This document shows, piece by piece, positions 1 through 30,315 of a stretch of DNA of 30,315 bases. This DNA is from a virus, in IMG/VR virus record IMGVR_UViG_3300025133_000438, positions 1 through 30,315 of that record; one strand, 5' to 3'. Positions within the stretch are counted from its first letter, which is position 1. Each line of letters begins with the position of its first letter. The position numbers and the translations under genes were made by a program. The notes under the pieces are model-generated. The model was not told the origin of the DNA and made no database searches. It saw only the letters and a list, made by a program, of their open reading frames with translations.

Positions 1-129
1 TTTAAAATTGGTAAGAATGAAGATATGCCAGACGCGCTTAGAGAATATTTAAACTTTCGGCTCGATTATTTATACGAGCTAGAAGAAGAAAAAGACAGAA
101 TGAATGGAATACCAAAAGGAAAAAAATGA
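1..129 (+). CDS. C-terminal end of an unknown phage protein (cut by window edge)
   Basis: Frame 1 is open from the first base to a TGA at 127-129, giving the last 42 residues of a protein whose start lies outside the window. The visible part is highly charged, with a Glu-rich stretch (LYELEEEKDRM) likely to be helical. Its stop overlaps the start codon of the next gene (ATGA), which suggests both belong to one translationally coupled late operon. No family is recognisable from this fragment. Confidence 0.6.
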   Translation, partial: FKIGKNEDMPDALREYLNFRLDYLYELEEEKDRMNGIPKGKK

Positions 130-449
130 TGAGTGATACAGAGACTTTATTTTCGAGTGAGATTGAAAGATATTATTATAATTATTTGAAAAAAAAATTA
201 GATGGAAAATTAAAAGACGAATCAATGTGTGAGGGGGACACTGAATATTTATTAAAATTGAAAGATAGACTAAAGTTTTATGACAGTTTAATTGAAGGGA
301 GCGAGATATTTAGGACTATAGGGGCCTCTAATATTCGGATGGAAGATATTGATGAACATGTAGTTAAGTTAATCCTAGAAGAGGAAAAAAATGATGAGTC
401 ATGGTTTTCTTGTCATCAAGTATCAGATGAAGAGGAAAAAAATGACTAA
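126..449 (+). CDS. Unknown 107-aa acidic phage protein
   Basis: This small gene overlaps its upstream neighbour by ATGA; a second ATG follows immediately at 129 and either could start it. The protein has a Tyr-rich, Lys-rich helical start (residues 12-30) and an acidic C-terminus in which EEEKND occurs twice. That protein repeat reflects a DNA repeat of the sequence around start codons (see 383-399). Its last bases overlap the start of the nuclease gene that follows. I recognise no family and infer only that it is a small accessory gene of the operon leading to terminase. Confidence 0.6.
   Translation: MMSDTETLFSSEIERYYYNYLKKKLDGKLKDESMCEGDTEYLLKLKDRLKFYDSLIEGSEIFRTIGASNIRMEDIDEHVVKLILEEEKNDESWFSCHQVSDEEEKND
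383..399 (+). repeat. Direct repeat of a ribosome-binding/start module
   Basis: The 17-base sequence GGAAAAAAATGATGAGT occurs exactly at 118-134 and at 383-399. A shorter copy, GGAAAAAAATGA, lies at 434-445. Each copy carries an SD-like GGA, an A-run and an ATG. The first and third are used to start genes; the second lies inside a coding region, in frame with the nuclease gene that starts 51 bases later. Confidence 0.6.
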
Positions 450-816
450 CGCATTTTCAAAGTATTTAGGACCAGAAGATAGAATTCATTCTGCAATTGT
501 GGAGTATTTAAAATATGCACAACCTAAAGCGCTTTATACCCATATAGCAAACGAGGGAAAGAGAAGCAAGTTTGAAAGATATAAGATAAAAATACTAGGA
601 TTAAAGGCTGGAATGCCTGACTTGATGTTCTTCGATAGAAACCAAGACTACGTTGGATTAGCTATCGAAGTCAAGGCAAACAAGAATAAAGTCACTCAAG
701 CGCAGGACTTTTGGTTAAAAAGCTTAGAAGAAAACGGATGGCGATGCGCAGTTGTTTATTCGTTTGAAGAAGCTAAGCTAGAAATAGATGCTTATTATTT
801 TAAGCACAGGAGATAA
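442..816 (+). CDS. VRR-NUC domain nuclease (PD-(D/E)xK fold)
   Basis: The protein has 124 residues, the length of stand-alone phage VRR-NUC proteins. The active-site pattern is visible: G-M-P-D-L at residues 57-61, E-V-K at 76-78 and a following Gln (Q87). These match the PD...ExK...Q catalytic core of the family, which cuts DNA in a metal-dependent way and includes Holliday-junction-type enzymes. Being next to terminase suggests debranching or trimming of replicated DNA before packaging; that role is inference. I chose the ATG at 442 because AGAGGA lies five bases upstream (431-436). An in-frame ATG at 391 has a nearly identical SD but would add 17 residues and extend the overlap with the previous gene. 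Confidence 0.85.
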   Translation: MTNAFSKYLGPEDRIHSAIVEYLKYAQPKALYTHIANEGKRSKFERYKIKILGLKAGMPDLMFFDRNQDYVGLAIEVKANKNKVTQAQDFWLKSLEENGWRCAVVYSFEEAKLEIDAYYFKHRR

Positions 817-819
817 AAA

Positions 820-1284
820 ATGATAAGCCAAACAAACTTAAATGAATTTAACAAACAACAAGAAATAATCAACCATAACTGTTTGGAGAGTATGACAACT
901 TTTTTTAAAGAACTTCTTGATTCTTGTTGTGGTCCTGATGATTTAGAAAAAGAGCTAGACATAACAAGGGGGGACGCTCTTATATATGATTTGATTTCCA
1001 CAGTAAATGAGGCATTAAAATCTCATAGGAACCTTGTTAAAAAATTTGGTTTTTATGTAAACTCTGAGCTATATCAAAACTTGGCCTATTCTGAACTTTG
1101 TTTAAGGGGTCGCGATAATTTGGATTTTTTATTTGATTCTTATGAGAGGTATTTTATGGGCTACAGTATTTACGAGGAGCACCTACTTGAAGAATGGCTG
1201 CGTATCCCCTCGTTCGTAGTTGAACTTAAAAGAATAGAAATAATGGAACTTAAAAAGGAGATAAAAAATGAAAAAGAGTTATAG
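820..1284 (+). CDS. Unknown 154-aa phage protein
   Basis: The start at 820 follows the SD sequence CACAGGAGAT by a short A-rich spacer and lies four bases after the nuclease gene. The protein looks mostly helical, with a CC pair near residue 36 and a charged C-terminal helix rich in Lys and Glu (ELKKEIKNEKEL). Its end overlaps the next gene by 17 bases. No motif points to a function. The SD region, ACAGGA, resembles a CsrA-type site, which is of interest because this phage encodes CsrA, but this is weak evidence. Confidence 0.6.
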   Translation: MISQTNLNEFNKQQEIINHNCLESMTTFFKELLDSCCGPDDLEKELDITRGDALIYDLISTVNEALKSHRNLVKKFGFYVNSELYQNLAYSELCLRGRDNLDFLFDSYERYFMGYSIYEEHLLEEWLRIPSFVVELKRIEIMELKKEIKNEKEL

Positions 1285-1483
1285 CTTTTTTCTAGGTGTA
1301 GCAGAGGCATTCAAAAGAACACGCAAGATTGAACTTCCAGTAAAGACAAAAGAAAAACCAAATCCTCCTGTGGTATTAACTTATAATGAAAAAGGGTTAG
1401 TAGTTCCTAAACCGATTAGACCAGAATTGCCGCAGGATTTAAAATATAGATATACGCCAACTGAATTTAGCGGAGGAATGTAA
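1268..1483 (+). CDS. Unknown 71-aa Pro/Lys-rich protein
   Basis: The gene has a strong SD (AAGGAG at 1255-1260) ahead of ATG 1268 and overlaps the previous gene. The product starts with a short helical stretch, followed by a Pro-rich extended region (residues 25-60) with several Lys-Pro and Pro-Pro pairs. It has no membrane segment or cysteine pair. It is unrecognised, but its good SD and tight spacing support a real gene. Confidence 0.55.
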   Translation: MKKSYSFFLGVAEAFKRTRKIELPVKTKEKPNPPVVLTYNEKGLVVPKPIRPELPQDLKYRYTPTEFSGGM

Positions 1484-1484
1484 A

Positions 1485-1697
1485 ATGAAAATAACAATTG
1501 AACTCGATACTACGAACGAACCAGATTGGTATACTTATGAAAACTTTATGAATGCAAATAAGCTTAGCTCTATCTTAGAGAGGTTCGAGCGTGAGCTAAG
1601 GTTGTGGGGGAAGCATGAAGACATTCCGCCATCACTTGAGACAATAGTAAAAACATATTATGAGATAAAGACAGAAGAAGAGCTTTTAACGTTTTAA
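1485..1697 (+). CDS. Unknown 70-aa acidic protein
   Basis: The gene starts one base after the previous stop, with GGAGGAATGTAAA as SD context (about 1471-1483). The product is acidic and aromatic, opens with a beta-like segment (KITIELDTT), then continues with helical, Glu-rich sequence. I see no catalytic or binding motif. Position and spacing place it in the same operon as its neighbours. Confidence 0.55.
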   Translation: MKITIELDTTNEPDWYTYENFMNANKLSSILERFERELRLWGKHEDIPPSLETIVKTYYEIKTEEELLTF

Positions 1698-1714
1698 ATT
1701 TAAAGGAAAATTAA

Positions 1715-2023
1715 ATGACAACTAAATGCAGCAGATGCACTAAATGTAAAGGTCGAAAAAATATAATGGGGACGGGTTATGTTATGAAAAAATGTCCGCT
1801 ATGTGATGGAGTTGGTTACCTCGAGTCAAAAGCCAGAGAAAAGAAAGTAGAGCATGTCGAAGAGATTGTTACTATTCATGTGCAGCCAAAAGAAGTTGTA
1901 GAAGCTGAGCGTGAGCCGGAAGTTGAACCGGAGGTTGAAGCAAAACCTGAGCCGGAAATCAAGAAGGAGGCAAAGCCTAAACCTAAGCAAAAATCTAAAC
2001 CTAAGAAGAAGAAGAAAAAATAA
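1715..2023 (+). CDS. Small protein with DnaJ-like CxxC zinc motif and Pro/Glu/Lys tail
   Basis: The 102-residue product starts with paired cysteine motifs: C-S-R-C-T-K-C-K-G near the N-terminus and C-P-L-C-D-G-V-G about 20 residues later. This resembles one zinc-binding unit of the DnaJ Cys-rich domain (CxxCxGxG). From about residue 50 the protein becomes a low-complexity tail, first Glu-Pro-Val repeats, then Lys-Pro and finally a run of six lysines. Such a tail is probably disordered and could bind nucleic acid at its basic end. Its stop overlaps the small-terminase start (TAATG). A role in packaging is only suggested by position. Small zinc proteins of this type are common and mostly uncharacterised in phages. 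Confidence 0.65.
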   Translation: MTTKCSRCTKCKGRKNIMGTGYVMKKCPLCDGVGYLESKAREKKVEHVEEIVTIHVQPKEVVEAEREPEVEPEVEAKPEPEIKKEAKPKPKQKSKPKKKKKK

Positions 2024-2457
2024 TGCCGAGAAAGAAAAAGACTGTGGAGGTGATGACTCCAAAGGAGCAGAAGTTCGCAGAAGAGATTGTTACTAGCGGA
2101 AGTCGCGGCAAAGCAATGGAAGCTGCGGGTTACAAAGGTAATAATGCAGCTAGAATAATGAAAAATCCTGCTGTGGCCGAGTTCTTAGAAAATTTTAAAA
2201 GGAAAGTTGAAAAGAAAGTTCTGTGTTCTTATGAGTGGAAAATTAAAAAGCTTATCGAGATTGTTGAATATGAGGGAGACTATGACCAGCATGGGAATCT
2301 AAGGGTAGATAACAGAGCTAAGATTGCCGCGTTAGCTGAACTTAATAAGATGCAAGGTCATTACGCTCCTACGTCAACAGTTACTATAGATGTAGATAAC
2401 TCAGAACAACTCCAAAAAGCTGCTAGACTTTACATAGACAAATTAAAGGAGTTCTAA
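2023..2457 (+). CDS. terS: Terminase small subunit
   Basis: The 144-residue protein has the N-terminal pattern of small terminases: a basic start, a first helix T-P-K-E-Q-K-F-A-E-E-I (about residues 12-22), then an A-G-Y turn (35-37) within a helix-turn-helix that would recognise the pac site. A middle segment (residues 65-115) is likely the oligomerisation region. It lies directly upstream of the large subunit, with TAATG stop-start overlaps on both sides, so the two are translated together. The SD upstream is weak (A/G-rich end of the previous gene), so coupling probably matters. The length is normal for the family. Confidence 0.85.
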   Translation: MPRKKKTVEVMTPKEQKFAEEIVTSGSRGKAMEAAGYKGNNAARIMKNPAVAEFLENFKRKVEKKVLCSYEWKIKKLIEIVEYEGDYDQHGNLRVDNRAKIAALAELNKMQGHYAPTSTVTIDVDNSEQLQKAARLYIDKLKEF

Positions 2458-4001
2458 TGACTGCCTCTGATTATGAAGTAAATGAACTTATTGATGATTG
2501 CACTCACTCGCTTTTAGCATTCACCCGATTGTTTTATCGTTTAAGGACAGGCAGAGACTTTCTTCTAAGCAAGCCAATCGGGCGAGAGTCTCATCACTTA
2601 ACTATTTGTCGAGCATTGATGAAAGTTTTTAAGGGTGAGACACAGAACTTAATTATCAATGTCCCTCCTCGCTATGGAAAGTCCGAACTTGTTATTCACT
2701 TCATAGCATGGGCGCTAGGTAACCTCCCGGACTCTAACTTCTTATATACTTCCTATGCATTAGCGTTGGCTCGAAAACAGACTCAAACAATCAGGAGCAT
2801 TATCACTCTTCCAGAGTATCGCTCTATCTTCAATGTTGAAATGTCTCAAACCGTAGCGGCTAAAGCTGACTTTGAAACAAAGAATGGCGGCTCAGTATAC
2901 GCAGCAGGTTCTGGCGGTACGATTACTGGTCGTGGTGCGGGCATTCAATATTGTGAACGCTTTGGGGGCGCAATCATTATCGATGACATTTACAAGCCAG
3001 ATGAGGTAACCTCTGATGTAATCAGGGAAGGAACAATCGACTGGTATTACAATACTCTCCAATCTCGGGTTAATTCGCCTACTACCCCCATCATCTATAT
3101 AGGTCAGCGACTACATGAACATGAGTTAGTCACTGACTTTTTAGGTGAGAGGGAGTGGGATGAGGTTATTATTCCGGCTCTTGATGAGGCAAACAACCCT
3201 TTAAATCCTGCTCAACATGACTTAGCTGCTTTGCTTAAGATAAAAGAAAAGTCTCCTTATGAGTTTGCGGCTCAATACCAACAAAACCCTGTTCCGGCTG
3301 GGGGTGGTATCTATAAGCGAAGCTGGTTCTACCTTACAGATGATGAGCCAGAGATATTATCTACATTCATTACTGCCGATACAGCAGAGACTGACAAAGA
3401 TTGGAACGATGCATCTGTCTTTAGCTTTTGGGGTGTCTACAAGGTTAAGAACGAAGAATCTATTACAGGTCAATATGCATTGCATTGGCTTGCTTGCAGA
3501 GAGATAAGAGTTGAGCCGGCTTATCTTGAAGGCGAGTTTCGGTCTTTCTACTCTGAATGCAGCCGTTATAAAATCCCGCCACAGCTCGTGGCAATAGAAA
3601 AGAAATCAACCGGTGCCACTCTGGTATCTATATTAGATAAACTAAGGGGCATAAAAGTTCAGGGAATTGAAAGAACAAAAGCGAGCGGAAGCAAGACAGC
3701 TCGATTCCTAGAGATGCAATCTTTGATATCCCAGAAATTAATTTCCTTACCACGAAATGGGAAGCATACAGAGATGTGCATAACTCATATGTGCAAAATA
3801 ACAGCTAACGATAGTCACGCACATGACGACATATGCGATACAGTCTATGATGCTGTTAAGATAGGACTTATTGATAAGTACTTAATAAACACACTCGATT
3901 CGGCTTCAAATTCAAAATCTGAGGCGGCATCACAAATCATGGGCGCCATGAACCGACGCAACGACCTACGGAGAACAAGAAATGTCAAGACGCATAGCTA
4001 A
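2457..4001 (+). CDS. terL: Terminase large subunit (ATPase and nuclease)
   Basis: The 514-residue protein has both domains of the packaging motor. The ATPase has a Walker A-like P-P-R-Y-G-K-S-E at residues 70-77 and Walker B I-I-I-D-D at 173-177. The C-terminal RNase H-like nuclease shows an Asp in F-I-T-A-D-T-A (D308), a Glu in V-A-I-E-K-K (E381) and H-D-D-I-C-D near 456-461. Length and motifs fit the lineage often labelled archaeophage psiM2-type large terminases. ATG 2457 overlaps the terS stop and has AAGGAG upstream. The gene end overlaps the portal start by 20 bases. No frameshift or missing residue is seen. It would cut concatemeric DNA and pump it into the prohead through the portal. 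Confidence 0.95.
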   Translation: MTASDYEVNELIDDCTHSLLAFTRLFYRLRTGRDFLLSKPIGRESHHLTICRALMKVFKGETQNLIINVPPRYGKSELVIHFIAWALGNLPDSNFLYTSYALALARKQTQTIRSIITLPEYRSIFNVEMSQTVAAKADFETKNGGSVYAAGSGGTITGRGAGIQYCERFGGAIIIDDIYKPDEVTSDVIREGTIDWYYNTLQSRVNSPTTPIIYIGQRLHEHELVTDFLGEREWDEVIIPALDEANNPLNPAQHDLAALLKIKEKSPYEFAAQYQQNPVPAGGGIYKRSWFYLTDDEPEILSTFITADTAETDKDWNDASVFSFWGVYKVKNEESITGQYALHWLACREIRVEPAYLEGEFRSFYSECSRYKIPPQLVAIEKKSTGATLVSILDKLRGIKVQGIERTKASGSKTARFLEMQSLISQKLISLPRNGKHTEMCITHMCKITANDSHAHDDICDTVYDAVKIGLIDKYLINTLDSASNSKSEAASQIMGAMNRRNDLRRTRNVKTHS

Positions 4002-6120
4002 AAGATACACCGACCGGATACAAGAATTTAAAGACAACGTACGTATTTCAAATGAATACTTCGAGAAGAACTATAAGGCTTATAACAGATACAGGAAAAT
4101 AGTTTTTGAGTCGACTATTGATGACTCAGAAAGAAGTGTGCTTATCGATTTAAACAAGCCGCTAGTTGAGTTCAATGTACTAGAAGCTTATATCTCACGT
4201 CTTCGTGGGGAATTCTCTAAGCAGCAACCTTCTGTGAAAGCTAAAGCTTATGAGGATGACCCTCAAAATCCTGGGTTACCTGATTTTATCGCTGGATATG
4301 TTAGGTCTAAGATTGAAGAAGCGAATAACGAGGAGAACATGGAGTATGAGTGTTACACCGATTTGCTCTCTGGAGGCTTTAGTGTTGCTAAAGTTTGGAC
4401 TGAGTACCAAGGCGAGCAAACATTCAACCAATCCATCAAGCTTGGGCGAGTCTTTGACCCTACCCTTTGTGGGTTTGACCCGATGGCTAGGAAACCGCAT
4501 AAAGGCGACGGTAACTTTTGTTTTGAGCTATTCCCAATCACCAAAGAACGAGCAGAGAAAGAATTCGGAATAAAAACCGATAAGATAAGCTTTACCAGAA
4601 ACTTTGAGGGCTTCAGTTGGTTCTATAATAATGGTCAGCAAGATATTCTTCTTATCTGTTATTACTACGAAAAAGAGAAGCACACTTATAAAATTCATCA
4701 ATTAGCTAATGGCCAAACCATTACTGATGATGAATACAAATCTATGCTGGAACAATGGGATTCAATTGCCATGCCACCGGCTATAGTGCACACCAGAGAG
4801 ACTTACTCTAACGAAGTAGTGCGATACACTATGTACGGAGATGAAGTCATTGAGCGCAAACGTACGATGTTTGATGAGCTTCCATTAGTCTTTGGTGCAG
4901 GTAGTATTATCAGACTTAGACAAAACAGTGATGGCGGTGCATATGAATTAACAAGGCCATACATCTATCAAGCTATGGGCGCGCAAAAACTTAAGAACTT
5001 TGCGGGACAATCTTTAGCTAACGAGCTTGAGAATACGATTCAACATAAGTTTAAAGTATCTAAAGATACAATTCCTCCGGAATATGTTGATGCTTATACT
5101 GACATTCAAAAAGCCTCTGTTTTAGTTTGGGACGAGTTTAAGGACGGCAACCCTGATGTTCGGCTGACACCTCCGGCCGAAATAGCTCGTCCCCCCATTC
5201 CTGCTGAGTTTGCAGGCACTTTTGGAATGACCGACGGGTTGATACAATCAATCTTAGGTTCTTATGACGCATCTCTCGGGATTAACAACAATCAACTCTC
5301 TGGAGTAGCGATTGTAGAAGGGGCTACGCAATCAAACGCAACGGCTATGCCTTTCATCGTTGGCATCTTGCAAATGTATACACGCATGGCTGAGATTGTG
5401 ACTTCTTTGATTCCTAAAATTCACCAGACACCGGTATCGGTTCCTATTATTAACGCTGATGGGTCACATGCTTATCAAATGCTTAACCAGCAAGAGGGCG
5501 TTAACACTCAATACAAGAAAGGCGCCATTAAGATTAATATCTCAGCTGGAGCTAATTTCTCTATTCAGAAATCTAGGACTTTGCAGCAATTGGAAACGAT
5601 TTCTAAAATGTCCCCTCAAATTGCACAGTTCTTAGCTGAAGAAGGCGTGCCATACATTCTTGATAACGTTGAGATGCGTAACATTGATTTACTCAAAGAG
5701 AGATTTGAACAATGGCAGCAGAAACAACAGCAACTCATGCAACAACAGCAACAGATGCAGCAGCAAATGCAACAGCAAGCCATGCAGAACAACCCGATGG
5801 CTCTTAAGCGTGAAGAATTGATGATGAAAGCTCAGATTGAGCAAGAGAAACTGGCTGAGCAAGCGCATCAGGACAGCATTAAGAACAATATGGATGTAGC
5901 TAAGATTCAGATTGAGCAAGAAAAGGCTGAAATGGACAGGACTAAGATGTTTCTAGAGATGCAAGAAGCTGAAATGCAGGGCAAAGTTCAATTAACTAAA
6001 GCGGCTACTGAGCAGTTCGCTAAAGAAGCAGAAATGGAGATGAAGCAAGAAGAACATCGCATGCAGCAGGCTAGAGCAGCTGTAGATTTGCAGAAAGCTC
6101 ATATCGATAAAGAAAAATAG
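3982..6120 (+). CDS. Portal protein, P22-like
   Basis: This 712-residue protein is close to the length of P22 gp1 (725 residues) and sits between terminase and scaffold as in P22. The central body has the mixed alpha/beta composition of portals. From about residue 570 it becomes a long, Gln- and Met-rich helical region (many QQQ/QMQQQ runs, then Lys/Glu/Gln heptad-like sequence). This matches a long C-terminal helical barrel that would run into the capsid interior, as P22 gp1 has. The start has GGAG eight bases upstream and lies inside the end of terL. It forms the dodecameric DNA entry channel. A terminator region follows in the gap downstream. Confidence 0.88.
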   Translation: MSRRIAKRYTDRIQEFKDNVRISNEYFEKNYKAYNRYRKIVFESTIDDSERSVLIDLNKPLVEFNVLEAYISRLRGEFSKQQPSVKAKAYEDDPQNPGLPDFIAGYVRSKIEEANNEENMEYECYTDLLSGGFSVAKVWTEYQGEQTFNQSIKLGRVFDPTLCGFDPMARKPHKGDGNFCFELFPITKERAEKEFGIKTDKISFTRNFEGFSWFYNNGQQDILLICYYYEKEKHTYKIHQLANGQTITDDEYKSMLEQWDSIAMPPAIVHTRETYSNEVVRYTMYGDEVIERKRTMFDELPLVFGAGSIIRLRQNSDGGAYELTRPYIYQAMGAQKLKNFAGQSLANELENTIQHKFKVSKDTIPPEYVDAYTDIQKASVLVWDEFKDGNPDVRLTPPAEIARPPIPAEFAGTFGMTDGLIQSILGSYDASLGINNNQLSGVAIVEGATQSNATAMPFIVGILQMYTRMAEIVTSLIPKIHQTPVSVPIINADGSHAYQMLNQQEGVNTQYKKGAIKINISAGANFSIQKSRTLQQLETISKMSPQIAQFLAEEGVPYILDNVEMRNIDLLKERFEQWQQKQQQLMQQQQQMQQQMQQQAMQNNPMALKREELMMKAQIEQEKLAEQAHQDSIKNNMDVAKIQIEQEKAEMDRTKMFLEMQEAEMQGKVQLTKAATEQFAKEAEMEMKQEEHRMQQARAAVDLQKAHIDKEK

Positions 6121-6148
6121 TTGGATTCTGAGGTTTTGTGGCTATACT
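6121..6148 (+). promoter_or_regulatory. Weak promoter-like sequence after the portal gene
   Basis: TTGGAT (6121-6126) and TATACT (6143-6148) are separated by 16 bases. The -10 matches five of six consensus bases; the -35 only three. The sequence TTTTGTGGCTA covering the -10 upstream edge recurs at 6341-6351, next to another TTGACA. A transcript from here would meet the hairpins at 6217-6287, so it would be short. Confidence 0.25.
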
Positions 6149-6216
6149 CTAATCTGGTGGTTACTTATAGTGAAAGTTTAAGCCCTTTTTACCCACACGA
6201 ATAAGCAACCACCTCT

Positions 6217-6247
6217 ACCGAGCGCTGTAGCGATATCGGCGCTCGGT
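6217..6247 (+). other. Strong hairpin upstream of a terminator
   Basis: ACCGAGCGC (6217-6225) pairs perfectly with GCGCTCGGT (6239-6247), a 9-bp GC-rich stem around a 13-base loop. It is followed only by TTTC, so on its own it is a poor intrinsic terminator. Its GAGCG arm resembles that of the next hairpin, so the two could exchange partners. Confidence 0.6.
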
Positions 6248-6250
6248 TTC

Positions 6251-6287
6251 TCGAGCGTTCTTTTAAATCGTTGGACGCTCGATTTTT
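6251..6287 (+). terminator. Intrinsic terminator after packaging/portal genes
   Basis: TCGAGCGT (6251-6258) pairs with ACGCTCGA (6275-6282) in an 8-bp stem, followed directly by TTTTT (6283-6287). This is a standard rho-independent terminator on the + strand. It closes the nuclease-terminase-portal transcription unit before the capsid genes. Confidence 0.7.
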
Positions 6288-6320
6288 ACCCCCAAAAATT
6301 CAAAACTTAGGGTTTACCCT

Positions 6321-6355
6321 TATAATTTGACATTGTAGCATTTTGTGGCTAGTCT
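6321..6355 (+). promoter_or_regulatory. Candidate promoter(s) for scaffold and coat
   Basis: Two overlapping possibilities exist. A perfect TATAAT lies at 6321-6326 without a good -35. A perfect TTGACA lies at 6327-6332, followed 17 bases later by TAGTCT (6350-6355), which is a poor -10. Neither is complete, but both follow a terminator and precede the capsid genes, where a new start is expected. A late activator could compensate for the weak elements. Confidence 0.35.
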
Positions 6356-6389
6356 CAAATTATTGATGCATTTTTGACTTGTAAAGAAA

Positions 6390-6454
6390 GGTCAGAGTAT
6401 CAGTGCGTAACGTATGCGCTAATACGGAGTACGGAGTCATCCGGTAAACTGACC
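6390..6454 (+). ncRNA. Candidate structured RNA (three-way junction) in the capsid-gene leader
   Basis: The outer stem is GGTCAG (6390-6395) with CTGACC (6449-6454). Inside it, hairpin 1 pairs GTAT (6397-6400) with ATAC (6422-6425), then, after a C/A mismatch, AGTGCGTA (6402-6409) with TATGCGCT (6413-6420) including two G-U pairs, around an ACG loop. Hairpin 2 pairs CGGA (6432-6435) with TCCG (6440-6443). The single-stranded joint reads GGAGTA. The element ends 58 bases before the scaffold start. It may be a leader that controls translation or transcript stability, or a separate small RNA. It matches no riboswitch or RNA family that I recognise. Confidence 0.45.
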
Positions 6455-6512
6455 GACACTAGGTCGCTAATCTAGGCATTACCGTAACGGGGAAATAGTT
6501 AAAGAGGAATTT

Positions 6513-7256
6513 ATGGCTGAAAATGAATCGGTGAATGAAGAATCATTAGAAACTGGTGAGATGACAGCTCCAAATGATGAGAAGCCAACAGAAAAGATGG
6601 TGCCTCAATCCGTGGTCGATAATGTTGTTAAACATGCAAAAGCAAAAGCTTATGCGAATGGTCACAAAGAAGCACTTAAATCTTTTGAGGATAAAAACAT
6701 GGACGAGCAACCTATTTCCACAGAACCTGCAACACAAGCTCCTGCCCCTTCTGTAGGCGGTATGAGACAAGTTTCCCAAGAAGAAATCCAAGCTATGGTT
6801 GAGCAAGCTTCATTGAAGCAAGCTGAACAATTGCAACGTCAGATGCACGAACAAGCGCAACAAGAACAAGCAAATAAGATAGCCCAGGAATTTTTAGGGA
6901 AGATGAACCATGGTGCAAGTAAGTATGATGATTTCTCAGAAACGGTAAAAGAACTAGACCTTCCTAACATGCCTGAGATTGTGCAATTAGCTAACGGGGT
7001 GGATAACACTCATGACGTAGTTTATGAGCTTGCTAAAAACCCAAACAAATTGGCTAATTTAATGATTTTATCCCAAAAATCTCCGGGATTAGCGAAACGA
7101 CAAATGTTAGAACTTTCGAACTCTATTACCAGCAATGAAAATGCGTTGAATCAACCAAAAACACCGGAACCATTAAGTCAAATAAATCCCTCACCAACTA
7201 GCACGAGTGACGGTGAGATGACTTTAAAAGATATGAAGAAGCTCTTTAGAGGCTAA
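6513..7256 (+). CDS. Scaffolding protein
   Basis: The 247-residue protein lies between portal and coat, the P22 gp8 position. It is hydrophilic, acidic and rich in Glu, Gln, Ala and Met, with a disordered N-terminus (residues 1-70), a Gln-rich coiled region (about 85-130) and a helical C-terminus ending in D-M-K-K-L-F-R-G. A charged C-terminal helix is what scaffolds use to bind coat. It has no enzymatic motif. P22 gp8 is somewhat longer (303 residues). AGAGGA at 6503-6508 is a good SD. It would fill the prohead during assembly and leave before or during packaging. The identification rests on position and composition, not on a clear family motif. Confidence 0.75.
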   Translation: MAENESVNEESLETGEMTAPNDEKPTEKMVPQSVVDNVVKHAKAKAYANGHKEALKSFEDKNMDEQPISTEPATQAPAPSVGGMRQVSQEEIQAMVEQASLKQAEQLQRQMHEQAQQEQANKIAQEFLGKMNHGASKYDDFSETVKELDLPNMPEIVQLANGVDNTHDVVYELAKNPNKLANLMILSQKSPGLAKRQMLELSNSITSNENALNQPKTPEPLSQINPSPTSTSDGEMTLKDMKKLFRG

Positions 7257-7319
7257 TCTAGATTTAAAAGTTTGTAGTACCGTTATTCATAATTATTTTA
7301 ATATTATGAGGATTGAACA

Positions 7320-8573
7320 ATGGCATTACCTACAAACATTCTTCAGAACGTTGCAACATATCAAATGTCTGAATTGGCATACTTGCAAAATCTGAATGCC
7401 TTCATTAGCTTAGCTAATACAAAATTTAAGGATTTTCAAAAGTTTAAAGGGAACTTAGGTTCTTCTGTAACTTTCGACCTTCCATCAAGATTCACTTCTA
7501 GCGACACTTTAGTAGCAACCTTCCAAGCGTCTGAGCAACGTGCTCACACATTGACTGTTGACCAAGCTAAAAACGTATCATTCGCAGTTAGTAATCAACA
7601 AGAACTATTTAATTTAGACCCTATCGACTATATGAACAAGTTCGGTAAAGCAGCTGTAGAAGAACTCGGCGCTGCAATCGAATCTAATGTTGCTGACAAT
7701 ATTGCTCGTCAACATACATATCGTTTCTATGGTGATGGTATTACTCCAATCAATAGTTACAACCAATTAGCTAAAATGTTAGCTTTCTACCGTAACTATG
7801 GTTCAGCTCCAGGCAAATTAGACGTTATCCTTCCAGATATGGTTGTTCCTGATATCGTAAGTTCTGGTTTAAATCAATTTGCTCCTCGTCGTAATGACGA
7901 AGAAGCTATGAGCTGGGAACTTGGAAACTGGCATCAAGCTGATTTCTTTCAATCTAACTTCTTACCTTTACATACTGCTGGGACTGCTGGTCAAAGCGCT
8001 CAAACTTTAACAGTTGTAAGCACAGACGATCCAACTGGTGCGAACATTACTCAAATCACATTTAGTGGGGCTACAGCATCAGATGCTGATGCAATCAAAG
8101 AATTTGATAAAATGCAATTCGACGATGGTGTAACAGGTCAACCAAATATGCGTTTCTTGACTTTCGTTGGACACAAATCTAGTGAAAATCCAGTTCAGTT
8201 AAAAGTTACTGCTGATGCAGCTGCTACTGGCGGTGGTCAAGTTACTGTAAGTATTTTCCCAGCTTTACAATCTACTGCTGGTGCAGGTCAAAACATTAAT
8301 AATAATATCGTTGCTGGTATGCAAGTTACTGTATTGCCTAACCATAGAAGTGGTGTTGTTGTTGGTGGTAAAGCAATGTATTTAGCTATGCCTGAGTTAC
8401 CTGAAGAGGTTCCTTATCCGACTGCTACAGCTCATGATCCAGATACTGGTGTTTCATTACGTAAGTACTTTGGTTCTAAGTTCGGTGAAAACGAACGCGG
8501 TATGATTACAGACTGTATTTGGGGTTCTACAATGCCTGATGAATACGGAATGGCTATCATCGTACCTGAGTAA
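7320..8573 (+). CDS. Major coat protein, P22 gp5-like
   Basis: The 417-residue protein is close to the length of P22 coat (430 residues) and directly follows scaffold. It begins A-L-P-T-N-I-L-Q with a helical N-terminal arm, then alternates beta and helical segments. A middle section (about residues 215-350) rich in Thr, Ala, Gly and Val is the likely inserted domain that P22 coat also has. The SD GAGGA lies seven to eight bases upstream. Codon choice looks more uniform than in its neighbours (many GCT, GGT, TTA), in keeping with a highly expressed gene; I did not compute this. It forms the icosahedral shell around the scaffold. Confidence 0.88.
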   Translation: MALPTNILQNVATYQMSELAYLQNLNAFISLANTKFKDFQKFKGNLGSSVTFDLPSRFTSSDTLVATFQASEQRAHTLTVDQAKNVSFAVSNQQELFNLDPIDYMNKFGKAAVEELGAAIESNVADNIARQHTYRFYGDGITPINSYNQLAKMLAFYRNYGSAPGKLDVILPDMVVPDIVSSGLNQFAPRRNDEEAMSWELGNWHQADFFQSNFLPLHTAGTAGQSAQTLTVVSTDDPTGANITQITFSGATASDADAIKEFDKMQFDDGVTGQPNMRFLTFVGHKSSENPVQLKVTADAAATGGGQVTVSIFPALQSTAGAGQNINNNIVAGMQVTVLPNHRSGVVVGGKAMYLAMPELPEEVPYPTATAHDPDTGVSLRKYFGSKFGENERGMITDCIWGSTMPDEYGMAIIVPE

Positions 8574-8596
8574 TAACAAATAAGAGGATTATAAAA

Positions 8597-8649
8597 ATGG
8601 CTCCGATTCTGTAGATGTGGATGTCTTAGGATTCTCTGACAGTTTGTAA
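8597..8649 (+). pseudogene. Possible frameshifted remnant of a tiny gene
   Basis: A good SD (AGAGGA at 8583-8588) precedes ATG 8597, but the reading frame stops after five codons. In the frame shifted by one base the sequence continues as D-S-V-D-V-D-V-L-G-F-S-D-S-L and then stops at 8647-8649. A single-base indel near 8603 would join the two into a 17-residue peptide. It may be the last trace of a gene deleted between coat and the gp4-like gene, or non-coding. Confidence 0.3.
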
Positions 8650-8668
8650 ACTAAAATAGGCGTTTATT

Positions 8669-9370
8669 ATGGCTTATAATGCGACAAAATTAGCAACAGA
8701 AGCTTTCTACCTAACTGGGATAGTAAGCCGCGACTTCGAAACAGTGAGCGGTTCGCAAATAGAAGACGGGATTGAGTTACTGAACGACATTTTAGGGTTA
8801 AAATCCGTAGCTAAACGCCTCATTCCTTTTTACCAGGAATACACACTAACAGCGATTAAGGGTCAAGAGGCCTATGACATCCCTGGATTAGTGGATGTTG
8901 AGACGATAACTTTCAACATTGATAATGTTCGATATTCCATGACTAAAGAGCATAGAGTTCATTATTTTGGTTCTCCTAGGGCTGATAATATTGAGTCTTT
9001 GCCTATGTCATGGCATCTTGAAAGGCAATTAGATGGGAGTAAGCTATACCTTTATTTTCTACCGGATGATACCTATCCGATAAAAATTTGGGGTAAATTT
9101 GCTCTCTCTAGTGTCACAAACTTTACAGATTTATCTCTCACTTATGAGCGAAACTATATTGTTTATTTAAAATACCAATTAGCTGCGTTTATATGTGATA
9201 GATTTAATACTGAATGTCCTTCGCACGTTTTAAAAGTGCTTGAAGGATTTAGTGAAGAATTTAAAGACATTTCACCAATCGATTTAAGACTGCAAAAGCT
9301 TTCTTACTTCCCTGGAAACGATGTTGTTAATTACGCTCAGGTTAATCTTGGCAAAGGATGGACAACTTAA
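8669..9370 (+). CDS. P22 gp4-like tail accessory / head-completion protein
   Basis: The 233-residue product starts with a helical region typical of the gp4 family, with an A-x-x-A-x-x-x-x-G-I pattern and a later E-D-G-I-E-L-L-N-D-I-L helix (about residues 31-41). A beta-rich middle with the Tyr-Asp-Ile-Pro (YDIP) element follows near residue 72. P22 gp4 is 166 residues, so this protein has a longer C-terminus. It lies just before the gp10-like gene as in P22. It would bind below the portal after packaging, seal the channel and receive gp10. Its stop overlaps the next start (TAATG). Confidence 0.8.
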   Translation: MAYNATKLATEAFYLTGIVSRDFETVSGSQIEDGIELLNDILGLKSVAKRLIPFYQEYTLTAIKGQEAYDIPGLVDVETITFNIDNVRYSMTKEHRVHYFGSPRADNIESLPMSWHLERQLDGSKLYLYFLPDDTYPIKIWGKFALSSVTNFTDLSLTYERNYIVYLKYQLAAFICDRFNTECPSHVLKVLEGFSEEFKDISPIDLRLQKLSYFPGNDVVNYAQVNLGKGWTT

Positions 9371-11181
9371 TGACTGTAGCTCAAGGTGGAATAAGCACCC
9401 TCCCTGTCAATATTGTAGGTTCTAATAAATTCGGTCGTTATCCAAAGATTAATGACTCTGAAACTACAAATATGATTATTTCTGAGGACTGGTTGGTACC
9501 TTTTGCTGGTTATGAAAAAGTTATTAGTACTTTCCCAGATGATTTACCGGGACGTGGTATTTTTGCTAGTCGCCGTTATAATCACATCATTCGTGTGGTT
9601 CGGGATATCGTCTACGTAATAGACACAAATCTGGCTGTAACAACGATTGGAACTTTAAATACAAACAGCGGTGATGTTTTCATTGCTGAAATCGCGGGGG
9701 TGGGAACAACAGGACCTACTCAAATAGGAATTTGCGATAAAAGAGACATTTGGATTTATGACTGGACGGCTCATACTTTTACTTTAGCTGTCTTAGATTT
9801 CCAGCCTAATTACTTATCTTCTCATGGCGCTACTTTCTTAGCCGGGGTTACTAACGAACCTTTATGGCGTTTTTCTCAAGTAGGGGATGGTCATATTTGG
9901 CCAACAGTGAATACAGGAGCTTTACAATCTAAACCAGATAATGTCGAGGCAATATTTCCTTTTCCTTCTAAAGAAAACGTTCTTATTGTTATGGGTTCAA
10001 CGGTTGCTGAAATCTGGACTAATACTGGAGCTACATTATTTCCTTATCAGAGGAGTAGTTATACTAACTTTGATTATGGCTGCATTAATTCTTCAACGAT
10101 TGCATTCTCAGATAGGTTTGTAGTCTGGCTTGGAGCTAATGAAAAGTCAGGAATTGCGTTACTTGTAAGTGATGGCACCAATGTTAATCAGATATCAACT
10201 GATGGCATTAACTTTGTCATGGCAAATCTTACTAATCCAAGCAACGTAAATGCATTCTTATTCAAGCAAGATGGGCATTTGCTTTATCAATTTACTTTCC
10301 CTGATGACAACATATCTTATGTTTACGATTTTAATACCAAAGCATTCTTTTCTGTAACGGATGAAGATGTAAATTATCATATAGCCAAGTCGATGGTATT
10401 TTTTAACAAACTTTATTATTTTGACAGTCTTAAAGACGGTCAACTATACGAATCTAATAGTGCGTTCAATGAACTTGATGGTACATATATGCCTAAGTTC
10501 AGAAAAACTAAAAACATTCAGACTCCAACTGGAGATCCTTTTATTGCTCAGAACTTATCTTTTGTTGTTGAGACAGGGGTAAGTAATTCTAACATATTTA
10601 GTCAACACCCTTATGACGCTGAAAGCTATTTAACTGCAATGGATACTTTGCAAATTGAAAATTTAACAGTTGGCAATGTAACCAATATTGACGCTGGAAC
10701 TTCTGGTTTTACCGTAGCTACTATTCAGGTTGGAACAGCAAAATTACCAGAGATTTCAAGTGTCGTAACCGTAGCTGCATCTGTTTTAAGTGGAGGTGAA
10801 TATTTTGCATTCACTAACGGCTTATCGGTTACTTACAATGTGTGGTATACGGTTGCAGATGTAGGTACTGCTCCAGGTGGGAACGACATTAAAGTAGAGT
10901 TAGTAGGCGATGAAAATGCATCTCAAGTAGCTCAACAAACGATTGATAGAATAAACGAACTTATAAGACGCGGCCCTCCTAGAATCGATTTGTCGTTATC
11001 ACGTGATGGTGGCGTCAGTTATGGTAATAAAGTTGGGTTAGAACTACCTGAGATTGGCAAACGCCAAAGAAAAGTAGATTTTTGGAATATGGGTCGATGC
11101 AACCAACTTACATTCCAGCTTCAGTTTTGGGGTGCCACACGTGCTGTTAGCAGCGGTGGGATTTTGAGGTATAGCACATGA
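9370..11181 (+). CDS. P22 gp10-like packaged-DNA stabilisation / tail hub protein with an inserted module
   Basis: Position after the gp4-like gene and the N-terminal pattern L-P-V-N ... E-T-T-N-M-I-I-S ... F-A-G-Y-E-K identify a gp10-type tail hub (P22 gp10 has 472 residues). The body is beta-rich with repeated G-D/G-T-N strands. At 603 residues it is longer than P22 gp10. Residues about 420-530 form an extra module (Y-L-T-A-M-D-T, G-T-S-G-F-T-V-A-T, L-S-G-G-E-Y-F, then a helix ending I-D-R-I-N-E-L). That module also occurs in the tail protein at 14740-17022. I prefer ATG 9370 (TAATG overlap, AAAGGA 11 bases upstream). An in-frame ATG at 9358 would add four residues. Confidence 0.8.
   Translation: MTVAQGGISTLPVNIVGSNKFGRYPKINDSETTNMIISEDWLVPFAGYEKVISTFPDDLPGRGIFASRRYNHIIRVVRDIVYVIDTNLAVTTIGTLNTNSGDVFIAEIAGVGTTGPTQIGICDKRDIWIYDWTAHTFTLAVLDFQPNYLSSHGATFLAGVTNEPLWRFSQVGDGHIWPTVNTGALQSKPDNVEAIFPFPSKENVLIVMGSTVAEIWTNTGATLFPYQRSSYTNFDYGCINSSTIAFSDRFVVWLGANEKSGIALLVSDGTNVNQISTDGINFVMANLTNPSNVNAFLFKQDGHLLYQFTFPDDNISYVYDFNTKAFFSVTDEDVNYHIAKSMVFFNKLYYFDSLKDGQLYESNSAFNELDGTYMPKFRKTKNIQTPTGDPFIAQNLSFVVETGVSNSNIFSQHPYDAESYLTAMDTLQIENLTVGNVTNIDAGTSGFTVATIQVGTAKLPEISSVVTVAASVLSGGEYFAFTNGLSVTYNVWYTVADVGTAPGGNDIKVELVGDENASQVAQQTIDRINELIRRGPPRIDLSLSRDGGVSYGNKVGLELPEIGKRQRKVDFWNMGRCNQLTFQLQFWGATRAVSSGGILRYST
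10627..10959 (+). repeat. Protein module copy 1 (shared with the collar-type tail protein)
   Basis: This part of the gp10-like gene encodes about 110 residues that resemble the product of 16171-16500 in order and sequence. DNA identity is visible too: both begin TATTTAACTGCAA and both contain GGAAC-T/C-TCTGGTTTTA. The similarity suggests duplication or gene conversion between two virion genes in this phage lineage. Confidence 0.65.
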
Positions 11182-11438
11182 AGGTACCAAATTTAAGCAT
11201 CGGACAGTTTACAGATAAAGAAGGTCATTTGACTCCTGAAGCAAAGAACTTTTTTGCTCTATTGATACAAAACATGCAGGCTGATTTATCTGACGAGGGA
11301 ATTGTGGCGCCTAGTCAATCAACTGCTACAATTACTTCATTGGCCTCATCAACAAATGGTGCAATCTTATATGACTCAAGCACCGACGAATTAAAAGTTA
11401 ACATCGGCGGCGTGATGAAAGTCGTTCAAGTAGTTTAG
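11178..11438 (+). CDS. Small virion-region protein at the tail-needle position
   Basis: The 86-residue protein starts with an ATGA overlap with the gp10-like gene. The first half is helical (T-P-E-A-K-N-F-F-A-L-L-I-Q-N-M, residues 19-33). The second half is Ser/Thr-rich and ends in a small beta hairpin (A-I-L-Y-D-S-S-T-D-E-L-K-V-N) of the kind common at ends of phage structural proteins. It occupies the place of the P22 tail needle gp26 but is much shorter (gp26 has 233 residues) and lacks a long coiled coil. I treat it as a short tail component of unknown role. Confidence 0.6.
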   Translation: MKVPNLSIGQFTDKEGHLTPEAKNFFALLIQNMQADLSDEGIVAPSQSTATITSLASSTNGAILYDSSTDELKVNIGGVMKVVQVV

Positions 11439-11448
11439 GAGACAAATT

Positions 11449-12048
11449 ATGGATTGGAAAGATATAGGGTTAGCCGCAGGCGGTGGGATTGGCGCAGGAT
11501 TATTAGGAAGTTTGTTAGGCGGTGGTGGAGCTGGTGAGCAACTAGACAAAATACCAGATGTACTAAAGCAATATATGGGTCCTTATGCAGAAGCAGGTCA
11601 ACGAGAGTTAGACCCTTATTCTAAAGAACTGCATGGTTTGATATCAGACCCTGGCGCTCTTATGCAAAAATTATCAGAAGGTTATACACCTTCAGCTGGA
11701 TATCAATTCCAGAAAGGCGAGGCTCTTAAGGCGGCGAAAGATGCAGCGGGTTCCCAAGGCATGTTTGGAACCCCGTCTGCACAAGCGCACGCGGAAGGAA
11801 TTGCTAGCGGTCTAGCTAACCAAGATTTCAATCAATACCTAAGTCATGCATTAGGTTTGTTTGGGACTGGCTTAAGTGGGCAGCAAGGACTTATTGGACA
11901 AGGCCAACAAGCCGCGTCTGGTATGGGTCAAGATATTGCCCAATCCTTGATGTCCAAAGCTGGTCTGGCTCAACAACAACAAAACCAAGAAATGAGCATG
12001 TTTGGCGATATTTTAGGTGCAGGTGCAAAAGCTCTGCCATTTTTATAA
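11449..12048 (+). CDS. Ejection (DNA transfer) protein, gp7 position
   Basis: The 199-residue protein has a Gly-rich hydrophobic N-terminus (residues 6-28, with G-A-G-L-L-G-S-L-L-G-G-G-G), then helical Gln/Ala/Gly-rich sequence and a hydrophobic C-terminus. This composition is characteristic of injected virion proteins that later insert into the host envelope. It is the first of three such genes, as in P22 (gp7, gp20, gp16; gp7 has 229 residues). AGGAG lies eight bases upstream. It would be packaged inside the head and help form the DNA passage through the envelope. The assignment rests on position and composition. Confidence 0.65.
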   Translation: MDWKDIGLAAGGGIGAGLLGSLLGGGGAGEQLDKIPDVLKQYMGPYAEAGQRELDPYSKELHGLISDPGALMQKLSEGYTPSAGYQFQKGEALKAAKDAAGSQGMFGTPSAQAHAEGIASGLANQDFNQYLSHALGLFGTGLSGQQGLIGQGQQAASGMGQDIAQSLMSKAGLAQQQQNQEMSMFGDILGAGAKALPFL

Positions 12049-12060
12049 AGGGGAATTATT

Positions 12061-13167
12061 ATGGCAATCGGCGTAATGCAATTTGGACCAATGGTCGACC
12101 CTCTTAAAAGGGCGTTAGAAACCTATAGCCAGCTTGGCCAAGAACAAGAAGCTAAGATGAGGCGCGAAGCTCTCCCAAAACAAATTCAAGCTAATTTACA
12201 AAGCCAAGAAGCGATGAATCAGCTAAGACAGATGCAAGCCAAGAAACAAGAACAACAAGCTCAACTTCCTGGTGGTGGCGCACCTCTTACTGGAGCCGCT
12301 GGCCAAGTCCAAGGGCTTGAGTCTTTAAAGCACCAATTTGGCGAACAGTCTCCCCAGTATCGGCTAGCGCAAAACATTATGGAATCTCAGATGTCTCGAG
12401 GTCGAGCACGGCAATGGACTTCTATGCCAGCTGAATTTAGAGCACAGCAATTAGCTAGAGCAGCTGCTGCTGGAATTGATAGCAATACAGCTAATCAAGC
12501 TTTTATGCGGGGCCAAAGTCTAGACGACTTGGTGAATGACGAAAGACAGCGTGGTGGTGAGAAAAGCGAAGCTCATCAGCATGGTCAAACCCAAGCTTTG
12601 GCATCCGCACTTTCAGGCGACAAATTACCTCAATACCCCGTCCAAAAAGCGGCATTGGCTCAATCACAGAAACAGGCACAGGCAAGCGCCGGATTAAATG
12701 TAATGAATAAATTTATTGCTGATAATGGGGTTGGATATGGTGGTCCTATCGATAACCTAACTAAGAAATGGTATCGCGATGCAATAATGGGAAACCCAAA
12801 AGAACAAGACAGAGCAGTGAATTATTTGGCGGCTCACACCTTAACGCCTGAAATTGCTGGCTTAAGAATGAGAATGCAAGGGGGAGCTGGTGGAATTGGG
12901 GCAATCCGAGATATAGGAGAAAAGATATTAGGAAATATTCAAATCAATCTAGCTAATTACCCTCCTGAAATTCAAAAGAGAGTACAAAATACTGCAGAAA
13001 AAATTCTAGAAGATGCAGTTAATGCAGAAGGGAAACAGGCTCTATCTCGTCAACCGTCGATTACTCCCAGTGAATCTCCAAATGAAGAAAGATTACAACA
13101 TACTATGAAAAAATATAACCTTTCTCGAGAACAAGTATTATCTGAATTAAAGAAAGCAGGAAAATAA
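12061..13167 (+). CDS. Ejection-type protein, gp20 position (Gln/Ala-rich)
   Basis: This 368-residue protein is almost entirely helical by composition, with Gln, Ala, Arg and Met dominant and few hydrophobic runs. Residues 13-70 look like a long amphipathic helix (S-Q-L-G-Q-E-Q-E-A-K-M-R-R). It lies between two membrane-prone proteins, as gp20 does in P22 (gp20 has 471 residues). A strong SD, AAGGGGA, precedes ATG 12061. No lytic transglycosylase or protease motif is visible. It is most likely an internal head protein delivered with the DNA; other structural roles are possible. Confidence 0.6.
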   Translation: MAIGVMQFGPMVDPLKRALETYSQLGQEQEAKMRREALPKQIQANLQSQEAMNQLRQMQAKKQEQQAQLPGGGAPLTGAAGQVQGLESLKHQFGEQSPQYRLAQNIMESQMSRGRARQWTSMPAEFRAQQLARAAAAGIDSNTANQAFMRGQSLDDLVNDERQRGGEKSEAHQHGQTQALASALSGDKLPQYPVQKAALAQSQKQAQASAGLNVMNKFIADNGVGYGGPIDNLTKKWYRDAIMGNPKEQDRAVNYLAAHTLTPEIAGLRMRMQGGAGGIGAIRDIGEKILGNIQINLANYPPEIQKRVQNTAEKILEDAVNAEGKQALSRQPSITPSESPNEERLQHTMKKYNLSREQVLSELKKAGK

Positions 13168-13169
13168 TT

Positions 13170-14738
13170 ATGGCTAAAAATTCTGTAGATGAAATGGATT
13201 TATTACCAAATTATAAAAGTTCCGGATCTGATGATTTGGACTTATTGCCAGGATATAAAAAAGACCCCCATCAATCTGGAATTCAAAAGTTAGCTGAATC
13301 TACACCTGTTCAAAATGTATTGGGTGCTGGAGATGCACTTCATAACGATATTTCAAATGCGCTTAACTTTTTCCTGAGAACTAAAATTCCTGCGGTTAAA
13401 TCAGGTGAAGGATTAGCATATAACCTTGGGAATGTTGGTGGACATGTCGCTGGCTTCTTAGGGGGTGGTGAAGCACTTGAAGGGGCGCGAGCGGCTGCTG
13501 AAGGCTTACCATTAGCCGGAAAAGCTGCGCAAGCACTTGCAGGTGGTGGAAAAGCTGGTGTGGCTAGACGAGCCTTAGGTTCGGCTTTATACGGTGCGGC
13601 AGAATCTCCTGATGACAGAACTCAAGGAGCATTAATTTCAGGCGCATTGAGTCCTGCATTTGACGCATTAGGTTCTCTTGGAAGCTTGCCTAAACATCTG
13701 CCTGATTTTAAAGCAAAAGAAGTCATGAAAAAAATGTTTGGAGATATTCCTTACAGTCAGCATATGAAAGATATTGCTTCATCTATTAAATCAGCTTACG
13801 AAGGCGCTAAAGGTCGCGGGTCTGAACTTTTTGAAAAAGCATTAAGTGGTTCTAAAGATACCAAGATAAAACCTGAAGTTTCTGATTATGCCAAAATTCC
13901 TGCTGATAACTTTGAAAAATATGATATCGATTTAAATGATATGCATAATAAATATCTTCGTAATCCAACTATTGCGAATGCTCATGAATTACAAAGTCAG
14001 CTAGGCACCGAAATTAGAGCATTAAATAATATAGATTCAGCTAGGAATTTGGATATGGCGGGAAGAAATACCCGTAAAATTTACAATAAATCTCGTGATG
14101 CTCTTAAATCAGACATAAAAAACACATTAGATTCTAAAAAAGAAGGGTTAGGAACGGCATATGACCATGCGGCTCATCATTGGTATGAGAATGTTTCCCC
14201 TTTCAGTGCATCTAAAAAATTATCTGAGATTTCTAAAGGAAAAATTACGACTCCTGGCGACTTAACAACGCTTTTTAAAAATCCTGAGCATGGTTTGTCA
14301 CAAATTGCAGACCTTCTTGGCGACAACACTAAAAACAAAATTGTTTATTCCGCCTTGGGCAAATCTGGAGCTAAAAAATCAGCAGATTCTTTGCTGAGTA
14401 ACTTTGATAGGCTCGATGAAAAAGGTCTCTCCAATTACATTACTGATGAATTAAAATCGAACATGGAAGGTTTAAGCAAACATTCTGATAAGTTTAAGAT
14501 GTATAAAAAAGCAGGTAAGATGGGTTTAGGTTCGCTTTTAGGGGCTGGTCTTGGTCATGCATCTGGTTTAGGTCCTGAAGCCATTTCTGGTTTAATAGGA
14601 AGCGGTATGGGTTTAAAGTATATTCCAGATATGCATCCAGCTTTTAATGAAAAATTAGCAGAAACATTAAGCAAAGGAATGAAAAGAGCTAAAGCAGCTG
14701 CCATTCCGGAGCTTCTAGAACAAAACGAGGACCAATAA
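13170..14738 (+). CDS. Ejection-type protein, gp16 position, with N-terminal DLLPxYK repeats
   Basis: The 522-residue protein (P22 gp16 has 609) follows the gp20-position gene by two bases. Its first 35 residues contain M-D-L-L-P-N-Y-K and L-D-L-L-P-G-Y-K, two copies of a short motif in an otherwise polar, probably flexible tail. Residues about 80-165 and 445-485 are rich in Gly, Ala and Leu and could enter or line a membrane. The middle is charged and helical. No peptidoglycan-cutting motif is seen. It is probably the largest injected protein. The N-terminal motif could be a tag for packaging into the prohead, which is inference. Confidence 0.6.
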   Translation: MAKNSVDEMDLLPNYKSSGSDDLDLLPGYKKDPHQSGIQKLAESTPVQNVLGAGDALHNDISNALNFFLRTKIPAVKSGEGLAYNLGNVGGHVAGFLGGGEALEGARAAAEGLPLAGKAAQALAGGGKAGVARRALGSALYGAAESPDDRTQGALISGALSPAFDALGSLGSLPKHLPDFKAKEVMKKMFGDIPYSQHMKDIASSIKSAYEGAKGRGSELFEKALSGSKDTKIKPEVSDYAKIPADNFEKYDIDLNDMHNKYLRNPTIANAHELQSQLGTEIRALNNIDSARNLDMAGRNTRKIYNKSRDALKSDIKNTLDSKKEGLGTAYDHAAHHWYENVSPFSASKKLSEISKGKITTPGDLTTLFKNPEHGLSQIADLLGDNTKNKIVYSALGKSGAKKSADSLLSNFDRLDEKGLSNYITDELKSNMEGLSKHSDKFKMYKKAGKMGLGSLLGAGLGHASGLGPEAISGLIGSGMGLKYIPDMHPAFNEKLAETLSKGMKRAKAAAIPELLEQNEDQ

Positions 14739-14739
14739 A

Positions 14740-17022
14740 ATGGCATTAGACGCACAATATATATTATCTCCCTCTCTTGAGATGTTGTTTAGAGATAAAA
14801 CTACTGGCGACCCTTTGGCTGCTGGTACAGTTGAGTTCTATATTGATTCCAACAGAACAACTCCAAAGAATGTTTATAAATTATCTGGTACTGAACCAAA
14901 TTATACTTACACACCTTTATCTAATCCTGTTACTTTAAGTTCAGTTGGTACTTTTCAAGATGGGTCTGGTAATGACATTATTCCTTATTTGTTTCCTTAT
15001 GATGCGAATGGCGATGTTGAACTTTATTATGTGGTGATAAAAGATTCTAGCGGAACAGTTCAATTTACGCGTGAAGCATGGCCAAATACGATAGCTGATG
15101 ATACAGCCCAAACTGATTATTTAAACTATATTCCTAATGGAAAGTTTTTATTACATAACACACCATTGACGATTAGCGCTTTAGAGACTGACATTGCTCA
15201 AGGAGGATGGAAATATATTCGCGATGTATCTTCTGGATATACCGATATCGTTACCTTCCCTCAATTTTCAGGTGCAGTAGCTTCTCCTATTGGTTTTCCT
15301 CGTTATTACTGCCAATTGGAAAATTCAGCACAAGGCGCAGCTAGAACTAGAAATGACATTGTTATTAGATTTCCGGATGTAACTACTTTTACTTCAGATA
15401 CAGGTCAACTTTTCACTCTTTATTTTGAGGGAAAATCAGGTACCGGTTCTAATGTTGCAGTCTCAGTTAATTATTTACAACATTTTGGAGCAGGTGGTGC
15501 AAGTGATAATCCCCAGCCAATTGGATCCGTTTCTTTAGGTAATTCATATACGAAATTCACTGAAACATTTTCATTTGATGCAATTGCTTCCAAATTAATT
15601 GGAACAGGAAATGATGATTATGTAGAAATAATTCTTCGTTTTCCATTAGGTGAAGCATTTACAGCCCATATTTCCTCATTCATTTTAACTTTGGGCGAGC
15701 AAGTTATTGCAACTTACCCTCCTATTACAAATGCAGAAATGATAACAGAAAGTATTATTGCTAATTTCCCAACTCCAGCTGCGGATGGTTCAGATTTGTT
15801 TTTACCTTTGACATATACATTAGCGGGTTTAACCTTTGATGATTCTCAAATCGGTAAGATTTTTCCGACTATTAAGGCAACAGCTGATTTAGGTGAAAAA
15901 TTATGTGACGGTTCTAAGTTAATTACTACTGAAATATCAACAGATAAAGTTCCTCATTCTAGACTTCAATCTGTAATTTATGATTCTACTCTTCGAACTC
16001 CGATTTTCGGAACAGGTGCGGATTTTTTTACAGCGGCTTATCCTGGTTCAGGTGATGAATTTAGAGTTGTTAATAATACGCTTGGTGCGGTGACTATTAC
16101 TAATGTAGGAACTTCTGGATTTACTCTAAGAGTAGTTCATACCGGGTCTGCAACATATGGAGTAACAAGTTATTTAACTGCAACTGATACACTTTATATT
16201 GAAAATACAGCGTTAGGGGAAGAAACTGAGGCAGCTGCAGGAACCTCTGGTTTTACTGTAGCAACTGTCCAACGAGGCGCAAGTTTACCTCAAATTTCAA
16301 GCGTTAAAACTTTAGCAGCTGCTGGTCTAGACGGACTATACTTTGAATTTACAAATGCAACTCCAACTACTCAACGTGTTGGATATAAAGTAGCGGCTGG
16401 TACTCCGCCGGCGGGCACCACAATACAGGTAAATTTAGAAACAGCAGATACAGCAGCTATTGTTGCATCTAAAACTCAAGAAGCAATTAATGCATTTAAC
16501 GTTTCTAACCTAACTACTGTAGATGCATCTGCATTATCAGGCGGTGAATACTTTACGGCTAGTTCTACAGGTGCGGCTTATTATGTTTGGTACACAAAAG
16601 ACGGTTCTGGCACAGACCCGGCTCCTGGTGGTACCGGAATAGAAGTGGCAACCTTAACTGGGGATACTGCTGCAGTTGTAGCAACTAAAACACAATCTGC
16701 TATTAATTCATTCTCGTTTGCTCTTCCGGATTTACGTGGTACATTCTTAAGAGGATGGGATGATGGAGCTGGAGTAGATCCAGATGCGGCAACGCGTTGG
16801 TCGTTAGTTCCAGGAATAATTGGTGATGTAATTGGTACATCTCAATTATCTGCTAATATTGCTCATAAGCATGATATTCCGATGAGAATACATAGTGGTA
16901 ATCCAGGAAGTAATCCTTTTGATGATGGGACGACATTAACAGGAGATGCGCCTATAAGTATAGAAGGTGGTCCAGAAGCAAGACCAATAAACACATATGT
17001 AAATTACGTAATTAAATATTAA
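14740..17022 (+). CDS. Tail fibre / collar-domain receptor protein
   Basis: The 760-residue protein begins with a common fibre N-terminal domain (residues 8-115), where L-F-R-D-K-T-T-G-D-P-L-A-A-G-T-V-E-F-Y and V-T-L-S-S-V-G-T-F are recognisable. Residues about 130-320 resemble a carbohydrate-binding beta sandwich. Residues 478-658 hold two copies of a module also found in the gp10-like protein. The C-terminus (661-760) is a tail-collar type domain, with P-D-L-R-G-T-F-L-R-G-W-D-D-G, H-K-H (709-711), likely metal-binding, and a final E-A-R-P-I-N-T-Y. It lies where P22 carries its tailspike-proximal genes and probably contacts the host surface. It is the first of several receptor-type genes. 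Confidence 0.75.
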   Translation: MALDAQYILSPSLEMLFRDKTTGDPLAAGTVEFYIDSNRTTPKNVYKLSGTEPNYTYTPLSNPVTLSSVGTFQDGSGNDIIPYLFPYDANGDVELYYVVIKDSSGTVQFTREAWPNTIADDTAQTDYLNYIPNGKFLLHNTPLTISALETDIAQGGWKYIRDVSSGYTDIVTFPQFSGAVASPIGFPRYYCQLENSAQGAARTRNDIVIRFPDVTTFTSDTGQLFTLYFEGKSGTGSNVAVSVNYLQHFGAGGASDNPQPIGSVSLGNSYTKFTETFSFDAIASKLIGTGNDDYVEIILRFPLGEAFTAHISSFILTLGEQVIATYPPITNAEMITESIIANFPTPAADGSDLFLPLTYTLAGLTFDDSQIGKIFPTIKATADLGEKLCDGSKLITTEISTDKVPHSRLQSVIYDSTLRTPIFGTGADFFTAAYPGSGDEFRVVNNTLGAVTITNVGTSGFTLRVVHTGSATYGVTSYLTATDTLYIENTALGEETEAAAGTSGFTVATVQRGASLPQISSVKTLAAAGLDGLYFEFTNATPTTQRVGYKVAAGTPPAGTTIQVNLETADTAAIVASKTQEAINAFNVSNLTTVDASALSGGEYFTASSTGAAYYVWYTKDGSGTDPAPGGTGIEVATLTGDTAAVVATKTQSAINSFSFALPDLRGTFLRGWDDGAGVDPDAATRWSLVPGIIGDVIGTSQLSANIAHKHDIPMRIHSGNPGSNPFDDGTTLTGDAPISIEGGPEARPINTYVNYVIKY
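16171..16713 (+). repeat. Protein module copies 2 and 3
   Basis: The collar-type tail protein carries the module twice: 16171-16500 (ending A-I-N-A-F) and 16501-16713 (L-S-G-G-E-Y-F through A-I-N-S-F). Shared signatures with the copy at 10627-10959 are G-T-S-G-F-T-V-A-T, S-G-G-E-Y-F, Y-x-V-W-Y-T and a closing helix. Confidence 0.65.
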
Positions 17023-17047
17023 ATTTAAATTTAAAGGAGAAAGCTTA

Positions 17048-18001
17048 ATGGCTATTTTAGACATACAAACAGATACAGCAGGTAGAATTGGTGTATCACC
17101 ACGATTAATTAGAATAAAGACCGATGATACTGTTAGCGCAATTACTGCTACAGGGTACTTAAATACAATTAATAAAAACGGTTTTGCTTTAGACCCATTA
17201 GACATGGCTTTAGTTTCCACCACTGGAAATGACGCACAAATGTATAAAGTTGTAAAATCAGGTGACGACTGGAGTCTTGTTTCACAAGGTGGCGATACAG
17301 TTTTACCTACAACTGCAAATCATTTTGCTATTTTCACAAATACAGAAGGTACATTAAGTGATGCTGCTATAACTGCGGTAAATAGTGGTCCTATTCAAGC
17401 TGGTTTGAGTGGTACTGCGGGAACTTTAAGAAGTTATCCTTCTACAGCAGCTAAAGGCTCACTTATGTTATCAGCAGTTGATAGCACAGGTGATTTCACA
17501 ACTACTATTTCAAATGGCGCAATGGGTCAATCTACTCTTTTGACAATGACAGACCCAGGTGGTGCTACAGGTTCTTTATTAACAACATATGTACATGCTG
17601 CCGATGTAAATGAGAACTTAGTATATTTTAGTGTTACTTGTGACCAAGCTGCTTTAGCTAGTGCAGCTTCAATTACTTTGCAGCCTTCATCAGGAGCTAA
17701 ACAATACCGTGTTATCGAATTATTAATGAATTCCGGTGGTACAAACTTTTCTGGCGGTGGTGGTGATCGTCTGGGTCAAGTCACAGATGGAACAACGATT
17801 TACAGTGTTACACCAGCGGCTCAAATGCAAGCATTAGTTAATGCTCGATGGGGTGATACAGCAATGCCTTTCCCTGCTAGTTCTCCAATGCAATATTCAA
17901 CAGTTGCCGGCGCAAATTTAGTTTTTAAATATAGTGGTGGTACTACTGATTATACAGCTGGAAGTGTAATTATTTCTGGTACATTACTAAGAGTGCTATA
18001 A
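17048..18001 (+). CDS. Putative virion/tail protein of 317 aa
   Basis: It has a strong SD (AAAGGAG at 17034-17040) and follows the collar-type protein. The product is Thr/Ser/Gly/Ala-rich, largely beta by composition, without Cys-rich or membrane segments. The N-terminus (I-D-I-Q-T-D-T-A-G-R-I-G-V) and an early L-N-x-I-N-K-N-G segment look like a repeated phage fibre-associated domain. The last 100 residues (I-T-L-Q-P-S-S-G-A-K-Q-Y-R-V through I-S-G-T-L-L-R-V-L) look like a beta sandwich. A role as a tail or decoration protein is inferred from position. Confidence 0.55.
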   Translation: MAILDIQTDTAGRIGVSPRLIRIKTDDTVSAITATGYLNTINKNGFALDPLDMALVSTTGNDAQMYKVVKSGDDWSLVSQGGDTVLPTTANHFAIFTNTEGTLSDAAITAVNSGPIQAGLSGTAGTLRSYPSTAAKGSLMLSAVDSTGDFTTTISNGAMGQSTLLTMTDPGGATGSLLTTYVHAADVNENLVYFSVTCDQAALASAASITLQPSSGAKQYRVIELLMNSGGTNFSGGGGDRLGQVTDGTTIYSVTPAAQMQALVNARWGDTAMPFPASSPMQYSTVAGANLVFKYSGGTTDYTAGSVIISGTLLRVL

Positions 18002-18011
18002 GGGGAAATTT

Positions 18012-18356
18012 ATGAGTACTAAATTTGCGATGACCCGTGATATCAATGGATATAACGGGTTTGGTTTAAAATTTGCTGACGATAAATACAGCGTTACTTT
18101 AGGCGCGGCGACTGAAGCCACAATGACAGTACCTAGTAATGCTAAAAGATGGCTAGCTGTTTTTTCATATGAGTCCGGAGTAAATATCTGGACTGCATTA
18201 AATGAAACAGCAGCTGTTCCTGCGGGGGGAACGATAGCAACAACTACATCAGAAAGAAATCCTACTGCACGTGAAGTAGGTGCAGGTGATGTTATCCATG
18301 TTATCACGGCTACGGCTTCGATTGATGTGGGGGTTACACTCTATGTACTCGAATGA
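18012..18356 (+). CDS. Unknown 114-aa beta-rich structural-region protein
   Basis: The gene follows the previous one by ten bases, with AAGGGG upstream. The product is short, Thr/Ala-rich and beta-like, resembling the C-terminal part of the 317-residue neighbour in style (a sandwich ending in V-G-V-T-L-Y-V-L-E). It has no motif for enzymatic activity. It may be a small fibre partner or chaperone-like component. Its stop overlaps the next small gene. Confidence 0.5.
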   Translation: MSTKFAMTRDINGYNGFGLKFADDKYSVTLGAATEATMTVPSNAKRWLAVFSYESGVNIWTALNETAAVPAGGTIATTTSERNPTAREVGAGDVIHVITATASIDVGVTLYVLE

Positions 18357-18510
18357 TAAACCACCTAGTTTGATTCATAGTCCGTTAGTTTTTAATCCAT
18401 TTACTGAATCCGGCACAGATGCGGATATATCCCAGGGTGGAGAGATGTTATTAGAAACTGGCGACAAAATGTTATTAGAAACTGGCGATATTATGTTATT
18501 GGAGGGTTAA
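18343..18510 (+). CDS. Small 55-aa protein with LLETGD tandem repeats
   Basis: I chose ATG 18343, which has GGGGG about nine bases upstream and overlaps the preceding stop by 14 bases. The frame is open further upstream to an ATG at 18280 that lacks an SD. The N-terminus is Pro/Ser-rich. The C-terminus is a tandem repeat, M-L-L-E-T-G-D-K, M-L-L-E-T-G-D-I, M-L-L-E-G. This amphipathic repeat resembles short ends seen in many phage tail proteins and may be a docking or trimerisation segment. Its stop overlaps the first ATG of the following fibre gene. Confidence 0.55.
   Translation: MYSNDKPPSLIHSPLVFNPFTESGTDADISQGGEMLLETGDKMLLETGDIMLLEG
18445..18507 (+). repeat. 24-bp coding tandem repeat (2.6 copies)
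   Basis: Units start at 18445, 18469 and 18493, each beginning ATGTTATT. The first two share 20 identical leading bases. They encode the M-L-L-E-T-G-D repeat of the small protein at 18343-18510. Confidence 0.75.
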
Positions 18511-18512
18511 TG

Positions 18513-20525
18513 ATGGCTAATGAAGCCTGGAGTGCGTTTACTACAACGACAACCGTCGGAGATACCGATTTATTGGCAACAGTTCAAAGTGGGGCAAATA
18601 AAACCATTACTGGCGCAATCGCAAAGACACAATTAAATACTTTAATTACTGGTAAAGCAGGTGGACAGACAGCAGTGGGGGGGACAGCCTCAGGAGAAGT
18701 TTTGACTTTATCCTCTACTACGAATGCTACTAAAGGAAGTGTAGATTTCGGGACTGTTACTTCTACGACTGGAATGACTTTTAATGAAGTTAATAACAGC
18801 TTATCGATTGCGGGTGACGAAGATTCTGTAGTTATATCTACGGTAATTCTTGATGCTTCTTTAAGTGTACATTCTGAAGGCGCTGCTGATTTAGCAGAAT
18901 GTTTGTTTGAACGTCATTCTGATACAGCGGGATTAGGTGCACATGTTGTAAATACTCGTTCTAGAGGTACTGAAGCGTCTGAAACTGTTGTAGCAGACGG
19001 CGATGTTATTATGCGTCTTATTGGAGCAGGGTACGATGGTACCGATTATGCCCAATGCGCAGCAATTAATTTTGAAATTGATGGAACTCCTGGCAATAAT
19101 GACATGCCTGGGAGAATCGTATTTTTAACCACTCCTGACGGTGCAGAAAATCCGATAACTGCATTGACAATATCTGAAGACCAAAGTACCACTTTCGCTG
19201 GTAATATGAGTTTAGGTACTAATACTTTTTCTTGTGGGCAAGCGACTATAGATAATATTGTCATTAATGCTAATGATATCTCTACTACTTCGGGAAATCT
19301 TACTTTGACTCCCTTTGCTGGAAGTTCAGTTGTTATAGATGGTGCGGCAAGTTTTGATGGTGGAGTTATCACTGGGGTTACCTCATTAACTGTAGATAAT
19401 ATCTTAATTGATGGAAATGATATTTCTAGCAGTTCTGGAAATTTAACATTAACTCCAGTGGCGGGAAGTTCAGTAGTAATTGATGGCTCCGCAACATTCG
19501 ATGCTGGTATTGTTACAGGAATTACTTCTTTAAGTGTAGATGGAAATACTACAGTTCTGGATTCAGATGCTGGTAGTGACACCCCTTTAATCCTTAGAGG
19601 ATCTAATGATACTGCTGGATTTAATTGGAAAATTCCTGCATCTAGTGAGTTAGAATTAGAAGATTCTGGAAACGGGGACATGATGAAATGGACTTCGACT
19701 GGCATAGAAGTTGGATATAACGACGCGACGTCCCTAATTCAAGGAAACGGGGGTGCATCAGGTGTGGGATTATATGTTGGAACAGCTGTCCCTAATGCAA
19801 AGAATGGTTCTTTAGGTGTTGTATCATCAACTGGAACTGCTGCTACTATGTCTATAGAAGCAATGCATGCATCTACTCCGTTGGGGTTGCTTATTGATTT
19901 TAGAGGAGCGTCTCCTGATAACAATACACAATACTTCTTAAAAATGGAAGATACTACAACTACTAGGGCAATTTGCTATTCAGACGGTGACTGGTACAAC
20001 CATGATGGAACATACGGTACTATTTCGGATGAGAATTTAAAAGAAAACATTATAGATTCAACTTCAAAGCTTGATGGCATACTATCCCTAAGGGTTAGAA
20101 ATTTTAATCGAATAGATTCTCCAAATAAGAAACAAATAGGTTTTATTGCTCAAGAGTTAGAGGAAATATTCCCTTCCTTAGTTAATATTTTAGAGGATAG
20201 AGGTGCTAACGACAAAAAAGTGGGGTTAACTAACACAAATAAATATAAGGCCATAAAAACGACTGTTTTAATCCCTATTTTAGTTAAATCATTTCAAGAA
20301 ATGTATAAGAAATTTGAACATGAAGTTTTTTACCTAAAAAAAGAAATTCAAAATTTTCATCCTGAAAACCTAGGTGAATCTGTTGAAAATAAAAATAGAA
20401 ATGAAAAAGATATTTATGAGTTAAGAAATAGTTTAGCAGAAATAAATTGTAAAGTAGACTCATTAGAAAAAATAACATTGAATAGAGATGAAATTATTTC
20501 TCAATTATTAGAGGCAGTAAAATAA
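18513..20525 (+). CDS. Tail fibre 1 with C-terminal peptidase S74 chaperone
   Basis: The 670-residue protein opens with an anchor segment (M-A-N-E-A-W-S-A-F-T-T-T-T-T, D-L-L-A-T-V-Q, K-T-I-T-G-A) shared with the next gene. The shaft is beta-rich, with two 48-residue repeats (DNA 19251-19538). The C-terminus is an intramolecular chaperone of the S74 family: Ser505-Asp506 in G-T-I-S-D-E-N-L-K-E-N-I, then Q-I-G-F-I-A-Q-E-L-E. In this family the trimeric domain folds the fibre and then cuts itself off at that Ser. The final 100 residues are coiled coil. GGAGGG lies six bases before ATG 18513; ATG 18510 is too close to it. It is likely a host-recognition fibre. Confidence 0.85.
   Translation: MANEAWSAFTTTTTVGDTDLLATVQSGANKTITGAIAKTQLNTLITGKAGGQTAVGGTASGEVLTLSSTTNATKGSVDFGTVTSTTGMTFNEVNNSLSIAGDEDSVVISTVILDASLSVHSEGAADLAECLFERHSDTAGLGAHVVNTRSRGTEASETVVADGDVIMRLIGAGYDGTDYAQCAAINFEIDGTPGNNDMPGRIVFLTTPDGAENPITALTISEDQSTTFAGNMSLGTNTFSCGQATIDNIVINANDISTTSGNLTLTPFAGSSVVIDGAASFDGGVITGVTSLTVDNILIDGNDISSSSGNLTLTPVAGSSVVIDGSATFDAGIVTGITSLSVDGNTTVLDSDAGSDTPLILRGSNDTAGFNWKIPASSELELEDSGNGDMMKWTSTGIEVGYNDATSLIQGNGGASGVGLYVGTAVPNAKNGSLGVVSSTGTAATMSIEAMHASTPLGLLIDFRGASPDNNTQYFLKMEDTTTTRAICYSDGDWYNHDGTYGTISDENLKENIIDSTSKLDGILSLRVRNFNRIDSPNKKQIGFIAQELEEIFPSLVNILEDRGANDKKVGLTNTNKYKAIKTTVLIPILVKSFQEMYKKFEHEVFYLKKEIQNFHPENLGESVENKNRNEKDIYELRNSLAEINCKVDSLEKITLNRDEIISQLLEAVK
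19251..19538 (+). repeat. Two 144-bp tandem repeats in the fibre 1 shaft
   Basis: Copies at 19251-19394 and 19395-19538 each start GATAATAT and encode 48 residues sharing N-D-I-S, S-G-N-L-T-L-T-P, A-G-S-S-V-V-I-D-G and V/I-T-S-L. The third-position differences show the duplication is not very recent. Confidence 0.7.
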
Positions 20526-20549
20526 TAATTAAATTAAAGGAACAAAGAT

Positions 20550-22997
20550 ATGGCTAATGAAAGGTGGAGCGCCTTTACGACGACAACTACGATTGGAAGT
20601 AGTGATTTAATTGCTACAGTACAAGGCGGTGTAAATAAAACAATTACAGGTGCTCTTGCTGGAGCGCAACTCAATACTCTTTTAAGTGGCCTTGGTGCAA
20701 ATCAAACAGTTATAGGGGCTGCTGATGCAAGCGGGACTTTAACCCTTAATTCTACCGCTAATGCTACTAAAGGCAACATAGTACTTGGAACATTGAGTGC
20801 TACTACAGGTGCAACCTATAATGAAGCCACTGACTTTTTTAAAATGTTTGGTGGAACTTTTCAGGCTCCGTTACTTAATCTTTACCATGCTACAAATCCT
20901 TATATAAAAATAAAGGATGAAGCTGCTGGTCTCAATACTAAATTTTGGAAGATAGAGGCTAATGCCGGAGTTTTATCTTTTTGGACGATGGATGATACTC
21001 CTGCTGATGCGATTCAATTTATAAAAATGGTTAGAACATTAACTGAAGTTACACAAATAAATGTAACCACAGATTGGTTATCTATTTCAGATACTGGAGC
21101 GGTGTCTTATTTAGCTCCACCAGCAGATCCTTGCTTCATGGTAAGTGGTGCAACTGGTGCTAAAATATATTTTGATCAACGTAATGCAGGGTCAAATGAA
21201 AAGCTATGGGATATTTTTGTTGATAGCGACACATTCTCAATTCGTGCAGTTGATGATTTAGCTGCGGGCAGTAAAACTGCTATTAAATTTTCACGTACTA
21301 CTACAACTATAGATACATGCGATATTTTAACTCAACTTGTTGTGGATAGTGGGACGGGGACGAATACTCCTTTAATTTTAAGAACAAATAGTGATTCAGC
21401 CGGATTTGATTTTGTAATTGATGGAACGGGCGTTTTGGATATTCAGGATTCAGGTGCTGGTTCTGTTATTAAGATTGATAATGGAAATGAATTAACTACT
21501 TTTACTCAGGACCATTTTATATTTTCTGATACTGGAACTTCTACAGTTAAATTAAATTCAGATTCTACTGTTTTTAGCGGTACTTCGGAAGCGAGGATAG
21601 CTTTTGATGATCGAAGTGCTCCATTAAATGAAAAGATCTGGGACATTTCGGTAAGTTCGAGTGATTGGCATTTAAGATCGGTAGTAGATGCCGGAAATTC
21701 CTCTGCAAATGCCATTCAAGTTATCCGAGCAGGCGCTCAAAGTGGAGGCGTATACATTGGTAATGGTGCGTCAGATGCATCTTGTAGACTTCAAGGAAAT
21801 GCGGGAACATCATCCGATGGTCTAATCATAGGAAGTACCATTGGACAATATAAAAATTCTTCACTTAATGTGTATGAAGATACAGGAGGTACTGCGGCTT
21901 TAACTGTAGAACATGCAGACTCTGCAACTCCCTATGGTATATTGGTAGATATGAGCGCAACGTCGCCTGAGGATGAGACGCATTATTTTTTCCAAGCAAT
22001 AGATAGGACAAATACAAAAAGCGCTATTTATTCCAGTGGGCTTGGATATTTTAGAAAGGTTGGGGTTAATACTACTTCTGTTCCACATGCATCTGTTGGG
22101 GGCGGTAAATTAGCGATTGATGGAACAAATTCGCATGCTACAGATTATCCCGGTATTCAATTTACAACCGCTTCTACAAATTACCCTTTGCTTTCTATCG
22201 TCCCATTATCTGTGGATACTACTTCCATTATGTTTGATGCTTATTATGATGGTGATACGAGATCTTCAGATTCAGGTTCTAATTTTGCAATCATAAAACA
22301 GGGAGATGCACTTATTTTTGGCGCTGAGTTTGGAATAGCAGCAGGAAGTATCGCCTCATTTGATGATAAACTTGTTATTGATAGTACATCAGTTACTGTT
22401 ACAGATGATTTAATACTCGGGACTGCGGATGATTATCATTATCTTGCGGTAGGCGCAGGAGATTCAACTGAAATACACGGGGAAAATTGGATCAGGTTAT
22501 ATACAGGTGCTGGTGTCAATAATGCTGCATTTTATGCGAGAGGGACTGGGGCAGCAAATTATATGCCTCAATATACAACGAACGGTACGGTTACGACTAC
22601 TGGAAGTAATGGCCAGTTAGCAGTTTCCTCTGATATCCGATTGAAACAAGATATCGAAGAAATTGGTCCAAGTTTAAATAAAGTAATGAAAATTAAATCT
22701 TATACATTTAGATTAAAAGACAATCCAAAAGACTCTTATACGGGATTTATTGCCCAACAAGTTGAAAAATTCTTACCAGATGTAGTAGATGGAAAAAATG
22801 TAGAATATATGTGGGAAGTAAATAATGATGGTACTCCAGTTAAATATGAAAATGGAAATTTAGTTTTCCGAACCGATGAAAACGGCGAAAAGATCCCCAG
22901 GTATAGAGGGCTATCGGATGTTGCATTAATAGCTCATCTTTATAGTGCTGTGCAAGAATTGGCTAAAAAGGTATATGGTGAGAATTATTTTGATTAA
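20550..22997 (+). CDS. Tail fibre 2 with C-terminal peptidase S74 chaperone
   Basis: The 815-residue protein is a paralogue of fibre 1: its start (M-A-N-E-R-W-S-A-F-T-T-T-T-T-I-G) is nearly identical, and later blocks (N-T-P-L-I-L-R, G-T-A-A-L-T-V-E, P-Y-G-I-L-V-D) match too. The shaft contains about three related units, each with a W-x-I motif (F-W-K-I, L-W-D-I, I-W-D-I). The S74 domain starts at Ser694-Asp695 (S-S-D-I-R-L-K-Q-D-I), followed by G-F-I-A-Q-Q-V-E. AAAGGAACAAAGAT precedes the start. With the same anchor but a different distal part, it probably gives the phage a second receptor specificity, or a partner for fibre 1. Confidence 0.85.
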   Translation: MANERWSAFTTTTTIGSSDLIATVQGGVNKTITGALAGAQLNTLLSGLGANQTVIGAADASGTLTLNSTANATKGNIVLGTLSATTGATYNEATDFFKMFGGTFQAPLLNLYHATNPYIKIKDEAAGLNTKFWKIEANAGVLSFWTMDDTPADAIQFIKMVRTLTEVTQINVTTDWLSISDTGAVSYLAPPADPCFMVSGATGAKIYFDQRNAGSNEKLWDIFVDSDTFSIRAVDDLAAGSKTAIKFSRTTTTIDTCDILTQLVVDSGTGTNTPLILRTNSDSAGFDFVIDGTGVLDIQDSGAGSVIKIDNGNELTTFTQDHFIFSDTGTSTVKLNSDSTVFSGTSEARIAFDDRSAPLNEKIWDISVSSSDWHLRSVVDAGNSSANAIQVIRAGAQSGGVYIGNGASDASCRLQGNAGTSSDGLIIGSTIGQYKNSSLNVYEDTGGTAALTVEHADSATPYGILVDMSATSPEDETHYFFQAIDRTNTKSAIYSSGLGYFRKVGVNTTSVPHASVGGGKLAIDGTNSHATDYPGIQFTTASTNYPLLSIVPLSVDTTSIMFDAYYDGDTRSSDSGSNFAIIKQGDALIFGAEFGIAAGSIASFDDKLVIDSTSVTVTDDLILGTADDYHYLAVGAGDSTEIHGENWIRLYTGAGVNNAAFYARGTGAANYMPQYTTNGTVTTTGSNGQLAVSSDIRLKQDIEEIGPSLNKVMKIKSYTFRLKDNPKDSYTGFIAQQVEKFLPDVVDGKNVEYMWEVNNDGTPVKYENGNLVFRTDENGEKIPRYRGLSDVALIAHLYSAVQELAKKVYGENYFD

Positions 22998-22998
22998 C

Positions 22999-23007
22999 TG
23001 CTATACT
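22999..23007 (+). promoter_or_regulatory. Extended -10 promoter for the 49-aa gene
   Basis: TGC-TATACT (22999-23007) is an extended -10 element with five of six -10 matches. No good -35 is seen 16-18 bases upstream. It starts immediately after the fibre 2 stop and would give a transcript of about 225 bases ending at the terminator at 23239. Confidence 0.45.
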
Positions 23008-23050
23008 ATTTTAGTTAGTGATTTTTTTAACCAGTAAAGGAAATTAAACA

Positions 23051-23200
23051 ATGAAAAAGTTTATAATAACTGAAGAAGTTTTAAATCAAGTTTTAGCGGC
23101 ATTAGGAAAAATGATTGCAGCGGAGTCATTCGCTCCAATTCAAGCTTTAACTCAATTAAAAGAGTTTAAAGAAGAAGAAAAAGCTGATAAAAGCGACTAG
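23051..23200 (+). CDS. Unknown 49-aa helical protein
   Basis: ATG 23051 follows AAAGGAAATTAAACA, a good SD, and the frame ends at 23200. The peptide has a hydrophobic, Ala-rich middle (V-L-A-A-L-G-K-M-I-A-A) and an acidic/Lys end (K-E-F-K-E-E-E-K-A-D-K-S-D), probably a single amphipathic helix. It lacks a full-length membrane segment. It has its own promoter-like element and a strong terminator, so it can be expressed apart from fibre and lysis genes. Small genes at this position are common in phages and uncharacterised. Confidence 0.65.
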   Translation: MKKFIITEEVLNQVLAALGKMIAAESFAPIQALTQLKEFKEEEKADKSD

Positions 23201-23212
23201 ATGAATAATTAT

Positions 23213-23239
23213 AAAGGGTCGGAAACGGCCCTATTTTTT
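23213..23239 (+). terminator. Intrinsic terminator with GAAA tetraloop
   Basis: AGGGTCG (23215-23221) pairs with CGGCCCT (23226-23232), including one G-U pair, around a GAAA loop (a stable GNRA tetraloop). ATTTTTT follows at 23233-23239. It would end transcripts after the 49-aa gene and reduce read-through into the lysis region. Confidence 0.85.
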
Positions 23240-23252
23240 AAAGGAAAGAAAA

Positions 23253-23927
23253 ATGTACGACAAAGATTATAATAAAATGATGAAGGCCAAAGCGAATTCA
23301 AAAGCCAAATCTAAAACAAAATCTAAACTTACGTCTAAGAAAAAAGCGACGGCTAAAAAGAAAATTGATCCTCGTTTAATGGAAGATAAGACTTCATCTA
23401 AAATCCCAAAGACTCCTAGAGAGAAGAAAATGTGGATTAGAGCACGTGAAATTGCTGTTAAGCAAAGTGGCGCTAAATCTGAGAAAGGGGTGCCATGGGA
23501 ACTTGTAACGACTATTTATAAAGATGCAAAAAAAGCAGATAAAATTCCACGCAAATCTGATGTTACATATGCAAAGAAAGATAAAGCTGCTGAAAGTTAT
23601 TACAAACCAGATGAGAAGAAATCCAAAGCCAAATCAAAAACTAAAAGCAAAGCTAAAGCTAAAGTTTCTGTCAAGAAAACAGTAGCTAAAAAAGCAGCTC
23701 CTAAAAAGAAAGACAAAGACTTCATCCAAAGCGCAGTTAAAGAAATGAAAGCCAAAGGGACTAAAGGCGCATTTTCTGCTAAAGCTAAGAAAGCTGGCGA
23801 TACAACATCTGAATATGCTAATAAAGTTCTTAAGAAGGGCAGTAAAGCCTCAGCTAAAACTAAGAAGCAGGCAGTTTTCGCTAAGAACATGATCGGAATC
23901 AGTAGAAAGAATAAGAAGAAGAAATAA
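23253..23927 (+). CDS. Lys-rich two-domain phage protein of unknown function
   Basis: The 224-residue product has a very basic N-terminus (Lys/Ser repeats, residues 9-38), then a folded segment with K-M-W-I-R-A-R-E-I-A ... W-E-L-V-T-T-I-Y-K (about 59-90). A histone-like K-S-K-A-K-S-K-T-K linker follows, then a C-terminal region with F-I-Q-S-A-V-K-E-M-K, Y-A-N-K-V-L-K and A-V-F-A-K-N-M (about 153-214). Both folded pieces resemble small stand-alone phage proteins found near lysis or tail genes. Here they seem fused by the basic linker. The charge suggests nucleic-acid binding, which is inference. AAAGGAAAGAAAA gives a good SD; the stop overlaps the endolysin start. Confidence 0.6.
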   Translation: MYDKDYNKMMKAKANSKAKSKTKSKLTSKKKATAKKKIDPRLMEDKTSSKIPKTPREKKMWIRAREIAVKQSGAKSEKGVPWELVTTIYKDAKKADKIPRKSDVTYAKKDKAAESYYKPDEKKSKAKSKTKSKAKAKVSVKKTVAKKAAPKKKDKDFIQSAVKEMKAKGTKGAFSAKAKKAGDTTSEYANKVLKKGSKASAKTKKQAVFAKNMIGISRKNKKKK

Positions 23928-24415
23928 TGGCTGATTTCAATGAAGCGTTTGACAAGATGATCGAGCTTGAGGGCGGTTATGTTAACGACTCATCGGATAC
24001 TGGCGGTGAGACTAAATTCGGACTGTCAAAAAAGACGTATCCAAATTTGAATATTCCCTCCCTCTCCATTGAACAGGCATATCAAATTTACCATGAGGAT
24101 TGGTGGCAGCCATTTCATTTATCCGAAATTTCATCCCAAGCTGTTGCGAACCAACTTTTTCATATAAATGTAAATGTAGGAACAAAAAACTCTACAAGAC
24201 TTATTCAAAGAGCGTTGCGCGCTATTTATAACTTAATTATTGATGACGATGGCATTATTGGTCCAGAAACTATTAAAGCCATCAATTCTGTGTGTATTGA
24301 CGAGAAACATGAATTTGGGCTTTTATGCTCACATAAGGCAGAAGTTGCAAACTATTACAGGAATCTAAATCGGCCGGAATATTTAAAAGGGTGGTTGAAT
24401 AGGATTTATAAATAG
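23927..24415 (+). CDS. Endolysin, glycoside hydrolase family 108
   Basis: The 162-residue protein has the GH108 signature near its start: the catalytic Glu is E15 in L-E-G-G-Y-V-N-D, followed by D-T-G-G-E-T-K-F-G-L. A second family region, D-D-G-I-I-G-P-E-T-I-K-A-I-N-S, lies near residue 110 in the part resembling the peptidoglycan-binding half. Members act as N-acetylmuramidases on peptidoglycan. No signal peptide or signal-anchor helix is present, so release through the holin that follows is expected. The start overlaps the stop of the preceding gene. Confidence 0.88.
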   Translation: MADFNEAFDKMIELEGGYVNDSSDTGGETKFGLSKKTYPNLNIPSLSIEQAYQIYHEDWWQPFHLSEISSQAVANQLFHINVNVGTKNSTRLIQRALRAIYNLIIDDDGIIGPETIKAINSVCIDEKHEFGLLCSHKAEVANYYRNLNRPEYLKGWLNRIYK

Positions 24416-24461
24416 TTACACGTGGAACAATGATTTATTTATAAACAGATAGGAAAATAAA

Positions 24462-24845
24462 ATGATAGAGTTGATTGGCGCAATTGGCGGGTTGGTTGTA
24501 CCGCCCGTATTTGATTTCATTAAGAAGAAGTTTTTAGGTTCAGATCAAGATTCACCTGAACGAACCCTCAGCACTCTGGCTGTTTCTAAGCCGGAACAGA
24601 TAGCCCCCTTTGTAGATGCTCAATCCAAGTTACTCGAGGCCAAGTCTAAATTCTTTAATAGAGATGTGATTGGTACTCCGAGTTTGTGGGTTGTGAATTT
24701 ACGTGCTTCTATTAGGCCTATATTCGTTGTTTTGTCGTTAGCTGCTCGTGTAGCTGGATGGGTATTTGATTGGGATTTAGACGATTCATTCACCATTCTA
24801 ATGGATGTTTGTATAAGTAGTTGGTTTGGGAGTAGATTAAAATGA
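24462..24845 (+). CDS. Holin, 3TM (gene-transfer-agent type)
   Basis: The 127-residue protein has an N-terminal hydrophobic segment (I-G-A-I-G-G-L-V-V-P-P-V), a polar middle, then S-L-W-V-V-N-L-R-A-S-I-R-P-I-F-V-V-L around residues 74-91 and a C-terminal hydrophobic segment ending W-F-G-S-R-L. This order and the R-x-x-x-R-P plus W-F-G-S-R elements fit the 3TM holin family first described in gene transfer agents. It follows the endolysin and would form the membrane lesions that release it. AGGAAAATAAA precedes the start. The end overlaps the next gene (ATGA). Confidence 0.75.
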   Translation: MIELIGAIGGLVVPPVFDFIKKKFLGSDQDSPERTLSTLAVSKPEQIAPFVDAQSKLLEAKSKFFNRDVIGTPSLWVVNLRASIRPIFVVLSLAARVAGWVFDWDLDDSFTILMDVCISSWFGSRLK

Positions 24846-25033
24846 TACAACAAAATATGGATTTAATTAATATTGGATTGGATGCGATTTTAACAGCTGG
24901 AGTTTTTGGCGTATTAGGGTATTTACTTAATCATCTTAGGAATTTAGTTCCTAGGCAAGAAATGGAAGCCCGAATAAAAATACTCGAGCTTCAGATTTGT
25001 TATTTAAAAGAAGTAGTGTCTAAAAAAGATTAA
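24842..25033 (+). CDS. Small one-TM lysis-region protein
   Basis: The 63-residue protein has one membrane segment (about residues 10-29, I-G-L-D-A-I-L-T-A-G-V-F-G-V-L-G-Y-L-L) and a charged, helical C-terminus with a likely coiled coil (R-Q-E-M-E-A-R-I-K-I-L-E-L-Q). Translation is coupled to the holin by ATGA. The layout fits an antiholin, second holin or i-spanin-like protein, but no family motif decides between them. No overlapping outer-membrane spanin with a lipobox is seen. Its stop lies tail-to-tail with the convergent zinc-ribbon gene. Confidence 0.6.
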   Translation: MIQQNMDLINIGLDAILTAGVFGVLGYLLNHLRNLVPRQEMEARIKILELQICYLKEVVSKKD

Positions 25034-25161
25034 TTGCATTTAAAGCAGGGCATACGTCGGATTAACCCTTCAGATTTATCTCTTCTAAACAGGGTATAGC
25101 GTGCGTCTTTGCAGACTTTGCATTTGTATTTGGTTTTAAATTTCTTTTCTTTTATTGTCAT
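25030..25161 (-). CDS. 43-aa zinc-ribbon protein
   Basis: This very short gene reads M-T-I-K-E-K-K-F-K-T at its start and carries two cysteine pairs, C-K-V-C (residues 14-17) and C-F-K-C (39-42), spaced like a minimal zinc ribbon. The remaining residues are mostly Lys and Arg, so binding to nucleic acid is plausible. Its ATG overlaps the SSB-like stop (TAATG), which implies coupled translation as the last gene of the leftward operon. Its own stop overlaps the end of the rightward lysis operon by four bases, with no terminator visible between the two. Confidence 0.65.
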   Translation of the reverse strand: MTIKEKKFKTKYKCKVCKDARYTLFRRDKSEGLIRRMPCFKCN

Positions 25162-25424
25162 TAGAATGGTATCTTATCGTCAACGAATTCTTTTTCTGCT
25201 GATTGAGGTTTCTTAAAGCCATCTTGTTTTTTGTTGTCTTCTATTTTGTAGAAGTTAACAAATCCATTCCACTCTGTGGCTACAGGAATACAATCTATCT
25301 TAGCAAAGACGCTTCCGTCTTCTTTTAAAAATAGCTTTCCCATGTTTTGATATCTGTTTTTTTCTTGACCGTCTTTCATGTATTTTCCGACGGTAGCAAC
25401 TATATTGTGTGTAACTTTTGTCAT
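25161..25424 (-). CDS. SSB-like single-stranded DNA-binding protein
   Basis: The 87-residue protein is beta-rich at the start (V-A-T-V-G-K-Y ... Y-Q-N-M-G-K-L-F-L ... V-F-A-K-I-D-C-I-P-V), compatible with a compact OB fold. It ends with D-D-K-I-P-F, almost the D-D-D-I-P-F tip that bacterial SSB proteins use to recruit repair and replication enzymes. It is much shorter than bacterial SSB (about 170 residues), as phage versions often are. GAGGTG lies about six bases upstream. With the exonuclease and RecT it makes a complete strand-annealing set. The fold is inferred; the tail is seen directly. Confidence 0.65.
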   Translation of the reverse strand: MTKVTHNIVATVGKYMKDGQEKNRYQNMGKLFLKEDGSVFAKIDCIPVATEWNGFVNFYKIEDNKKQDGFKKPQSAEKEFVDDKIPF

Positions 25425-25478
25425 TTTTTCACCTCTGTTTATATGTTGTGTATCAAGTGTTTACTACTACATAAAAAA

Positions 25479-25680
25479 GCTGTGAATAACATGTTGACCT
25501 TTGGGTCCTCGTTCCGCACGTCAGTTATACACAGCCTTACCCAATTATTATAGACCATGTGTACACAAATTTATACTTTGTGTAGCTGGATGACTCCGCA
25601 AGAATTTCTAGAGTTATCCACAGAAAACGCCTCCCTTAACAACAATAATAATATTAATAAGTAATATATTAATTTAATTA
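25479..25680. other. Candidate replication origin: DnaA-box cluster with AT-rich flank
   Basis: Three sequences match the DnaA-box consensus TTATNCACA: TTATTCACA on the minus strand (25481-25489), TTATACACA (25525-25533) and the perfect TTATCCACA (25614-25622). Each is embedded in GTTATNCACAG. The first two form an inverted repeat (25479-25490 with 25524-25535, 11 of 12 matching). A 10-bp palindrome TGTGTACACA lies at 25558-25567, and TTGTGTA occurs three times on either strand. From 25638 to 25680 the sequence is almost pure A/T, a plausible unwinding region. The stretch 25425-25677 has no convincing gene. A minus-strand TATAAT lies at 25547-25552, so the region may also drive the SSB-like gene. 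Confidence 0.55.
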
Positions 25681-26058
25681 TAAGTAAGAGTTATAAAGCT
25701 TTTTTAGAAGTCTCTTCTTTTGTCTTTTGGTTAATACGGTCATTATTTTACTTATTTCGCCATTTTGTTTCATCTTATGGATAATATGTTTCTCAAACTC
25801 ATAATAAAACGGCCGTTTAAGGCGCGTAGGCAACGAATCGATAATAAAAGCCATAGATTTAACGGATTTTATTTTGCGTTTAATGAGCGGCTTTAGAGGA
25901 GGAATTATTACTTTGAATTCTCTGCGCGAAAAACGAGATATAAATGAAACAATTTTACGCTCTATTTTCATGTCGCTTTTAGGCTTACTTTTTTTAATTG
26001 TCTTTGGCGGTTTTGGTTTTTTGTATATTAGGTTGTACATCTCTTCTTCAGTTATCAT
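25678..26058 (-). CDS. Basic protein with 33-residue helical repeats
   Basis: From ATG 26058 the product has 126 residues, with AAAGGAA six bases upstream. After a Lys/Pro-rich N-terminus (residues 13-29) it contains three in-register repeat units at 31-63, 64-96 and 97-126. Key positions are hydrophobic residues at unit positions 6, 9-10, 13 and 21-22. The same repeat builds the two genes upstream, but this copy is strongly basic where they are acidic. An in-frame ATG at 26148 has a strong SD inside a hairpin and would add 30 residues (see 26128-26160). No enzyme motif is present. The function is unknown; a protein- or nucleic-acid-binding solenoid is the simplest reading. Confidence 0.65.
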   Translation of the reverse strand: MITEEEMYNLIYKKPKPPKTIKKSKPKSDMKIERKIVSFISRFSRREFKVIIPPLKPLIKRKIKSVKSMAFIIDSLPTRLKRPFYYEFEKHIIHKMKQNGEISKIMTVLTKRQKKRLLKKLYNSYL

Positions 26059-26127
26059 GAAAATTCCTTTTTTGATACTTCGATGATATAGTAAGGGTGC
26101 GCAATGAATCTCTGTGCGACTACTTAG

Positions 26128-26160
26128 CTGGAGGGGGTTTTTAATCATTTCCCCCTCCGG
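26128..26160 (-). promoter_or_regulatory. Hairpin masking an SD and start codon
   Basis: On the minus-strand RNA, GGAGGGGG (complement of 26151-26158) pairs perfectly with CCCCCTCC (complement of 26130-26137). The loop holds the ATG at 26148. The stem therefore contains a very strong SD and the loop the start codon of the longer form of the repeat protein. No U-run follows on either strand, so it is not a standard terminator. Confidence 0.55.
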
Positions 26161-26169
26161 TTACTCTTG

Positions 26170-26694
26170 TTATAAATAATCGAATGGAAAGTCATCCGTG
26201 TATTTTTCTTTTTCTTCTGGGAATAAGTAGCACTCTAAATGTGAAAGTTCTTCCTTACATGAAACCACCTCAATCATAGAGTCATGAATTCTCTCAAGGA
26301 ATGCTTCTCTTTGTTCTTTTTCCAAGAACTCGATTATATTTACAATATCATCAGATGAACTCACCATATAGATTAAGTAGTCTACATACTCTTCGAATAA
26401 ATATTTCACTTCTTCATCGTCAAGACAAGACGTGATTAGATTGAAATCTTTGATGTTTGTAATTAACTTATCCATGTGGATGTCGAACATTTGAAAAATC
26501 AAAGCTCTTTCAGGCTTTTCAAATGATTTCATTAGCCTATAAAAGTCTTGTGATGTGTTAATTAACTTAGGTAAGTCATCCATTAACGTTTTTAGAAGGC
26601 TAACATTGCACTCTATTCTTTTTTGAGTGATGGCGTGCGCCTGCATTAACGAGCTTGTTTTATTCCCTTTGAATTTTTTTGTGTAAATAATCAT
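26170..26694 (-). CDS. Acidic protein with four 33-residue helical repeats
   Basis: The 174-residue protein has a short basic start (residues 5-12) and then repeats at 46-78, 79-111, 112-144 and a partial one at 145-174. Each unit has the pattern small/polar-x-x-x-D-F/I, hydrophobic at 9-10, L or F at 13, E-E/E-x-Q near 16-17 and hydrophobic at 21-22. This fits two helices per unit stacked into a solenoid. The sequence is not ankyrin (no G-x-T-P-L-H) or TPR (no W-L-G-Y-A-F-A-P pattern). The end is very acidic (Y-T-D-D-F-P-F-D). AAGGGAAACAAA precedes the start; the upstream paralogue ends ten bases away. The function is unknown. Confidence 0.65.
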   Translation of the reverse strand: MIIYTKKFKGNKTSSLMQAHAITQKRIECNVSLLKTLMDDLPKLINTSQDFYRLMKSFEKPERALIFQMFDIHMDKLITNIKDFNLITSCLDDEEVKYLFEEYVDYLIYMVSSSDDIVNIIEFLEKEQREAFLERIHDSMIEVVSCKEELSHLECYLFPEEKEKYTDDFPFDYL

Positions 26695-26704
26695 TTTGTT
26701 TCCC

Positions 26705-27040
26705 TTATAAATGGCTAATTAATAATTTATCGGCATGGTTAGATAAGAAAAAAGTTTTGTTCTCTTCGCTCATCACCTTCAACGCATAAATTGCGTCCTT
26801 GCTATCTCCTATAACATATCTAAACAGGCTAGACATATCTAAAAATATTAAATCTCTAATAACTTTTCCAAAGCATTTTGTTATTATATAAAAGTCATAT
26901 AAGCAACTGATATAATCTGGTATGACTTCTCTGATTTCCTCGAACAAACTTTCTTTTTCATCTTCTGAAAGTATCTCAAGAAATTTAGCTATTTGCATCG
27001 GGTTATTTAGTATATTAAAAATTTGAACGTTTCTATCCAT
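26705..27040 (-). CDS. Acidic protein with three 33-residue helical repeats
   Basis: The 111-residue protein consists almost entirely of repeat units at residues 12-44, 45-77 and 78-111, of the same family as the two genes downstream. The third unit is one residue longer. Net charge is negative. Unit starts carry N-N-P-M-Q-I, S-C-L-Y-D-F and G-D-S-K-D-A. No cysteine cluster, membrane segment or catalytic motif is seen. AAGGATAAAAACC lies before the ATG, and the start overlaps the end of the membrane-protein gene by eight bases, so it is co-translated in the early operon. The function is unknown. Confidence 0.65.
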   Translation of the reverse strand: MDRNVQIFNILNNPMQIAKFLEILSEDEKESLFEEIREVIPDYISCLYDFYIITKCFGKVIRDLIFLDMSSLFRYVIGDSKDAIYALKVMSEENKTFFLSNHADKLLISHL

Positions 27041-27287
27041 GGTTTTTATCCTTTATTTGTTTTGTAATTCTTACACGGGTCGGGAATGGAAACATAGGAG
27101 AGGATGCGGGAGAATAGCATTCCCAATATTGGTTATCATCAGGCGAAATCTGATCGGCTATGAAGCCTAGTCCAAAAAACATCACAACCACCAATAATGT
27201 TGCTGGAAAATCACACAAAAAGCCACGACAATAAAGAAGCACTATAGCAGCAGTCCATATTGAAAATATGATTATAAGTATACACAT
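27033..27287 (-). CDS. Small membrane protein with two TM segments
   Basis: The 84-residue product has two hydrophobic segments at residues 2-19 (I-L-I-I-I-F-S-I-W-T-A-A-I-V-L-L) and about 28-46 (A-T-L-L-V-V-V-M-F-F-G-L-G-F-I-A), followed by a polar C-terminal tail of about 38 residues. The first segment could also be a signal sequence. Its start lies three bases after the RecT stop and has AAGGATGATTAACAA upstream, which comes from the end of recT. It is unrecognised. Early phage membrane proteins of this kind include superinfection-exclusion factors, but nothing here proves that. Confidence 0.6.
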   Translation of the reverse strand: MCILIIIFSIWTAAIVLLYCRGFLCDFPATLLVVVMFFGLGFIADQISPDDNQYWECYSPASSPMFPFPTRVRITKQIKDKNHG

Positions 27288-27290
27288 TTG

Positions 27291-28058
27291 TTAATCATCC
27301 TTGTTCTGTAGTTCTTTTAAAATCTCTTCGCTTTGAGTCTTTGGCTCTTCTATTGCCATTACTTCTTCAGGTTCTATTACTAATTCGTTTCTTTGGTCTC
27401 CTCTTTCTGCTTGTTCATCTAGGTTAACTGCTTTTTGTATTTCAATTGAGACTGGCAAGTACTTAAAAAGTCTTCTTATGACAGTCTTTCTAGCCATCTC
27501 TTCGTAATCTGTTACCCACGGCCCGCTGCGTCCTGACTTTGATCTAGCTCTAATCTTATCTACATCTCTTTTAGACATGACCTCAATTTGATGTGAACCA
27601 TCTTTAAGTCTAGCCACTCCGTAGACTGCAACTATTTCACCTTCTTCTTCTAAGGTTGGTACATGTATTAGATTTTCTTTTAATCCATATTCAAATCTAA
27701 ATTCATCATTTGCATGAACCACATGCGCGCTAAGTGATAGAAGTTTGTCTGAACGTCTAACTAAGTCAAGCATTCCTCTATAACCAATCATGAATTGGCA
27801 TTGAGTTCCATAAGGAATTAGATATGCATGACCTAATGTGCTGCCTGGTTCTAATCCAAGCTGCGAACACTGAATAACACTTCCTAGTAATGATTTTGGG
27901 TCGCATTGCATTAGCTTTGGATTCTTTCTGAATTCGGTTAAACAGATACGTAACATTCTGTCTGCCGTTAAATGTTTCGGCAAAGCTGCCATGATTTGCT
28001 TTTTCTGAGAATCAAGCAATCCTGAGATTGTATTCTTTGCTTCTGATAGTTCTTTCAT
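27291..28058 (-). CDS. recT: RecT-family single-strand annealing protein
   Basis: The 255-residue protein carries the RecT core: C-S-Q-L-G-L-E-P, G-H-A-Y-L-I-P-Y-G, F-M-I-G-Y-R-G-M-L-D-L-V-R-R, and near the C-terminus R-S-G-P-W-V-T-D-Y-E-E-M-A-R-K-T-V-I-R-R-L. It anneals complementary strands exposed by the partner exonuclease. I chose ATG 28058: it has GGAG eight bases upstream, forms an ATGA overlap with the preceding gene, and gives the usual M-K-E-L start. An upstream ATG at 28127 would add 23 unlikely residues. The C-terminus (about 215-255) is acidic and flexible, as in many relatives. Confidence 0.93.
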   Translation of the reverse strand: MKELSEAKNTISGLLDSQKKQIMAALPKHLTADRMLRICLTEFRKNPKLMQCDPKSLLGSVIQCSQLGLEPGSTLGHAYLIPYGTQCQFMIGYRGMLDLVRRSDKLLSLSAHVVHANDEFRFEYGLKENLIHVPTLEEEGEIVAVYGVARLKDGSHQIEVMSKRDVDKIRARSKSGRSGPWVTDYEEMARKTVIRRLFKYLPVSIEIQKAVNLDEQAERGDQRNELVIEPEEVMAIEEPKTQSEEILKELQNKDD

Positions 28059-28270
28059 TTTTTTTGCTCCATGAGTTTTTCTAGTTCTTTGTGTTTTGCA
28101 GTTAGTGATTTTATTCCATGTAAGCACAGTTTATGTAACTTTGTGTGACCGAGGATGCACTCTTCTAGTTCCTTTATACGATCAGATAAGAGGTTAGTAC
28201 AATTTTTTTGTTCATGTGTAGTTTGGTTTATGGTATCGATATATTGCATCATAAGTTTTTTAGTTCTCAT
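28055..28270 (-). CDS. 71-aa coiled-coil protein before recT
   Basis: The product is helical throughout, with heptad-like Leu/Ile spacing (L-L-S-D-R-I-K-E-L-E-E-C-I-L, residues 27-40, and L-T-A-K-H-K-E-L-E-K-L-M-E-Q-K near the end). It has a basic start and two to three Cys/His residues without a clear metal site. A consensus promoter lies about 30 bases upstream (28299-28326), making this the first gene of an internal transcript. The stop overlaps the recT start (ATGA). Its SD (GAGGGA) is somewhat far from ATG 28270. No family is recognised. Confidence 0.55.
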   Translation of the reverse strand: MRTKKLMMQYIDTINQTTHEQKNCTNLLSDRIKELEECILGHTKLHKLCLHGIKSLTAKHKELEKLMEQKK

Positions 28271-28298
28271 TTTTTTTGTTCCCTCATTAAGTAAGTAA

Positions 28299-28326
28299 AT
28301 TATAACATGGTGTGTAGTTTTGTCAA
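28299..28326 (-). promoter_or_regulatory. Internal early promoter (consensus)
   Basis: On the minus strand, TTGACA (28326-28321) and TATAAT (28304-28299) are both perfect and 16 bases apart, and TGT before the -10 makes it an extended -10. It would start the transcript for the coiled-coil gene, recT and everything downstream. It has no copy of the operator motif found at 30137-30203. Confidence 0.85.
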
Positions 28327-28331
28327 TTCAT

Positions 28332-29246
28332 TTATTCCTTTTTCTTCTTTATTAGTAGGTTTCTGTTTGGCTTGTATTTTGAAAATTGCTTGTGAATATC
28401 CGGGTGCTCTGCTTTTAGCTTTATCAAATCCACACTGTTACGTCCACTATGTTTAGCAGTTGCAATCACTTCGCCAAACCCGTCGACTAAACTTTGTGAG
28501 TCTTTCATGTATTTTAATATCTCCAGCTTTATGGCTCTTTCTTCTTGAGTTAAGAGCTTTATTTCTTGTTTTATCGTTATCGCTTTATCAATTAATATTT
28601 CTATTTCCAAATCAGCTATCTTAATGTCATCTAATTCATTCTGACTCCAGATATTAGATGCTTCTTTGTATGTGCTAGGGTCAGGTGGATTGTTTTTTAA
28701 AACATGGTTGTTCCAAAAGCTCATCTCATGGCTAATCAATTCCTCTTCTAATTTCTTGTCTCTGAGTATCGTATATATACGAAAGTCATTGCCTCCTATT
28801 AAGACTGCTATGTCCGCAGAATCTGCATCTAATACAGCCATATAGTGCGCACACTGTATGAGGTATTCTTTTGGTACTCGGCCATTAGGAGCGTCTCCCC
28901 ATTTTTTATCGCTGTATTGACTACATGTTTTTATTTCTACTATTTTTTTCTTAGAGGGGATGTAACCATCAAGGTTAGCCAACATAAATGAATGCTCAGG
29001 ATGTATAAATGTTTCTAAGTCTGTCTCAACTTTGTCTTTAGTTCGAGTTTCGTATTCTTGAATTAAGATAGGCTCTAATAGGTTTCCGAAGTAAGTAAAA
29101 TTATTTCCTTCGAATTCTTCGGATTCTCCTTTTTTGTCTAGATAGACATCTAGTGGAGTGCGGTAGTCTGATTGTGCTAGAACGGAGGCGGCATCACTAC
29201 CGCCTATACCGTTTTGTCTTTGTTGTCGCTGTTCTTGCGTTAACAT
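28332..29246 (-). CDS. YqaJ / lambda-exonuclease family 5'-3' exonuclease
   Basis: The 304-residue protein has the family start G-I-G-G-S-D-A-A (residues 13-20), then E58 in L-L-E-P, D93 in N-L-D-G-Y, the E104-x-K106 pair in V-E-I-K-T-C and Q131 in I-Q-C-A-H-Y-M. These are the metal-binding and catalytic residues of the PD-(D/E)xK exonucleases that degrade one strand of double-stranded DNA ends. It pairs with RecT downstream as lambda Exo pairs with Bet. AAGGAAGGAACC gives a strong SD. Because a strong promoter lies just after its stop, exonuclease and recT can be expressed at different levels. Confidence 0.92.
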   Translation of the reverse strand: MLTQEQRQQRQNGIGGSDAASVLAQSDYRTPLDVYLDKKGESEEFEGNNFTYFGNLLEPILIQEYETRTKDKVETDLETFIHPEHSFMLANLDGYIPSKKKIVEIKTCSQYSDKKWGDAPNGRVPKEYLIQCAHYMAVLDADSADIAVLIGGNDFRIYTILRDKKLEEELISHEMSFWNNHVLKNNPPDPSTYKEASNIWSQNELDDIKIADLEIEILIDKAITIKQEIKLLTQEERAIKLEILKYMKDSQSLVDGFGEVIATAKHSGRNSVDLIKLKAEHPDIHKQFSKYKPNRNLLIKKKKE

Positions 29247-29262
29247 GGTTCCTTCCTTTTTT

Positions 29263-29316
29263 TTATTTAAATATCATTAAGAGTATGATGATTAGTAGTA
29301 GGGTGGTTACACTCAT
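29263..29316 (-). CDS. 17-aa hydrophobic peptide
   Basis: The peptide reads M-S-V-T-T-L-L-L-I-I-I-L-L-M-I-F-K, a near-pure membrane segment. Its ATG overlaps the preceding stop (ATGA), and GGAG lies eight bases upstream. It fills the only gap between the 104-aa gene and the exonuclease gene. Translational coupling and a clean SD argue that it is made, though so short a frame can occur by chance in T-rich DNA. A tiny membrane toxin-like or regulatory peptide is possible. Confidence 0.4.
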   Translation of the reverse strand: MSVTTLLLIIILLMIFK

Positions 29317-29627
29317 GTTTGGTTCTCCAGTTCTTCTTGTGCGATTCTGTAGTTTATTTCCATATTTTTAAAAGCTCTTCTCATTAGTTCTTTATGAATT
29401 TCGCATTCATTTTCTTCTAAAAGCTTATGCATTCGCTCTTTAGTTCCTTGCGGGTAAGCGGCGTCTATCTCAGCAATTTCGTTGCTAATTCTCGTTGCTT
29501 CCTCTACGAACTCTCTGAGATTTGCTTCGCAATTATCAGGGTCGTTTTCCATCCAGTCTTCGTATTCTTTTTTTTGAGCCAGCATTTTCATTTCCCAAAG
29601 CTGCTCGTCGGTTTTATGATTTAGCAT
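29313..29627 (-). CDS. Unknown 104-aa acidic helical protein
   Basis: The product is rich in Glu, Met and Asn and is likely all helical, with a long charged stretch (Y-E-D-W-M-E-N-D-P-D-N, residues 22-32) and a coiled-coil-like middle (F-V-E-E-A-T-R-I-S-N-E-I-A-E-I-D). It overlaps the csrA stop by 14 bases and has AAGGAAG about nine bases before its ATG. No motif is recognised. Direct overlap with csrA raises the possibility of functional linkage, such as a CsrA partner, but this is only positional. Confidence 0.6.
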   Translation of the reverse strand: MLNHKTDEQLWEMKMLAQKKEYEDWMENDPDNCEANLREFVEEATRISNEIAEIDAAYPQGTKERMHKLLEENECEIHKELMRRAFKNMEINYRIAQEELENQT

Positions 29628-29820
29628 AAAATAACTTCCTTATATTTATTTTTCTTACTTTTTTCTTTGTAGTGCATTTTGCGTCATCCCTTAAGATTTT
29701 TAAGGCTGTTGGCGCGTCAATTCCAATTTTTCCTATTCCATTTTCTGATCCGATAAAAGTAATATTAATATCTTCACCGATTGAAATTGAGGTACCCGGT
29801 TTTCTACTTAAAATTAACAT
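29614..29820 (-). CDS. csrA: CsrA-family RNA-binding translational regulator
   Basis: The 68-residue protein aligns without gaps over residues 1-48 with E. coli CsrA: M-L-I-L-S-R-K-P-G, I-G-E-D-I, I-G-I-D-A-P and L-R-D-D. The RNA-contacting residues L4, R6 and R44 are all present at the same numbers (R7 is Lys). CsrA dimers bind GGA motifs in mRNA leaders and block or stabilise transcripts. From residue 49 this protein differs: instead of the usual C-terminal helix it has a basic tail (T-K-K-K-V-R-K-I-N-I-R-K). AGAGGA lies about eight bases before ATG. It is early in the leftward operon, so it could act on host or phage mRNAs soon after infection or induction. Confidence 0.9.
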   Translation of the reverse strand: MLILSRKPGTSISIGEDINITFIGSENGIGKIGIDAPTALKILRDDAKCTTKKKVRKINIRKLFYAKS

Positions 29821-29824
29821 AATA

Positions 29825-29947
29825 TTAATCCTCTTTTAGTACACGTAAATAGTCCATTACTTCTATTATAGTTTTTGTTTTAAGTTTTTCCCAATAAGGT
29901 GTTTGTTTTACTGAGTTTAGAAATTGGTTGAACTCTTTATATTCCAT
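29825..29947 (-). CDS. 40-aa early protein A (MEYKE start)
   Basis: The gene starts at 29947 after AAGGAACAAAATC and ends four bases before csrA. The peptide begins M-E-Y-K-E-F-N-Q-F-L and is helical and charged throughout. Its first five residues and the DNA around its start are identical to those of the gene just upstream. No function can be assigned. Confidence 0.5.
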   Translation of the reverse strand: MEYKEFNQFLNSVKQTPYWEKLKTKTIIEVMDYLRVLKED

Positions 29948-29954
29948 GATTTTG
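29934..29954 (-). repeat. 21-bp direct repeat at two start sites
   Basis: The same 21 bases occur at 29934-29954 and 30082-30102. Both copies contain the start codon and first codons (M-E-Y-K) of a small leftward gene, with only the bases further upstream (the SD itself) differing. A duplication of a start module is the simplest explanation. Confidence 0.8.
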
Positions 29955-30095
29955 TTCCTTTTTAATTGTTCCGTTTTTTAATTTCCCATCCTCTTTAAGC
30001 TTTGCTTCTTCAGTACATTCGACTTCTTGCTTGTCCCCGAAAGGAGTTAGACACCAGCTAAGTATTTCAAATAGGTTAGCTTCTTTATATTCCAT
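29937..30095 (-). CDS. 52-aa early protein B (MEYKE start)
   Basis: This is the first gene of the leftward operon, starting about 30 bases after the expected transcription start. AAAGGG lies eight bases upstream of ATG 30095. The peptide starts M-E-Y-K-E-A-N-L-F-E-I-L-S-W and ends in a Lys/Glu-rich tail, with two Cys residues. It overlaps the start of the 40-aa gene by 11 bases. It shares its N-terminus but little else with that gene. The function is unknown. Confidence 0.5.
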   Translation of the reverse strand: MEYKEANLFEILSWCLTPFGDKQEVECTEEAKLKEDGKLKNGTIKKEQNHGI

Positions 30096-30131
30096 GATTT
30101 TGCCCTTTGGTTTGTTTAAATATCTAAGTTA

Positions 30132-30159
30132 ATTATAACACCAAGATAAGTAATGTCAA
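30132..30159 (-). promoter_or_regulatory. Main leftward early promoter
   Basis: On the minus strand, TTGACA (30159-30154) and TATAAT (30137-30132) are perfect, separated by 16 bases, with TGT before the -10. It has the same architecture as the internal promoter at 28299-28326. Two operator-like repeats (30137-30148 and 30158-30169) touch its -10 and -35, so a bound repressor would block it. Confidence 0.88.
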
Positions 30160-30203
30160 CACACAGACATACTTTTCTGCTTGCTAAAGCATATCTATGT
30201 GTT
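30137..30203. promoter_or_regulatory. Operator array: three copies of AACACNNAGAYA
   Basis: AACACCAAGATA (30137-30148), AACACACAGACA (30158-30169) and, on the minus strand, AACACATAGATA (30203-30192) share the pattern AACACNNAGAYA. The first two are spaced 21 bases apart, two helical turns on one DNA face. The third is inverted and touches the rightward -10. The layout fits the binding of the adjacent HTH regulator to both divergent promoters. Confidence 0.65.
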
Positions 30204-30208
30204 ATCAT
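30181..30208 (+). promoter_or_regulatory. Rightward promoter of the HTH regulator
   Basis: TTGCTA (30181-30186) and TATCAT (30203-30208) are 16 bases apart, with TGT before the -10 (extended form). It is weaker than the divergent leftward promoter and overlaps the third operator copy, so the regulator probably controls its own synthesis. Confidence 0.65.
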
Positions 30209-30235
30209 TAGTTTTTTACTACTACAAGAACAACG

Positions 30236-30315
30236 ATGAAGAAATTAAAATTAATACAAAAAAAACTCGGCGTTAGCCAGAGAGGATTAGCTGAAATTCT
30301 AGATGTTACTCAAGC
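30236..30315 (+). CDS. HTH XRE-family regulator, N-terminal part (cut by window edge)
   Basis: Only 26 residues are visible: a basic start, then K-K-L-G-V-S-Q-R-G-L-A-E-I-L-D-V-T-Q, the classic first two helices and turn of the Cro/CI (XRE) DNA-binding fold. It is divergent from the early operon with shared operators, the arrangement of a phage repressor or Cro-like protein. Without the rest it is not possible to tell which. No good SD precedes ATG 30236; the expected 5' leader is only about 20 bases, so translation may be weak. Confidence 0.75.
   Translation, partial: MKKLKLIQKKLGVSQRGLAEILDVTQ

What the first reader, a model, noticed from the sequence alone, without database searches (positions are those of the whole stretch)
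25678..27040. Three adjacent genes built from an in-register 33-residue helical repeat
Ten units across three proteins align with nearly constant 33-residue spacing: residues 46-174 of the 174-aa protein, 12-111 of the 111-aa protein and 31-126 of the 126-aa protein. Shared positions are D-F/I at 5-6, hydrophobic 9-10, L/F at 13 and hydrophobic 21-22. The pattern is not ankyrin, TPR or any repeat I recognise. Two members are acidic and one strongly basic, so they may bind each other or use one another as an inhibitor, for example with the acidic members mimicking DNA. Early expression and adjacency suggest an unrecognised phage system acting on the host.
Basis: partly seen in the sequence, partly recalled or inferred. 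Interest (0 to 1): 0.75.

Follow-up and report, generated by a model that had tools for sequence, protein, structure and literature searches.

The report
Orphan helical-repeat gene trio in phage
Three neighbouring early genes of an uncultured phage encode small proteins built from the same 33-residue pair of helices, a repeat that matches no catalogued family; two are acidic and one strongly basic, and they sit inside the phage's DNA-recombination gene block where related phages have nothing, so they probably tune DNA processing or disarm a host protein, though their function is untested.

Summary
A (174 aa), B (111 aa) and C (126 aa) share a 33-residue unit. A alone has a sharp 33-residue periodicity (no shuffle of 3000 matched it). 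A profile made from the units of any one protein ranks the other two 2nd and 3rd of 3,244 ORFs. Eight of the ten units stand on their own; the last unit of A and the first of C are weak. AlphaFold2 gives short-helix/long-helix hairpins, confident for C 30-125 and A 45-140. No Pfam, PHROG, NCBIfam, PDB-sequence, phage, plasmid or IMG/VR relative was found. The fold of A faintly resembles Pumilio-type solenoids and its sequence the MgtE N-domain; neither passes a membership test.
New context: the trio lies in the operon exo-recT-(TM protein)-B-A-C-[three DnaA boxes]-ssb-like. Two syntenic relatives have exo-annealing protein-ssb with 10-11 bp between the last two, so the trio is an accessory insertion. 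C has a Lys/Pro-rich disordered tail, and its extra charge sits at repeat positions that are acidic in A and B. Best reading: accessory solenoids of the recombination module, working in the manner of Gam/Abc (host DNA-end processing), with C binding nucleic acid or the acidic pair. Function is inferred only.

The parts
26170..26694 (-). Protein A, 174 aa, acidic (pI 4.73): helical N-terminal part (1-43) followed by four 33-residue units
26467..26565 (-). A unit 1 (residues 44-76)
26368..26466 (-). A unit 2 (residues 77-109)
26269..26367 (-). A unit 3 (residues 110-142)
26173..26268 (-). A unit 4 (residues 143-174), weak: low leave-one-out score and low pLDDT
26705..27040 (-). Protein B, 111 aa, acidic (pI 4.81): three units (from residues 10, 43, 76)
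26915..27013 (-). B unit 1 (residues 10-42)
26816..26914 (-). B unit 2 (residues 43-75)
26717..26815 (-). B unit 3 (residues 76-108)
25678..26058 (-). Protein C, 126 aa, basic (pI 10.46): Lys/Pro-rich disordered N-terminal tail (about 13-28), then three units
25876..25974 (-). C unit 1 (residues 29-61), weak by sequence, confident helices in the model
25777..25875 (-). C unit 2 (residues 62-94)
25681..25776 (-). C unit 3 (residues 95-126)
27033..27287 (-). 84-aa hydrophobic (probable membrane) protein of unknown function; its end overlaps the start of B
   Evidence: no family match
27291..28058 (-). recT single-strand annealing protein (ORF as listed opens at 28127 with GTG; ATG at 28058)
   Evidence: PF03837 E=4e-55, PHROG 148 E=7e-95
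28332..29246 (-). RecE-like/YqaJ exonuclease
   Evidence: PF09588 E=2.7e-35, PHROG 434
25161..25424 (-). ssb-like 87-aa ORF ending in DDKIPF, the next gene after C
   Evidence: sequence; weak match to an annotated phage SSB; syntenic ssb genes in relatives
28299..28326 (-). Promoter TTGACA-16-TATAAT with TG, upstream of g28055-recT-TM-B-A-C
   Evidence: 12 of 12 consensus bases

Best explanation
Shown: A, B and C are paralogues made of the same 33-residue unit. Predicted: each unit is a short helix (about repeat positions 5-15) and a long helix (about 17-33) packed as a small alpha-solenoid. Shown: they form the downstream half of the phage's exo-recT early gene block and are inserted between the annealing protein and the ssb-like gene. 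Inferred: they are accessory proteins of the recombination/replication module that act by protein or nucleic-acid binding, with no catalytic activity. The mechanism I consider most likely is Gam/Abc-like in role but not in ancestry: the acidic solenoids A and B dock on a host (or phage) DNA-end-processing or recombination protein, blocking it or redirecting it, so that the phage's own exonuclease and RecT handle its DNA ends; the basic member C, with its Lys/Pro-rich tail, binds DNA or RNA and/or pairs with A and B through complementary charges on the same faces of the repeat. Confidence about 0.85 for the repeat and fold class, about 0.35 for the Gam/Abc-like role.
For: Repeat and common origin; MAFFT aligns A, B and C in register without internal gaps through three units. 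Fold: AlphaFold2 for C, pLDDT about 90 over 30-125, helices 30-40/45-62, 66-75/78-99, 102-106/111-125; for A, 80-90 over 45-140, helices 48-56/60-77, 81-88/93-110, 114-121/126-149. Context: exo, recT, membrane ORF, B, A, C, ssb-like on one strand, with a perfect promoter at 28326 and overlapping or close gene borders (B starts inside the end of the 84-aa ORF; A starts 10 bp after B). In relatives G002 and G004 (TerL 51-52% identical, syntenic) the block is exo, annealing protein, ssb, with 10-11 bp between the last two. Charge swap: positions 3, 18 and 21 are +1 in all three C units but neutral or acidic in A and B. Precedent: lambda Gam and T7 gp5.9 are small acidic helical proteins that block RecBCD by DNA mimicry, and P22 Abc2 redirects RecBCD (PMC5218532; PMC9836394).
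Against: No direct evidence of any binding partner. A and B are only mildly acidic for DNA mimics. The host is unknown, so it is not known whether it has RecBCD or AddAB. Location next to recT is shared by many unrelated accessory phage genes. The structural models rest on three sequences.
Confidence: 0.4

Rival explanations
1. Host-takeover or counter-defence adaptors that bind a host protein unrelated to recombination. The trio is cargo that happens to sit in the early operon, and repeat solenoids give quickly evolving binding surfaces.
For: Accessory insertion absent in relatives; no homologues anywhere searched, as expected of fast-evolving host-interaction genes; unit pairs share only 1 to 11 of 33 identical residues.
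Against: The position between recT and ssb points to DNA metabolism; no defence-related match is significant.
Confidence: 0.3
2. A self-contained charge-paired set: C is the active nucleic-acid-binding protein and A and B are its antagonists, chaperones or assembly partners, binding it through equivalent repeat faces.
For: pI 10.46 against 4.7-4.8; opposite charge at the same repeat positions 18, 21, 25, 29; C has its own start region with a hairpin that could separate its expression from A.
Against: No complex modelling was possible; a charge difference alone is common between unrelated proteins.
Confidence: 0.2
3. A sequence-reading nucleic-acid-binding solenoid (Pumilio- or TALE-like in how it works), for example acting at the DnaA-box region just downstream or on phage mRNA.
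For: Foldseek's list for A is dominated by PUF domains (best Puf4, probability 0.99, TM 0.46, E 0.18); C is basic with a lysine-rich tail; DnaA-box cluster adjacent; the phage also carries a CsrA-like RNA-binding protein.
Against: Foldseek E-values are not significant; C, the basic member, matches no PUF; the PUF profile does not ring in the window; A and B are acidic; no base-reading positions or TALE-type Gly-Gly are conserved across units.
Confidence: 0.1
4. No shared repeat: an impression from amphipathic helices and AT-rich composition.
For: C is not found by the single-unit HMMs of A and B; A4 and C1 score weakly.
Against: Lag-33 signal in A beyond 3000 shuffles; reciprocal ranks 2 and 3 of 3,244 ORFs from phage loci and bacterial genomes; helices in the models repeat with the same spacing.
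Confidence: 0.03

Closest known systems
Pumilio (PUF) repeat domains, PF00806
   Same: Alpha-solenoid of roughly the same unit size (PUF about 36 residues); Foldseek's top list for the model of A is mostly PUF.
   Different: Not significant (E 0.18 or more), profile does not match, unit of 33 with two helices, acidic, 3-4 units, no RNA-reading triplet. A review counts only 67 PUF proteins among viruses (PMC11514114).
MgtE N-domain (PF03448) / FliG armadillo-like helical repeats
   Same: Weak sequence match to A units 1-3 (E 0.0012, 19.7 bits); MgtE and FliG chains also appear low in the PDB profile list and the Foldseek list.
   Different: Below the curated cut-off (25.9 bits); B and C do not match.
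TALE and TALE-like repeats (33-35 residues)
   Same: Same unit length and a short helix followed by a long helix (family description from general knowledge).
   Different: No Gly-Gly after helix 1, no variable di-residue at a fixed place, no match in Pfam or in the Foldseek rows shown.
Lambda Gam, T7 gp5.9 and P22 Abc1/Abc2/Arf (host RecBCD modifiers in phage recombination)
   Same: Small early phage proteins (Gam and gp5.9 acidic and helical) that work beside phage recombination.
   Different: No sequence match; gp5.9 is a coiled coil and Gam a dimer of another fold; the window proteins are repeat solenoids and less acidic.

Membership tests
Pumilio (PUF) repeat | Match to the PUF profile PF00806 over its cut-off | tested here: not met
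   no match at E<=10 in the window; none
Pumilio (PUF) repeat | PUF fold (significant structural match) | tested here: inconclusive
   probability up to 0.99 and TM 0.46 but E 0.18 for A; none for C
Pumilio (PUF) repeat | RNA-reading residues at fixed positions of helix 2 | tested here: not met
   positions 9, 10, 13 vary without the PUF pattern (read by eye against the general description of the family)
MgtE N-domain | Match to PF03448 over 25.9 bits | tested here: not met
   at most 19.7 bits, only A
TPR / ankyrin / HEAT / ARM / PPR / Sel1 | Match to the Pfam repeat models | tested here: not met
   none for A, B or C at E<=1 to 10
TALE-like repeat | Gly-rich turn with repeat-variable di-residue after helix 1 | tested here: not met
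   positions 15-19 are mostly L-x-x-E-E/Q, no conserved glycine
TALE-like repeat | Sequence-specific DNA binding | not testable with these tools
   needs EMSA or a structure with DNA
Gam / gp5.9 class of RecBCD inhibitor | Sequence family match | tested here: not met
   no match
Gam / gp5.9 class of RecBCD inhibitor | Gene lies in or beside the phage recombination operon | tested here: met
Gam / gp5.9 class of RecBCD inhibitor | Inhibits RecBCD | not testable with these tools
   biochemical assay needed
New 33-residue helical-hairpin repeat (this report) | Units recognised reciprocally between the three proteins | tested here: met

The most novel reading that the evidence does not exclude
A previously undescribed alpha-solenoid repeat family in phages, deployed as an acidic-acidic-basic trio that controls DNA-end processing or recombinase loading during infection, with the basic member binding nucleic acid and the acidic members matching its faces or mimicking DNA. 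It would be a modular, repeat-built counterpart of Gam/Abc.
Probability: 0.2. Interest if true: 0.75.

Novelty: new variant of a known kind. Interest (0 to 1): 0.5.

Why it matters
Alpha-solenoids are reported to be strongly depleted in viruses (PMC11514114), and here a phage carries three of them, side by side, of a type that none of the searched libraries holds. If they act in DNA-end processing they would add a repeat-based class to the known phage modifiers of host recombination. If not, they still define a new repeat whose partner can be found by simple pull-down. The empty slot in relatives gives a clean natural comparison.

Tried and rejected
Two tandem DNA patterns over IMG/VR gave 24 stretches, all low-complexity, off-frame or unrelated. 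The profile against 395 genomes of the phylum of a Desulfobacterales MAG and 399 of that of Aneurinibacillus gave one single-unit chance hit; Gammaproteobacteria could not be reached because the E. coli locus is not held. Exo as query: none. The profile over complete records of the closest terminase relatives: none.
Rejected: Pfam hits of the artificial consensus and NCBIfam hits, because an idealised tandem inflates scores and the natural sequences do not match. PADLOC hits at E about 0.003-0.014: partial matches to large or unrelated models. PUF membership: see table. Host assignment from RecT (Bacillota, Desulfobacterales at about 50%): too distant, and TerL points elsewhere (36-37% to Idiomarinaceae and Pseudoalteromonas phages), so the host is left open.
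A lead from memory only: I recall 33-residue repeats with a similar pattern in proteins of intracellular Gammaproteobacteria. It could not be tested here and carries no weight in the verdict.

Full report
What was checked. The window is a 30,315-base virus record. On the + strand lie packaging and structural genes (terminase, portal, head closure, tail fibres) and lysis genes; from about 25.1 kb on the genes run on the minus strand. The three ORFs of the finding are C (25678-26058), A (26170-26694) and B (26705-27040).

Is the repeat real? Yes. In A the residue-by-residue BLOSUM similarity at lag 33 is the highest of all lags and no shuffle out of 3000 reaches it; lag 66 is second. B and C alone are weak at lag 33, but the three recognise one another. 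The best ungapped alignment of A and B beats all 500 shuffles, and the next offsets in the list differ from it by multiples of 33. Circular-register comparison puts register 0 first for A-B (14.5 against -14.3 for the next) and a one-residue shift first for both A-C and B-C, which fixes the C units at residues 29, 62 and 95. An HMM from A units finds B as the best other ORF among 15,670 (E 0.019), and an HMM from B finds A (E 1.2e-4); C is not found that way. With a three-unit tandem score, profiles from A, from B and from C each place the other two proteins at ranks 2 and 3 of 3,244 ORFs. Leave-one-out scores support A1-A3, B1, B2, C2 and C3 strongly, B3 moderately, and A4 and C1 weakly.

What the unit looks like. 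Positions 2, 8, 11, 15, 23, 24, 27 and 31 are hydrophobic in at least nine of ten units, position 7 is D/E in seven and position 20 K/R in eight. AlphaFold2 on the three-sequence alignment gives short-helix plus long-helix hairpins with the same spacing: C at pLDDT about 90 over residues 30-125, A at 80-90 over 45-140, with the fourth unit and the N-terminus uncertain. The alignment is shallow, so overall geometry is less certain than the secondary structure.

Is it a known family? PHROGs, Pfam, NCBIfam, PADLOC and PDB sequences give nothing convincing. The best sequence lead is MgtE_N against A at 17-20 bits, under its 25.9-bit cut-off. Foldseek finds nothing for C in PDB or in the viral library and a PUF-dominated but non-significant list for A; the PUF profile does not ring in the window. 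A scan of the GTDB genome collection was negative but insensitive, and Gammaproteobacteria could not be searched with the profile. 'Orphan' therefore means: within what could be searched.

Context. The minus-strand block reads CsrA-like, small ORF, RecE-like exonuclease, small ORF, recT, 84-aa hydrophobic ORF, B, A, C, then a 250-bp gap and an 87-aa ssb-like ORF ending DDKIPF. A perfect extended sigma-70 promoter stands before the recT part and another before the block. B begins within the end of the ORF before it and A 10 bp after B, so B and A are likely co-translated with the recT unit; C follows after 111 bp (or 21 bp if the longer 156-aa start is used). In two syntenic relatives, G002 and G004, the same place holds exo, annealing protein and ssb with 10-11 bp between the last two (the annealing protein and ssb there were named by eye from their sequences and the ...IPF ends). 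The trio, with the hydrophobic ORF and the DnaA-box gap, is thus an accessory insertion into a recombination module.

How it may work. Shown: common repeat, charges, place. Inferred: repeat solenoids of 3-4 units without conserved polar catalytic residues are binding proteins. C has net charge +25 and a Lys/Pro-rich tail that the model leaves disordered, and the extra charge falls on repeat positions 3, 18 and 21 in all three units, positions that are neutral or acidic in A and B. Phage recombination genes often travel with small proteins that modify the host's end-processing enzyme: Gam and gp5.9 act by DNA mimicry, Abc2 by binding RecC. I therefore favour a Gam/Abc-like role for A and B and nucleic-acid or partner binding for C, at about 0.35 for the role. 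General counter-defence, a self-contained acidic/basic set, and sequence-reading RNA/DNA binding are rivals in that order.

Verdict. A true helical repeat, uncatalogued in the libraries searched, in three adjacent phage genes, of the alpha-solenoid kind; the functional story is open. Interest 0.5.

Noticed in passing
window 25481-25622 (+ AT-rich inverted repeats 25645-25681): Three of the window's four TTATNCACA (DnaA-box) matches lie within 142 bp between C and the ssb-like gene, beside AT-rich inverted repeats: a candidate replication origin.
   Followed up: partly
window 26130-26158 (-): Perfect inverted repeat GGAGGGGG/CCCCCTCC that holds the Shine-Dalgarno and start codon of the 156-aa form of C; the region folds better than 199 of 200 shuffles. 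Possible translational switch.
   Followed up: partly
window 29614-29820 (-): CsrA-like regulator (PF02599 E 1.1e-15) in the same early block.
   Followed up: no
window 30132-30159 and 28299-28326 (-): Two full-consensus extended sigma-70 promoters with the same 16-base spacing.
   Followed up: no
window 30236-30315 (+): Start of a helix-turn-helix (Xre-like by eye) protein, cut by the contig end, divergent from the early block: suggests a temperate-type switch.
   Followed up: no
L003 (6,942 bp contig): Near-identical contig (99.97%) from IMG/VR that starts one base after the window's start; a shared natural or assembly end.
   Followed up: partly
L136 (G002:C1 33166-36448): The relative G002 encodes adjacent proteins that by eye look like PRPP synthetase and nicotinamide phosphoribosyltransferase, a NAD-salvage pair of possible counter-defence use; no family search was run.
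   Followed up: no
L040 and L041, downstream of recT: Small ORFs with double-glycine-leader-like N-termini (e.g. ...VEQVSGG......IHEVDGG...) in phages with close recT relatives.
   Followed up: no
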